A stretch of DNA of 64,000 nt from an uncultured Prevotella sp. GTDB taxonomy: Bacteria; Bacteroidota; Bacteroidia; Bacteroidales; Bacteroidaceae. Positions within the stretch are counted from its first letter, which is position 1. Every line of letters starts with the position of its first letter. The position numbers and the translations under genes were made by a program. The notes beneath the pieces were generated by a model. The model was given only the letters and a program-made list of their open reading frames with translations, was not told the DNA's origin and ran no database searches. Positions 1-64,000 of the stretch are shown here, in pieces. The stretch covers positions 28,850 to 92,849 of the forward strand of contig CAMVJQ010000003.1 in NCBI GenBank assembly GCA_947167845.1, written 5' to 3'.

Positions 1-49
1 CTTTCCCGCCAATAGCCTTCTCTGCATTTATTCCATCCATAGTCTTCAT
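1..49 (-). CDS. partial CDS running off the window edge (starts MKTMDGINAEKAIGGK), unidentified
   Basis: Open frame on the minus strand from ATG at 49 to the window edge; too short to identify. Confidence 0.3.
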   Translation of the reverse strand, partial: MKTMDGINAEKAIGGK

Positions 50-197
50 TTTGTTTTCAGAAACCACAACTTTCGCTTTGCACGATTTACTATCAATCTG
101 CAAATATAATCAAAAATTTCGAAAAATCAGTTTTCTTTACCTATTTTTTACATATCGTTAAGAAATTCGGGGGTGCGGAGATTCTCGGAGGTGCGGA

Positions 198-229
198 GGT
201 GCGGGGGTGCGCCTCCGCACCCCCGCACC
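198..229. repeat. GC-rich inverted repeat after the histidine kinase stop codon
   Basis: GGTGCGGGGGTGCG-CCTC-CGCACCCCCGCACC, 14-bp perfect stem. Confidence 0.85.
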
Positions 230-234
230 CCGAA

Positions 235-2031
235 TCAAAGGGGTAGCGTGATGATGAGGCGGCATCCCTCACGGTAGCCGGTGTCGAGGGTCAGGTCGCC
301 GCCTAAGTTCGTGATGTGGCGTTTCGACAGAGGAAGCCCCAATCCGAGTCCTTCGGAGAAGTCGCTGACTTTGGTGAAGAACTCAAACATCTGACGGCGG
401 TAGGTCTCAGGAATGCCCGGTCCCTTGTCCTCAAGCACGAACCTGACCATGTCATCGGCCTGCGACAGGCGCAATGAGATATGCTCCCTGTCAGAGTACT
501 TGGCGGCGTTGTAGAGGAGTTCAAGCAGCGTGCGCGTCAGATAGAGGCGATTGGTGTGGATACTGCATGAGTCGGGCAGCGACGTCTCAAAACGGATGCT
601 GATGTCGGGGAAGCGGGCGCGGGTCCTGGCAATGCTCTCACGGGCCAGGTCATTGCAGCGCACTTCCTCATTACTATGGCTGCCCAACTCCTCTGAAAGG
701 CCCGTGTCGGAACTGTCGTAAAGCATCAGGGCCATCCGGCTGAGTGCCATCGCATTGTATTCAACCATGTCCGTGATGTCCTTCACTTCCTCTGTGGGCA
801 AGTCATTGTCACTCAGCACATTTGCAAAGCCGACGACGATATTGAGCGGTGTCCGTATCTGATGGCTCACACTCTGGATGAAGGCGGTCTTCTGCCTGAT
901 GGCTTCTTCCACCATCTCATTGGCCCGCTTCAGATCCTCGTTGCGCTGCTTTGCTACGGTATTGGCCTGTCGGATGTCGCTGACGTGGCGGTTCAGCGAC
1001 GCTTGCATCTTGGCGAAACTGTTCTGGAGCAGTCCCACCGCATCATATTTCCTGGTGTAGGGAATCTGCTGGTCATATTCTCCTGCAGCGATGCTCTGCG
1101 ACATGTTGAGCAGACGGTTCAGGGGGCGGACGGCTATCGTTACAATCTGGTGGCAGAGGATGAGGATGAGCAACAGACCGATGACAACCAGCGGCACCAG
1201 GATGTAGGTGAGCCGGTTGTAGTTTTTGAGGATGTCGCTTTCCGGGCAGACCAGTGTCAGGCTCCACTGCGTGTTCGGCACCTGTTGGGAGCATACCAGA
1301 CTGGGTGTGTCGTCAGCGAGTCTCGCTGAGTCGGGCCTGACGTAGTAGCGGCCGTCTTCGCCACTCAAGGTGAAGTAGGCGTTTGGATAGGGTAGTTCGG
1401 CATTGATGATATCGGCGAGTCGCTGCATCGAGAGGTCGCAGGAGATGACACCGATGAACTGCCCGTTGTCTGTATAGAGAGGTTTGCTGTAGGACGAGAT
1501 GATCTCAGTGGCGGAGAGCGTGCCTTCGTTGAAATCGTCGAAGGGGTCAGTCCAGCAGGACTTGCCCAGTCGTTTTGGCTTCTTGTACCATGACTTGTCG
1601 TAGTATTCATATTCCCCCTCCCTGACGGTGACGATGCTGTCGCCTTGACGTATGGTATAGGCGGAAAAGTATCTGCCGTATTGGGGGAAGGTGTATGGCT
1701 CGGGCGTGATGGAGCAGCCGCTGACATTGCTGTTGAGCGCGACGATGCGTCGTGTGTACTCCAGTATGGAGTCCGGCTGCATGTGCTCCTTGGCCTTCCA
1801 GGCGTTGGCTTCGGTTGCCGTCTCCACCATACTCATGTAGCGGTGGATGCGCGTGGCAGTGGCGCTGAGCATGCTGATAACGCGCTCCGTGGCTTCCTTC
1901 CTGATGTGACGGCGTGACTGCTGAAACACGATGCCGAGCGAGAGGATGAAAATGGGGATGGCAAGAAGCAGCAGGCCGAAGATCAGTTTCCGTGCCAACG
2001 ACTTTTGTATGAATCTAGTTGCATTTCCCAT
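235..2031 (-). CDS. membrane sensor histidine kinase (Cache-like sensor, HAMP, HisKA, HATPase_c)
   Basis: Phospho-acceptor motif FIQSVSHQIRTPLN, HATPase motifs ELLYNAAKYS, DKGPGIP and GLGLGLPL; two TM segments flanking a periplasmic sensor region. Confidence 0.92.
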   Translation of the reverse strand: MGNATRFIQKSLARKLIFGLLLLAIPIFILSLGIVFQQSRRHIRKEATERVISMLSATATRIHRYMSMVETATEANAWKAKEHMQPDSILEYTRRIVALNSNVSGCSITPEPYTFPQYGRYFSAYTIRQGDSIVTVREGEYEYYDKSWYKKPKRLGKSCWTDPFDDFNEGTLSATEIISSYSKPLYTDNGQFIGVISCDLSMQRLADIINAELPYPNAYFTLSGEDGRYYVRPDSARLADDTPSLVCSQQVPNTQWSLTLVCPESDILKNYNRLTYILVPLVVIGLLLILILCHQIVTIAVRPLNRLLNMSQSIAAGEYDQQIPYTRKYDAVGLLQNSFAKMQASLNRHVSDIRQANTVAKQRNEDLKRANEMVEEAIRQKTAFIQSVSHQIRTPLNIVVGFANVLSDNDLPTEEVKDITDMVEYNAMALSRMALMLYDSSDTGLSEELGSHSNEEVRCNDLARESIARTRARFPDISIRFETSLPDSCSIHTNRLYLTRTLLELLYNAAKYSDREHISLRLSQADDMVRFVLEDKGPGIPETYRRQMFEFFTKVSDFSEGLGLGLPLSKRHITNLGGDLTLDTGYREGCRLIITLPL

Positions 2032-2067
2032 TTTCTGTCACATGTTTTACTGAGTTTCATTGATTCT

Positions 2068-3552
2068 TCACTCTTCACTCTTCTTCAGCAGTTCGTCGAG
2101 CAGGCAGGTGATTGTCTCCCCCTGTTGCCGTATGTCGTCTGCCAGCCGCCTGGCCTCCTGCGGCTCCATGTCCTGCCGGTGATGGCACAATCTGCCGACG
2201 TCCTCTTGGATGACTTCGACGGGCTCTGTCATCTGGTTGGTCATATTGTGCAGGAAGGCCGTCTTCATGCGGTCGGCCTCCTTGGCGTGCTCGTATGTAT
2301 CCGTCAGCACTTTGCCTTGCTGTCGTAGCGTGCGGCTTAACCGTTCCAGTTCTCCCATATTGGCCGCCAGTGCCGACTGCATCTGCCTGAAATGGTTTTG
2401 CAGCCGTCCCACTTCGTCCTGTTGTCTGCTGTCAGGAATCAGGTCGTCAAAGTGGCCTTCCGTGATGCGGCGGGTGGAACTGGTGAGCAGCCGCAGGGGG
2501 ACTAACTGTCGGTGTGTGAACCAGTGGCAGAAGACGAGCATCAGCAGCAGCCCTACGACGGCGATGGCCAATACGGTGTATAGCAGCCGGTTGTAGGTGC
2601 CGAAGATGTCGTCCTCAGGATAGACGATGCCTACGCTCCAGCCAATCTCCTCCATAGAGCGCCCCGGTACGGCCGAGCGCTTGAAGGGCTTGTAGAATAC
2701 ATAACTGCGGGTGCCGTCAATCCTGAACTGCTTGTAGCCTGTCTCACCCGAGAGCATGGCCAGTGCCGCCTTGCGGGCCGATGACTTCTCGCTGAGCCGG
2801 GTGTAGATGGTGTGGTGAGCCACTCGGTCGCTGTCGGGATGGACGATGTATGAGCCGTCGCTGCCCAGCATGGTGGCGTATGAATGGGGTGATGGCTTGG
2901 CAGCCAGCACGATGTCGGAGAATTGCGACAGGGATATGTCGACGCCCATCACTCCTACAGGCCTGCCCTCCCTGCCGTAGATGGGCAGACAGAAGGAGAT
3001 GATGGCTTCTTTTTCGGTATTGGCGTTCTTCAGCGGATTGATCCAGCAGGGATGCCCTGCCTCGATTGTCGTGGTGTACCATATCTGCTCCGTGTACGGC
3101 TTGTTGCCGAAAGTCTCGGCTTGGATGATTGGCGACCTGCTCGTGTCAAGTAGTCCGGAGCCCGTACGGTAGACATAGGTCATACAATAATGTCCGCGAC
3201 TCTTATAATAATCAGGCTCGAAGGCGATGGCACTGCCCGTGATATAGGGGCTGGCTTCGAGGAGTAGCCTGGCGTACTGTGGCATCCTGTCGGGTTCGTT
3301 CAGGTGCAGGAGCAGGTCCCAATAGATATTGCCGGATGCCTGTTCTGCGTTCAGCAGGATATTGTCGATGTTCTGCACCGTGACATCCAATGTCTGTATG
3401 GCCTTCTGCAGTGCTTCTTCCCTCAGCGCCTTCCGTGAATACCGGAACATGATGAAGAGCGCTGCCGTCAGCAGCGTTGCCATCGCTAAAACAACAGTCA
3501 GACTGATGCGTACGGATAAGGTTTTACGGATGAATTTTGCCAGTCTTAACAT
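2068..3552 (-). CDS. Cache/HAMP sensor protein related to the adjacent kinase, lacking the catalytic domain
   Basis: Paralogous to 235..2031 through the HAMP/coiled-coil region; ends shortly after a degenerate HisKA-like segment (FLHNMTNQMTEPV) with no HATPase_c. Confidence 0.8.
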   Translation of the reverse strand: MLRLAKFIRKTLSVRISLTVVLAMATLLTAALFIMFRYSRKALREEALQKAIQTLDVTVQNIDNILLNAEQASGNIYWDLLLHLNEPDRMPQYARLLLEASPYITGSAIAFEPDYYKSRGHYCMTYVYRTGSGLLDTSRSPIIQAETFGNKPYTEQIWYTTTIEAGHPCWINPLKNANTEKEAIISFCLPIYGREGRPVGVMGVDISLSQFSDIVLAAKPSPHSYATMLGSDGSYIVHPDSDRVAHHTIYTRLSEKSSARKAALAMLSGETGYKQFRIDGTRSYVFYKPFKRSAVPGRSMEEIGWSVGIVYPEDDIFGTYNRLLYTVLAIAVVGLLLMLVFCHWFTHRQLVPLRLLTSSTRRITEGHFDDLIPDSRQQDEVGRLQNHFRQMQSALAANMGELERLSRTLRQQGKVLTDTYEHAKEADRMKTAFLHNMTNQMTEPVEVIQEDVGRLCHHRQDMEPQEARRLADDIRQQGETITCLLDELLKKSEE

Positions 3553-3694
3553 CTTGGCTGCAAATATACTAAAAATCTTTGAATTCTCTGTTGCAAAATC
3601 AGAAAAAGTGTGTTTGAAACATCGAAAAAAGTATGTGTAACATAGGCAAATGCCAGAAAAGGGGAAAAGTGGTATCTTTGCAGCGTGATTATAA

Positions 3695-5686
<1,992 letters not shown>

Positions 5687-5736
5687 AAAGGTGAAAAGGT
5701 AAAAAGGTAAAAAAGTAAAAAGGTATAAAAGTAAAA

Positions 5737-7914
5737 ATGAAAAAGATGAAGAAGATTTTATTCGGACTGATGCTACTGACAGTCGGTGGCACATCCACAT
5801 TCGCACAATGGCGGCAGCCCGTTGACCCAAATGCAAACCTGGGCTTAAAGGACACCTACAAGGATTATTTCACGATTGGTGTCGCAGTGAATAAACGTAA
5901 TATCTCCGATGCGCAGCAGAGTGCACTGGTGAAGAAGGAGTTCAACAGCATCACGGCCGAGAACGACATGAAGCCAGGCGTGGTACATCCCAAAGAAGGG
6001 GAGTGGAACTGGGGGACGGCTGACAGCATAGCCAACTTCTGCCGCCAGAACGGCATCAAACTCCGTGGGCACTGCCTCTGCTGGCACTCACAGTTCGCCG
6101 ACTGGATGTTTACCGACAAGAAGGGTAAGCCCGTGAAGAAAGAGGTGTTCTATCAGCGGCTGCGTGAGCATATCCATACGGTGGTCAATCGGTATAAGGA
6201 CGTGGTCTATGCCTGGGACGTGGTCAATGAGGCCATTGCCGACCAGGCATTCGGCTGGCCCGGACATCCAGCCAATCCGTATCGCGACAGCCGCCACTAC
6301 AAACTCTGTGGCGACGAGTTCATCGCCAAGGCCTTTGAGTTTGCCCACGAGGCTGACCCCAACGTGCTCTTGTTCTACAACGACTATAATGCTGCCGACC
6401 CCGGCAAGCGCGACCGTATCTATAATATGGTGAAGAAGATGCAGGACCAGGGCGTGCCCATCCATGGTATCGGCATGCAGGGGCACTATAACATCTATGG
6501 TCCGTCGGAAGAGGATATTGATGCCGCCATCACGAAGTACGCTCAGATCGTAAAGCATATCCATATCACAGAACTTGACCTCCGCACCAATACGGAGCAG
6601 GGCGGACAACTGCGCTTCTCGCGTGGCGAGGCCAAGCCGATGGCACCCTATCTGAACACGCTTCAGGAAGATCAGTATGCCCGCATCTTCCGCATCTTCC
6701 GCAAGCATAAGGATGTGATCGACAACGTGACGCTGTGGAATCTCGGCGACCGTGACTCCTGGCTCGGCGTGAACAACCATCCGCTGCCCTTCGATGAGAA
6801 CTACAAGCCGAAGCGCTCCTACATGATCATCAAGAACTTCGATGCCAGTCTCGACAATGTACAGCCGAAGGAAGACTTCCGTCCGAACCCGCTGAACCAG
6901 CCCGGACAGGAGTACCCGCAGGTGAACAGCGAGGGGTATGCCCGTTTCCGGGTGGTGGCACCCGATGCCAAGTCGGTCATCGTCAGCCTCGGCCTTGGCG
7001 GTCGTGGCGGCACTGTGCTCCGCAAGGATAAGGACGGCGTGTGGACCGGCACGACGGAAGGCCCGATGGACCCAGGCTTCCACTATTATCACCTGACCAT
7101 CGACGGCGGTGTAGTCAACGACCCCGGCACTCACAACTATTTCGGCTCGTGCCGATGGGAGAGCGGCATCGAGATCCCGGCTCCTGACCAGGACTTCTAT
7201 GCCTGTCGCACGGACATCCCCCACGGTGGTATCCAGGAGGTGCTTTACTATTCACCAAGTACAGGCAGGATGCAGACGGCTATGGTCTATCTCCCGCCGA
7301 CCTACGGCCGACTCGTCAAAGGAAAACAGGAAAGATTCCCCGTGCTCTATCTGCAGCACGGCTGGGGTGAGAACGAGACCAGTTGGTCCAGGCAGGGACA
7401 TGCCGGGCTGATCATGGACAACCTGATCGCAGAGGGTAAAATCAAACCTTTCATCATCGTGATGGCATACGGCCTGACCAACGACATCAAGTTCGGTACC
7501 ATCGGCCAGTTCACGGCCAAGGAGTTTGAGACACTGCTTGTTGACGAACTGGTGCCCTTCATCGACAAGAACTTCCTGACGAAAGCCGACAAGTGGAACC
7601 GTGCGATGGCCGGTCTGTCAATGGGTGGCATGGAGACAAAACTGATCACGCTCCGCCGTCCCGAGGTGTTCGGCTACTGGGGATTGCTCAGTGGTGGGCA
7701 GTATGCGCCTGAGGACATCCAGGACCCGAAGGCAGTGAAGTATATCTTCGAGAGTTGTGGCTCCAAGGAGAATCCCGATGGCATCCGCAAGAGCGTGGAG
7801 GCCCTGAAGGCCGCGGGCTTCAATGCCGAGGGCTTCATCTCTGAGGGTACGGCTCACGAATTCCTCACCTGGCGCCGCAGTCTCAAGGAGATGGCACCTC
7901 ATCTGTTCAAGTAG
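5737..7914 (+). CDS. endo-1,4-beta-xylanase (GH10) fused to a C-terminal CE1-type esterase
   Basis: GH10 motifs ITAENDMKP, GHCLCWHSQ, WDVVNEA, ITELDLR; C-terminal YLQHGWGENETSW and AGLSMGGMET. Confidence 0.92.
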   Translation: MKKMKKILFGLMLLTVGGTSTFAQWRQPVDPNANLGLKDTYKDYFTIGVAVNKRNISDAQQSALVKKEFNSITAENDMKPGVVHPKEGEWNWGTADSIANFCRQNGIKLRGHCLCWHSQFADWMFTDKKGKPVKKEVFYQRLREHIHTVVNRYKDVVYAWDVVNEAIADQAFGWPGHPANPYRDSRHYKLCGDEFIAKAFEFAHEADPNVLLFYNDYNAADPGKRDRIYNMVKKMQDQGVPIHGIGMQGHYNIYGPSEEDIDAAITKYAQIVKHIHITELDLRTNTEQGGQLRFSRGEAKPMAPYLNTLQEDQYARIFRIFRKHKDVIDNVTLWNLGDRDSWLGVNNHPLPFDENYKPKRSYMIIKNFDASLDNVQPKEDFRPNPLNQPGQEYPQVNSEGYARFRVVAPDAKSVIVSLGLGGRGGTVLRKDKDGVWTGTTEGPMDPGFHYYHLTIDGGVVNDPGTHNYFGSCRWESGIEIPAPDQDFYACRTDIPHGGIQEVLYYSPSTGRMQTAMVYLPPTYGRLVKGKQERFPVLYLQHGWGENETSWSRQGHAGLIMDNLIAEGKIKPFIIVMAYGLTNDIKFGTIGQFTAKEFETLLVDELVPFIDKNFLTKADKWNRAMAGLSMGGMETKLITLRRPEVFGYWGLLSGGQYAPEDIQDPKAVKYIFESCGSKENPDGIRKSVEALKAAGFNAEGFISEGTAHEFLTWRRSLKEMAPHLFK

Positions 7915-8048
7915 AATAGAAGAATGACGTTTTTTTGTATAGTTCGAAAGGTTATGGAACACGAAGAAACGAAGCGTTGCACATGAAGTGGGATAACTTC
8001 GTTTCTTCGTTTCTTCGTGTTCCGTCAAAAAAGAATCAAAATTGAGTT

Positions 8049-10169
8049 ATGAGAAGAAATAACCATACCGTAGTGCCCTCCGGGGCCGCACGCCTCCGAA
8101 TCATGGCGACAATACTAATCTCTCTCCTCTCTCCTCTCTCCTCTCTCCTCTCTCTATCGACAGGAGCCTCTGCCCAGAACCCCTATCTCCCCCTCTGGGA
8201 GCATCTGCCTGATGGCGAGCCACGCGTGTTTGAGGATCCTGACAATCCAGGCAAGTGGCGGGCCTATATCATCGGCTCGCACGACATCCATTATACCCAG
8301 TACTGCGGCAATGACATCCGGATGTGGTCGGCTCCTGTCGAAGACCTCTCCCAATGGAGGGACGAAGGCCCCATTTTCTCTTGGTTTGTCGACGGGCAGT
8401 GGGACACGATGTTTGCCCCTGACCTCGTGGAGGTGAAGGACCGCACGACCGGCAAGAAGACCTACTGGCTCTATCCCCACAGCCGTGGCTGGCATCGTGT
8501 TCCCATGGTGTGTAAAGGCGACCGTCCCGACGGTCCCTTTACGCCGGTCAATCTGACGCCCGACGGACGGCAGTGCCTTCCAGGCTCGCTCATCGATTTC
8601 GATCCCTCGGTGTTCATCGAGACAATCACAGACAAGAAAGACCCTGACTATCAGCGCGGCTACCGGGCATACGTCTTCTACGGCTTCCAGCACTCCACGG
8701 CCTGTGAACTCGATCCTGAGACGATGTATTCACAGCGTCCGGGTACGGAACTGATAGACCCCTTCATCCCTGCCAGTAGCCGCGACGGCAAACTGCTGGA
8801 TAAGGAAGGCTCCGAATACAAGGCTCTCTATAAGGGGCAGAATCCGCTCGACTTCAATTTCTTCGAGGCTTCGTCCATCCGTCAGGTGGGTAACAAGTAC
8901 GTGATGGTGTTCTCAGGCTATAGTGGCAAGGAGTACGGCCTGGGCAATACCAATTCCGCCTTGCGCTATGCCTTTGGCGACAGTCCGCTGGGTCCTTGGC
9001 GCTCTGGTGGCGTATTGGTCGACTCCCGTGGCGTTGTGCCCAATGAAGACGGTTCGCATCTGACGACGACGAATGCCGCCCACAACACACACGGCTCTAT
9101 ACAGGAGATCAACGGGCAGTGGTATGTCTTCTATCACCGTCCCCCTCGCGGCTTCGGCAATGCGCGTCAGGCCATGGTCGCTCCTGTAAAGATCACTTGG
9201 GACAAAAAGAAGGTGGCCGATGGCGGTATGGTGCGTATCGTGGCATACGATCCCTACGTGAAGGGGAATGAATGGACGGCCAGGGCCAGCGATGGCATGG
9301 AGTATACGGGGGCTGAAGTGACCAGCGAGGGTTTCCAGATCTTCGGACTGCCGCCATACGCCTACTATTCTGCCGGTCTGGCCTGTTATATGGCAGGTCC
9401 CAACAGCAACAACTGGATGCAGGACAATCACGATGTGTGGTACAATGGCATGGATCTCTACGGCGTAACCAACAAGGGCGTTGTCGGCTTTAAGTACTTC
9501 GGCTTTGGCGGTCTGGCTAAGGATACGAAGGGCGTCAAGGCTTTCGGTGGTATCCTGAAGGGCGATGCGGCCAAACTGAACATCCGGCTCACCCCCGGTG
9601 GTCATGGTGCCTTCAAGATTCGGGTGATGCTCGACGGCCCGTATGCCAATGACATCTGGAAAGGTCGTGAGATAGGGCTTGTGGAAGTGCCTGCTGATGC
9701 GCGTCGCGAGGCTATGACCTGTCAGGTCAGTGTGCCTGCCGTCGAGGGCCTCACGGGTAAGCATGCCATCTATCTCGTGGCAGAAGGTGCCGATGTGGAA
9801 CAGCCTAAGGCGGATAACCGTCCATGGGCTCGTCAGCAGCCGCTGCGGCCAGAAGGTCTCTTCGACCTCCATGGTATTGCCTTTACAAAGGGTGGGGAGA
9901 CTTGTCGGGTGCCTTCTGTGCCTCAGGTCACCATCTCTGCCGACGGCAAACGACTCCAGATTCCTGCCACGCCTGTTCGTTGTACCAATGCTAATGGCCT
10001 GACAGATGCCATCCGCTATCAGGTGTATGCACCGTTGAAGGCAGGCTCGCAACTAAAGGCAACTGCCAGTGATCCGGAGGTAAAGGTGGAGGTGAGTGCC
10101 ATCACAGAAAACCGTGCCACGGTCACTTGTACCTGGCACGGTCGGAAGAAGGTTTATTTGATTAATTAA
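8049..10169 (+). CDS. GH43-family glycoside hydrolase with C-terminal accessory module
   Basis: GH43-like beta-propeller (APDLVEV, FFEASSIR, NTHGSIQEINGQWYVFYHR); signal peptide overlaps a ctctcct repeat. Confidence 0.8.
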   Translation: MRRNNHTVVPSGAARLRIMATILISLLSPLSSLLSLSTGASAQNPYLPLWEHLPDGEPRVFEDPDNPGKWRAYIIGSHDIHYTQYCGNDIRMWSAPVEDLSQWRDEGPIFSWFVDGQWDTMFAPDLVEVKDRTTGKKTYWLYPHSRGWHRVPMVCKGDRPDGPFTPVNLTPDGRQCLPGSLIDFDPSVFIETITDKKDPDYQRGYRAYVFYGFQHSTACELDPETMYSQRPGTELIDPFIPASSRDGKLLDKEGSEYKALYKGQNPLDFNFFEASSIRQVGNKYVMVFSGYSGKEYGLGNTNSALRYAFGDSPLGPWRSGGVLVDSRGVVPNEDGSHLTTTNAAHNTHGSIQEINGQWYVFYHRPPRGFGNARQAMVAPVKITWDKKKVADGGMVRIVAYDPYVKGNEWTARASDGMEYTGAEVTSEGFQIFGLPPYAYYSAGLACYMAGPNSNNWMQDNHDVWYNGMDLYGVTNKGVVGFKYFGFGGLAKDTKGVKAFGGILKGDAAKLNIRLTPGGHGAFKIRVMLDGPYANDIWKGREIGLVEVPADARREAMTCQVSVPAVEGLTGKHAIYLVAEGADVEQPKADNRPWARQQPLRPEGLFDLHGIAFTKGGETCRVPSVPQVTISADGKRLQIPATPVRCTNANGLTDAIRYQVYAPLKAGSQLKATASDPEVKVEVSAITENRATVTCTWHGRKKVYLIN

Positions 10170-10215
10170 TTGTGCATAGAACAATGTGCATTGTGCATTA
10201 TGCATTGTGCATTGT

Positions 10216-11715
10216 TTAGTGGTCTCGGAAATTCCACTTTGAATTATCACTGTTGAAGTCGTACCGGGCGAGGGTAGGGGTGCTGTCACCTGCTGAATAG
10301 AGGCAGTAGTGGCGATTGATGCCCTCCTTGCCCGGTATGATTTTGGGCATCAGCCGGAAGGTGCCATCCGTGAGTTGCTCGATGCGCCAGAGTTGTTCGT
10401 CGGCTCCTGTGTAGGCAGCGACGGTGGTCACTTCCAGACTGGCTGTTGCGGCCAGGGCGCGGTCTGTACCTTCGATCGTGATCTTGTAATAAGGACCGCC
10501 CAGATAACCGCCCTTACCTTCGGCAGGTGTGATAGTCCAGCGCTGGTGCGGACGGAACATATAGTCGCCGCAGCGGGTAGGAATGTCACCTTTGGGCCAG
10601 GTGGCGATGACATCCTCCAGTTTCTGGTTGGCAATGGGCTTCAGTGGTTCGTTGGGGTCAATCTGCCAGAAGCGTTGGCGTTCCTGTTGCAGGCGGACGA
10701 AGTCGACAGCCAGTTCAAGGCTGTAGCCACGGCGCTCCGACTCAATCTCAAAAGTGCCGCCCTTGAAGCGCTCGCCCGCCACAGGCCATCCGTTCTTCCA
10801 TAACAGCGGGCGGATGCCGAGCACGGAGCGTCCGCTGCGCTCGAAGTCGGCCTCATAGTGGCACGACATGATCTCTACGCCATCGTCGATGATGGTACGT
10901 CCGAAGTGTCCGGGGCCGCAGACACGGTCACCTGCCGCTATCACCATCTTGCCGCCGCCATGGAACATGTCACGGCCTACGTTGTCCAGATAGGGGCCTT
11001 CGACGCTTTTGCTGCGGCCGACCACAATATTATAGGTGGAGTTAACGCCATCGCAGCAAGTGCCGTGGGTGCCCAGCAGATAGTACCAGCCGTCGCGGTA
11101 GAGCAGGTCGGTGGCTTCACAGTCGATGGCAATGTCCTTCTCCACGTTGCCCTTCATGCGGAAGCCCGTCGTGGGGTCGAGTTCGATGAGGCGTATGGTG
11201 CCGAAGTAGGTGCCGTAACTGGCCCACAGTCGGCCTGTCGTGGGGTCGAGCAGCAGACCGGGGTCGATGGCATCCTGATCCTCCATGCCGTCGGAGGCGC
11301 ATACCTCTACGGCCTCCGACCATTTGAAGTCTGGCGATGCAGGGTCGAGGGTCTTGTTCCACATGGTCAGGATGCGCCCGTTGTGCCCGCCGCCGAGCCC
11401 GCCGCCGGTGGCACCGTAGATGCAGAGGTAGCGGTCGCCGATTTTCATGACGTCAGGGGCTGCTCCGCCGCCAGGCCTCACTTGGGCGGCCCGCTTGCCC
11501 AGTTGCAGTTTGTCGGCAATGCCGTACCAATTCCAGCCGTCGTCGCTGATGAGCCCCCCGCCGCCGGTACCGTATGTGTAGTACTTGCCCTCGCACTCAG
11601 CAATGGTCGACGGGTCGTGGATGTAGGGCTGACCGGTCTGGGCGTATGCTCCTGTCGTTGGAGAGAGGAGAGTGGAAAGAGGAGAGAGGAGAGAGATGAG
11701 TGCTATTTTTTTCAT
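10216..11715 (-). CDS. GH43-family glycoside hydrolase (arabinan endo-1,5-alpha-L-arabinosidase-like)
   Basis: YIHDPSTIAECEGKYYTYGTG, AIDPGLLLDPTTGRLWASYGTY, DCEATDLLYRDGWYYLLGTHGTCCDG; signal peptide. Confidence 0.85.
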   Translation of the reverse strand: MKKIALISLLSPLSTLLSPTTGAYAQTGQPYIHDPSTIAECEGKYYTYGTGGGGLISDDGWNWYGIADKLQLGKRAAQVRPGGGAAPDVMKIGDRYLCIYGATGGGLGGGHNGRILTMWNKTLDPASPDFKWSEAVEVCASDGMEDQDAIDPGLLLDPTTGRLWASYGTYFGTIRLIELDPTTGFRMKGNVEKDIAIDCEATDLLYRDGWYYLLGTHGTCCDGVNSTYNIVVGRSKSVEGPYLDNVGRDMFHGGGKMVIAAGDRVCGPGHFGRTIIDDGVEIMSCHYEADFERSGRSVLGIRPLLWKNGWPVAGERFKGGTFEIESERRGYSLELAVDFVRLQQERQRFWQIDPNEPLKPIANQKLEDVIATWPKGDIPTRCGDYMFRPHQRWTITPAEGKGGYLGGPYYKITIEGTDRALAATASLEVTTVAAYTGADEQLWRIEQLTDGTFRLMPKIIPGKEGINRHYCLYSAGDSTPTLARYDFNSDNSKWNFRDH

Positions 11716-11748
11716 ATTTTACTTTTTTACTTTTTTACTTTTTTACCT

Positions 11749-13737
11749 TTAATAAATGGTATAGTTGGTGACGGGCTTCCCGTCTGTGTCGATGAGGCGT
11801 GCGCACATGTCGCTCAGTCCGGGGCCGTTGATGACGGCGCAGCGCAGCACGTTGCGACCTTTCTTCAGCGTCAGGCGGGGCGACATGCCGTCATCCTCCA
11901 CCATGCGGCGGTCGCCTTCGAGCAGCAGCACCTTCTCGCCGTTGAGCCACCACTGCGAGGCACCGTTCGAGCCCGCTGCCAGCCTCACGTCGGTCATCTC
12001 CTCCGGACAGTCGATGACGGTGACAGCCCAGAATAGCGAACCGTAGGTTTGCTGTCCGTATTTCTCTGCGAAGCGGAACAGTTTCATATTGTAGTTCTCG
12101 CTGTCCAGGGCATGCCAGGCGAGTGTCTGCTTGCCGACCTTCACTTTCTGGCCGTCTTTCGGCAGGATGGTCATCTGGTCCTTGAAGTAGGTCTTGCCGA
12201 AGGCCTCTTCCAGCCAGGTGTTGGTGAAGATGACGTTAGAGCGGACGTCTTGCTTGATGGGTTCCAGCAGCATCCAGCGGCGGATGAAGCCCTGTTCGTC
12301 GGGGTTGGCGACTGGTGACGTGACGGGCGAGAAGTACTTGGGACGGTTCTTGAACTGCACCCAGTCCACGTCGATGGTGGCTCCGCCCTCGTTGGTGACC
12401 ACCAGGTCGGTGACGCCCTTCGGCGTGTATTCCAGCGGTGCCGTCAGCGTCAGCCATTGTCCCGACATGTCGCGGCGGAAAGGGCCGTTCTCGCTCTTCA
12501 CGGTGGCTGTCACCTTCGCGATCACTTTGCCGGTGGCCGTCTTCTCGCGTATATATAAAGAGGTGTTGTCGCTCACCTTCATACCGATGACGGCATAGCC
12601 GTCGGTGATGGGGGCGAAGTCTATGTCGTTGTAACGTAGCCAACTGCCCTTCTTCTGCAATGTGGCCTGGAAACCGCGGAAGGTGTTCAGCGTGTCGATG
12701 AGTTGCGTGGTCACGTCGCTGCCAGCCTCCGAGTAGCGGTCTATCTCGATCTTCTCCGTGGCCTTGTTGATGCCCACGCCGCGCATTGTCGGCTTTACCT
12801 CTTGGATAGTGCCGTCACTGTTGAAATAGAGTTTTTCGATGCATACGGACCGGCGCTTGTCGTCGCGTGGGGAGAAGTCGTTGTGGTGATAGAACAGATA
12901 CCACTGCCCCTGATAGTCGACGATGCTGTGATGGTTGGTCCAGCAGCCGTTCGCATGCTCTGCCATGATGAGCCCCTTGTATTCATAGGGCCCCATGGGC
13001 TGCCTGCTCATGGCGTATGCCAGCACTTCTGTCTTTTCGCGAACGTAGGGATAGGTCAGGTAGTAGTAGCCGCCCCGTTCGAAGGCGAACGGCCCTTCTG
13101 CCTGACGGTTGGGCAAGTCCTTGAGACAGTTGACACCGTACATCTCAAACTCGCGGTCGCCCCACTTCACCTTTTCCTTCGGGGTGTCGTCGGCCAGTTC
13201 CGTCATGTTCTCCTTGAGTTTGGCGCAGCGACCCGCCCCCCAGAAGATGTAGGCGTTGCCGTCGGAAGCCTGGAGCACGCAGGGGTCGATGCCTGCTATG
13301 CCCTTGATCGGCTCCGGCATCGGGGTGAAGGGGCCTTCGGGCTTGTCGGCGACGGCCACGCCGATGCCGAAGCCGCGTCCGTCGGCTGGTGCCGAGGGGA
13401 AGAAGAAATAGTACTTGCCGTTGCGGCAGATGCAGTCGGGAGCCCACATGGAGTAGGAGTTGGGTCTCACCCATGGCACTTTGTCCTGACTGACGATCAC
13501 GCCATGGTCGGTCCAGTCGGTCAGGTTCTCCGAGGAGAACACGTGGTAGTCCTCCATGCAGAACCAGTCCTTTCGCTGGCCTTCCGGCGGCAGGATGTCG
13601 TGCGAGGGATAGAGATACACTTTGCCGTTGAACACGCGGGCAGTCGGGTCGGCGGTGAACTGGTCGCGGATGATGGGGTTCTGCGCCGTCATGACGGCGG
13701 GCAGCCCCAAAAGGAGTAATGATAGTGAATATTTCAT
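11749..13737 (-). CDS. GH43-family glycoside hydrolase with CBM6-like C-terminal module
   Basis: NPIIRDQFTADPTARVFNGKVYLYPSHD, MWAPDCICRNGKYYFFFP, AEGPFAFERGGYYYLTYP; start set to ATG 13737 (MKYSLSLLLLGLPAVMTAQ signal peptide). Confidence 0.87.
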   Translation of the reverse strand: MKYSLSLLLLGLPAVMTAQNPIIRDQFTADPTARVFNGKVYLYPSHDILPPEGQRKDWFCMEDYHVFSSENLTDWTDHGVIVSQDKVPWVRPNSYSMWAPDCICRNGKYYFFFPSAPADGRGFGIGVAVADKPEGPFTPMPEPIKGIAGIDPCVLQASDGNAYIFWGAGRCAKLKENMTELADDTPKEKVKWGDREFEMYGVNCLKDLPNRQAEGPFAFERGGYYYLTYPYVREKTEVLAYAMSRQPMGPYEYKGLIMAEHANGCWTNHHSIVDYQGQWYLFYHHNDFSPRDDKRRSVCIEKLYFNSDGTIQEVKPTMRGVGINKATEKIEIDRYSEAGSDVTTQLIDTLNTFRGFQATLQKKGSWLRYNDIDFAPITDGYAVIGMKVSDNTSLYIREKTATGKVIAKVTATVKSENGPFRRDMSGQWLTLTAPLEYTPKGVTDLVVTNEGGATIDVDWVQFKNRPKYFSPVTSPVANPDEQGFIRRWMLLEPIKQDVRSNVIFTNTWLEEAFGKTYFKDQMTILPKDGQKVKVGKQTLAWHALDSENYNMKLFRFAEKYGQQTYGSLFWAVTVIDCPEEMTDVRLAAGSNGASQWWLNGEKVLLLEGDRRMVEDDGMSPRLTLKKGRNVLRCAVINGPGLSDMCARLIDTDGKPVTNYTIY

Positions 13738-14099
13738 TAGCCTGTGAATTGGATAGTTGTGCAAATATACAGATTTCATCTGTTATGAGCAAGACGTTTG
13801 CCCCTTTTTTTCAAAGATGTTACATTTCACAATGCATTTGATACATTACCCTCATTCGCGTTGCCCGTCCTGATAGTGCAGTGACATACTACTTCCACCA
13901 GCAGACTCCCCCTCCTCTTGGGATCCTGTTTTTCCAATCTGCGGTTGAAAATTCCGATGCCGCTCTTGCCACTATGCCAAACATCTTGATTTACAGAGGT
14001 TTAACCGTTGCAACGGTAGTGGCAACAGTGGCATGAAAAACTGTGCAAACATTTTTCGGCTCTTGCCAATTAATGTCAGTTTGATGAGCCATCAGAAGC

Positions 14100-14179
14100 A
14101 ATATATATGGTTTTGTTGACCAATATATATGGTTTTGCTGACCAATATATATGGTTTTGCTGACCAATATATATGGTTT
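14100..14179. repeat. 3.6 tandem copies of a 22-bp unit, upstream of the S41 peptidase gene
   Basis: AATATATATGGTTTTGyTGACC at 14100, 14122, 14144 and 14166 (partial). Confidence 0.92.
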
Positions 14180-14299
14180 CTTTTTTTCACAGATATTACA
14201 ATTTGCAATACTTCTGTTATTTTTTGGGGTATTTTTGTTTTTGTTTTCATTTTTTTTCGTATTTTTGCAGCGATAAATGAACATGACAAACTGAAATAA

Positions 14300-16168
14300 A
14301 TGAAAGACAGTATGAAAAAACATCTTTATTACATTCTGCTGCTGACAACAGTGTTGATGGCAGCCTGTACTCAAGTAGACGCCCCCGTATCCGACGACAG
14401 CCAGACCCCGCAGACGGCCGCTGACCCGGGGCAGGGCTACACCGACAAGACGCTGCCCGTGACGCGCGACAAACAGAGCGAAGGCCAGATCCGACTGCGC
14501 TACTACAGCGACATGCCCAGCGTGGCCTACGTATCCGTCGCCGACTTCCACAAACTCATGTCGAAAGGCCAGACGATGACCGTGACCAACCAGGACGGCG
14601 TCTATACGCTGGCCGCCGGTAAAGGCACGGCTACAGTCGATGTCAGGCAGGACGTGTTTACTTCGACGACCTATGCTGAACTGATCAGCCTGTCGCACCT
14701 CACGGCCCCGGGGCTGCCCCCCAACCCGGGCTGCGATGGCGGCAATTTCCTGAAATTTATTGATGTGACAGAAGTCTCGTCGTTCAAGCCCTACTCAGGT
14801 ACACGCTTCGACTTCAAGAAATACGGCATCGACCTGCACGACGACGGCGCCAACGTCTATTTCCCCTTCGCCACGCTGGCCGACATCTATGCTGACGCTC
14901 AGTCGAACATCGCCTCGTGCGACAACGAGCGCGTGGTGCTCTCTCACGATAAGGAATCGTATGACCTCTCCAATTCGGAGCCCGACTACGCTGCCAAGCC
15001 CTATAACCGGACGGAGGTGAGTGCCGACATGGCAAAATTCCGCTACAATGAACTCTGCTTCGCCTTCGACCATTTCTACGGACTTCCCGGACGCACAATG
15101 ATGGAGAAGGCAGGCTTCGGACAGAACGGCCAGGGCCTCGATGCCACCCTCGAGGCGGAGGAGGACGGCAAGTATGTGAAGAATCTGCTGCAATCACCCA
15201 AGACGATGGCTTTCGCCTGGGGGCTCACCGGGCTTCACGTCCTGTTCTTCGACGGTGGCCACACCACACTGTTGCCCTTCGGCGGGCTGCCCAAGAGCAT
15301 CGAGAAGAGTTTCAATGAGCAGTTCATTCGCGACGGCATCCTCTATCCGCTGGCGGCCGACATGTTCGACAAGTGGCGGCAAGACCGCGAAAAAAACTTA
15401 TACGGTCCAGAGGATGAACTCAAAGCACTGCGCGCCGTGAGGTTTGGCAAGGACGACACCTACTACGCCAACGACGACAAGACCACGGCCGTCATCATCA
15501 TCGACTCGTTTGGCAATACGGACGATGACGCCTGGAAGAAATACTACGCCAGCGGCAAGACCGACGCCGACTGGCAGGAACTGCTGACCAACAGGAAGAA
15601 GGACGACATGATCAACTTCCTCTACGGACTGGACCGCGCCAAGAAGGACGGCGTAAAGAACCTCATCCTCGACCTCTCGCTCAACAGTGGCGGCTCGTCG
15701 GACAACGTGCTGGGCATGATAGGCATGATACGCTCCGGCAGCCAGCAGCCGTTCTACGACCAAAACGTCATGGAGGGCAAGAACCGCATCTCAAACCTGC
15801 TGGTGGACCGCAACTTCGACGGTGAGTTCAACAGCCTCGACGACACCAATCCCAAGTACGACTGCAGCGGTCTGCGCATCGGTGTGCTCGTGAGCAAGCA
15901 GGCCTTCTCGTGCGGCAACCTGCTCCCCGCCCTCATGAAGGGCTACGGCTACCCCATCATCGGCGAGCGTTCCGGCGGCGGCTCCTGCTGCTTACAGTCG
16001 ATGTTCACGGCCGACGGATTCCAGTATATCATATCGTCTTACCGCTCCCGCGTCACCAATCAGAAGTTCGAGGACATCGACCCCGGCGTGGCACCCACCG
16101 AGGGCATGGAGTTGAAGTATGACGACTTCTATCTGCTTGACAATCTCGGCAAGATGGTCGCCAAATAA
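14300..16168 (+). CDS. S41-family peptidase-like lipoprotein
   Basis: Lipobox (VLMAAC); NLILDLSLNSGGSSDNV, VLVSKQAFSCGNLLPALMK, IGERSGGGSC typical of C-terminal processing peptidase folds. Confidence 0.8.
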   Translation: MKDSMKKHLYYILLLTTVLMAACTQVDAPVSDDSQTPQTAADPGQGYTDKTLPVTRDKQSEGQIRLRYYSDMPSVAYVSVADFHKLMSKGQTMTVTNQDGVYTLAAGKGTATVDVRQDVFTSTTYAELISLSHLTAPGLPPNPGCDGGNFLKFIDVTEVSSFKPYSGTRFDFKKYGIDLHDDGANVYFPFATLADIYADAQSNIASCDNERVVLSHDKESYDLSNSEPDYAAKPYNRTEVSADMAKFRYNELCFAFDHFYGLPGRTMMEKAGFGQNGQGLDATLEAEEDGKYVKNLLQSPKTMAFAWGLTGLHVLFFDGGHTTLLPFGGLPKSIEKSFNEQFIRDGILYPLAADMFDKWRQDREKNLYGPEDELKALRAVRFGKDDTYYANDDKTTAVIIIDSFGNTDDDAWKKYYASGKTDADWQELLTNRKKDDMINFLYGLDRAKKDGVKNLILDLSLNSGGSSDNVLGMIGMIRSGSQQPFYDQNVMEGKNRISNLLVDRNFDGEFNSLDDTNPKYDCSGLRIGVLVSKQAFSCGNLLPALMKGYGYPIIGERSGGGSCCLQSMFTADGFQYIISSYRSRVTNQKFEDIDPGVAPTEGMELKYDDFYLLDNLGKMVAK

Positions 16169-16399
16169 TATCCAAGGCAAACTTTAATGAGCATCTATGA
16201 CGTTTTTTTGAGGGTTGGCGTGTTACATTTGCGAAAATGTTACATTCCGTAAATTTTTTGATGCATACTGAAAAGTGTCTGTGGCCGTTTTGTCTTAACT
16301 TTGCACCCGATATTAAATGACGCAGCCGACTTGCTTAACGCTCAAGTATAAATTTACAAAACGTAATAATTAACATTATCTAACTAATCAATTAAAAGT

Positions 16400-19300
16400 A
16401 TGTGGAATTTTAAATCACTTGAAAAGCCGTTAGTGCTGCTGTTCCTGCTCTGTTTGTTCCCGTTGGGAACGATGGCTCAGAGCATAGTCAAGGGAACAGT
16501 GAATGACCAGGCGGGTGACCCCGTGATTGGTGCTACCGTGAAAGTTCAGGGAACCAATGAGGGTGCCATTACCGACTTCAATGGTAACTTCAGTGTCAAG
16601 GCTGCCTCGAATGCAACCTTGAACGTGTCGTATGTGGGCTATGTGCCTCAGAATGTCAAGGTGAACGGGCGCAGTGACATCACGATTGTACTGCAGGAGG
16701 ATGCCCAGGTGCTGAATGACGTGGTGGTCATCGGTTACGGTACGATGAAGAAGAGTGACATCTCCGGATCTGTCGCCACCATCAACAAGGAGCAGATGGA
16801 GCGCAAGGTCCCCGTCAACGTGGCACAGGCTCTGCAGGGTGCTGCCGCCGGTGTGATGGTCTCAAATCAGGACGGTGCGCCTGGTTCGAAGTCGGCCATC
16901 CGTATCCGTGGTATCGGAACCATCTTCGGCGACGCTTCTCCGCTCTATGTGGTGGACGGTGTACAGGTCGGTACGAATGCCGATTTCGTCAATCCCGCCG
17001 ACATCGAGAGCATTGAGGTGCTGAAGGATGCTTCGGCAACCGCCATCTACGGTTCGGCTGGTGCCAACGGTGTGATCATGATCACCACCAAGCACGGGCA
17101 GAAGGGTAAGATGAACATCAATATCACAGGCGACTGGGGCCTCCAGACGATTCCTTACAAACTGAAGACCCTGACGGGCGATGACTATGCACGCTCAATC
17201 CGTCAGTCAAAGGCCAACGACGGTCAGACGCTGAACAACCAGATATGGGCTGAGGCCTACGACGGCAAGCGCAACTATATCGACTGGCAGGACCAGATGT
17301 ATCAGACAGGTCTTCGTCAGCAGTATGGCGTTTCTGCAAGTGGCGGTACCGAAAAGACTCAGTACAGTTTCTCTGTGGGCTACCTGAATACGAAGGGTAT
17401 CATCGTCAACACCAACTACGACCGTCTGACTTCACGTGCCAGCGTCAAGTCGCAGGTGAACAACTACATCGAGTTCGGTGGTGACATTAATTATATGTAT
17501 TCTACGACGAAGGGTAACAACATCGGTCTGGGCAACAATGCCAACCTTTCTTCACAGCGTGATATCGCACAGATGGCGCCGTCGCTCGACTACATCGATG
17601 ACGTCACCGGTGAGCATGTGCTGGTGAATGTGGTCAATCCCGACGGAACCTACGGTGCCGGCAAGGCCCCGACGCCTGACGGATGGGAAGGTATGACTGC
17701 CGGTGCGCAGAACCCATACGCCTCACAGATGGAAATCGGCCGCACGACGCGTAACTCCCGTATCTCCATCAACCCCTATATCGACATCAAGTTCCTCAAT
17801 CTCAAACAGCACAAGTTGAACCTCCATGCCATCGCCAACTGGACGCAGACCAACTCTGACAATGACGAGTTCTCGGGTATGTACCAGCGCTTCAACGTGA
17901 TCGGCGGCAAGTTGACGAAGGTCAACTACGAGGGACGTGACAAGGAATACCACAACTTCGGCCTCGGCCAGAGCAAGGGGCTCTCGAAGGGTATCGAGAC
18001 TTATCTGACCTACAACTGGGATACAGACTTCCACAACCTGACCTTCATGATCGGTAACACGGTGACTAAGTATGAAGGCTCATGGGTGAGCGGAAGCGGC
18101 CACACATTCCTGTCGCCTGAGAACCGACTGATCTCACTGGCAGAGACTATCAACCCGAGCAGCGGCGGATTCGACCCCCAGGTGAAGACAATCTCCTACT
18201 ACGGACGTCTGATCTACAACCTCTTCGACCGCTATATCGTGACCGCTACCCTGCGCCGCGACGGTTCGTCGAACTTCTCACAGGGACACCGCTGGGGTAC
18301 ATTCCCCTCGGCAGCACTCGCATGGCGTGCCAAGGAAGAGACTTTCCTGAAGGATGTGAAGGCCATCAGTAATGCTAAGGTTCGTATCGGCTGGGGTCAG
18401 ACAGGTAATGCCGGTGGTATCGTCGGTCGCTCTACATACGCACTGACTAATGTAGACACAAAATACCAGTTCTATAAGGAAGGTATGGGCGGTGGCTCTA
18501 CAGGCTCATTCGAGCGTGTACAGGGATTCTATGCGCCTCTGGTGGACACGAACCTGAAGTGGGAGACCAACGAGCAGTTGAACTTCGGTATCGACCTCGG
18601 CTTCCTGAATGGAGACTTGAACATCACGATGGACTACTTCATCCGTAAGACTAAGGACCTGCTGCTCGACCGTCAGATCCGTAAGTCGGCCGGTAACTCC
18701 TCTATCTATACCAACTTCGGCCAGATCGACAACAAGGGCTTTGAGTTCTCTATCAACTATAACAAGCAGTTGAATCAGGACTGGGGCATCAACGTTGCGT
18801 TCAACGGCTCTACCCTGTCGAACAAGATCAAGAAGATGGGTGTCGACTATACATCAACCTGTAGCGGTGGTAACAGCACTTACTCTGCCGATGATATCGA
18901 CGGTTCACAACTTGGTGCAGTCAGCGGCTCGAGCAACTCGTTCATGTGGAACGACCACTCCATCTGCCGTGAGGGTGAGGCTGTAGGTTCATACTATGGC
19001 TATAAGGTGATCGGTGTGATTACCAACGATGCCATGCTCAAGCAGGCCCTCGACCAGGGACAGAAGGCTGAGATGGGTGACTTCCTCTTTGAGGATACCG
19101 ACAAGAACGGCACGCTCGACGACGGTGACCGCCAGATTCTCGGCAACGGTCTGCCCGCTATGAACTTCGGTCTGAATGTCAGTGCCAACTATAAGAATTG
19201 GGACTTCAGCATCTACACATACGGCGTGATCGGCATGGACATCCTCTCGTACTCTAAGATGCGTATGAGCATCATGAACCCCTCTGACGACTCCTGGACG

Positions 19301-19669
19301 CCCGCTCTGTTGAGGGACAGTTATGAAAAGATGTGGAGCAAGGACAACCCCGGCGGCTCGCTGGCTCGTCTGACCCGTCTTGACAACAACTTCAACAGCC
19401 GCATCAGCGATGCATGGATTGAGAACGGAAACTTCTTGAAGATCAGCAATATCCAGGTGGGCTACAATCTCCCGAAGACGCTGCTCCGTCACATCGGCAT
19501 CAATGCTGCCCGCGTCTACGTGGCCGTACAGAACCTCTGCACGATTTCTCCATACACCAAGTATGGCGATCCCGAAGTCGGTATAGGTTCAGTGATCTAT
19601 ACAGGTCTTGATACTGGTCGTTATCCTTCACCTCGCACATTCCAGTGTGGTCTTAACGTCACCTTCTAA
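16400..19669 (+). CDS. SusC/RagA-family TonB-dependent outer membrane transporter
   Basis: Carboxypeptidase-regulatory-like N-terminus (VKGTVNDQAGDPVIGATVKVQGT), plug domain DVVVIGYGTMKKSDISGSVATI, beta-barrel C-terminus ending in F. Confidence 0.96.
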   Translation: MWNFKSLEKPLVLLFLLCLFPLGTMAQSIVKGTVNDQAGDPVIGATVKVQGTNEGAITDFNGNFSVKAASNATLNVSYVGYVPQNVKVNGRSDITIVLQEDAQVLNDVVVIGYGTMKKSDISGSVATINKEQMERKVPVNVAQALQGAAAGVMVSNQDGAPGSKSAIRIRGIGTIFGDASPLYVVDGVQVGTNADFVNPADIESIEVLKDASATAIYGSAGANGVIMITTKHGQKGKMNINITGDWGLQTIPYKLKTLTGDDYARSIRQSKANDGQTLNNQIWAEAYDGKRNYIDWQDQMYQTGLRQQYGVSASGGTEKTQYSFSVGYLNTKGIIVNTNYDRLTSRASVKSQVNNYIEFGGDINYMYSTTKGNNIGLGNNANLSSQRDIAQMAPSLDYIDDVTGEHVLVNVVNPDGTYGAGKAPTPDGWEGMTAGAQNPYASQMEIGRTTRNSRISINPYIDIKFLNLKQHKLNLHAIANWTQTNSDNDEFSGMYQRFNVIGGKLTKVNYEGRDKEYHNFGLGQSKGLSKGIETYLTYNWDTDFHNLTFMIGNTVTKYEGSWVSGSGHTFLSPENRLISLAETINPSSGGFDPQVKTISYYGRLIYNLFDRYIVTATLRRDGSSNFSQGHRWGTFPSAALAWRAKEETFLKDVKAISNAKVRIGWGQTGNAGGIVGRSTYALTNVDTKYQFYKEGMGGGSTGSFERVQGFYAPLVDTNLKWETNEQLNFGIDLGFLNGDLNITMDYFIRKTKDLLLDRQIRKSAGNSSIYTNFGQIDNKGFEFSINYNKQLNQDWGINVAFNGSTLSNKIKKMGVDYTSTCSGGNSTYSADDIDGSQLGAVSGSSNSFMWNDHSICREGEAVGSYYGYKVIGVITNDAMLKQALDQGQKAEMGDFLFEDTDKNGTLDDGDRQILGNGLPAMNFGLNVSANYKNWDFSIYTYGVIGMDILSYSKMRMSIMNPSDDSWTPALLRDSYEKMWSKDNPGGSLARLTRLDNNFNSRISDAWIENGNFLKISNIQVGYNLPKTLLRHIGINAARVYVAVQNLCTISPYTKYGDPEVGIGSVIYTGLDTGRYPSPRTFQCGLNVTF

Positions 19670-19716
19670 AATGCAAAAAGGTAAAAGGGTAAAAAGGTAA
19701 AAACGGATTATAAAAA

Positions 19717-21624
19717 ATGAAACAGATTATGAAAAAATATATTAAATATGTTGCATTGGCAGGCCTGGGAATAGTTGCGCTGTCTTCATGTAACAACGAA
19801 GATTTTCTTGACGTGCCATTGTACGACAAGCAGGACATTCAGGCTCAGTTTGGAAATGACGACAATGCCCGTATCGGCCTGAATGGTATTTACGCTTATA
19901 ATAATGTAAGTAAGGAGGACGACTGTTGGGGATACAAGCCCAATCTGTTTACCGGCAGCCATCCTACGATGGACACCCAGTGTACGGGATGGGACGTGAA
20001 GTTCCTCGACCAGACCTGGGATGCCAACGTAGGCGAACTCGGTCAGGGCTGGGCTCACTGCTATGCTGCCATCAACCGCGCCAACCTCTATCTCGCAGGA
20101 CTGGCCGAGGCAACGGAGATTTCGCCTGAAGCAAAGAGACTCTGCGAGGGAGAGGCCCGTGCGCTCCGTGGCTATTTCTACTCTTGGCTGGCTACTACTT
20201 TCGGTCGCGTGCCTATGCTGGCCACTGGTGAGGACTTCAACAACACGCCGAACAAGGCTTCTGCACAGACCTATGAAGAGATGTGGGACTTCATCATCGA
20301 AGACTTCTCAAAGGCTGCAGAACTCCTTGACTGGAAGCCTTTCAACGGGCAGTATGGCCGCTGCACCAAGGGTATGGCCAAGGCTTATCTGGCTGATGCC
20401 TATATGTGGAAGGCCTACCGTTGTCCCGAAGTGGCTGCTGACTGCTACAACAAGGCAAAGGCAGAGTTGAAGAGCATTATCGATAGCGGTACCTATAAAC
20501 TCTCTACCAACTTTGCTACCAACTGGGATCCCGCAGGTTTCTGGAACGAGGAGTGTGTCTGGGCCATGTGCTCTGACGAAGGTCAGCAGTGGAGCAGTTG
20601 GGGTGGCGACCGTACCATCACTTTCGCTAATCCTAACATGTTAAAGTGGTTCACCGCTTGTCCTGAGAACGGTGGTTGGGGTGCTGAGTACCTTTCTTGG
20701 GAATGGTATGCCTGCTATGAGCCTGGTGACACCCGCCGCGACGCTTCTTGTGCTACAGGTGCCGTGCCTGTCGACCAAATGGCGAAGTATGGCATCGAGC
20801 CGTCGAAGGTCGCTTGGGGATATCATCCTTATCTGAAGGATTCGCTCGGCGTGAAGGATGCCACAGGCCACGTCGTTCATCCGTTCTACAATGCTGAAGG
20901 TGTCTTGTCGGGTACGAAGACCATGCAGTTCCACTTCACCAACGGTGAGTTCGCACCTGCCATCTGGACAACGAAGATTTGGCGTAATGCATACGCTGAC
21001 GGCAACTCTTGGGGCACGCAGATGTGGTCGCCGACCATCATCTACGGCAAGCGCTATGCCAACGTGCTGCTCGACTATGCAGAGTGCTGCTTCCGCACAG
21101 GACAGGAAGACGAGGGATGGAAGCAACTTGACATCCTCCGTAACCGTGCATGGGGTAACTTGACTGTTGGTCAGGACTACAGTAAATACTTTGCCCACAT
21201 GAACAACGTATATTCTGGCAATAACAAGAACCTCACGATGACTGAATATCCTGTCGGTGTGCTGACAGAGACTGTTACTGTACCTTCTGCTAAGGAGTAT
21301 TACACCGCACTGAAGGCTAAGCCTAATCGCGTTGGCTATACCCACACCTCTGAGGCTTGGAAGGTTGCTGTCAACGAGGAGCGTCGTAAGGAGTTCAACT
21401 CAGAGTGGTGTCTCTGCCCGGACATGATCAAGTCTGGTTACATGGAGGATCACATCAATTACAACTATCCGAAGGATGATGGTGGCAGTGACTACGCAAA
21501 TTATCCTTGGTCAAAGCGTACGTTCGACTTCGATATCCGCAAGATGGACATGCCTATCCCTGCTGATGAGATCTTGAAGAATACGCTTATTGAGCAGAAC
21601 CCTGGATACTCAAAGAGCGAATAA
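19717..21624 (+). CDS. SusD/RagB-family surface glycan-binding lipoprotein
   Basis: Lipobox LSSC; SusD fold sequences (LCEGEARALRGYFYSWLATTFGRVPM, YEEMWDFIIEDFSKAAELL); directly follows susC. Confidence 0.95.
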   Translation: MKQIMKKYIKYVALAGLGIVALSSCNNEDFLDVPLYDKQDIQAQFGNDDNARIGLNGIYAYNNVSKEDDCWGYKPNLFTGSHPTMDTQCTGWDVKFLDQTWDANVGELGQGWAHCYAAINRANLYLAGLAEATEISPEAKRLCEGEARALRGYFYSWLATTFGRVPMLATGEDFNNTPNKASAQTYEEMWDFIIEDFSKAAELLDWKPFNGQYGRCTKGMAKAYLADAYMWKAYRCPEVAADCYNKAKAELKSIIDSGTYKLSTNFATNWDPAGFWNEECVWAMCSDEGQQWSSWGGDRTITFANPNMLKWFTACPENGGWGAEYLSWEWYACYEPGDTRRDASCATGAVPVDQMAKYGIEPSKVAWGYHPYLKDSLGVKDATGHVVHPFYNAEGVLSGTKTMQFHFTNGEFAPAIWTTKIWRNAYADGNSWGTQMWSPTIIYGKRYANVLLDYAECCFRTGQEDEGWKQLDILRNRAWGNLTVGQDYSKYFAHMNNVYSGNNKNLTMTEYPVGVLTETVTVPSAKEYYTALKAKPNRVGYTHTSEAWKVAVNEERRKEFNSEWCLCPDMIKSGYMEDHINYNYPKDDGGSDYANYPWSKRTFDFDIRKMDMPIPADEILKNTLIEQNPGYSKSE

Positions 21625-21642
21625 ATGATTTGAAACGATAAG

Positions 21643-21708
21643 TTCGTACTTAAGTATACATTGTTTTGTTATTTCCCAAGAGTGCTGCGTTGCGAGACGC
21701 GGCACTCT
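21643..21708. repeat. shared 26-nt element followed by a terminator-like hairpin (copy 1)
   Basis: TTCGTACTTAAGTATACATTGTTTTG then AGAGTGCTGCGT/ACGCGGCACTCT. Confidence 0.85.
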
Positions 21709-21814
21709 GTCTTTTCTTTGATATTATTTGGCAGTTTGTCAGAAAATGCTTAACTTTGTGGCCAAGAAATAAGCAGCAGTAATATATGATGACCAACGAA
21801 CGCAGGTACCCATT

Positions 21815-23011
21815 ATGGATTATAGAATGAAACTGAAGACGCTTTTTGTCTCTTATTGGCAGTGGTTGTTGACAGCGCTGTTTGCCGTTGCGGTGTTCTG
21901 TTTCTGGATGTTCAAACTGCCGTTTCTCATGACGGCCAGGGAGCAGGTGCAGTTGTTTCTCTGGACTACCGACTATCTGCAGGAGAGGCTGGCAGTGCCT
22001 GGTGGTTTGGCTCAGTATCTGGGTGAGTTCGTGGTGCAGTTTTTCCTGAATCCTGTGTATGGCGCACTTTGGTATGCCGTGCTGTTTACGATCGTACAAT
22101 GGTTGGTTTGGCGGCTTGCGAAAAATAAGAAGTTGCTGAGTTTCGTGCCGTCATGTGTCCTTTGGTTTTTAGCCTGCAATCCGAATATCCCGATGACGCC
22201 TATTATAGCAGTATTGTTGACACTGGCAATGATGCATCTCCTTCCTAAGCGCCGAACGATGACTGTAGGATGCCTGATGACGGTTGTTGGCTATTGGCTG
22301 CTCGGGCCTGCTGTGGTTATCATGGCGGTTTATCTTTTGTTTTGTCGTCATACATCTTTGATGCTTAGGCCAGCCCCCTTGGCTCTTTTGGTGCTGAGCA
22401 TCGTCGGCAGTTCTTGGCTTGTACCCTATCCGTTGAAACAGATAGCCGGCGGGATCGACTATTATTGGCAAAAGGAAACGATGGGCTCACTTGATATGAT
22501 GGAGTATGACATGCTGATGCGTCGTCAGCGATGGGATGAGATGATAGAACTGTATAACGAGAAAGGATCTGAGTCTCTCTCTGTCTATAATGCCGTACAG
22601 GTGGTGATGTGGCAGCAAAATCGTATTAGCAGGCAGGAGATGCTCGAACGTATTAATCTGAATCAGCAGGCTTTGAACAGTATTCCTTCGGCTTTTCTGA
22701 TGAGTGAGTTATGTATGCCTATTGGACTGACGAACATGTCACAGCGTGCTGCTTTTGAGGCTATGGAAGCAATACCTAACTATAATAAGAGTGTGAGGGC
22801 TTTGCAGAAACTGGTGGAAACGAATATCATCACAGGTAACCATAAAGTGGCATTGAAGTATATTTCACTTCTGGAGCGTACCACATTCTACCGAGGATAT
22901 GCCCATAAGATGAAGGCACTGGCTAGGGATCCTGGCAGACTCAAGGATTATCCTGGACTCTATCAACTGAAGGAGATCTATGAGAAAGAAGACGACATGC
23001 TATTCTATTAA
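21815..23011 (+). CDS. polytopic membrane protein, DUF6057-like
   Basis: Multiple N-terminal TM helices followed by a soluble helical region; position next to the TolB-like lipoprotein. Confidence 0.6.
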   Translation: MDYRMKLKTLFVSYWQWLLTALFAVAVFCFWMFKLPFLMTAREQVQLFLWTTDYLQERLAVPGGLAQYLGEFVVQFFLNPVYGALWYAVLFTIVQWLVWRLAKNKKLLSFVPSCVLWFLACNPNIPMTPIIAVLLTLAMMHLLPKRRTMTVGCLMTVVGYWLLGPAVVIMAVYLLFCRHTSLMLRPAPLALLVLSIVGSSWLVPYPLKQIAGGIDYYWQKETMGSLDMMEYDMLMRRQRWDEMIELYNEKGSESLSVYNAVQVVMWQQNRISRQEMLERINLNQQALNSIPSAFLMSELCMPIGLTNMSQRAAFEAMEAIPNYNKSVRALQKLVETNIITGNHKVALKYISLLERTTFYRGYAHKMKALARDPGRLKDYPGLYQLKEIYEKEDDMLFY

Positions 23012-23021
23012 TAGAGAGAGA

Positions 23022-24515
23022 ATGAAGAATGAAAAATTGTGCATTGTGCATTATGCATTGTGCATTGGAATATGCCTGCTGCTGATGGCGTGTAGTAAGA
23101 AGCCCGCGGACGTGAGCCGTGTGGATGCATTGCCTGAGATATATCCAGACTATGTGGATGTGACGATTCCTGTAGGGCTGGCACCGCTGAATTTTTCGAT
23201 GTCTGATGAGGCTTTCTCTATTATCGATGTGGAAGTGAAAGGCTCAAAAGGTGGTGCCATGCATGCCAATGGGGCTTATGCCGACTTCGATATAGATGAG
23301 TGGCATCGGTTGCTAGAGCAGAATAGAGGGGGATACCTGACCTTTACCGTCTGTGCCGAGAAACAGGCAAAATGGCTGCAATTTCGAGACTTTGCCGTCC
23401 ATGTGAGTCAGGATCCGTTGGAAGAGTGGGGGGTTACCTATCGGCGTATCCCTCCCAGTTATGAACTCTATAGCCGGATGGGGCTCTATCAGCGGGAACT
23501 GGGCACTTTTGAGGAATCAGAACTGCTCCAGAATACCCGTTTGGAAGGAAATTGCGTGAATTGTCATACCACCAATCGCACGAATCCGGATCAGTATGTG
23601 TTTCATGTCCGTGGTGAGCACGGGGCAACAGTGATTTCAGGAGAGTTGCTGATGGCGAAGAATGATACGCTTGGAGGCTCGATGGTCTACCCCTATTGGC
23701 ATCCGGGAGGCCGTTATTGTGCCTTCTCTACTAATAAGACTTCGCAGATGTTCCATTCTAACATGAAGAATAAGCGAATAGAGGTCTATGACTCGTCATC
23801 GGATGTGTTTGTCTATGACACACGGACACATACTGTTCTTCGTGATACGCTTGTCATGACGAAATATTGGGCAGAGAATACGCCCGCCTTCTCGCCTGAC
23901 GGCAAATGGATCTATTTTACTACCGCCAGGCGGCAAGTATATCCTACGGATTATGACAAGGAAATGTATAGCCTCTGCCGTGTGAGTTTTGATGAACAGA
24001 CGGGGCGCTTAGGGGAGCAGGTGGATACCCTTATCGACACTTCGGCAACAGGCAAGAGCGTCAGTTGGCCACGACCTTCCTATGATGGTCGCTACCTGAT
24101 GTACACCCAGGCGGATTATGGCTATTTCTCGATATGGCATCCCGAGGCAGACCTTTGGTTGCTTGATTTGAAAACCAAAGAGACTCGTGCATTGAAAGAA
24201 GTGAATAGCGAATGCTCGGAGAGTTTCCACAATTGGAGTGCGAACAGCACTTGGTTCCTCTTTACCAGCCGTAGGGAGGACGGACTCTATACTCGTCTCT
24301 ACTTCGCCCACTTTGATAAACAGACCGGCAAGGCCACAAAGCCCTTCCTGTTGCCACAGCGTAATCCCCGTCGTTATTATAGACAGTTGATGTACTCTTA
24401 CAATACCCCAGATTTCGCGGCGCGACCCTTGGACATTCATCCCAGGGAAATGGCTGACCGACTGTTGAAACAGGATCGCACAGCCACACATACCTGCAGC
24501 CCAAATGACAATTAA
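23022..24515 (+). CDS. TolB/PD40-like beta-propeller lipoprotein with one CxxCH motif
   Basis: Lipobox LMAC; NCVNCHTTN; repeated YPYWHPGGRYCAFS, FSPDGKWIYFTTAR blades; start set at ATG 23022. Confidence 0.75.
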   Translation: MKNEKLCIVHYALCIGICLLLMACSKKPADVSRVDALPEIYPDYVDVTIPVGLAPLNFSMSDEAFSIIDVEVKGSKGGAMHANGAYADFDIDEWHRLLEQNRGGYLTFTVCAEKQAKWLQFRDFAVHVSQDPLEEWGVTYRRIPPSYELYSRMGLYQRELGTFEESELLQNTRLEGNCVNCHTTNRTNPDQYVFHVRGEHGATVISGELLMAKNDTLGGSMVYPYWHPGGRYCAFSTNKTSQMFHSNMKNKRIEVYDSSSDVFVYDTRTHTVLRDTLVMTKYWAENTPAFSPDGKWIYFTTARRQVYPTDYDKEMYSLCRVSFDEQTGRLGEQVDTLIDTSATGKSVSWPRPSYDGRYLMYTQADYGYFSIWHPEADLWLLDLKTKETRALKEVNSECSESFHNWSANSTWFLFTSRREDGLYTRLYFAHFDKQTGKATKPFLLPQRNPRRYYRQLMYSYNTPDFAARPLDIHPREMADRLLKQDRTATHTCSPNDN

Positions 24516-24594
24516 TGCGCCCCCTCCGATTCATTGTGCATTGTGTATTGTGCATTGTGTATTATGCATTGTTGTTACATTGTCAAAAGTATAT

Positions 24595-24630
24595 GAGACA
24601 TATTCCAATGAGTATGTCTCGTTTTTTGTC
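24595..24630 (+). terminator. intrinsic terminator-like hairpin
   Basis: GAGACATA-ttccaatgag-TATGTCTC followed by GTTTTTTGT. Confidence 0.7.
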
Positions 24631-24674
24631 TACCTTTGCACCGTCGATTATGACGAGAGAGATGAAACGAAATA

Positions 24675-24742
24675 TTCGTACTTAAGTATACATTGTTTTG
24701 GTATTTTATGAAAGGTGCTTCGTCGTGAGACGGGGCGCTTTT
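24675..24742. repeat. shared 26-nt element followed by a hairpin (copy 2)
   Basis: Identical TTCGTACTTAAGTATACATTGTTTTG then AAAGGTGCTTCGTC-GTGA-GACGGGGCGCTTT. Confidence 0.85.
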
Positions 24743-24837
24743 CTGACAGAGAATGCCTTGCAAAGTATTTGTTACTTATGGTAAAAGCATCATTCGGAAT
24801 AATTTGTATCTTTGCAACGTCAATCAGCGCGAAAGAA

Positions 24838-27426
24838 ATGAAATATTACTTATTATCAATTGTTATGGTGTCTTGTGTCGGCCTTTCAGCGTCGGCACAG
24901 ACACTTCTTCCTTATCAGAATCCTAATTTGAGTGCCAAGGAGCGCGCAAAGGATTTGTGTGGCCGCCTGACTCTTGAAGAGAAGGCGCAGTTGATGCTCG
25001 ATGAGAGTCCAGCCATTCCCCGTCTTGGCATCAAGAAGTTTTTCTGGTGGAGTGAGGCGCTCCACGGAGCGGCTAATATGGGGAATGTAACAGTGTTCCC
25101 CGAGCCTGTGGCAATGGCGGCTTCGTGGAATCCGGATTTGCTGTATCAGGTCTTTGATGTGGCCAGCACAGAGTTTCGGGCGCAGTACAACCAGCGGATG
25201 CTTAACGGCGGTGAAGACCAGAAGTTCCATAGCCTCTCCGTCTGGACTCCTAACGTGAACATCTTCCGTGACCCGCGATGGGGCAGGGGGCAGGAGACGT
25301 ATGGGGAAGACCCGTATCTGACGAGCGTGATGGGTACACAGGTGGTGCGCGGACTGCAGGGACCAGAGGATGCTAAATACCGTAAGTTGTGGGCCTGCGC
25401 CAAGCACTATGCCGTTCATAGCGGTCCAGAGTACACGCGCCATACTGCCAATCTTACAGATGTCTCTCCCCGTGACTTCTGGGAGACCTATATGCCAGCC
25501 TTTAAGACACTGGTGCAGGATGCCAAGGTGCGTGAGGTGATGTGTGCCTATCAGCGTTTGGACGATGATCCTTGCTGCGGCTCCCAGCGATTGTTGCAGA
25601 CCATCCTGCGCGATGAATGGGGATTCCAGTACTTGGTGGTGAGTGACTGCGGGGCAGTCTCCGATTTCTATGAGTCGCATAAGTCTTCATCCAGCCCTGT
25701 ACATGCTTCTGCCAAGGCCACGATAGCCGGTACTGATGTGGAGTGTGGCTATGGTTATGCCTATAGGAGCATTCCTGAGGCTGTGCAGCGGGGACTGATT
25801 GCTGAGGCAGAAGTCGACAAGCACGTGATGAGACTGTTGGAAGGCCGTTTCGACCTTGGCGAGATGGATGATCCCTCGCTGGTGGAATGGTCCAGGATTC
25901 CTTATTCTGCAATGTCTACGAAGAAGAGTGCACAACTGGCTCTCGATATGGCGCGACAGACGATCGTGCTGCTGCAGAACAAAGGTAATATCCTGCCTCT
26001 GCAGAAAAACAAGGAGAAGATAGCCGTGATAGGCCCTAATGCCCATAACGCTCCGATGATGTGGGGCAACTACAATGGAATGCCTAATCACACGGTGACC
26101 ATCCTCGACGGTATCAAGGCCAAACATAAGAACCTGATCTTCTTTCCTGGCTGTGACCTGACTTACGATAAGGTGATGGACTGTCTGATGGGAAGTGCGT
26201 GTAGTCAGGATGGCAAGAAAGGACTGAAAGGTACTTTCTGGAACAACCGTGAAATGGAAGGCAAGCCTGTCACTACGCAGTACTATACTACACCGCTGGC
26301 TGTCACCACGGCTGGTATGCACAATTTTGCACCAGGTGTACAGTTGGAGGACTTCTCTGCTAAGTATGAGACCACCTTCACCCCGAAGGAACCGGGTGAG
26401 TATGTCGTCAATGTGGATGGCTGTGGACACTTTGAACTATTTATCGACGGCGTTCAGCAATACAAACACCACATTTGGCGTACCACACCCAACCGCACCG
26501 CCATACAGGCTGAGAAGGGTAAGAGTTACCACATCGAGGTGCGATTCTCGCACATACCTACTTATAATGCTGACCTGAAAATCAATATTGCCAAGGAACT
26601 GCCCATCGACTACGATAGTATGATAGCCCAGTTGAAGGGTATCGACAAAGTGGTCTTCGTCGGTGGTATCTCTCCCGCCCTTGAAGGTGAAGAGATGCCT
26701 GTTCAGATAGAAGGCTTTAAAGGAGGCGACCGTACAAGCATTGAACTGCCTCAGGTACAGCGTGACTTCCTGAGGGCGCTCAAGGCCGCAGGAAAGCAGG
26801 TCGTCTTCGTCAATTGTTCGGGGTCGGCTATCGCCCTGAAGCCTGAGACAGAGAGTTGTGATGCTATTGTGCAGGCCTGGTATGCGGGACAAGAGGGTGG
26901 TACGGCTGTGGCCGATGTGCTCTTCGGCGACTATAACCCCTCAGGGAAATTGGCCGTTACATTCTATAAGGATGACAGTCAACTGCCTGACTATGAGGAC
27001 TATTCGATGAAGGGACGCACCTATCGCTACTTTGATGATCCGCTCTTTGCCTTTGGCTATGGACAGAGTTATACATCTTTTGAGGTGAAGGATGGAAAAC
27101 TGAATCTGAAGGCAGATGGTACTGGTACTCTGACAGTAGTTGTTGAGAACACAGGAAAGCGTGATGGTACAGAGACAGTGCAACTCTATCTGCGCAACCT
27201 CTCTGATGCAGAGGGGCCGCTGAAGTCACTGCGAGGATTCCAGCGTGTCAGTGTGAAGGCTGGCCAGAAGACAACTGTCACGTTGCCCTTGGAGCGGAAG
27301 AGTTTTGAGTTCTGGGATGCAGAGACAAACTCCATGCGTACCAAGCCCGGACAGTATGAACTGCTCTACGGCAACAGTTCGCGTGACGGGGATCTCAAAA
27401 AGTTGGAAGTAAACTTGACTGAATGA
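24838..27426 (+). CDS. GH3 family glycoside hydrolase (beta-xylosidase/beta-glucosidase-like)
   Basis: Signal peptide from ATG 24838; WWSEALHG, WTPNVNIFRDPRWGRGQETYGEDPYL, LVVSDCGAVSDF, fibronectin type III-like C-terminus. Confidence 0.95.
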   Translation: MKYYLLSIVMVSCVGLSASAQTLLPYQNPNLSAKERAKDLCGRLTLEEKAQLMLDESPAIPRLGIKKFFWWSEALHGAANMGNVTVFPEPVAMAASWNPDLLYQVFDVASTEFRAQYNQRMLNGGEDQKFHSLSVWTPNVNIFRDPRWGRGQETYGEDPYLTSVMGTQVVRGLQGPEDAKYRKLWACAKHYAVHSGPEYTRHTANLTDVSPRDFWETYMPAFKTLVQDAKVREVMCAYQRLDDDPCCGSQRLLQTILRDEWGFQYLVVSDCGAVSDFYESHKSSSSPVHASAKATIAGTDVECGYGYAYRSIPEAVQRGLIAEAEVDKHVMRLLEGRFDLGEMDDPSLVEWSRIPYSAMSTKKSAQLALDMARQTIVLLQNKGNILPLQKNKEKIAVIGPNAHNAPMMWGNYNGMPNHTVTILDGIKAKHKNLIFFPGCDLTYDKVMDCLMGSACSQDGKKGLKGTFWNNREMEGKPVTTQYYTTPLAVTTAGMHNFAPGVQLEDFSAKYETTFTPKEPGEYVVNVDGCGHFELFIDGVQQYKHHIWRTTPNRTAIQAEKGKSYHIEVRFSHIPTYNADLKINIAKELPIDYDSMIAQLKGIDKVVFVGGISPALEGEEMPVQIEGFKGGDRTSIELPQVQRDFLRALKAAGKQVVFVNCSGSAIALKPETESCDAIVQAWYAGQEGGTAVADVLFGDYNPSGKLAVTFYKDDSQLPDYEDYSMKGRTYRYFDDPLFAFGYGQSYTSFEVKDGKLNLKADGTGTLTVVVENTGKRDGTETVQLYLRNLSDAEGPLKSLRGFQRVSVKAGQKTTVTLPLERKSFEFWDAETNSMRTKPGQYELLYGNSSRDGDLKKLEVNLTE

Positions 27427-27468
27427 AAAAATAAATCCTCCCAGACGGGAGGACTTATTTTTTTATTT
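27427..27468. terminator. bidirectional intrinsic terminator between convergent GH3 and DUF349 genes
   Basis: AAATAAATCCTCCC-AGAC-GGGAGGACTTATTTTTTT; A-tract and T-tract on the two flanks. Confidence 0.85.
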
Positions 27469-29367
27469 CTCTTTATTCTCGGCATCAATGGCCTTGATCT
27501 TCTCGCGGACGAGATTCATGTCATCCTTCAGTTTCTGTACCTTGCGGTTCATTTCGTCGATGAGGCTGTTGCCCTTCTTCGATGAGACGTTGAGGAAGCC
27601 CAGGTTGTTCTCGTAAGTCTGCACCTCCTGCTTGATGGCCTCATACTGGCGGAAGAGGCGGGCGCGCTCGTTGTCGAGTGCATTCTCGCCGCGCTCGGCC
27701 ACCTGCTTGAGGTTCTGCTTGAAGTTGTTCAGACGGCGCTTGGCCACGTTGACGTTCAGTTCCTTATAGAGTTTGTCGAGCACGGCGTGATACTCTTCGT
27801 AGACCTTGTCCTTCTCCTTGAAGGGCACATGGCCGATGGCATTGTATTCCTCTACGAGTTTCTGCACCTTCTCCTGGATATTCTCGCCAGCCTCCTCGGC
27901 AACGGCCTGCAACTTGGCGATCACCTCGCGCTTCTTGTCGAGATTGGTGTGCTCCTCACTGCGCTGTCCGGCTCCGGCCGCATTACGTGCCTCGAAGAAT
28001 TTATTGCAGGTACCCAGGAACTCTTCCCACAACTGGTCGCCCAGTTTCTTGGGCACCATGCCGATGGTCTTCCATTCTTTCTGCAGGGCAATCATCTTGT
28101 CGGCAGTCGCCTTCCAGTCAGTGCTGTCCTGCAGAGCCTTGGCCTTCTCGATGAGGGCGCGCTTCTTGTCGGCATTCTCCTTGAAGGTGTCTTTCAGCCC
28201 CTTGAAGTACTCTGCCTTACGTCCGAAGAAGTCGTCACAGGCGGCACGGAAACGCTCGAAGATCTTGACATTCATCTTCTGTGGAGCGAAACCGATGGTC
28301 TTCCATTCTGCTTGTATGTCGATGATTTCCTTGGTGTGCTTCTCCCAGTCGCCACTGCCTTTGTTCTCGGCGGCAGCGATGGCCTCCACTTTCTCGCAGA
28401 GTGCAGTCTTGCGGGCCAGGTTCTCTTCTTCCTTGGCGCGGATGCCTTCGAAATGCTGCTGGTGGCGCTTGTTGATGATGGTGGACGCTGCCTTGAAGCG
28501 GTTCCATATCTCGTCGCGCAACTCCTTGCTGACAGGACCGATCTCACGGTATTCGCCGTGCAACTTCTGCAACTGGTGGAAGGCACTGATGACATCGGGC
28601 TCTTCGGCCAGTTTCTCAGCGGCCTCACAGAGTCGGGTCTTCAGTTCCAGATTCTTCTTGAAGTCGTATTCGCGGGCCTCGCTGTTCAACTTCAGCAGAT
28701 CATAGAATTGCTCCACATAGAGTTGATAGTTGCGCCATAGTTCGTTGGCCTTCTCTGCGGGCACATTCTTGATCTCCTTCCATTCTGCCTGAAGGGCCTT
28801 GAATTCCTGATAGGCTTTGTTGGCCTCTTCCGGGGAGGTGATCATACCCTTGATCTTCTCGATGATAGCCAGTTTCTTTTCCAGGTTGGCCTGTTTCTCT
28901 GCCTCCTGCTCCTTGAAGAGTTTCTGGCGTTTCTCCTTGATGATGCCCATCTCGGCCTTGAACGATTCTTCGTCTTCGTCAGGGGTGATCTGATAAGTCT
29001 CAGGGTCACCTCCACCGTCGATGTAGGCTTTTAGTTTAGCCTCGCGCTCGGCGATGTGCAACTTGTAGAAGGAAGTCTTCAGATAGTCGATCTCATCCTT
29101 CTGAGGCATCTCGTCACCGTGTGCAATTTCTTTGATACGGTCGAGAACCTCGGTCTTGGTCCCATAGACCTTCCGGGGCTGTTCTTCCTCTGCTGGTGAA
29201 GCGTCTTCCGTTGCTTCCTCATTAACTACTTCAGGAGCCTGGGCAATATCCGAGTTGGGTTCGTCTGCCTGAGGCCTGTCCTGGATTACTTCTTCGATTT
29301 TCCCCTTTTCTTCGGCTGGCGAAGCGGCTGTGCCGTTTACGAGGATGTTGTCTTGAGAGTCCATCAT
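27463..29367 (-). CDS. DUF349 domain-containing protein
   Basis: Repeated EWKTIGMVPKK, EWKEIKNVPAEK, EYREIGPVSKELRDEIWNRFKAA segments typical of DUF349. Confidence 0.9.
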   Translation of the reverse strand: MMDSQDNILVNGTAASPAEEKGKIEEVIQDRPQADEPNSDIAQAPEVVNEEATEDASPAEEEQPRKVYGTKTEVLDRIKEIAHGDEMPQKDEIDYLKTSFYKLHIAEREAKLKAYIDGGGDPETYQITPDEDEESFKAEMGIIKEKRQKLFKEQEAEKQANLEKKLAIIEKIKGMITSPEEANKAYQEFKALQAEWKEIKNVPAEKANELWRNYQLYVEQFYDLLKLNSEAREYDFKKNLELKTRLCEAAEKLAEEPDVISAFHQLQKLHGEYREIGPVSKELRDEIWNRFKAASTIINKRHQQHFEGIRAKEEENLARKTALCEKVEAIAAAENKGSGDWEKHTKEIIDIQAEWKTIGFAPQKMNVKIFERFRAACDDFFGRKAEYFKGLKDTFKENADKKRALIEKAKALQDSTDWKATADKMIALQKEWKTIGMVPKKLGDQLWEEFLGTCNKFFEARNAAGAGQRSEEHTNLDKKREVIAKLQAVAEEAGENIQEKVQKLVEEYNAIGHVPFKEKDKVYEEYHAVLDKLYKELNVNVAKRRLNNFKQNLKQVAERGENALDNERARLFRQYEAIKQEVQTYENNLGFLNVSSKKGNSLIDEMNRKVQKLKDDMNLVREKIKAIDAENKEK

Positions 29368-29383
29368 TTAACTTTTTAGTATT

Positions 29384-29451
29384 GGGTCAGGGGACGGTTC
29401 TCTGACGCCATCAGATTTGCCGCATCGGGTCAGAGAACCGTCCTCTGACCC
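29384..29451. repeat. long inverted repeat with GGGACGGTTCT core
   Basis: Arms GGGTCAGGGGACGGTTCTCTGAC (29384-29406) and GTCAGAGAACCGTCCTCTGACCC (29429-29451), 23 bp with one wobble. Confidence 0.9.
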
Positions 29452-29535
29452 TGGCATCGTCACATAATCGGGTCAAAATTAGTATAAATTATTGAATTGA
29501 CCTAATTTTTAGCGATTTTTTTTACGAAAAAGCAC

Positions 29536-30462
29536 TCAAATGAGTCTTTTGTGACGGAAAAACCACCAACAAAGACTCGAAACGCCTATTGAAATGGTGA
29601 TGGCAATGACGAACCCCCAAGGCTTTGCCTCCATGCCATTTACCAGGTTCATGCCAAACATGGAAGTGATGAGTGTGGGGATCATCATAATGATGGTGAC
29701 GGAAGTCAGCGTACGCATCACGGTGTTCATATTGTTGTTGATGATACTCTGATAAGTATCCATCGTCGACTCCAGGATGTTGGAGTAGATGCTGGCCGTC
29801 TCGCGGGCCTGACTCATCTCGATGTTCACATCCTCTATCAGGTCGGCATCCAGTTCGTCAATCTGCAGTTTGAACTTCAGTTTCGAAAGCAGTGTCTCGT
29901 TGCCTCGGATGGAAGTGATGAAGTAGGTCAGAGAGTCCTGCAGACGGCTCAGCCCGATCAGGCTCTCGTTGTTCACCTCCCGGTCAAGATTACGCTTGGC
30001 CTTGTCGATGAGCATGGAGATCTGCTTCAGGCGCTTCAGATACCAGACGGCACTCGAAAGGAATAGCCGGAAGATCATGTCGACATAGTCGGTGAAGCCC
30101 TCACCTCGCTTTTGCTGGAACGAAACGAAGTCGATCATCATGTTCGTCTCATAATAGCAAACGGTGATGGTGACGTCGCGCTTGTGGATGATGCCGAGCG
30201 GCACGGTGGTGTAGGGTGTCCTCGACCGTATCTCCTTGACGTATGGGATACGGAGGATGATGAGCATCCAACCGTCGTCGTACTCATAGCGGGCACGCTC
30301 GTCGGTATCGCTGATGTCCGACATGAAGTAGTCGGGGATGTTGAACTTCTCTTCCAGTTCGTGCTGGTCGTCTTCGGTGGGGCATGTCACCTGTATCCAG
30401 CAATTGGGCTGCCACTCTGAGAGTTGGGTCAGTCCGCCTTGGGTGTTCCAAAATGTCTTCAT
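29536..30462 (-). CDS. CorA-family magnesium transporter
   Basis: C-terminal TM pair with GMNLVNGME (GMN motif), long helical cytosolic domain. Confidence 0.92.
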   Translation of the reverse strand: MKTFWNTQGGLTQLSEWQPNCWIQVTCPTEDDQHELEEKFNIPDYFMSDISDTDERARYEYDDGWMLIILRIPYVKEIRSRTPYTTVPLGIIHKRDVTITVCYYETNMMIDFVSFQQKRGEGFTDYVDMIFRLFLSSAVWYLKRLKQISMLIDKAKRNLDREVNNESLIGLSRLQDSLTYFITSIRGNETLLSKLKFKLQIDELDADLIEDVNIEMSQARETASIYSNILESTMDTYQSIINNNMNTVMRTLTSVTIIMMIPTLITSMFGMNLVNGMEAKPWGFVIAITISIGVSSLCWWFFRHKRLI

Positions 30463-30741
30463 TTTGCTAATCCTTTTTGGGGCGCTGTGGCACGGTGGTG
30501 CGGTGGCGCGGGATTCTACGGTGGTGCTAAGGCGCGGTGGCGCTGTGGCACGTGAAATGATTGAGCGGCAAGAGGATTAGCGGTCTTGCCTGCCCGTCCT
30601 CCAGCCTTAACGTTTGAATGTTTCCGCCGGGTAATCGTCCATAATTTTGTTGCTAATTTGATTTATCGGGTGCAAAGTTACTAAAAAAAATGAAGAATGA
30701 AGAATGAAGAGTGAATTTTTTCACTCTTCATTCTTCATTCT

Positions 30742-32199
30742 TTACTTTTCCGGAATGTCCTCGAGTGTTTTCTTCAGCAGTTGCCAGAAGGGGGCTACGG
30801 TCTCGATGAGGGCGCGCTCGGTGGTGGTATGGGGCGACTTCATCGTGGGGCCGAGGCTGACGACGTCGAGGTGCGGGTACTTGCCGAGGATGATGGAGCA
30901 CTCCAGTCCGGCATGGTCTACCTGGATGATGCCGTCCTTGCCGAACAGGTCTTTATACTCCTTTAATAAGAGGTGAAGGATAGGAGACTCTGGATTCGGA
31001 TCCCAACCACCGTAAGAGCCGGCGGTCTCCACCTTCATGCCAGCCATGTTGAAACAACTCTCAAGCGTCTTTACGATGTAGTCCTTCATATCCTCACGGC
31101 TACTGCGGGCGAGGATCTTCAGCGAGGCCTTGCCGCCGCCGATGTTGATGATGGCGAGGTTCGATGAGGTCTCCACGACACTGGGGTAGGAGGGGATCAT
31201 GCGGATCACGCCGTCGTGACAACCGTAGATGGCATTGATGAGGTTGTCCTGAATCTCTACAGGCACCTCCATCTTCGGGGTTTCCACATCCTCACAGATG
31301 ACCTCGATGCCGCTTTCGATGCCTTTGTATTCGTCTTGGAAATCATCCTGCCAGTCTTGGGCGAGTTCTTTCAGGGCTTCTACATTCTCTTTTGGCAACG
31401 TCAGCACGGCTTCAGCCTTGAAAGGAATGGCGTTGCGCATATTACCACCCTGCCAGCAGGCCAGACGGGCATCGAGGTCTTCGATGGCCTCACGGACCAG
31501 ACGGACGAGCAGTTTGTTGGCATTGCCACGACCCTCATGAATCTCCAAACCACTGTGCCCGCCGCGCAGTCCCTTCACGGTCACCTTGACGGCAGCATCG
31601 TCGGCATCCGTTTCCACCTCTTTGTAGTCGAGGGTGGCGGTGACGTCGATGCCGCCGGCAGAGCCGATGACGAACTTACCCCAGTGCTCAGAGTCCAGGT
31701 TCATGAGGATGTCGCCGTTCAGTTCACCAGCCGGCAGTGCGTTGGCACCAAACATACCCGTCTCCTCGTCGGCAGTAATCAGGGCCTCGATAGGACCATG
31801 CTTTAGAGTCTTGTCTTCCATGATGGCCATGATGGCAGCGACGCCCAGACCGTTGTCAGCACCAAGAGTGGTCCCCTTGGCCTTCACCCATTCACCGTCG
31901 ATCCAGGGCTGAATGGGGTCGGTCTCGAAGTTGTGGGTTGACTCAGGTGTCTTCTGTGGCACCATGTCCATGTGAGCCTGCAGGATAACGCCTTTCTTCT
32001 TCTCCATGCCTGGCGAGGCGGGCTTACGCATCAGGATGTTGTCTGCCGGGTCCTTAAAGGCCTCCACGCCCGCCTCCTTGGCGAAGTTGAGCAGGAATTG
32101 TTGTACTTTCTCCAGATGTCCGCTTGGACGTGGAACTTGTGTCAGTGCATAGAAGTTCTTCCAGATGCACGTTGGGTTCAGATTCTTGATTTCACTCAT
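30742..32199 (-). CDS. pepD: aminoacyl-histidine dipeptidase (M20 family)
   Basis: VILQAHMDMVPQK, GADNGLGVAAIMAIMED, ITADEETGMFGA, GLRGGHSGLEI; start set to ATG 32199 (MSEIKNLNP). Confidence 0.92.
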   Translation of the reverse strand: MSEIKNLNPTCIWKNFYALTQVPRPSGHLEKVQQFLLNFAKEAGVEAFKDPADNILMRKPASPGMEKKKGVILQAHMDMVPQKTPESTHNFETDPIQPWIDGEWVKAKGTTLGADNGLGVAAIMAIMEDKTLKHGPIEALITADEETGMFGANALPAGELNGDILMNLDSEHWGKFVIGSAGGIDVTATLDYKEVETDADDAAVKVTVKGLRGGHSGLEIHEGRGNANKLLVRLVREAIEDLDARLACWQGGNMRNAIPFKAEAVLTLPKENVEALKELAQDWQDDFQDEYKGIESGIEVICEDVETPKMEVPVEIQDNLINAIYGCHDGVIRMIPSYPSVVETSSNLAIINIGGGKASLKILARSSREDMKDYIVKTLESCFNMAGMKVETAGSYGGWDPNPESPILHLLLKEYKDLFGKDGIIQVDHAGLECSIILGKYPHLDVVSLGPTMKSPHTTTERALIETVAPFWQLLKKTLEDIPEK

Positions 32200-32284
32200 A
32201 GTTGTTCTTTTTAGAGGAGAGAGGAGAGAGGAGAGAGGAGAGAGAATACTCCTGCTGTACCAATATCCCGCAGTCCTGTGGTTA

Positions 32285-32662
32285 TTAATTATTGTCAAGT
32301 TTGTCTGTTAGTGACTTTCGAAGGCCTGACATGATGCGACCTATTTCTGTTGCACTGTTCTCAATTTGTGTCAGATCCTCTTGGGTGATGTATCCGAGTG
32401 ATTCGGCAATGTCCATTTGGCAAGTAACTTCTGTAAGAGAGGCATATGATATTTCCAGGAAATGAATTCTCTCCTTGATAGCCATACGCCCCATTCCTTC
32501 TGCTATGTTTGATGGGATGGATATCACTGCTCGCCTGAGTTGGTCGGATAAGGCATATTGCTCATATGCGGGAAATTTACGTAACAGGTAGTAAACCTGC
32601 TTCGTGAATTCTTTAGCCTTTTTGTATGCTTCAACTTTCTTGTAAAAAAAATCGTTAGCCAT
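32285..32662 (-). CDS. four helix bundle protein (S23/IVP family)
   Basis: Small helical protein with ISIPSNIAEGMGR and FLEISYASLTEV typical of the family. Confidence 0.88.
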   Translation of the reverse strand: MANDFFYKKVEAYKKAKEFTKQVYYLLRKFPAYEQYALSDQLRRAVISIPSNIAEGMGRMAIKERIHFLEISYASLTEVTCQMDIAESLGYITQEDLTQIENSATEIGRIMSGLRKSLTDKLDNN

Positions 32663-32699
32663 ATATAATCATTTTTTAAACTCTCCTCTCTCCTTACCT

Positions 32700-33803
32700 T
32701 CATAACATATCTCTCTCCTCTCTCCTCTCTCCTCTCTCCTCTATAAAGAATCCTCTCTCAGTCCTCCTCGTAAATGCCAATGCTCCCCACGCCCAAATGC
32801 CGAGGACGACAACCAGCATCGTCTGTACGGTGTGTACGATGAGCACGAACCAGAGGGCCTGCTCGTCGGCCACGCCGTATAGCACGAGCATCGTCTTGAT
32901 GGCAAAATGCCAGGAGCCGGCACCATTGGGAGTCGGCACGATGACGGCAAAGTTGGCCACCACAAAGGATACCAGGGCACAGCCGATGCCGAGATGCTCC
33001 GTGAAGTCGAAGCAGAAGAAAGTGAGGTAGTAATGCAGGAAGTACATCACCCAGATGCCGATGGAGAAGAAGAGGTAGAGTGGCAGGTTCTTGACACCCT
33101 TCAGCGAGAGGACGCCTTCCCAGATGCCGTTCAGTGTCATCTTCACCTTATTATATATAGAGAAGTTCTTCAGCAGCACGTGCAGCAGTATGAGCACGGC
33201 AATGCCGCAGACACCCGTCACGAGCCAGCCTGTCAGGGAAAAACCGCTCAGGATGCGGTCTACTGATGTCCCCGTTTTCTGGAAGAAGGTGCCGAAGGTG
33301 CTCATCTCCAGCAGCAGGATGAGACCTGAGTAGAGCATGATGATCAGGGTATCGACGGCCCGCTCTGTGACCACAGTGCCCAGGGCTTTGCTGAAGGAGA
33401 TGCCTTCATAGCGTTTCAGCACGGCGCAGCGGGAGAACTCGCCGATGCGCGGTATGACCAGACTTGCAGCATAACTGATGAAGATGCTGTAGATGCAGAC
33501 GGAGGAGCGTATCCTCTCGGTGCTATTCTCGCACCCCCGCGCCTCCGCACCTCCGCCCCCCCGGCTGTCTGCCTCCGAGACTATCGGCTTCAGCGTCTGC
33601 TGCCATCGCCAGCCCCGGAACATCTGTGCCAGGATGCCGAAGGGGAATGAGAGTAGCATCCAGGTCCAGTCCATCTCGTCGGTGAGTACGTGGCGGATGC
33701 TGCCGAAGTCCTCACCCCGGTACATCCACCATAGAATAGCACCGCCCAGGATGATGGGCAGCGCTATCTTGATGATGTTTCCGATGATGCTCTTTGGTTC
33801 CAA
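32700..33803 (-). CDS. UPF0104/lysylphosphatidylglycerol synthase TM-domain-like membrane protein
   Basis: Multiple TM helices; SYAASLVIPRIGEFSRCAVLKRYEGISFSKALGTVVTERAVDTL; VPTPNGAGSWHFAIKTMLVLYG. Confidence 0.88.
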   Translation of the reverse strand: MEPKSIIGNIIKIALPIILGGAILWWMYRGEDFGSIRHVLTDEMDWTWMLLSFPFGILAQMFRGWRWQQTLKPIVSEADSRGGGGAEARGCENSTERIRSSVCIYSIFISYAASLVIPRIGEFSRCAVLKRYEGISFSKALGTVVTERAVDTLIIMLYSGLILLLEMSTFGTFFQKTGTSVDRILSGFSLTGWLVTGVCGIAVLILLHVLLKNFSIYNKVKMTLNGIWEGVLSLKGVKNLPLYLFFSIGIWVMYFLHYYLTFFCFDFTEHLGIGCALVSFVVANFAVIVPTPNGAGSWHFAIKTMLVLYGVADEQALWFVLIVHTVQTMLVVVLGIWAWGALAFTRRTERGFFIEERGERREERDML

Positions 33804-33812
33804 TGTCTTTGT

Positions 33813-34709
33813 CTATTGCATGATGGGAAGCGTGAATACGGTTCCGTCCTTCATGGCGATGATGAGTGTCTTGCCGTCTTCTGAGGCGACGACACTGAAG
33901 AAGATGTCTGCTCTTCCGTCCTCGCCGTCCTTTCCGTCCTTTCCGTCTTCACCGTTCTTTCCGTCCTTGCCGTCTTTGCCGTTGGCCGGTATGCCTGTAG
34001 TGACCCAGGTGACGCCGTTGTCGGTAGAGATCTCCCAGGTTCCGTCGGTCTCACTGATGCGCACTCTGGGGATGGGCAGCGACAGGTTGGTGTCGTCTTG
34101 GCCGTCTTTTCCGTCGTGGCCGTTCTTGCCGTCCACGCCGTCGGTGCCGTTCCGTCCGTCCTTGCCGTTCTTGCCGTCCTTACCGTCGACGCCGTCTTTG
34201 CCGTCTTTGCCGTCTTTTCCGTCCTTACCGTCGACACCGTCCTTACCGTCTTTGCCATCCTTTCCGTCCTTTCCGTCGATGGCTGAGGCGCGCATCTTCT
34301 GACCGTCATCGGTGATGATCCATTCGCCGTTGATCGTCCAGTACCAGATGCCGTCTTCGTCCTGTCTGACTCCGATCTGAAGGTCTGCTTCCGCTCCGTC
34401 CTTTCCGTCGGTGCCGTCCTGGCCGACATGGCCGTGCCGGAGGGTTCGCGAAGTGCCGTCGTTGAATTTGATGGTGTAGGAGCCGTTCTGGTTTTTCGTG
34501 ATGTCTGTCACGTACCCGTTTGCCTCGTATTGGTGCAGGAGTATGCTCAACGTCTCTATGTCATTATTGATGAGCAGCACCTTCTCTTCCAGGATCTCTA
34601 CTCTGATCCCGAGTCCCCGCAGGTCGTCGCCGTATTTGTCGTTGCATGCCCCGAGAAACAGGAGCGACATCACGCCGACGGTCCATTGTCTGATTGATAT
34701 GTGTCTCAT
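33813..34709 (-). CDS. collagen-like repeat lipoprotein with DUF4988-like N-terminus
   Basis: Lipobox LGAC; coiled-coil VEILEEKVLLINNDIETLSILL; GKDGKDGKDG repeats. Confidence 0.8.
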   Translation of the reverse strand: MRHISIRQWTVGVMSLLFLGACNDKYGDDLRGLGIRVEILEEKVLLINNDIETLSILLHQYEANGYVTDITKNQNGSYTIKFNDGTSRTLRHGHVGQDGTDGKDGAEADLQIGVRQDEDGIWYWTINGEWIITDDGQKMRASAIDGKDGKDGKDGKDGVDGKDGKDGKDGKDGVDGKDGKNGKDGRNGTDGVDGKNGHDGKDGQDDTNLSLPIPRVRISETDGTWEISTDNGVTWVTTGIPANGKDGKDGKNGEDGKDGKDGEDGRADIFFSVVASEDGKTLIIAMKDGTVFTLPIMQ

Positions 34710-34721
34710 AAGCCGATGCTG

Positions 34722-35576
34722 TTAATTTGTCTGTAGGGGTACGCGGAAAGTGCCAGCCGAAGTGATGAACTCCACATAGCCTTCGTTCCAGTGTGTGATC
34801 ACTTTCACGATGGCGTTGGCATCCTTGCCGTTCTTTCCGTCCTTGCCGTCCTTGCCGTTCTCTCCGTCCTTGCCGTCCTTGCCGTCCTTGCCTGTGGCGG
34901 ACGTGCCTGTGGAGATCCATGACACGCCGTTGTCGACGGAGATTTCCCAGATGCCAGTCTCCGGATTGATTCGTATCTTGGGAGATACGGCCACGCCGTC
35001 CTTGCCGTCTTTGCCGTCGATGCCGTCCTTGCCGTCTTTGCCGTCGATGCCGTCCTTGCCGTCGACACCGTCCTTGCCGTCGACGCCGTCCTTTCCGTCG
35101 ACACCATCCTTGCCGTCCTTGCCGTCGACGCCGTCTTTACCGTCCTTGCCGTCCTTGCCGTCCTTGCCGTCTTTGCCGTTGGCAGCGATGGGCTGTCCGT
35201 TTGGCCCCATCAGCCATTCTCCGTTGATGACCCAGTAGTAGAGCCCGTCCTCGCCCTGCTTGATGGAGATGTCAGGCACCTGTGCGTCCAGTCCGTCGCG
35301 GCCGTCCGCTCCGTCTATTCCGTCCTGGATGACGATGGAGCCGTAGTTCTTGAACGTGACGATATATCCCAGGCTGTTCTCTGTGACGTTGGTGATGTAG
35401 TCGCCGTTCTCGAGGGCGGCGGCGAGCGTCTGCAGGGCCTCAAGGTCGGTGGTCGTCTTCTTCACCAGATTCTCCAAAACTGTCACCCGGTAGTCGAGTG
35501 CGTCTATTTCGTCCTGATAGTCTGTGCATGCTGCCGTCAGAATGAGGAGGGCAAGCATCGAAATGTATTTTCTCAT
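34722..35576 (-). CDS. collagen-like repeat lipoprotein, paralogous to the downstream gene
   Basis: Lipobox LTAAC; long GKDGKDGVDGKDG tract; YYWVINGEWLMGPNGQPI segment shared with its neighbour. Confidence 0.8.
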   Translation of the reverse strand: MRKYISMLALLILTAACTDYQDEIDALDYRVTVLENLVKKTTTDLEALQTLAAALENGDYITNVTENSLGYIVTFKNYGSIVIQDGIDGADGRDGLDAQVPDISIKQGEDGLYYWVINGEWLMGPNGQPIAANGKDGKDGKDGKDGKDGVDGKDGKDGVDGKDGVDGKDGVDGKDGIDGKDGKDGIDGKDGKDGVAVSPKIRINPETGIWEISVDNGVSWISTGTSATGKDGKDGKDGENGKDGKDGKNGKDANAIVKVITHWNEGYVEFITSAGTFRVPLQTN

Positions 35577-35666
35577 ATCCTTATTTAATTATTAGTATTT
35601 CCTTATTGTTATCGTTAAGAAATCTCGCGCCTCCGTACCTTCGTACCCCTGCGCCCCCGAATATTT

Positions 35667-36809
35667 TCAATATTCAAATGGCTGCGGAACGGGGTTGTCC
35701 GGGTCGTAGACGAAGCAGATGCATACACGGTTGTCGGCCGGGATGTCGAACGGCTGCACCTTGTCGCCCTTGGCGAACCTGCGGATGCGCCACTCCTGGA
35801 TGCCCTCGTCCTGCAGGTATTGCGACACCACCTGGGCTCGCTCTCTCGAGAGTCGCATGTTGATCTCCGGTGTGCCTGTCTCCTTGTCGGCATAGCCCGA
35901 CAGGCGGATGAATGCCCTGGGGTGTTCACGCAGGAATCTCAGCAGACTGGTCAACTTCGGTATCTGGCTGGAGCGGATGGTGCTCTGGTTGATGAGGAAG
36001 TAGATGTTCACGTTGAAGGAGATCTTCTCGATGGGCACGTCTATGAACACCGTGTCGGGTACGGTTACCAGTTGCGGCTGCAGTTCCTCGTAGATCTGCT
36101 CCGTCCGTCCATGGTCCTTGCCGATGGTGAACTTGATGCCTACCAGTGCGTTGAAGTGCCAGTCGCGGTTGTCCTTCTTGCCCAGTTTCGAGTTGAAGTG
36201 GTCGGGCAGCATGTTGGCATTCACCTCCGCTCCCAGGGCGATATTGTCGCTGATGCGGAAGTCGGCTCCCACGCCGGCTCTGACCACCGGGTTCCAGCGG
36301 TGCCCGTACCAGAGTTTCTGGAAGTCTATGCCGAAGCGCTTGTCGGCCTCTTCCGCGTCGTCATTGTTGAATGAGTAGGCCACGCCCAGTCCTGCGAAGG
36401 CATAGACGTTGGCAAATCTTTCGGGCTTCCACCCGCCGATGAGCGACGTCAGGTTCAGCATCGCGTCGAGTGAGGGCTGGATGAAGTTCCAACTGTATCT
36501 GGCCAGCGGGTAGGAATACTGGTTTCTGGCCTGCCAGCCGCTGACGGCGAGCCGGGTGGACAGGAAGTGGTTGTACTGGTATCCCACCGACAGTTGGAGG
36601 GCCGGTGAGATGAGATTGGTAAACTTTGCCTCGCCCACATCATAGGCAGCGCCGCCCTGGATGGTCGCAAACCAGTGCGGGACGAAGAAGTCTGTACCGT
36701 TCGAGAGGATGCGGCGCCCCTGGGTATAGTCCTCCTGTGCCTTGACGACACTACATATACCTAACAGCAGGCTCAGCAAAATAAGGGTTCTTCTCATGTG
36801 ATGATTCAT
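35667..36809 (-). CDS. OmpA-family outer membrane protein
   Basis: Signal peptide, N-terminal barrel-like region, C-terminal OmpA-like domain IRLSGYADKETGTPEINMRLSRERAQVVSQYLQDEGI. Confidence 0.88.
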   Translation of the reverse strand: MNHHMRRTLILLSLLLGICSVVKAQEDYTQGRRILSNGTDFFVPHWFATIQGGAAYDVGEAKFTNLISPALQLSVGYQYNHFLSTRLAVSGWQARNQYSYPLARYSWNFIQPSLDAMLNLTSLIGGWKPERFANVYAFAGLGVAYSFNNDDAEEADKRFGIDFQKLWYGHRWNPVVRAGVGADFRISDNIALGAEVNANMLPDHFNSKLGKKDNRDWHFNALVGIKFTIGKDHGRTEQIYEELQPQLVTVPDTVFIDVPIEKISFNVNIYFLINQSTIRSSQIPKLTSLLRFLREHPRAFIRLSGYADKETGTPEINMRLSRERAQVVSQYLQDEGIQEWRIRRFAKGDKVQPFDIPADNRVCICFVYDPDNPVPQPFEY

Positions 36810-37007
36810 TTGTTTTTATGTTTCCTTTGTGCAAAGATACAAAAAAGAATTGATTCTGATGAAAAAAATCCTTTTTTTTTGCAAGAAAAAAGTCAAAAAA
36901 ACGTCTGTGCCCGCAAACAGAGCGACGGCAGTTTGCCACAGGCTGTTTCTGTCGGGCGTAACGGTTGCGTAAACGCAGTCTGCATCGCGTAATTTGTCTC
37001 AAATAAA

Positions 37008-37039
37008 TTTGGTGTTTCGCCCGCTTATTTGTATCTTTG
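37008..37039 (+). promoter_or_regulatory. Bacteroidota-type promoter upstream of rsmA
   Basis: TTTG (37008-37011), 20 nt, TATCTTTG (37032-37039). Confidence 0.7.
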
Positions 37040-37044
37040 CCCCC

Positions 37045-37875
37045 ATGAAACAAGTGAGACCCAAGAAGAATCTCGGTCAGCACTTCCTGATCGATCTCGG
37101 TATTGCCAAGCGTATTGCTGATACGGTCGACGAGCCGTTCGGCAGTCTTCCCGTGCTGGAGGTGGGGCCCGGCATGGGCGTGATGACACAGTATCTCGTC
37201 GAGAAACCCCGTCCGCTGAAGGTGGTCGAGATCGACCGCGAGTCGGTGGCCTATCTGAAGCAGACGTTGTTTCGGGAGGCTCGCACCCCCGCACCCCCGC
37301 ACCCCCGTACCCCCGCATCCCCGATCATCGAGGGCGACTTCCTCCGCATGGATCTCCATGAGGTGTTCGGCGGAGAGCAGTTTGTGCTCACGGGCAACTA
37401 TCCCTACGACATCTCCTCACAGATATTCTTCAAGATGCTCGACAACAAGGACCTTATACCCTGTTGTACGGGCATGATTCAGCGTGAGGTGGCCCTGCGG
37501 ATGGCTTCGCAGCCGGGCAACAAGCAGTATGGCATCCTCTCCGTGCTGATTCAGGCCTGGTACGACGTGGAGTATCTCTTCACCGTCGAACCAGGAGTTT
37601 TCAATCCGCCTCCCAAGGTGCAGAGCGCCGTCATCCGCATGACGCGTAATGACGTCACCGACCTCGGTTGCGACGAACTGCTCTTCCGTCGTGTCGTGAA
37701 GACTGTCTTCAACCAGCGCCGCAAGATGCTCCGCGTCTCCCTCCGCCAGATATTCAATGGTGACCATCCCGCCTCTCCCGGCTTCTTCGAAAGCCCGATG
37801 ATGACGCTCCGCCCCGAGCAACTCTCCATCCCCCAGTTCGTGGAACTGACCAATCTCGTGGCGGCGGAATTGTGA
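37045..37875 (+). CDS. rsmA: 16S rRNA (adenine(1518)-N(6)/adenine(1519)-N(6))-dimethyltransferase
   Basis: MKQVRPKKNLGQHFLID, LEVGPGMGVMTQYL, NYPYDISSQIFFKML. Confidence 0.95.
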   Translation: MKQVRPKKNLGQHFLIDLGIAKRIADTVDEPFGSLPVLEVGPGMGVMTQYLVEKPRPLKVVEIDRESVAYLKQTLFREARTPAPPHPRTPASPIIEGDFLRMDLHEVFGGEQFVLTGNYPYDISSQIFFKMLDNKDLIPCCTGMIQREVALRMASQPGNKQYGILSVLIQAWYDVEYLFTVEPGVFNPPPKVQSAVIRMTRNDVTDLGCDELLFRRVVKTVFNQRRKMLRVSLRQIFNGDHPASPGFFESPMMTLRPEQLSIPQFVELTNLVAAEL

Positions 37876-37880
37876 GCACG

Positions 37881-37945
37881 CATAACACAGGGACGGCTCT
37901 TTTGTTAGTGCATTCCGCTAACAAAAGAGCCGTCCCTGTGTTATG
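37881..37945. repeat. 28-bp perfect inverted repeat with GGGACGGCTCT core, between convergent genes
   Basis: CATAACACAGGGACGGCTCTTTTGTTAG (37881-37908), 9-nt loop, exact reverse complement at 37918-37945. Confidence 0.95.
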
Positions 37946-37947
37946 AG

Positions 37948-40347
37948 TTATCGGCGGATGAGTGTCGAGCCGAGTTTGCCGAGTTGTAGGGCATAGACAC
38001 CCTTCTGCAAGCCTGACAGACTGATAGCGCCGCTCTGTACGGTGGTCTCGCTCACGAGCACGCCCTGCAGGTTGTAGAGCGATGCCGGCGTTCCGTCCGC
38101 AGCACCGTCGGCCCATAGCAGGTCGCCCTCCACACGGAAGGTGATGCCTTCGGGCTGGTTCTTGCTCAGCCCCTTGATGGCGGTGTCGATTCCGAGCACG
38201 TAGAGCAGGCCCTTGTAGGCATTGATCTTTCCTGCACCGAAGCGCTCCGGCTTGGCCTTGGTGTACTCATCGGTGTCGCAACTGTGATTGATGATGTCCT
38301 TGATGTCCTTACAGGTGAGCCGCTTGTTGGGATCCTTGTCCATCGCTGCCTGCATCCAGAGGGCCACGATGCCTGCAGCCGCCGGTGTGGCCATCGAGGT
38401 GCCGCTGGCGCAGCCCCAGTCATAATAGCGCTCCCTTGTCTGTCCTTCAAACTGGTTGGTAAAGCCCTTTTCGCCGTATACTGAATACTGCTGGCTTTCA
38501 TCCTTCACGAAACTGTTCAGGGCCGAATACACCACTGCGCCTGGTGTACAGGCCTGAGGGTGCTGATGCCCGGCGCGGTCGGTGCCCCAACTTGAGAAAT
38601 AGGCGATGTCGTTCAGAGGAAAATACGGGTCGGTTTCTGCTTCCTTATTGACTATCTTCTTCACGTTGTTGGCATTCCATGCGCCTACAGATACACACTC
38701 GCCCGAGGTGTTCCAGTCGCCCATACTCACTTCGTTTGTGCCCGTTTCGTAGATGCCTCTATTCAGGTATTCCATGCCGTCCATCCACGATACCACCTCA
38801 GTGTCTTCCTCTGGGATGACGTGCAAGGTCAGTATGTAGAGCGGTCTTTTTCTCGGGTCGTTCTTGTCAATCACCATCTGGGTTGCCCCCTCCAATTGCA
38901 AGAAGGTGTACTTGAAGGTCTTGTCGCTCTCCGCGCTCTCCAGTGCCGTTCCCTGACTGGTAGTGAAGGCTCCAAATGCGTAGGAGATGTAGTTCGATAG
39001 TTTATCCAGCACGGGCAGCCATTTCTGGTCGATGGTGTTCAGGCTGGCCTTTACCCTCGGATTCTGTCCTTTGGGGTCGATGAATAATGGTATGGTGTCG
39101 ACCGTCAGGCTACCCGTGTTCAGCGTGTAGGGTATGCTGTATATCTCCTCGCCAGTGCTTACTTCCATGATGCCTACCCTTACCTTCAGCGGCTTCACGG
39201 TCTTGAAGTGGTAGAAACCCCTGAGTTCCCCTGTTTTTGGATTGATGGCCAGATTCAGCGAGTCGCCGGCCTTGATGGTCCTGTTGATGTAGATGTTGTC
39301 ACTACCCTCGTTGCTGGCGCAGAGCATTATCACGTTGCCTTCCTTGCAGAATTCTCCCACGAGTTGTGCCCCGGGGCTTGTGCCGTTATGCCAGCCATAG
39401 TGGCTGTTCTGGCTCCAACTTACCACGAGCGGTTTGTTTTGTTTCTTGGCATAATCTGCCATATAGGCGAGATAATAACTAGTATATACGAATTCGCCGT
39501 TAGGTATTGTTTCCAATTGCTTCTCAATGCTTGGGTCCATCTGCTCTTCGCAGAGTATCAGTTCGGCTTCGGGAGCCATGCCGCCCAGGGGCTTGCCCGC
39601 CAGACCCTTTAGGTCTTCTATCCTTCTGCCCGCAGCGATGGCGGCGCAGTGCGTGCCGTGCGAGTCGTCTGTTTCCGATTTCACCTTGGTGGTGTCGAGT
39701 ATCACCTTCGGGTCGCTCACGATGCCGGGACCGAGTTCAAGGGGAAGGATCTGGCCGGTCTTTCTGTCCAGGGCTTCTACCGTGACCTTCTCTGAAGGCA
39801 GTTTCAGGTTGCCGCCCATATATGCGGCCTTGATGCGCAGGTTGTTGTCTTTGTCCTTAAACGCGGGGTGGGTGAAGTCGAAGCCTTGGTCTATCAGTCC
39901 GATAATCACGCCCTTTCCCGTATAGGCCTGCGGCAGCCCGGCTCCCGTACCGGTCTGCACCTCTTCGGCCTGCGTCACCTTGCGGGTGATGTCGGTCTTG
40001 TTCTCTGCCTTCTGGCCCACGTCGATGAGCAGCACGCCCTCGGTCTGGGCCATCGCGTCGAGTTGGTCGGCAGGGATGGTTACAATCAGGTTGCGCCCGA
40101 AGACGTTCTTCACGTCTGCACCCAGTGCCTTCAGTTTCTCGCCTACGGTAAGCGGGCTGGCTGCCGCCTTGCAGGTCACCACGAAGGGGCCTGCCTGGGG
40201 CACCTCTTGCCCGGCGGCGCGCGTCCTGGCCACCTTTTTTTGATACTGGCTCTTATAGGCACCTGCCTGAGCCGAGAACTCACCCTGAGCATGAGCCGAT
40301 ATGGCTGCCAGCAGGGCGCATGAAAGTAGTAGTTTTCTCATAATCAA
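37948..40347 (-). CDS. secreted S8 family (subtilisin-like) serine peptidase, possible T9SS-type C-terminal sorting tail
   Basis: GLIDQGFDFTHPAF, DDSHGTHCAAIAAGR, GCASGTSMATPAAAGIVALWMQ; C-terminal LYNLQGVLVSETTVQSGAISLSGLQKGVYALQLG. Confidence 0.88.
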   Translation of the reverse strand: MIMRKLLLSCALLAAISAHAQGEFSAQAGAYKSQYQKKVARTRAAGQEVPQAGPFVVTCKAAASPLTVGEKLKALGADVKNVFGRNLIVTIPADQLDAMAQTEGVLLIDVGQKAENKTDITRKVTQAEEVQTGTGAGLPQAYTGKGVIIGLIDQGFDFTHPAFKDKDNNLRIKAAYMGGNLKLPSEKVTVEALDRKTGQILPLELGPGIVSDPKVILDTTKVKSETDDSHGTHCAAIAAGRRIEDLKGLAGKPLGGMAPEAELILCEEQMDPSIEKQLETIPNGEFVYTSYYLAYMADYAKKQNKPLVVSWSQNSHYGWHNGTSPGAQLVGEFCKEGNVIMLCASNEGSDNIYINRTIKAGDSLNLAINPKTGELRGFYHFKTVKPLKVRVGIMEVSTGEEIYSIPYTLNTGSLTVDTIPLFIDPKGQNPRVKASLNTIDQKWLPVLDKLSNYISYAFGAFTTSQGTALESAESDKTFKYTFLQLEGATQMVIDKNDPRKRPLYILTLHVIPEEDTEVVSWMDGMEYLNRGIYETGTNEVSMGDWNTSGECVSVGAWNANNVKKIVNKEAETDPYFPLNDIAYFSSWGTDRAGHQHPQACTPGAVVYSALNSFVKDESQQYSVYGEKGFTNQFEGQTRERYYDWGCASGTSMATPAAAGIVALWMQAAMDKDPNKRLTCKDIKDIINHSCDTDEYTKAKPERFGAGKINAYKGLLYVLGIDTAIKGLSKNQPEGITFRVEGDLLWADGAADGTPASLYNLQGVLVSETTVQSGAISLSGLQKGVYALQLGKLGSTLIRR

Positions 40348-40396
40348 AAATAGTTTCTTGCGTATTATATTATATATGTGATTAAACCTTCTGTAG

Positions 40397-42541
40397 TCAC
40401 TCCCGCTCCTTCACCAGATAGGCCATGCCTGTCTTCGTCCGGTTGCTCTCGAACTTGTATTCGGGACGGCTCAGGAAGCGGCCTATCTTCTCGAAGGTGC
40501 CTTCATCCTCCTGGTAGGCGCCTCGGAAGGCCTGTTTCAGACGGGCGGAGATCTCCGGGATCGACAGCCATTGCCCTTCCTCGCCCGCCAAGGGCTTCTC
40601 ATAGACGGAGAGCAGCATCTCGCCCAGGCCGCTGAGTCGCTGGTAGCGCAGGTTGTGCTGCATCAGTTCGTGCTCCTCGTCCTTTGTCAGATAGTAGCGC
40701 TCGCGCTGTTGCTCCACTTCGTATTTCAACTGGGCGTAGAGTTGCCCGTATTCGATGGGTGTCCTGAAGTCGATGTTGCCGTCGACCGTCACGCAGATGA
40801 ACCGTCGCGAGCCCGTCGGGTCCACCAGCGGCATCGTCTCGTTGGTGGTGCCGATGAACGAGGCGTAGCGGCGGTGCGAACTGTAGGCCTTGCCGTAGGG
40901 CGGGCGGTATTTCAGGTCGGCCGTCGAGACGAGATATTTCAGTACGATCTGCTGGCGCTGGGTGATCTTGTCGAACTCGTCGAGGTTGATGAGCGCAAAC
41001 GAGGTCAGGCCGAGGTTCAGGTCGCTCTCGTTCTTGAAGTTGATGCGGTCGTTGTAGTACTCCCGCTGTTCCCTGGGCAGCAGGATGCGGCAGAAGGATG
41101 ACTTGCCGCAGCCCTGGCGGCCTATCAGCAGCGGCACGAGCGCGTTGCCCGTCAACTGTCCCTTCCCCTTCCACATCGCCACCATCGAGCGCATCCATAT
41201 ATGAAATAGGTGTGGCCAGGCCTCGTAGTCAGTCTCGATGCGGCGGGCCAGGGGCTCCACGCGGTCGTGCCCGTCCCACTTCGGCAGGTGCTCCAGGAAG
41301 TCGTCCATCGGGTCGTAGGGCGTGATGTCGTTGGAGTTGACGTAGCGGCGTATGTCCTTGTCCCAGCACTTGATGCCCTGCGACATGGCCCGCATCGTGA
41401 TCGAGTTGCGGGCCTCCTCGGTCAGGTCCTGGTAGGAGAAGCCGAGGCCTGTCCGCATCCTGTATTCCGCCACGCCCCGCATCACGTTCTTGCGCAGTTC
41501 ATAGTTGGTGTTGAGAAAGATGTCTATCTTCATCGCCAGCAGCGTCTCCGGCGGGATGTTCTTCAGCGGCTTCACGATGTTCATCCGCTTGCGGTACTGC
41601 CGTTCGTGCTCGTCGCGGTAGGCGTTCTCAAAGGTCTTGCGCACCACGTCGGGCTGCTTGCCGAGCGTGAGGCTGAAGAGCGTCTGCCGCTGGGCGAAGG
41701 CCATGTCGAGTCCTGTCTGCTGACAGTAGCCGGCCAGCCGGGTCAGGATCAGCGAGATGCGTTCTTCCTCGTCGGTGATGCCCTCCACGTCGTCATAGGC
41801 TTTGGAGAGATTATACTGGTAGATGAGCAGCATCGACTGATAGCGGCTGCGACCAGGCACGATCTCGTTGGGCATGTCCGACTTCGGCTTCAGCGGCTTC
41901 AGGGCCTGTGCCAGTTCCGAACTGTCTGTATAGAAAGGTACGGCCGTGGGATTGTAGACGAGGTCTGCATCGCAACTGACGTAGCAGGTGCGCTCCAGGC
42001 GGGGCTCCAGTTTGTCGATGGTCACGCCGAGTTGGGCGTTATAGGCCAGACGGGCCTTCTCGTAGAGGTTCAGGTGGAAGCGGCGGATGTCCTCTTCCTC
42101 GCTGGGCAGTCCGCCGTCGAACAGTTCTCCACGGCATACGATCTTCACGCTCAGCCCGCTGGCACCCACAAAGGCCAGCAGCGTCTGGGGCATCAGCCCG
42201 GCTCCCTGGCGGATGGCCACGGCCTCGTCGTAACTGGTCAGGTTGTTCACTTCGAGCACGACGAGGCCTGTATAGCCCTTGATGACGCGCTGCTTCCTGC
42301 GGTTCTCCATCTCCGAGGCGAAGCAGACGCGCGGAATCTTATTGGTGAAGTTCTCGGCTCCGCTCATACTGCCGTCAGACTGACGGGTGAGGGTGAAGGC
42401 GGTATAGAGGTACCTCACTTGTTGCACGGCCTCCCGATGCTCGCACGCCTGGATGCTGCGGACGACCTCAGTGAACTCTGCGCTTCGGAGTGTCTCCGTG
42501 TTACGATAGTTCTTGACGATGGTTACTTTCGATGCTGTCAT
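40397..42541 (-). CDS. BT4734/BF3469-like N-terminal domain + VapE-type P-loop protein
   Basis: GLVVLEVNNLTSYDEAVAIRQ, VPLLIGRQGCGKSSFCRILLP, YASFIGTTNETMPLVDPTGSRRFICVTVDG. Confidence 0.85.
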   Translation of the reverse strand: MTASKVTIVKNYRNTETLRSAEFTEVVRSIQACEHREAVQQVRYLYTAFTLTRQSDGSMSGAENFTNKIPRVCFASEMENRRKQRVIKGYTGLVVLEVNNLTSYDEAVAIRQGAGLMPQTLLAFVGASGLSVKIVCRGELFDGGLPSEEEDIRRFHLNLYEKARLAYNAQLGVTIDKLEPRLERTCYVSCDADLVYNPTAVPFYTDSSELAQALKPLKPKSDMPNEIVPGRSRYQSMLLIYQYNLSKAYDDVEGITDEEERISLILTRLAGYCQQTGLDMAFAQRQTLFSLTLGKQPDVVRKTFENAYRDEHERQYRKRMNIVKPLKNIPPETLLAMKIDIFLNTNYELRKNVMRGVAEYRMRTGLGFSYQDLTEEARNSITMRAMSQGIKCWDKDIRRYVNSNDITPYDPMDDFLEHLPKWDGHDRVEPLARRIETDYEAWPHLFHIWMRSMVAMWKGKGQLTGNALVPLLIGRQGCGKSSFCRILLPREQREYYNDRINFKNESDLNLGLTSFALINLDEFDKITQRQQIVLKYLVSTADLKYRPPYGKAYSSHRRYASFIGTTNETMPLVDPTGSRRFICVTVDGNIDFRTPIEYGQLYAQLKYEVEQQRERYYLTKDEEHELMQHNLRYQRLSGLGEMLLSVYEKPLAGEEGQWLSIPEISARLKQAFRGAYQEDEGTFEKIGRFLSRPEYKFESNRTKTGMAYLVKERE

Positions 42542-42787
42542 ATTGCTGTTGTTTTCTGTTTATCTGGGAGTGCAAAGGTAATAATTTGTTTTTGATTTCC
42601 TCACAATTTTTTCTTAATTTTGCTAAAAACATACATCTTTTCTTGTAATACTCTGTATTTCAGAATGATAAAGGGTGTATGTTTGTTGATTTTAAAATGG
42701 CAAACCTACACCAGAGTCCCTTTTCGTGCCGAAAATCACTGTCAGTGTCATCCGTCAGGATATTGTTTCGGAGTCGTTTTCACATTA

Positions 42788-42853
42788 GAAACATTTTGTT
42801 TCCACCTGAGAAACAAAGTGTTTCCGCCTATGAAACAAAATGTTTCCAATCCT
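42788..42853. repeat. three tandem 22-bp units, each carrying the palindrome GAAACANNNTGTTTC
   Basis: Units start at 42788, 42810 and 42832: GAAACATTTTGTTTCCACCTGA / GAAACAAAGTGTTTCCGCCTAT / GAAACAAAATGTTTCCAATCCT. Confidence 0.9.
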
Positions 42854-43112
42854 TATGTTATTACGAAACAGCCTTATTATCAGATAGATAGCACTGATTT
42901 TCTCTCATCTTATGCTCAGATTTATGCTTTTGGTGTAGGTTCTCAGTACAGAATATGGCAAACATACATCACTTAACATTTTATGATTCAGTATGTTATA
43001 TGCGATGATGTATGTTTTGGCCTCTTTTTGACATTTTTTGTTGGAGATTTTTTTGTAGTATCACAAATTATCACTATCTTTGCGCCCAGAAACCAAGAAA
43101 CTATCGTGAATT

Positions 43113-43571
43113 ATGCCAGAACAGAATATGTCCATCGCTAAGAGAGACCAACTTTTCAGGGAGAAGGCAGCCAGTTACACCGTCTGCTTCAACGAGTCGT
43201 GTGCCCGTCGCGAGACCTGTCTCCGCTGGATCCTGCGCGAGTACATCCCTGGTGACACTTTGGTGTCGCCGTGCGTCAACCCCCGTAATGCCGAGGTCGC
43301 GTCGGGGCGTTGTCCGCTGTATCGTGATTCGCAGCCGCGCCGCATGCCCTATGGCATCCTGTCAGTCTACCACGACATGCCGGGCCGTATGGAGCGCAGC
43401 ATCAAGAACCGCCTGATTAGCCAGTATTCCCGGAAGCGCTACTACGAGTACCACAACGGCACCCGTCCGCTGACGCCCGAGGTAGAGCAGTATGTCCGCC
43501 AGGTCATCCGGGCTAATGGCTGGACTGAGGAGCCCCGCTTCATGGGCTATGTCGAGGGGTATGTGTGGTAG
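43113..43571 (+). CDS. DUF6078-like small protein
   Basis: ORF preceded by TATCTTTG box and followed by a terminator; CFNESCARRETCLRW cysteine pattern. Confidence 0.7.
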   Translation: MPEQNMSIAKRDQLFREKAASYTVCFNESCARRETCLRWILREYIPGDTLVSPCVNPRNAEVASGRCPLYRDSQPRRMPYGILSVYHDMPGRMERSIKNRLISQYSRKRYYEYHNGTRPLTPEVEQYVRQVIRANGWTEEPRFMGYVEGYVW

Positions 43572-43597
43572 AGGCCGGGCCTGCGGCCTTTTTTTTA
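43572..43597 (+). terminator. intrinsic terminator after 43113..43571
   Basis: GGCC-gggcctgc-GGCC followed by TTTTTTTT. Confidence 0.8.
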
Positions 43598-43625
43598 GGG
43601 CTGAAGGGGATGGGAGGCTCAGTGA

Positions 43626-45167
43626 TTAGGCAATTCTCCAGTCGTCGATGCGGCGGGTCTTTGATGAGAAATTGACACCTATCTTATATTTTATGCGGCT
43701 GTCATTTGCAAAAGGCTTTGCGTATTGCTTGTCTTCTATCTGCTGAAGTGCCTCATCAGCACTCTTGTCAAGTTTGAATTCTATGATGTAGATGTAGTCC
43801 TCTGTCTTGACAATCATGTCCATTCGCCCGTCTGCCGTATGACGTTCAACTTCTGTGTAGAAGCCCATCATCTTGAAGACAACATAGACGACATTCTGGA
43901 AATACAGTTCTTCGTCACCTACAATCTGATAGTCGCCGCTGGCAAAGAGCGCTTCAAGGCGTTGCATGAACCGCTCTGCTTGTCCGGCTCTGACATCCTT
44001 TACGAAATTTGCGATGTACAACTGCCCCTGATTTGACTTTAGTGGCGTATAATATGGTATGAGGAAGCGTGTAAAGCCACGCTCAACCTCTTCGTTGGGA
44101 AATCCGAGCCTGTACATCTGAAACTCCTTGTCATATCCCTTTATGGTCAGGTAACCGCTCTGGTAAATCAGAGGGATAGGATTCTGGTCGATTGTGTCGA
44201 TGTTGCCTAGCGTATCAGCCGTAGTCTGTTCTCTATCCAGATTGTCAAGCGGATAATTGCTCTGTCTGAGCAATTCTATGAGATAGGAGGGCGTCCCAGT
44301 CTCAAACCAGTAGTCTCTGAAGGTCCTGCTGTCGAGTGCCCGGAGGAGACTGTATGGATTATACATTCCTGGCGATTCCTCCTCAAAGTGATAGCCATCG
44401 TAGTTCCTCTTCAATAACTCGTAACACTCTTCCTTGCTGATAGCCTGCTGCGTGGCCATCTCGCCGACCTCATCGTCCAGATTATCCCTGATCTCCTGCT
44501 CCGTGATGCCGCAGATCTCCGCATAGCGTTTGTCGAGGGATATGTCTGTCAGATTGTTCAAGTCGCTGAACACACTGACTTTCGAGAACTTTGTGACACC
44601 TGTGAAGAAGGCCAGACGGATGCAGGCTCCCATTGACTTCTCTACTCCATAGAAGGCTTTCAGTGTGGCACGATAGTCTTCCTGCAGGACTTTGTTGCCG
44701 ATGGCCTGCAACAGGGGCTTGTCGTATTCGTCCACAAGAATTACCACCTGCTGGCCTGTCTGTTGATAGGCCCGTTGGATGATGCCTTTAAACCTTTCCG
44801 ACAGTGTGTTCTCGCTTTCCTTCGCTCCATAGGTCTCTTCCCATCGGCTCAGTTGGCCGCCAAGAATAGCGTCCAATGCTTCTGGTGTGGTGTATTTCTC
44901 AGCGTTCAAGTCCAGATGCAGCACGGGGCGTTTCTGCCATTCTTGCTCTAATCGGCTCAGGGCGAGGCCGTCAAACAAATCCCGTTTGCCAAGAAAATAT
45001 GCTTCAAGTGTAGAAATGAGCAGACTCTTGCCAAATCGGCGGGGGCGGCTCAGAAAATAATATTGTCCATCCTGCACCAGTTTGTAGACGAGTGCCGTTT
45101 TGTCGACATAGAGAAATCCGTTTTTGCGGATGTTCTCGAAGTTCTGCATGCCTAAAGGATATTTCAT
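43626..45167 (-). CDS. AAA-ATPase_like protein with C-terminal PD-(D/E)XK nuclease-like domain
   Basis: MKYPLGMQNFENIRKNGFLYVDKTALVYKLV, FLSRPRRFGKSLLISTLEAYFLG, VILVDEYDKPLL; C-terminal GRMDMIVKTEDYIYIIEFKLDKSADEALQQI. Confidence 0.92.
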   Translation of the reverse strand: MKYPLGMQNFENIRKNGFLYVDKTALVYKLVQDGQYYFLSRPRRFGKSLLISTLEAYFLGKRDLFDGLALSRLEQEWQKRPVLHLDLNAEKYTTPEALDAILGGQLSRWEETYGAKESENTLSERFKGIIQRAYQQTGQQVVILVDEYDKPLLQAIGNKVLQEDYRATLKAFYGVEKSMGACIRLAFFTGVTKFSKVSVFSDLNNLTDISLDKRYAEICGITEQEIRDNLDDEVGEMATQQAISKEECYELLKRNYDGYHFEEESPGMYNPYSLLRALDSRTFRDYWFETGTPSYLIELLRQSNYPLDNLDREQTTADTLGNIDTIDQNPIPLIYQSGYLTIKGYDKEFQMYRLGFPNEEVERGFTRFLIPYYTPLKSNQGQLYIANFVKDVRAGQAERFMQRLEALFASGDYQIVGDEELYFQNVVYVVFKMMGFYTEVERHTADGRMDMIVKTEDYIYIIEFKLDKSADEALQQIEDKQYAKPFANDSRIKYKIGVNFSSKTRRIDDWRIA

Positions 45168-45441
45168 GAGCCGTAAAATTATCTTCTAAATGACTGAATC
45201 ACTGACATTATAATCATGTTTGCTTTCGTCGTCTTTCGAAAAGTTCGCTGCAAAGATAGTCAAAATTCTGGTATTTGGCAAATGATTTCCACGATTTGTT
45301 GCAAAATCTTTTTCTGTAGTTTTCTGTCGATATGATACTTGAATTGTTCTTGCTGCTGTACTCATAATCTCAAAACGTTTTGATTCTTGCTGTAAAGTTA
45401 CAAATAATATCGGAATAAACAAATATTTCCCAACCATTTTG

Positions 45442-45472
45442 TTTGGCTTTTCAGAAAAAATGTGTAACTTTG
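45442..45472 (+). promoter_or_regulatory. Bacteroidota-type promoter of the ncRNA candidate
   Basis: TTTG (45442-45445), 19 nt, TAACTTTG (45465-45472). Confidence 0.75.
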
Positions 45473-45477
45473 CCCCT

Positions 45478-45805
45478 GCATTGCGTGTTATAGCCAGTGC
45501 AGGGGTAAATCCTTGTCGGCAACATTCCAGAGGGAGTGGCGCTTTTGGCTAAGACGCGATGAAGGGACGTGTGGCTGTCTTTGCTTACAGCAAGCGGGCC
45601 GGCGGATGTTCCGAATTTTTGCTGAAGATAAGATTCGTATCTTATGACTGAGGTCTTTGTGTCTAATGTTGGCGCATGAAACGAAAAGTAACCTTGGGCT
45701 AAGGATACGCCGTTATGGCGTACCCTATTCCAAACGTTTACTTTTCAGGGTTTGCGCCAACTACCCGACACTAAGGACTATTAGGAATCGGGTACCCTTT
45801 TTTAT
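45478..45805 (+). ncRNA. candidate structured noncoding RNA or leader, about 330 nt, upstream of the type III R-M genes
   Basis: Consensus promoter upstream; stems ATAAGAT/ATCTTAT (45628-45645), GTTGGCGCA/TGCGCCAAC (45668-45761) enclosing AAAAGTAA/TTACTTTT and TACGCC/GGCGTA; ACCCGA...TCGGGT followed by a T-tract at its end. Confidence 0.55.
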
Positions 45806-45939
45806 TGTCGGCAACCGAGATAACTAAGAACAGATAACGTAGAATATTTAGATCAAAAAAGTTGGCGCTTTATGAAGAATCTAAAACTATCGTCTGTCCG
45901 CTACTATCGTTGTACCCTAACCACAGGGAGGGTACGGCT

Positions 45940-47808
45940 ATGAGCAGGCATATAGACAAAGAGGCTCTGGTGGCAGCCGTAATGTCATCAACAGACTTGG
46001 ACAACGAACAGAAGTCACAACTCATCCGTCTGATTCGTGAGCAGAAGAAATATGGTTTGGTATGGGAGGACTCCACGGAGGATGCCTGGGAGAAGATGAA
46101 GACGAGCATCCCCGTGCTGAACGAGGTGGACGACAAGCGAATCCTCAACGACAAGGCTGGCGAGCACTATCCCAACCACGCTATCATCGAGGCTGACAAC
46201 CTGCATGCCTTGATAGCGCTCACCTATACCCATGCTGGGATGATTGACGTGATTTACATCGACCCACCGTATAATACGGGCAACAAGGACTTCGTCTATA
46301 ACGATTCGTTCATTGGCGAGGACGATGCCTACCGTCATAGCAAGTGGCTGGCTTTCATGGAGAAACGGCTTCAGATTGCCAAGACGCTGTTGTCGGAGAA
46401 GGGCGTAATCTTTATCTCGATTGATGATAATGAGCAGGCGAACTTGAAGCTGTTGTGTGATGAGGTGTTTGGAAGTAGTAACTTTATTGGATCATGTTCA
46501 TGGTTGCGTAAAAAGAAAGGAAGCAATTTGAGTAAAGAATTTCGTAAAGTTACGGAATATGTATGTATATACAAAAAGGGGATTACAAATATTGAACTAT
46601 ACGGAGAAAAAGCTTACGCAGAAAAACTTGTCCCATTATTAAACCGCCCAAATAATGAAGCTACAGTGTACTTCAGGAAAGGAACTGCCCATATAGGACG
46701 TGATGTGAAAACTAATATAATACCAAAAGGATTATATGGTGATGGAGAATTAACGGTTGAACTATTCAATGACCTTATAATTGATAGAGATATAATAATC
46801 AACGATTTTTCGATTAAAGGGAGGTTTAGGTGGTCTCAAGAAACAATAGACTATGAATTGAAAAATGGGAGTGTTTTCTATTTCAGTAAAACGCTCCGTA
46901 TTAATGTACAAAGATATAATCAAGGAGAAAAATTTAAAGCAATGTCTTCTTTAATTGGGATAGATGACAAAATCGGCACCAATGAAGATGCAACGCAAGA
47001 ATTAAGGACTATTTTTGCGGAGAAAGATACATTACCCTTTGATTTTCCCAAACCGACTTCATTAATAAAATACGTCATAAATTCTGCTACAGCCGCAACT
47101 AAAGACTCCACCATCCTCGACTTCTTCGCTGGCTCCGGCACCACGCTCCACGCTACGATGCAACTGAATGCCGAGGACGGAGGCCATCGCCAATGCATCC
47201 TCGTGACGAACAACGAGAACAACATCTGCGAGGAAGTGACCTACGAGCGCAACAAGCGTGTGATTGAGGGCTACACCACGCCGAAAGGCGAGCAAGTGGC
47301 AGGCCTGAACCATAACAACCTGCGCTATTACAAACTGGACTTCAACCCGCGCAAGCAGAGTCATCAAGGCAACCGCGAGTTGTTCTACGGTCTGAAGGAC
47401 CTGCTCTGCATCAAGGAGAACATCTATCAGGAGAAGCAGCAGTTTGGCTCGCTATCGTTAGAAGGCAAGGAGCAGATGCTCCGCTACTTTGCAGAGAACG
47501 GACGGGAGATGCTGATGGTGTGCGATACGAGGGTCCTCCCCTTTATTGTCAATGAGATAGCACAGAGAGGCGAGCAGGAACAGCCCCTGAAAATCTACAT
47601 CTTTGCAGACGGAGCCTATCCCTACGCCGATGATTTCGCAAGTGTCGTGGATAAGGTGTCGCTTGTCCCTATGCCCTACGCCTACTATCGCGGCATCAAG
47701 GACTCGCTGCCTGAAGAGACAACAACAAAGGTTGACGATACAGAACTGACCAACGAGGAACAGCAGGCGATGATGGCGGAAGCCATCGCGTTTGAATCAA
47801 AAGAATAG
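45940..47808 (+). CDS. mod: type III restriction-modification DNA methyltransferase (Mod)
   Basis: IDVIYIDPPYNTGNKDFVYND, KWLAFMEKRLQIAKTLLSEKGVIFISIDDNEQANLKLLCDEVFG, ILDFFAGSGTTLHATMQLN; start set at ATG 45940. Confidence 0.92.
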   Translation: MSRHIDKEALVAAVMSSTDLDNEQKSQLIRLIREQKKYGLVWEDSTEDAWEKMKTSIPVLNEVDDKRILNDKAGEHYPNHAIIEADNLHALIALTYTHAGMIDVIYIDPPYNTGNKDFVYNDSFIGEDDAYRHSKWLAFMEKRLQIAKTLLSEKGVIFISIDDNEQANLKLLCDEVFGSSNFIGSCSWLRKKKGSNLSKEFRKVTEYVCIYKKGITNIELYGEKAYAEKLVPLLNRPNNEATVYFRKGTAHIGRDVKTNIIPKGLYGDGELTVELFNDLIIDRDIIINDFSIKGRFRWSQETIDYELKNGSVFYFSKTLRINVQRYNQGEKFKAMSSLIGIDDKIGTNEDATQELRTIFAEKDTLPFDFPKPTSLIKYVINSATAATKDSTILDFFAGSGTTLHATMQLNAEDGGHRQCILVTNNENNICEEVTYERNKRVIEGYTTPKGEQVAGLNHNNLRYYKLDFNPRKQSHQGNRELFYGLKDLLCIKENIYQEKQQFGSLSLEGKEQMLRYFAENGREMLMVCDTRVLPFIVNEIAQRGEQEQPLKIYIFADGAYPYADDFASVVDKVSLVPMPYAYYRGIKDSLPEETTTKVDDTELTNEEQQAMMAEAIAFESKE

Positions 47809-47821
47809 AGATATGACGGAT

Positions 47822-48328
47822 TTAGGGCTTCATGGAGTTGAACATAGCAGTTTCCTCATCGAAGAAGGTGATAACTTCCTCGGCCTGAGGGTGATTTCGT
47901 GGAACAATGATAGCTACATATTCCTTGTAGTCCTTATTCTGCGGGTTGTCACCCTTAATCTCAGCCGTCTTAAAGAAATAACGCGCCTGTTGCCCAGCTT
48001 TGTTGAACCAATAGGAGAAGAGCCTTGCTCTCTGAGCTTGCTGCTCTCCGGCAGTGCTGCAAATGTAAAGAAGAATATCCGGATTTTTTCTAAAGAACTC
48101 TTCGATGATGCAAAATACGGTCTGCCAGATTTTCATGTCTTTGGGGGAAGCAGCTCCGCTCATGTTTACGAGATTAAACCAATATGCAACAAAGCGTGTA
48201 TTATCCTCCAAAGAGAAATCCACAAAGTATTTCAAGTCGTAGTCCGTCTCAAAATAGAAACGATTAGACTCCTCCCATACATGATAAGAAGAGAAAAGAT
48301 TGATAAGATTAACGTCAAGGTGATTCAT
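47822..48328 (-). CDS. DUF6169-like protein, second gene of an antisense two-gene cassette
   Basis: 168-aa ORF opposite to mod/res; start lies just after the stop of the 57-aa ORF. Confidence 0.6.
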   Translation of the reverse strand: MNHLDVNLINLFSSYHVWEESNRFYFETDYDLKYFVDFSLEDNTRFVAYWFNLVNMSGAASPKDMKIWQTVFCIIEEFFRKNPDILLYICSTAGEQQAQRARLFSYWFNKAGQQARYFFKTAEIKGDNPQNKDYKEYVAIIVPRNHPQAEEVITFFDEETAMFNSMKP

Positions 48329-48331
48329 GAC

Positions 48332-48505
48332 TTATGCATATTCAAGCTCGTAGTATTCTTTGGCCTCTGCTTTAATCTTCTGCTCATTTTCCCACATCCT
48401 TCGGCCTTCCTCTTGCAATTTCTGTTGGCGGGCCTTTGCACGGCGAAACATGTCCAGGACTTCCTCATGAGTCGGACGTTCAAAATTAGACTTGTTTGCT
48501 TCCAT
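48332..48505 (-). CDS. 57-aa charged helical protein, first gene of the antisense cassette
   Basis: My translation: MEANKSNFERPTHEEVLDMFRRAKARQQKLQEEGRRMWENEQKIKAEAKEYYELEYA; not in the supplied ORF track because of its length. Confidence 0.55.
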   Translation of the reverse strand: MEANKSNFERPTHEEVLDMFRRAKARQQKLQEEGRRMWENEQKIKAEAKEYYELEYA

Positions 48506-48588
48506 AATCATTCTGCATTTATTGATTCCGCTTGCAAAATTAACACTTTATTCTGAATAAACAAAGAAAACAAAAGAAAAATATAGAT

Positions 48589-50922
48589 ATGATTGAACTG
48601 AAAGACTATCAAAAATCGGCCGTCAGGCAACTGAAGGAGCGCATCGTGGATATGCTCAGCTGGGACGGGATGCGACAAAAGCTGGTGCTGAAGGCCCCGA
48701 CGGGCAGCGGCAAGACGGTGATGACCTCTGCCCTGCTCGACGAACTGAAGCGCGACCTGGAGATGAAGTTCATGGACTGCGCCTACATCTGGATAGCACC
48801 CAACAAACTGCACATACAGAGCTATCTGTCGTTCAGGAACTTCTTCAGCGAGACGCGTTCGCTGCGCCCCGTGATGTTCGATGAGGCTGACCCTGCCGAG
48901 GGCTTACGGCCAGGACAGGTGCTCTTCCTGAACTGGGAGAGCATCAACAAGGAGAATGCCGTGCTGATACGCGACAACGAGCAGAACCGCAACCTCTACC
49001 AGTTGACGCGACGCACCCAGCAGAAGGGCTTGCCCATCATCGTGGTGATAGACGAGGAGCACATGTTTGGCGGCAAGAACGCCAAGAAGAGTGAACTGGT
49101 GCTGCAGAATATCATGCCCAAGATAGAACTGCGCGTCTCGGCCACTCCCATCACTGGCGGCTGTCCGCTGATAGAGGTGCCTCGCCATCAGGTGATAGCC
49201 GAGGAGATGATCAAAAAAGGCATCGAGCTGAATCCCCAGTTGAAAGGCTCGAATGAACTGAAGATGGACGACCAGCTACTGGAACAGGCCCTGGAGCGGA
49301 GGAATAACCTGGCCAGAGCCTACAGGCAGTATGACATCAACCCGCTGCTGCTGATACAGTTGCCCAACGACACGAAAGACACCCTCGACACAGAGGAGAA
49401 GACGCTGGTGAAGGAGATTGAGCAATATCTGGACGTGAACAAGGACATCAACGTGAGCAACGGCAAACTGGCCGTCTGGCTGAGCGACCGCCATGAGAAC
49501 CTGCACGACATCGAGAAGAAGAACAACATGGTGGAGGTGCTGCTTTTTAAGCAAGCCATCGCGCTGGGCTGGGACTGTCCCAGGGCCTCAGTGCTGCTGA
49601 TTTACCGAGACATCAAGAGCATGACCTTCACGGCACAGACCGTGGGACGTATTCTCCGCATGCCCCAACAACAGCACTATCAGAACGAGGCGCTGAACTA
49701 TGGCTATGTATATACGAACCTCAGCGCCGACAGAGTGGAGATCGTGAAAGACGACATGAACTACATCTCTACGCTCTACGCCAAGAAGCGCGAGGATGCA
49801 CGACGTATAGAACTGAACGCCGTCTATCAGGACCGGCGAAAGACGCCACACGTGCTGATGTCGCCGTTCAAGGAGTTCTTCAAGCAGGTGGTGGCCCAGG
49901 AGTGGAACCTGCCACAGACAGAACTATGGGGGGCCGACATGGGCTGGGATGACCTTGGGAAGGATGACCCGTCGGAAGAAGAGGCAGACTACACCTTCTC
50001 GGAAAACAAGCGGAAGGCTGGCAGGCACGGCATCCGAACAGATGTCAACAAGATCATGGTGAAGATTCCCAAGGACTTGCTGATAACAGGTGAGATAGGC
50101 CGTACAGACGTTGAAGATATTGCCCGCTTTGCCCGCACTCAGGATGAGCTGCTGGTATCGTTCTACCAGTTCTGTAGGAAAAATGTAGGCGACTACGAGC
50201 CTGGACAGAGTTCGGAGATGATACGCTCGGCCATCTACGAGTTCTTCGAGGACTATCTGGGCATGCCTCAGAACGATGCCATCAAGGTGGTGCTCTACCA
50301 TCTGAACAAGCCGAAGTTCGCCGCCTATCTGGCCAAAGCAGAGGCAAGGTATGCCGAGGAATACGAGAAGCGAGAACAAGAGCGTAACCCAGAGGTGTAC
50401 GTGTCGTTCAAGTGGGAACTGCCCGACACGAGGATGTATAACTCGGAGGTGAGCCACCATTGCGCGGACATCTATCATCATGCCCTGCTGCCCTTCTTTG
50501 AGGAGAACAGGGTATCGGAGCCAGAATACAAGTTCAGCCGTATGCTGGACAAGAACAACGAGGTCATCGACTGGTGGTATAAGAATGCAGACAGTGGGCA
50601 CATGCACTTCGCTGTGGCTTATACCGATAAGGACGGCGTGCCCCGCTGCTTCTATGTGGACTACATCATCCGTCTGAAGAATGGCACCGTCTGCCTGTTT
50701 GACACCAAGTCGAAGGACAGCGACCCCAATGCGCCCAACAAGCACAATGCGCTGCTGAGGTATATCAAAAGCGAGAACGAGAAGAACCACAAGCGACTAA
50801 TGGGCGGCGTCATCATCGAGCAAAACGACAACTGGTATTACAGTCCGCTCAACATCGAGAACACCACGGACCTGACAGGATGGGATGCGCTGGACCTGGC
50901 CACGATCAATGTAGAACCATAA
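48589..50922 (+). CDS. res: type III restriction enzyme subunit (DEAD/DEAH helicase + nuclease)
   Basis: LKAPTGSGKTVMTSALLDEL, IIVVIDEEHMFGG, SATPITGG, TVGRILRMPQQ. Confidence 0.92.
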   Translation: MIELKDYQKSAVRQLKERIVDMLSWDGMRQKLVLKAPTGSGKTVMTSALLDELKRDLEMKFMDCAYIWIAPNKLHIQSYLSFRNFFSETRSLRPVMFDEADPAEGLRPGQVLFLNWESINKENAVLIRDNEQNRNLYQLTRRTQQKGLPIIVVIDEEHMFGGKNAKKSELVLQNIMPKIELRVSATPITGGCPLIEVPRHQVIAEEMIKKGIELNPQLKGSNELKMDDQLLEQALERRNNLARAYRQYDINPLLLIQLPNDTKDTLDTEEKTLVKEIEQYLDVNKDINVSNGKLAVWLSDRHENLHDIEKKNNMVEVLLFKQAIALGWDCPRASVLLIYRDIKSMTFTAQTVGRILRMPQQQHYQNEALNYGYVYTNLSADRVEIVKDDMNYISTLYAKKREDARRIELNAVYQDRRKTPHVLMSPFKEFFKQVVAQEWNLPQTELWGADMGWDDLGKDDPSEEEADYTFSENKRKAGRHGIRTDVNKIMVKIPKDLLITGEIGRTDVEDIARFARTQDELLVSFYQFCRKNVGDYEPGQSSEMIRSAIYEFFEDYLGMPQNDAIKVVLYHLNKPKFAAYLAKAEARYAEEYEKREQERNPEVYVSFKWELPDTRMYNSEVSHHCADIYHHALLPFFEENRVSEPEYKFSRMLDKNNEVIDWWYKNADSGHMHFAVAYTDKDGVPRCFYVDYIIRLKNGTVCLFDTKSKDSDPNAPNKHNALLRYIKSENEKNHKRLMGGVIIEQNDNWYYSPLNIENTTDLTGWDALDLATINVEP

Positions 50923-50934
50923 AATCATGAAGAT

Positions 50935-51150
50935 ATGAAGAAGGGACTCGACAGGGCTTTTCTGGAATATGGCATCAGAAAGCCTGATTTGGAAGTAATA
51001 ACAGAACTCTGCGAAAAGCATGAGTTGAATGCCGACTGGGTGAAGGACAGTCTCCTCAGTCAGTACCATAAGGAGAAAGTGGACAGAATCGAGATGGACG
51101 ACGCTACCACTGAGAGCGTCATCAACAAGGCATTACAAACTGTAAGATAA
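50935..51150 (+). CDS. 71-aa small protein downstream of res, possibly DNA-modification-system associated
   Basis: ORF 12 nt after res, followed by DndD-like and DptH-like fragments. Confidence 0.5.
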   Translation: MKKGLDRAFLEYGIRKPDLEVITELCEKHELNADWVKDSLLSQYHKEKVDRIEMDDATTESVINKALQTVR

Positions 51151-51167
51151 GATAGGAGAGGCAAGAT

Positions 51168-51602
51168 ATGCAGATACAAAAGATTAAAGCGACCAACTTC
51201 AAGACCTATCTGAGTCTGGATCTGGACTTGCAGGTTGAAGACGAGTGCCCCATTATATTAATAGGTGGACTGAACGGTGGAGGTAAGACTACGCTTTTCG
51301 AGGCCATCTATGGTGCCCTTTATGGTTTGAACATCAAAAACAAGAGGCATTTTGAAGAACTGCTGAACAACGGTGCCTTTGGCAAGACAGAGCCAAAGAT
51401 AGAGTTGGAACTGGTGTTTACAGGTCAGGTGCTGCATCAGACTCAGAAGTATATCCTCCGAAGAACCTATATACTGAACAAAGCCGAGAAGCCGGTCGAG
51501 TCAGTCTATCTGAACATGAATGGCAGCGTGTTTACATACGGAACAGCCACTCCCGCAGCACAGAGAGCGAAATGCCAAATCCCGATAAGGACGACAGCGT
51601 AA
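51168..51602 (+). pseudogene. N-terminal fragment of a DndD-like AAA/SMC ATPase
   Basis: QIQKIKATNFKTYLSLDLDLQVEDECPIILIGGLNGGGKTTLFEAIYGALYG (Walker A) then abrupt end after about 130 aa. Confidence 0.6.
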
Positions 51603-52180
51603 CATCTGTTCTGAAGCAACTCGACAGAGCGCACCTCTTTGCAGAAGAAGACAGAGTGGATTTAGTGAAAGACTCGTTTATCGTCAAGATGGACTCGTAC
51701 CCTAAAGACGGACCTGTAGCCAAAGCAATTGTCTATTTTGTCATTTCCAAACTTAACAATATTTACGAGAAACTGGAGAAACAGGCTGTCAGCGAAGACT
51801 ATGTAGAGATCCGCCACTTCACCATCATTGATGAGGCCCACTATATGTTAAGTTTCGACAACCGGCCTCTTAGGAATCTGATTGCCGTAGGACGGAATAA
51901 GGGACTGAGCATCATCCTGGCAACACAGAACATGGATGACTTCAAGAGCAAGTCTTTCGATTTCTATGCTAATGCACAATATCCTCTGATCATGAAACAG
52001 CAAAGCATCTCCGATGGTGTGCTGAAGGATATCTTTGGCGTATCAGGAAAGGAGTTCCTTGACCTGAAAGCGGCCATTTCCGGACTACAGAAAGGAGAAC
52101 TTGTCATCAAAGACAATACGGCAGACATCCTTGGCATAGGCAAGAAATGGAAGAAGATTAAGGTTTCACATCTAATCTAA
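51572..52180 (+). pseudogene. C-terminal fragment of a DptH-like (HerA/FtsK-type) ATPase
   Basis: VEIRHFTIIDEAHYMLSFDNRPLRNLIAVGRNKGLSIILATQNMDDF (Walker B/sensor region) with no Walker A upstream; different frame from the DndD-like fragment. Confidence 0.6.
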
Positions 52181-52355
52181 CTATAGTTTCAGAGGTTCGG
52201 CATATGACAAGCAAAATGCCCTACAAAAGTCGGTGATAACTGGGTACAAGATATTGAACGCCCTATTTCCTGAACTTGAATGAAAAAGAAAAAATGGGTT
52301 TTCTTTTTCATTTCTCTCACTTATTTCGTAACTTTGCAGCAAATTGCAAAGGCTT

Positions 52356-53597
52356 ATGAAGATATTACATACCAGTGACTGGCATCTCGGCCACACATTA
52401 TATAATTACGACAGGACGGAAGAGCAGCGGGCGATGCTCCTGCAGATGGTGAACATCGTGGAGGAGCAGAAGCCTGACGTGTTCCTCCTGTGCGGCGATG
52501 TGTATCATACGCCACAGCCATCGGCTGCCGTGCAGACCATGCTGGCCGATGGACTCGTGCGGATCCACGAGGCCTGTCCGGAGATGACAATCGTGATGAC
52601 GGCCGGCAATCACGACAGCGGTACGAAGCACGAGATATTCCAGACGCCCTGGAAAGCCCTGAAGGTGTATGCCATCGGCCAACTGGAGAAGGACCATTCG
52701 GATGAACACATCATCGAGGTGGCGGGAAAGGGCTATATCGTCGCTGTCCCGTATGCTAATGAGCGGAATATCCCTGAGGGCTTCTTCCAGCAGTTGCTGG
52801 ACAGGGTGGCAGAGAGGAATGTGGAAAACCTACCAGTAGTGATGACTGCCCATACAACAGTAAAAGGCTGCGACTTCAGGGGGCATGACCACGCGACGGA
52901 GTTAACCGTAGGCGGTATCGACTCGCTGGAACTGGCGAACATGGGCGAGGGCTACGACTATCTGGCGCTCGGGCACATCCACCATGGGCAGTTTGTGCAT
53001 AGCGGCAGGCACAAGGCTGCGATTGAGCGAGAGCAGGGCGATGCATGCATCGGCTGTGCTGAGCGTGAGCAGGCTCGACTGAAGGTCAATGTGAGATACA
53101 GCGGCACGCCACTGCCTGTGAGTTTCGACGAGAACTTCACCCACTCGGTGAGCATCGTGGAGATAGGTAGGCATGGAGAGACACCTGCGGTCAAGGAGAT
53201 CGAGATCCAGAATCCGCATCCCTTGGTGACGCTGCCTACAAATGGATTTACTACATGGGAAGAGGCAAAGACGCTGTTGGGCAAATTCCCTGACGATATT
53301 CCTGCATACATCCGTCTGAACGTGGAGATAGACGACTTCCTGCCCGTAGAGGCCAATGCCGAAGCCGCCAGTCTGACGGATGGGAAGCAGTGTCGCTTCT
53401 GCTGTATCAATGCCAAGCGCAAGGCTGTCGGACAGGAAGATGTCAAGGTGTTGACGGTACAAGAATTCCAAGAGGAGAAGCCCATCGAGATTGCCAGGCG
53501 CTATGCAGAATACGAGGGCATCAGTTTCGACGAGGAGATGCAAGTGATGTTTAACGAGGTTATGGATATGGTGGCCGAAGAATCGCGCACGGATTAA
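52356..53597 (+). CDS. sbcD: SbcD-type DNA repair exonuclease subunit (metallophosphoesterase)
   Basis: MKILHTSDWHLGHTLYNYDRTEEQ, LCGDVYHTPQPS, TAGNHDSG, YLALGHIHHGQ; start set at ATG 52356. Confidence 0.88.
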   Translation: MKILHTSDWHLGHTLYNYDRTEEQRAMLLQMVNIVEEQKPDVFLLCGDVYHTPQPSAAVQTMLADGLVRIHEACPEMTIVMTAGNHDSGTKHEIFQTPWKALKVYAIGQLEKDHSDEHIIEVAGKGYIVAVPYANERNIPEGFFQQLLDRVAERNVENLPVVMTAHTTVKGCDFRGHDHATELTVGGIDSLELANMGEGYDYLALGHIHHGQFVHSGRHKAAIEREQGDACIGCAEREQARLKVNVRYSGTPLPVSFDENFTHSVSIVEIGRHGETPAVKEIEIQNPHPLVTLPTNGFTTWEEAKTLLGKFPDDIPAYIRLNVEIDDFLPVEANAEAASLTDGKQCRFCCINAKRKAVGQEDVKVLTVQEFQEEKPIEIARRYAEYEGISFDEEMQVMFNEVMDMVAEESRTD

Positions 53598-53780
53598 ATA
53601 AGGAGGCAGACATTATGAAAAATATCGTAATAGTCTTTATTTTAGAGAGTTACCCACATTTAGTGTATAAGTGTATATAGATTGTATCTGAAAATTCAAA
53701 AAGAATATACGATTCGCATAGTCCTTTGCCCAGAAATAGACCGCCGGCATCAGCTCCTCGTTCTCCTCAGGATTAACGTT

Positions 53781-54014
53781 CTATTCCCGATGCGACACTA
53801 TCTGCCCATATTTCAACTCATGCTTCAGATACTCGTAACAATAGGCAGGACTCTGATAGTAAAGACCTGTTTCTAAATCCACCAACTTTTCGTACACTTC
53901 TGAGTTATAGACAATATCCAAAGCCTCTAAGATAGACACTCCACTTTCTTCTATAAGATATCTTGCAATATCGTCTATCATACTCTCAACAAGGAATTTC
54001 TGCTCTATACTCAT
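53781..54014 (-). CDS. small DUF3791-like protein
   Basis: 77-aa ORF, ATGA overlap with the upstream fragment. Confidence 0.45.
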   Translation of the reverse strand: MSIEQKFLVESMIDDIARYLIEESGVSILEALDIVYNSEVYEKLVDLETGLYYQSPAYCYEYLKHELKYGQIVSHRE

Positions 54015-54154
54015 AGTCTTTTCAATTTTGCCATATCCTCAGCTTGCGACCTGATATCAGTTGCATAGAAACCTTTGCCAAAATCCTTGTAGGGTTTGCT
54101 CAAGGACAGATTGATTCTGTCAATAGCAATGTTAGATCCATGATATAGTATCAT
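54011..54154 (-). pseudogene. N-terminal fragment of a DUF3990-like protein
   Basis: My translation: MILYHGSNIAIDRINLSLSKPYKDFGKGFYATDIRSQAEDMAKLKRL, then stop at the ATGA overlap. Confidence 0.55.
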
Positions 54155-54375
54155 ACCAGCCCTCCCCCATTACGCCGACAAACTACAGCCATATCTTCCA
54201 CAGCATCGTCCAGGGACAAGGTATGCTCTGCGGCATAGCATTCATCAATGAACGCCAGCCCGCCAAATCGTTTAAGATATGAATAGGCTTGCTTGGGCTG
54301 CAGGTCGAAATGCTCTGCGAAAACCGCAATACAATTAATTATATATGTGAGCTTGGCTCTTAGATCTTTACCCAT
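54151..54375 (-). CDS. DUF3791-like small protein
   Basis: MGKDLRAKLTYIINCIAVFAEHFDLQPKQAYSYLKRFGGLAFIDECYAAEHTLSLDDAVEDM; overlaps the next gene start. Confidence 0.6.
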   Translation of the reverse strand: MGKDLRAKLTYIINCIAVFAEHFDLQPKQAYSYLKRFGGLAFIDECYAAEHTLSLDDAVEDMAVVCRRNGGGLV

Positions 54376-54614
54376 ACTATAGATTTTTGCGCAAAAATAG
54401 CAATTATCTATGAAACTTCCAAATAATTTGAGGGAAATCTGACACAAAGGCGGGAAACACATAGTCTTTCATCCTCAATCATACCCCATAATACCTATAC
54501 ACGATTTCCTCATTCCGGGGCGGAACTCGCCTACCCGTAGCCTTTCCTATATACTCCATCCGCTCCATCAGGTTCGCAAACGGACCCATGTCGATATACC
54601 CTTTCACATAGACC

Positions 54615-55361
54615 TCATATTTTGGTACCTGATAACGACGAGTACGGCTCCTCCCACGGCCAGATACAGCCCTGAATACGCTCATTGCCAAACACGGGGT
54701 ATTCCTCCGAGGGCCATTCCTCCATCCTGCAGGTAGAGGGGAGGTGCAAGTCCTCGAACACACAATGATGGAAAGCCAGACGGTCTATCTTCTCCACCCC
54801 CTCGGGAATCCAATACTCTTTCACCTTGGGCGCAGCCTTCAAGAGCCGCTTGCGGTCCTGACTGTACACGAATCCATATTCATCAACATACCCCTCTGCA
54901 ATCTCCTTCTCCAGTTGTTCACTTCTCGTGCTGTCATACGACCAGTTCCACAGATGTACCTTAAACTGATGGTCGCATTGTTTCAAGGCATTGTCTATTT
55001 CAAAGTCATCCACCATATAAGGCACATCCAGTTCTTCCATCGTTTTACATTCCTTGAAGGCATGATCCGCTATCCGATAGACATCCTCAGGAATCCGATA
55101 ATACGCCACATTAGGCGCCTTCACTAACATCCGTCCGTTCTCTATCTTCGCCAGCACAGCCCCAGTCTCATCCGTCTCAATATCGTATGCTGACCGCCGC
55201 ACTACCACATAATCCTCAACGAACTTCCCGTCGAGAATGTCAGAGAGCCACATCCGCTCCACCTCCTCCCCTTCTTCAATGCCCACGCTGTCGAACGCCA
55301 CAGGCATCCTGTCCTTGAGCATCTGCCCATAGTTCAGACTATACTTTCTATCGCTGTTCAT
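54615..55361 (-). CDS. leucine-rich-repeat-like (BspA/LRR_5-type) protein, possibly frameshifted at the 3' end
   Basis: APNVAYYRIPEDVYRIADHAFKECKTMEELDVPYMV, APKVKEYWIPEGVEKIDRLAFHHCVFEDLHLPS repeats. Confidence 0.65.
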   Translation of the reverse strand: MNSDRKYSLNYGQMLKDRMPVAFDSVGIEEGEEVERMWLSDILDGKFVEDYVVVRRSAYDIETDETGAVLAKIENGRMLVKAPNVAYYRIPEDVYRIADHAFKECKTMEELDVPYMVDDFEIDNALKQCDHQFKVHLWNWSYDSTRSEQLEKEIAEGYVDEYGFVYSQDRKRLLKAAPKVKEYWIPEGVEKIDRLAFHHCVFEDLHLPSTCRMEEWPSEEYPVFGNERIQGCIWPWEEPYSSLSGTKI

Positions 55362-55407
55362 AGTTTCTATACACAATTTCCTTTCCGAATTTGACTGTCG
55401 ATACTGG

Positions 55408-56763
55408 TTATTCTTTTAGGCAGCCAATTGGTACGACCATCACACCATCTTTTCTCATATACGCATATTGTCCGACAGCCGTTAATACCATCTTAAAAGA
55501 TGGATTCTTCATCTTTGTCGTATCTATCTTTTTTTCCAATGCGTTAAGATTTGCTGCACCTTCTTCAATACGTGTATCACCACCGAGTTTAATCTCTATC
55601 AAGCCATAATTACCATTTCTCAGATGAACGACTGCATCACATTCCAGTCCGTTCTTATCCCTATAATGGAACACTTCACCGTCATTAGCCTCGGCATATA
55701 CACGCAAGTCACGTACACAGAGAGTCTCAAAGAACAACCCCATTGTTTCCAAATCATTAAGCAGATCGTTAGGGCCGAGACCCAATGCGGCTATGGCTAA
55801 AGATGGATCTACGAAGTATCTTGTATCACTCGTCCTAATAGCCGTCTTAGAACGCAAATTTGGATTCCAGGCTTTCATGTCTTCAATAACAAAGATCTTT
55901 TTTAAAGCCTTTATATAGGATATTACTGTTTCATCGCTCATGCTTTCAGGCTCATTTGTCTTCATATCCTCAACTATGGTTGGAATACCTGCCATAGCCC
56001 CCTGCAACCTTGCATAGGAACGTAAAAGCCTTTTAGCCCTATATTCGTCTCTCTCTACGCCGTCAACCCTTGAAATATCAGAGCGTGTTATAGCTTCGAA
56101 ATACTCCGTCACTTGCCTCAATGCGGCTTTTTTAGTCTTTTTGTTCAATGACATTGGCCATCCCCCTCGGCAGATTGCAAATGCGACATCCTCCATCATT
56201 AGCGAACTTTCTCCATCTATCTTATCAGGATGAGAGAAAAGTTCACTGAGGCTGACATCTCCAGATGATTCCTCCGATTCCCAAAGGGTCATAGGGCGCA
56301 TTGTGAGAAATGCAAATCGGCCAGCACCACTATGCTTTATCTTAGAGTCATCAGCAGGAACCGCAGACCCCGTCAACATAAATAGTCCATCACCCCTCCT
56401 ATGGTCTGTCTCAAAACGGACTGCATCCCAAATTTGAGGTGCAATCTGCCATTCGTCAATAAGTCGAGGATTATCACCTTGCAACAGGCGCTTAATATTT
56501 GTTTCTGCCAATTGCAAGTTCTGCCGCATGTTAACTGGGTCATCCATATATAGAATGCTGTTGGCTTGTTGTTCTGCAGTAGTTGTTTTGCCACATGCTT
56601 TCGGCCCCTCAATCAGCACGGCTCCCATAGCATCCAGTTTATCTGCTAATAAGGCATCTGCAATTCTTTTCTTATATTCTGTATTGTCTGCCATATTATG
56701 ATTTTTTGATTGATGGTGCAAAGATACAAAAAACCATTGGAAAACAAAATATTTTCTAACCAA
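55408..56763 (-). CDS. AAA ATPase with DUF4143 domain
   Basis: AVLIEGPKACGKTTTAEQQAN, RLIDEWQIAPQIWDAVRFETD, GLFMLTGSAVP, DKNGLECDAVVHLRNGNYGLIEIKLGG. Confidence 0.92.
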   Translation of the reverse strand: MVRKYFVFQWFFVSLHHQSKNHNMADNTEYKKRIADALLADKLDAMGAVLIEGPKACGKTTTAEQQANSILYMDDPVNMRQNLQLAETNIKRLLQGDNPRLIDEWQIAPQIWDAVRFETDHRRGDGLFMLTGSAVPADDSKIKHSGAGRFAFLTMRPMTLWESEESSGDVSLSELFSHPDKIDGESSLMMEDVAFAICRGGWPMSLNKKTKKAALRQVTEYFEAITRSDISRVDGVERDEYRAKRLLRSYARLQGAMAGIPTIVEDMKTNEPESMSDETVISYIKALKKIFVIEDMKAWNPNLRSKTAIRTSDTRYFVDPSLAIAALGLGPNDLLNDLETMGLFFETLCVRDLRVYAEANDGEVFHYRDKNGLECDAVVHLRNGNYGLIEIKLGGDTRIEEGAANLNALEKKIDTTKMKNPSFKMVLTAVGQYAYMRKDGVMVVPIGCLKE

Positions 56764-56764
56764 A

Positions 56765-56833
56765 TTTGGTTATTTGGCCTAATTCTGTTTGGTTATTTGG
56801 CCCAATCCTGTTTGGTTGTTTGGCTAAATTATC
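56765..56833. repeat. three tandem 23-bp repeats directly upstream of the DUF4143 ATPase gene
   Basis: TTTGGTTATTTGGCCTAATTCTG / TTTGGTTATTTGGCCCAATCCTG / TTTGGTTGTTTGGCTAAATTATC. Confidence 0.9.
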
Positions 56834-56856
56834 CAACCACAATCTTTCATCCTCAG

Positions 56857-57375
56857 TCATAACCTATAATACCTATACACGATTTCCCTACCTATATACT
56901 CCACCCGCTCCATCAGGTTCGCAAACGGCCCCATCTCCAGTTGGCCTTTCACATATACCTCATACTCACGCTGAGCCTCATCCTCCCAAGTGACGGGCAT
57001 CCTTGTCATTCCCACGCTCCTGTAGAAATTGAGATTGTTCCTCTGCCGACTCAGCCCCTCAGGCACCCTTGTCATCAGCACAACAGGCTCACCGAAATCC
57101 CTGAATGCAATTTCCAGTTTCGATCGCTCCATCTCGCGATTCTCCCTTTCAGAGAAATCCGTCAGCAGGAAGATCGTCCCCGCCTCGAACTCCTCCCAAC
57201 GATCCTTACCAGAGAGATGAAGCACAGCAGCGTAAGGCATGAGACACCCACCCTCTGGGTCAATATACCTATCCGGATTGATCATCCAAAACTCAGGCGC
57301 ATCCATCCCCTGCTCCCTGCAGAACGCCTTCAGCGCGTCCAGCCTGTCAATCAAAGAACTATGCTTGTTGCCCAT
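56857..57375 (-). CDS. uncharacterised protein sharing a C-terminal tail with the LRR locus
   Basis: Start MGNKHSSLIDRLDALKAF at 57375 overlaps the preceding gene; C-terminus YEVYVKGQLEMGPFANLMERVEYIGREIVYRYYRL. Confidence 0.6.
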   Translation of the reverse strand: MGNKHSSLIDRLDALKAFCREQGMDAPEFWMINPDRYIDPEGGCLMPYAAVLHLSGKDRWEEFEAGTIFLLTDFSERENREMERSKLEIAFRDFGEPVVLMTRVPEGLSRQRNNLNFYRSVGMTRMPVTWEDEAQREYEVYVKGQLEMGPFANLMERVEYIGREIVYRYYRL

Positions 57376-57517
57376 ACAAATAGAGGAGATAGCCAATCAG
57401 GAACAATACGCCAATGCCTAAGATAGCGCCGACAAGCCTGCCAAGCAAGAACTCAAGATACTCCCCAAGAGAGTTGAACTCGAAAAAGAAACCATGAAAT
57501 TCTTTGAAAAACCTCAT
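57359..57517 (-). CDS. small single-TM protein
   Basis: MRFFKEFHGFFFEFNSLGEYLEFLLGRLVGAILGIGVLFLIGYLLYLYGQQA, one hydrophobic segment; overlaps its neighbours. Confidence 0.5.
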   Translation of the reverse strand: MRFFKEFHGFFFEFNSLGEYLEFLLGRLVGAILGIGVLFLIGYLLYLYGQQA

Positions 57518-57954
57518 TACATATACAGTTTTTTGACGAACCAATACGAAATCGTCGGTGTGCCTTCTCTTCTTTTATATTGCGAAATGTCCAATGTCTT
57601 CGTGATGTTCAGACCATAGGTCTGATTAAGCCGCTTAGCCATCTTCTTAAACTCCCGCCCATGACTTAGGCTCTTGTCTATTCCGAAGTATGCCAGATAG
57701 TAATGAATCATCTCATGCACGAGTATATCTTCAAACTGCTTTGGGGTGAAGTCATAATAGTCCGTCATCGATATACTGAAATTATACAATTTCTTGCTAA
57801 ACCACCCTTGCTCATAGTCACAATGGAAATAGCCACAAGTGCGGAATGAGTGTAGCAAGTCAAACAATGGAATGGGCAACTTACCTTCAAAGTATCTCTC
57901 ATTACACAGACAGAAGGCATCAAGCATATTGTCGTGATTTGCAACCATAGGCAA
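57517..57954 (-). CDS. SprT-like zinc metalloprotease-domain protein
   Basis: VHEMIHYYLAYFGIDKSLSHGREFKKMAKRLNQTYGLNI (HExxH-type motif). Confidence 0.75.
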   Translation of the reverse strand: MPMVANHDNMLDAFCLCNERYFEGKLPIPLFDLLHSFRTCGYFHCDYEQGWFSKKLYNFSISMTDYYDFTPKQFEDILVHEMIHYYLAYFGIDKSLSHGREFKKMAKRLNQTYGLNITKTLDISQYKRREGTPTISYWFVKKLYM

Positions 57955-58227
57955 CTATCCTTTATATGCCCATTCAGGAGAGTTCAGTTCCTTGGCAAGT
58001 TCCTGTTCCATACTCTTCAACTGTTCTATCGAACTATTGATACCCACCTGAGCCTGTTCTACAGTCTGCATATACTCTTGACAAGTATTATTGACTATGG
58101 TAATACAAGTATCGCTGAAATGCTCCGATTTCCTGTCCTGCCAATTATCCTTCAGCACTTGGTTATTCCGATTGAACGCCTGCACATACTGGTGCATCTC
58201 GTCCAGCAGCATCTTCAACTGTTTCAT
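57955..58227 (-). CDS. WXG100-like helical protein (90 aa)
   Basis: Two-helix size with central LKDNWQDRKSEHFSD (W-x-D in the WXG position). Confidence 0.6.
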   Translation of the reverse strand: MKQLKMLLDEMHQYVQAFNRNNQVLKDNWQDRKSEHFSDTCITIVNNTCQEYMQTVEQAQVGINSSIEQLKSMEQELAKELNSPEWAYKG

Positions 58228-58700
58228 TGTCTATATTCATTTAACGCTGCAATTGCCTTTCTCAGAAAATTGTCACCTTCTTCCTTACTTTGTTCCAACT
58301 TGTGTCGCTGGCGGTTAGTCATTTGCCTCACACGTTCTGTCTCCCCATGAAGATTCTGATAGAGTTTCTTTGCAGATTCCGCATAATTCTGAGCTTTTTT
58401 GTAAAGCGCTTTATACTTCTCCAAAGCCTGTTCCCGATGTACAAGTTCCTGACCATCCATACCTCCGCCTCTTTTGACAGAGGCCTCATAGTCAGCCTTA
58501 GCATGACCTAACTTCTGGTGGACTATGTTGAGGTGTTCCTCAATTTTACGCTTCAGGTCTCGCGCCTCATCGTCTTTATTTGCGAAAAGAGTTTGAAACC
58601 TATATGACATATGTATAGTAGCCTCCATGAAACGGTTATAGGTTTGGGAATACGACTCCAAGAGCCGTATCTCCCTTACCTTTACATCACTATTAGCCAT
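58224..58700 (-). CDS. coiled-coil protein between two WXG100-like genes
   Basis: 158-aa highly helical sequence; start and end overlap or abut its neighbours. Confidence 0.65.
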   Translation of the reverse strand: MANSDVKVREIRLLESYSQTYNRFMEATIHMSYRFQTLFANKDDEARDLKRKIEEHLNIVHQKLGHAKADYEASVKRGGGMDGQELVHREQALEKYKALYKKAQNYAESAKKLYQNLHGETERVRQMTNRQRHKLEQSKEEGDNFLRKAIAALNEYRQ

Positions 58701-58707
58701 ACCCTAT

Positions 58708-58986
58708 TTATCTGATGCTCTGATATTCCATCAGTTTCGAGGTAATCTTGGCGATGTAGTTCGAATATTCCGTAAACATCTCCGACATCTTTTTAATGTC
58801 CTGCACGCTACGGTCGAACTGCTCACGGAATTTATCGTTCTGTTTGTCCTGCCAACCCTCAGAAACGGCGTTCATACGTTGTTGGGCTGCCTGCATTGTC
58901 TGATACATATTCTGCCCAAGACTTTTAATATTCTTTCCGAACAGAGCCAACTGCTCTATGTTTTTTACACCAGCATCACTTGCCAT
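58708..58986 (-). CDS. WXG100-like helical protein (92 aa)
   Basis: Two-helix size with central VSEGWQDKQNDKFREQF. Confidence 0.65.
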   Translation of the reverse strand: MASDAGVKNIEQLALFGKNIKSLGQNMYQTMQAAQQRMNAVSEGWQDKQNDKFREQFDRSVQDIKKMSEMFTEYSNYIAKITSKLMEYQSIR

Positions 58987-59013
58987 AGTCCTTATACTTT
59001 AAATTGTTAATAG

Positions 59014-61704
59014 TTAGAAATCAAACGGAGTAAACAGTGTGTAACTGTTATTAGTCTCATTATAATAGATAGCCCTGAGACGTTCGATGTCAGAAGAAAG
59101 ATTTTCTAACTTCAAGTCATCACTTAGTCCCAGGGTATTGACAGCATTGTCGTCACTCTTCAGCATTACCAAGTGGTGGAACATATTGAAGAAGTCCTTG
59201 GCAGACATATAGTCAGAGAACAACAACTGCTTGGGCTTGTCTATCTGCAAGACGACATGAACACCAACCTCTGCACCATTTTTCAGAATGTATTCAATCA
59301 CTTTCTGATAGCTGTTGAATGCAGTATCGCCACTATCACCCCCACCAGAGAACATACTCGAATCAAATCCGAAATCATCAGCTGCAGATGCAGGTTTCTC
59401 TGTAGCGATTTCCATATCCATACGCAACTCTCTGAAACGCTCCTGACCCAAGATATACAGCACCATCGGCTCAGCAGTCCTATCTTTAATAGAAGAAGCG
59501 ATTCTTTGCAACTCTGCCCCATAGGTTCCAGGATTCAGCAGTTCAATCTCGCCCTTTCCTGCCAAATCGTCCAGCATTTTCCTCGTCTTTCTCTGATCGT
59601 CAGGCAGACAGTTGATGACCTTAATCTTCATGGCCTTATTAGAAATCTTTAGACTCTTAATAGAAGCCATCGTCGTTCTGGATACCTGTTCTTCATCGTT
59701 AATACCAAACAACATCACATTGTCTGCATATTCATTGCGCAACGGAATAATCACTGGCTCCATCTTTGTGTCAATAGAACGGCCAAAGGCGATAGCAGCC
59801 TTACCCTTCTGATCAAGCAAACTCTTCACCTCATCATCAATCTCAAATATCTGCGAACCAACAAAGTAGAACTGATCATTCTCAAAGCCTTTCGTCTTGG
59901 CATTGATCTTCTTGATAATCTCAAGGGCTTCAGGTGTAGGCAGATAGGTGGACTTGAATACCACATCGTTGTCAATGTCATGATGCAGCACCTGACCCGT
60001 CTTCAGCTGACTTGTTGTATCCACAGAGCCACGTACCAAACGCTCTGAGTCTCCAGGCGAGCACTTCAGCAGATAGAAGTCTGATATGTTATTCAGAATC
60101 TCGCTCGAAATCTCTGCCTGTGCAATGGTCTGTGTAGCCAGTACCAGATGTACGCCTTGGCTTCGTCCTTCCTTGGCAATCTTCTGAAGAATCTCCGAAA
60201 TCTCACGATACAGTTTAGCTTCCTTGCTGTTCATCGTTGGGAACATAACGTGGCACTCGTCAGCGATGAACACGATGCGTGGCATCTTCTTGTCTGGATT
60301 CACCTGATTATACTCCACAATGTTCGAAACACCACTGGCTCGAAGCAGTTTACCACGTTCACGCATCTTATTGCTGATGTCTCTCAGAATCTCCAGCGTA
60401 ATCTGAATATCCGAGTTATCAACCAGCAATGCCTTTACATGCTTCTCGTTCCGATAGCGGTTGAATTCCACACCACCAATCTTGAAGTCCATCAGATAGA
60501 GTTCAAGTTCTTCTGGCGAATACTTAGCCATTGCGCCAATAATCACATCATGCAGGAATACGGACTTACCTGTACCTGATTGACCAATAATGAAGCAATG
60601 TATATGGCTAACTGTATCAAGCGTAAAATCTACCAACTCACCATTGTCTGATGAGCCAACGGGAATCACCATCGCCTTGTCAATTGCAGCAAAACCGCCA
60701 GACATCATCTCACCATAATCAACACTTGCTGCTTCCACCTGTGGCTGCTCTGCCCCCTCGTTAATATAGTTGAAACAAGCCTTAGCCAAGATAGGGTTGT
60801 CAAGAATAGGCGTGCAACGTATAAAGGCATCCTTGCTGTAATTTCCGTATGTAGCAGCATCAAGCACCTGATAGGAGTTCGTCATTGCCATCAGTGAGTC
60901 GATATCCCTGTCGTTCTTGAAATCCTCATTGTTCAGCAGCACGAAGTAGATTCCGCCCTTATGGCCATTCTCAAACAGAGCATCCAAATCGCGCATATCG
61001 TTGAGACACTTCTGGAAATCAGTAATGACCACGACGTCGTATGGCACCGCAACTCTGTTCTTACTTTCGTTGTACTTTACAACGTCCCCATATTCTTCAA
61101 GTGACTTAGCCACTTTTGCCCTAAGAGAATCCTTTAATTGTTGCCACTCATTGGGGCTGCTAATGAGTTTCCCATACAACTTTTCATCCAGATTCCTTGT
61201 TAAGAAAGAAGCCTGCGCAGAAAATGCCAAGTCAACGAAGTGTAGATTGATACTTCTGCCAGGAAGAGATAACAGCATGTCAACAACCAGCTGGTTCAAC
61301 ACGCTCTGTGCTTTCTCCTTCGTCTTATTTGTATAGCTAATCACAAAGTTCTGCCCTGCCTTACCACCTTGCCACTCCATAATGGTAGGAGTCTCCATAA
61401 CCATATCGCCAACTTTGTCAACCGTGTGCTGGCCATCTGGGAGGTAAGCTGCAAAACATTTACAAGTAGCATTCTCAGATATTTGATTAAGTATTGCCTT
61501 AGCACTTTCTGTAGACGAAGCCTCTATGTTAAGTTGAAAAAAAGGAAGATATTTATCTCTTATAGCAACTAAAAGCGCATTATACTCATCCTCAATCAAC
61601 TTGTACGTTTTTTTACTCTTCTCATTAACAGGAAATCTCTTAAACTCACTTGCTATATTTTCAACTAACTGCTTTATTTGCTTTATTGTTTTCATCTTAA
61701 TCAA
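59014..61704 (-). CDS. FtsK/SpoIIIE-family ATPase, EssC/EccC-like
   Basis: Walker A FIIGQSGTGKSVFLHDVIIGAM, LMDFKIGGVEFNRY, Walker B PRIVFIADECHVMF, GRSQGVHLVLATQ; degenerate second ATPase module after it. Confidence 0.85.
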   Translation of the reverse strand: MIKMKTIKQIKQLVENIASEFKRFPVNEKSKKTYKLIEDEYNALLVAIRDKYLPFFQLNIEASSTESAKAILNQISENATCKCFAAYLPDGQHTVDKVGDMVMETPTIMEWQGGKAGQNFVISYTNKTKEKAQSVLNQLVVDMLLSLPGRSINLHFVDLAFSAQASFLTRNLDEKLYGKLISSPNEWQQLKDSLRAKVAKSLEEYGDVVKYNESKNRVAVPYDVVVITDFQKCLNDMRDLDALFENGHKGGIYFVLLNNEDFKNDRDIDSLMAMTNSYQVLDAATYGNYSKDAFIRCTPILDNPILAKACFNYINEGAEQPQVEAASVDYGEMMSGGFAAIDKAMVIPVGSSDNGELVDFTLDTVSHIHCFIIGQSGTGKSVFLHDVIIGAMAKYSPEELELYLMDFKIGGVEFNRYRNEKHVKALLVDNSDIQITLEILRDISNKMRERGKLLRASGVSNIVEYNQVNPDKKMPRIVFIADECHVMFPTMNSKEAKLYREISEILQKIAKEGRSQGVHLVLATQTIAQAEISSEILNNISDFYLLKCSPGDSERLVRGSVDTTSQLKTGQVLHHDIDNDVVFKSTYLPTPEALEIIKKINAKTKGFENDQFYFVGSQIFEIDDEVKSLLDQKGKAAIAFGRSIDTKMEPVIIPLRNEYADNVMLFGINDEEQVSRTTMASIKSLKISNKAMKIKVINCLPDDQRKTRKMLDDLAGKGEIELLNPGTYGAELQRIASSIKDRTAEPMVLYILGQERFRELRMDMEIATEKPASAADDFGFDSSMFSGGGDSGDTAFNSYQKVIEYILKNGAEVGVHVVLQIDKPKQLLFSDYMSAKDFFNMFHHLVMLKSDDNAVNTLGLSDDLKLENLSSDIERLRAIYYNETNNSYTLFTPFDF

Positions 61705-61715
61705 TGTAATAATAG

Positions 61716-62894
61716 CTATTTAACAAATAAAAAAACAACCTTTCTTATTATCCATCTTAATACCAAAAATGGAAAAACAACAAACATTATGAATCCCACA
61801 ATTTTATTGACAGTGGTCATGTCGGCAAAAATGCATCCTAATAGGATCGGGAATAAAAGAATAGCAATAATTCTGTCGATTATACGCCCAATTCGTTTTT
61901 TTTTCAACAATTTCTCTTGTTCTTCCTTTTTTTGAGCAGCTTGAAGCGCTTTTCGCTCTTCATCTTGTTGTTTTTTGAGTAAAGCTGCTTCTTTTTCTTT
62001 TTGCTTCTTGATTCTAGCATCTTCTTCTGCCTTCAGTTTTTTTAATCGTGCAGTCTCCTCATCTTTTTGTTTCTTGATTCGAGCAGCCTCCTCATCTTCT
62101 ATCTTTTTCTTTTCGCTAACAATCTTTGGAGAAACGCCTTCATACCATTTTTTCAGACATACAACAGCCGCTTCATCACATAAATACTTTATCCCAGCAT
62201 AGAAAGGAGTCGTATCAATATTGGCCAAAAATGAATTACCATCAATTTCTATAACCTCTAATGTATTGGGAATATTCTGTGTGCTCTTTGAATCAGTTAT
62301 TTTATTCTTTACAGAAGTATATAAGTTATTATTTTCAGATATGTTACCATTTTGAAGCCATCTCATTGCAGAAAAGTAATCTCCATTATCATATAAGGCT
62401 TGTGCAGCACCCAGACAGGATTTTTCATCTTCACAAATAATAGCGATTTTGATACTTGCTTCAACTTTAGTATCGCCACCTTTAATATATTCATTCAGGA
62501 CATTCGTTATTATTTTATTCTGTACCGTACTTGGCAATTCCAACCTCTTGAAATCGCCTTGAAGGTGCATTCTTTCCTCAGATACTTTGTTAATATAAGG
62601 CCTATTAGCCTTACCAGCGTTAGCATAGTTCTTGAAAGCCAGAGAATAGTTTCCTTCACATTCTGCAATAAAACCCAATAGGCGGTTTGCATCTGGGTCA
62701 TCACTCAACGACTGATTGCTCAAAAAACTACTCGCTACTTTGAAGTCTATTGGAGTGTTGATACCCAACAAATGAATCATACCCATTTGGAAACAAGACA
62801 AAGCATCACCACTCTCAGCTTTTGCTTTAATCTCTGAGCCATTCGTCATTGTTTGAATGACTAAGTCTTTAATGTTTGTAATGTATTTCTCCAT
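61716..62894 (-). CDS. Sel1/TPR-like protein with charged coiled coil and C-terminal TM pair
   Basis: ALSCFQMGMIHLLGINTPIDFKVASSFL and ANRLLGFIAECEGNYSLAFKNYANAGKANRPY; AARIKKQKDEETARLKKLKAEEDARIKKQKEKEAALLKKQ; hydrophobic C-terminus. Confidence 0.7.
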   Translation of the reverse strand: MEKYITNIKDLVIQTMTNGSEIKAKAESGDALSCFQMGMIHLLGINTPIDFKVASSFLSNQSLSDDPDANRLLGFIAECEGNYSLAFKNYANAGKANRPYINKVSEERMHLQGDFKRLELPSTVQNKIITNVLNEYIKGGDTKVEASIKIAIICEDEKSCLGAAQALYDNGDYFSAMRWLQNGNISENNNLYTSVKNKITDSKSTQNIPNTLEVIEIDGNSFLANIDTTPFYAGIKYLCDEAAVVCLKKWYEGVSPKIVSEKKKIEDEEAARIKKQKDEETARLKKLKAEEDARIKKQKEKEAALLKKQQDEERKALQAAQKKEEQEKLLKKKRIGRIIDRIIAILLFPILLGCIFADMTTVNKIVGFIMFVVFPFLVLRWIIRKVVFLFVK

Positions 62895-62988
62895 ATTTAC
62901 TATTTCAACAATCTACAATTGATTTCCCAGTAGAACATACCATAATGATAAACATACTCATGGAAATTAAGAAGAGTAAATTATCTTT

Positions 62989-63225
62989 TTAATAAAAAAC
63001 GCCATTCGTAACACACATACGATACTTTATATATGTACGAGCTTTTTTCATCTTAAATATTATTTCACCAAAATCTTTATAATCCGAAAGATGCATATGC
63101 AATTTCCTTTCATATTTCTTCCATGAAATTGCTAGGAATATTCTTCGTTTATGACCAATTGGAACACCACTCTCATCTAGTATAGTGTTAATTTGATTGT
63201 AGAATACTTTTCGTTCCATCATCAT
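62989..63225 (-). CDS. short hypothetical ORF (78 aa) upstream of the WXG100-like operon
   Basis: Open frame only. Confidence 0.3.
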   Translation of the reverse strand: MMMERKVFYNQINTILDESGVPIGHKRRIFLAISWKKYERKLHMHLSDYKDFGEIIFKMKKARTYIKYRMCVTNGVFY

Positions 63226-63289
63226 GCTTACAAATATCGTCCTGGCTCAGAGGATGTATACTTAAGTTTTAGGTTAAATCACGACAAAC

Positions 63290-63536
63290 AGAAGTGTGAG
63301 CCTGTCAGCTAATCCGCTGGTAGGCCTTCGACTGCCTGAAAGATAGATTAGAAAAAACGGCTCACACCCTATGTATGTAGCAATTGGATACAATCCACCT
63401 ACTATCAATACAGAGGGAAGAACGTCTTTACTTTTCCAATCTTTACAGGTAAGTTGTCGAAGTTTACCAGCTGGAAAAAGCTAAACGCTTCCTATGTCAT
63501 GACTGCGGCGGTCCTTCCGCCACGGTTGCAAAGATA
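63290..63536 (-). ncRNA. candidate structured RNA or leader upstream of the WXG100-like operon
   Basis: TATCTTTG box (revcomp at 63529-63536), then on the minus strand GGCGG/CCGCC hairpin, TTTAGCTTTTTCCA/TGGAAAAGTAAA with inner GGTAA/TTACC, and GTGTGAGCC/GGCTCACAC enclosing CTAATC/GATTAG. Confidence 0.5.
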
Positions 63537-63649
63537 AGCATTTATTTTCAAATGACGTTCATTATGAGCCGATTTTTTTGCAAAGGTACACATTTTTTCG
63601 AAAAAAGTATTAATACACGCCTGTTTTCGTCAATGTCATATCATCTTTA

Positions 63650-63940
63650 TCATCGCAGCGTCTGTATCTGCACGGTACCGCCCTTGGACGTAAAGCGCAT
63701 CTGGGGGCCACGATAGTTCTTGGGATAGACGACGCAGATGTCGCCGGTGCCCTCCCAGGTCTCTACGCCACCGTTGAGGCCGGTCTGTTTAAGCTCGCCG
63801 TCATACCAGATCATTACCGTGCCATGACTCAGGCAGTTGGAGGGTTGGCTTCCTGAAAAATAAGCTGTACCGTAGGTCCAGTCGGCCATTGTGGCTGTCA
63901 GCATGCCGCAAAAGGCCAGTAATAGCATCATTCGTTTCAT
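63650..63940 (-). CDS. small secreted hypothetical protein
   Basis: Signal peptide MKRMMLLLAFCGMLTATMA; TACCTTTGC box upstream (minus strand, near 63985). Confidence 0.5.
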   Translation of the reverse strand: MKRMMLLLAFCGMLTATMADWTYGTAYFSGSQPSNCLSHGTVMIWYDGELKQTGLNGGVETWEGTGDICVVYPKNYRGPQMRFTSKGGTVQIQTLR

Positions 63941-64000
63941 ATTTCCTTTTCTTTTTAGAGGGTTATAATCATCTATTGATTTGCAAAGGTACGAAACAAA

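Follow-up and report, generated by a model that had tools for sequence, protein, structure and literature searches.

The window studied here, i.e., the whole 64,000-nucleotide stretch of DNA from an uncultured Prevotella sp. that was analysed, carries a type III restriction-modification (R-M) system with both Mod and Res present. These genes are preceded on the same strand by a structured RNA, and the locus comprises the following features:

45442..45472, + strand: Bacteroidetes-type promoter read from the sequence (-33 TTTG at 45442-45445, 19 nt spacer, -7 TAACTTTG at 45465-45472)
45476..45803, + strand: whole RNA from its inferred start point to the end of the U-tract (promoter, U-tract, fold z of -5.4)
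45628..45645, + strand: P1 hairpin ATAAGAT-TCGT-ATCTTAT (sequence), with GTATC kept in nearly all relatives (aligned rows)
45647..45655, + strand: X strand ACTGAGGTC of the pseudoknot helix, partner X' AACCTTGG at 45690-45697 (duplex energies, column counts)
45668..45676, + strand: M5 arm GTTGGCGCA, partner of M3 (helix of 8 pairs, 99.2% paired, double-sided change in 8/8 pairs)
45684..45691, + strand: middle helix 5' strand AAAAGTAA, with 3' strand TTACTTTT at 45738-45745 (covariation)
45703..45711, + strand: core5 strand GGATACGCC (covariation)
45717..45731, + strand: core3 strand GGCGTACCCTATTCC, partner of core5 or alternatively of T (T:core3 energies, three-way covariation)
45753..45761, + strand: M3 arm TGCGCCAAC, in the alternative fold inside a small GGGT/ACCC hairpin (45748-45751 / 45763-45766)
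45785..45796, + strand: T strand GGAATCGGGTAC, which can pair with core3 and supplies the 3' half of the putative terminator stem
45798..45803, + strand: U-tract (sequence); a U-rich tract lies at the 3' end in 56/56 measurable loci
45860..45868, + strand: start-site copy of M5, AGTTGGCGC, complementary to M3 and 3 nt before the ATG of the 23-codon ORF
45872..45943, + strand: short leader ORF of 23 codons, MKNLKLSSVRYYRCTLTTGRVRL, whose stop overlaps the mod start (ATGA; sequence)
45940..47808, + strand: type III DNA methyltransferase, mod (PADLOC MTase_III, E 2.5e-87; Pfam N6_N4_Mtase)
48589..50922, + strand: type III restriction subunit, res (Pfam ResIII, E 3e-15; PADLOC REase_III)

With a promoter at its head and a U-tract at its end, the RNA spans 45473-45803 (start at about 45473-45476), and the folding energy of 45478-45805 is lower than that of all 100 dinucleotide shuffles (z = -5.4; 0/100 as low). 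Its innermost hairpin, TACGCC-GTTAT-GGCGTA, is found at 45706-45722, and ACCCGA (45763-45768) and TCGGGT (45788-45793) lie upstream of the U-tract. An initial annotation made from the sequence alone had proposed a structured RNA candidate at 45478-45815, and the promoter, nested hairpin arms, ATAAGAT hairpin and ACCCGA...TCGGGT motif that it described are all present where it had placed them. Its size estimate of ~330 nt holds only in part: the conserved core is just ~180 nt long (about 45626-45803), and the first 150 nt belong to a 5' domain that varies and, in most relatives, is far shorter. A coding origin was rejected since a 30-codon ORF in this 5' domain is not conserved in relatives (sequence comparison).

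Short ORFs comparable to the 23-codon leader ORF precede mod in several relatives (loci L018, L019, L021, and L023-L026), and this, with its overlap of the mod start, suggests translational coupling. A minus-strand ORF of 168 aa and unknown function lies between mod and res (47822-48328). Further downstream (51168-53597), two ATPase-like ORFs, the first of them AAA-ATPase-like, overlap in different frames and are followed by an SbcD-like nuclease ORF; judging by eye only, this neighbouring system might be broken or fused.

A DNA search of 399 congeneric genomes revealed 13 others with detectable similarity to the RNA of the window. Eleven aligned copies gave a consensus structure of 27 pairs, 14 of which show double-sided changes, and were used to build a covariance model (R1), while R2 is a broader model. 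R1 matched in 74/399 congeneric genomes, several of which carry 2 or 3 copies, with a few weak matches being false; the weak matches L241 and L251 look false. Removal of identical copies left 114 RNAs, including 70 representatives below 93% identity, and 23 further, mostly weaker, model matches were added later. Scanning GTDB genomes for a pattern yielded 84 stretches. Those confirmed by R1 are titled Prevotellaceae, Bacteroidaceae, Bacteroidales, Muribaculaceae, or Alloprevotella, with many rumen assemblies, and include the cultured Prevotella communis E15-14 and Prevotella sp. P6B1 as well as Bacteroidales KHT7 and Prevotellaceae HUN156. Pattern matches in Streptomyces and Rhodospirillaceae were not confirmed by R1. 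Among other genera, no family RNA was detected in 294 genomes of the order (R1) or 377 of the phylum (R2); these samples overlap partly (~670 genomes), and the stricter filters used may lose weak matches. An origin in phages or plasmids was rejected, as the RNA sequences that were tried had no match in either. The TAnnTTTG -7 box is found upstream in 67/69 family representatives (8.4 expected from shuffles).

Comparison of these relatives shows that the family is a genuine structured RNA and new to Rfam 15, without transcript evidence. In an alignment of 62 sense-strand sequences (A4), 92.7% of the cells of the nested structure are paired, and 0/500 shuffles were as good. Double-sided changes are seen in 288 cells compared to 91 in shuffles and ~20-50 in slid versions. 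Since A4 was fitted to the R1 structure, it favours that structure somewhat, and the same helices rank first in a mutual-information scan of an earlier alignment. The X:X' pseudoknot helix has a mean energy of -10.7 kcal/mol within its own locus versus -7.2 kcal/mol when swapped between the 70 representatives (0/20000 permutations as low). The permutation tests used throughout preserve column make-up but not ancestry, so that their P values overstate independence. At gathering threshold, cmscan gave no Rfam 15 hit for the window and 13 diverse relatives, be it to large ornate RNAs, riboswitches, or any other family, and a relaxed threshold gave only chance matches for the window. The initial annotation had not recognised the class of the RNA and had named a known housekeeping RNA or absent covariation as refutations; its call of a structured RNA candidate withstood both. 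We found no description of this family in the open-licence literature searched, which leaves out most subscription journals.

The genomic association of the family, likewise shown by comparison, is with modification-based defence in general. Our census of downstream genes covers 134 loci with >150 nt of downstream sequence, 127 of which have a labelled gene class; the other seven include the false matches L241 and L251 as well as L236. In about 125/132 cases, the RNA immediately precedes a gene, intact or fragmentary, that is recognised as modification-based defence; for this figure, the two false matches were removed and loci L066, L072, and L108 were not counted as recognised. The loci are not independent, given that 56 are of the DpnII type. 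The associated classes (PADLOC or Pfam) comprise DpnII-type R-M, type III R-M (at least 3 lineages), split type IIG, type IIG, and type I/IIG-like systems, BREX (BrxP, BrxC), SspBC, HmaAB, DrmD with a methyltransferase, HKD-Snf2, cytosine methylases with a nuclease, and an EcoRI-type methylase (at L236, with an adjoining HNH nuclease gene). Between the U-tract and the first defence gene, which shares its strand, lie ~30 to 140 nt. The link to type III R-M suggested by the initial annotation therefore held only in part: such a system does follow in the window, yet a type III-specific RNA is rejected since most family copies head other systems. In the 399 congeneric genomes, DpnII nuclease genes are found both with (29) and without the RNA (23, contig edges excluded), so the RNA is an optional addition to the enzyme system and not a required component.

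Outside the recognised defence association fall L022 (mod lost), L153, L246 (contig end), and L248. The latter is a very divergent copy (minus strand, approx. 3962-4129; E 0.002) that has a start-site copy yet no recognisable defence gene nearby and is likely a relict. The RNA also heads an operon with HerA-like and HATPase-containing genes at L066 (3202-7868) and L072 and an unknown 464-aa protein at L108 (3206-4600), none with a confident family assignment; these are candidates for unrecognised defence systems. At L228 (approx. 380-560), a DpnII-type locus that lacks the family RNA, a long inverted-repeat leader of another kind, AACGCTCTG...CAGAGCGTT, lies upstream of Dam and is possibly another structured RNA.

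Two helices of this RNA cannot form at the same time. The core3 strand is complementary both to core5, its own 5' strand, and to T just before the U-tract, with which it can form a stem of ~20 bp; core5:core3 and core3:T are thus mutually exclusive helices sharing core3, and both are supported by covariation. Columns 118 (core5), 150 (core3), and 270 (T) change jointly—G-C-G in most sequences and A-U-A in the split type IIG group—with the C to U change of column 150 accompanying changes in both others. This three-way coupling is the trace expected of a terminator/antiterminator pair. Mean T:core3 energy is -26.2 kcal/mol within loci, -20.5 when swapped between loci, and -11.1 when shuffled (0/20000 permutations as low). 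The order expected of an attenuator, i.e., terminator stem, U-tract, and then a gene on the same strand, is present in 56/56 loci. The alternative pairings themselves are shown by comparison, and these two mutually exclusive folds make "leader switch" a more apt term than the "large ornate RNA" to which the initial annotation had likened the element. Counting against a switch, the local ACCCGA/TCGGGT hairpin of the window could act as a terminator without core3. The small hairpin around M3 scores no better than shuffles by a generic score and narrowly beats the control in a position-specific swap test.

The M3 arm has a second potential partner in many loci, namely a copy of M5 at the start site of the downstream mRNA. 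Such a copy, 8 nt or longer and no more than 6 nt away from an ATG, was found in 39/85 representatives versus 8% of swapped dissimilar pairs; many of these pairs share a TCCGACCA-like motif, and a few of the 39 copies may be due to chance. Across relatives the copy varies with the arm (AAGTCGACCAA, AACTGGCCGG, TCCGACCA, CAATCTTCCG, CGTCCCTTCCAC, AGCGTCCTACCA, and others; ~ten motif sequences), and the match between M3 and the downstream region averages 7.75 nt in own pairs versus 5.97 nt in swapped ones (permutation maximum 6.62). Several weak model matches fetched late also carry the start-site copy, a feature not used in finding them. The start-site copies are predicted to be more unpaired than their surroundings in 21/24 loci, and M3 to be exposed in a loop of the alternative fold. 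Complementarity covarying with the start region, as expected of antisense pairing at a start site, is seen in part of the family but not for most DpnII and BREX loci. With the copy mostly missing at DpnII, BREX, Hma, and DrmD-type loci, any translational arm cannot be general. The M motif as recognition sequence of Mod was set aside because closely similar motifs precede unrelated enzymes.

Taken together, we consider it more likely than not that the RNA forms the 5' leader of the defence operon and acts as a switch between two states, with termination, masking, direction of control, and trigger all being inferred in the absence of expression data. In state A (ON), core5:core3, M5:M3, and X:X' would form and leave T free, so that RNA polymerase would go on to transcribe the defence genes, with their start codon unmasked. 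In state B (OFF), some factor would keep the long arm's 5' half from forming or take it apart; core3 would then pair with T, and the resulting stem of ~20 bp plus the U-tract would end transcription. M3, now in a hairpin loop, could pair with the start-site copy of mRNAs that escaped, in cis or in trans, and such masking would be added to transcription attenuation in some lineages (about half of the representatives). State A is predicted to be more stable than state B in 70/70 representatives (mean 11.7 kcal/mol, not counting the X:X' pseudoknot), and therefore the default is probably read-through, while state B and thus switching off would need an active trigger, which counts against the model. 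Because one RNA family serves unrelated systems, we infer that the signal is a shared one, from the host or from infection, and not something made by the individual operon.

The best surviving alternative, which we nevertheless regard as unlikely, is that the RNA acts on its own as a terminated small RNA, repressing its neighbour and maybe other mRNAs in trans via loop-loop pairing of M3 with start sites, and that the defence gene has another promoter. The RNA's own promoter and U-tract would fit this idea, as would M3 in a loop, exposed start-site copies, and matches at many motif sequences. However, about half of the representatives have no start-site copy, most DpnII and BREX loci among them, and the RNA almost always lies directly before the gene. 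In the gap that separates RNA and gene, none of 56 loci has a Bacteroidetes -7 box, though chance alone would give only 1.9 and no other promoter type was looked for.

Other explanations appear very unlikely to us. A ligand-binding riboswitch proper, e.g., for S-adenosylmethionine (SAM), which nearly all associated systems need for methylation, would agree with the compact pseudoknotted fold, the attenuator-type output, and the methyltransferases of most associated systems. Yet no Rfam riboswitch matches, most positions are variable without an invariant unpaired pocket seen beyond short motifs, and the system found at the SspBC loci (L080 and others) is not known to require SAM. An insulating terminator plus promoter that shields the defence operon from read-through without any switching would account for the strong terminator-like T:core3 stem and the U-tract in every measurable locus, but it leaves the M helix, X helix, and start-site copies unexplained and makes no sense because the RNA's own promoter lies upstream of the terminator. 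The tight linkage to defence genes could also indicate a working part of their machinery, such as a guide, a retron-type template, or an RNA antitoxin, but the linked systems have no common protein component and DpnII loci of the genus occur with as well as without the RNA. No reverse transcriptase (as for a retron), no Cas-like gene, and no ToxN-like hit (as for a type III toxin-antitoxin system) was found among the downstream proteins scanned, and no tandem units were seen in the aligned RNAs. Finally, an action as DNA (operator or recombination site) with incidental RNA-like pairing has the inverted repeats in its favour, partly detected by the model on the antisense strand, but both folds tolerate G-U pairs, which are common in them, and the orientation of promoter and U-tract fits one strand only.

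A bolder reading would be that a single infection- or stress-responsive RNA switch serves as a common control module for self-marking immunity and decides when these systems are made. We currently lean slightly against this reading; if true, it would have no known counterpart. How R-M, BREX, Ssp, and similar systems spare the unmarked genome of their own host, and whether they are induced by phages, is largely open. With one RNA family before more than 10 unrelated systems, regulation by a common cue becomes directly testable in cultured carriers, and the RNA can serve as a marker for unrecognised defence genes like those at L066/L072 and L108.

Similar to attenuators and riboswitch leaders, the family combines a promoter, a structured leader, exclusive helices with a common strand, a U-tract, and a gene on the same strand. 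It differs from them in having no known ligand and no leader peptide within the RNA, an antiterminator that is a pseudoknotted long arm, and defence instead of biosynthesis genes downstream. As in loop-loop antisense RNAs, the M3 loop complements an exposed start-codon sequence, but the family RNA lies upstream of its target on the same strand instead of opposite to it and shows this feature in only about half of the representatives. R-M systems are known to be regulated by C proteins and antisense RNA (reviewed in PMC3874152), and the family RNA presumably also controls the level and timing of their expression; unlike in these cases, one RNA module is common to unrelated systems, and no protein regulator or reverse promoter was identified. 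A further parallel is AbiF with its RNA, where a phage defence gene is under RNA-based control (PMC12373285). Such control is inferred for the family described here, to which we found no relation in Rfam, and it would extend from the one defence family of AbiF to more than 10.
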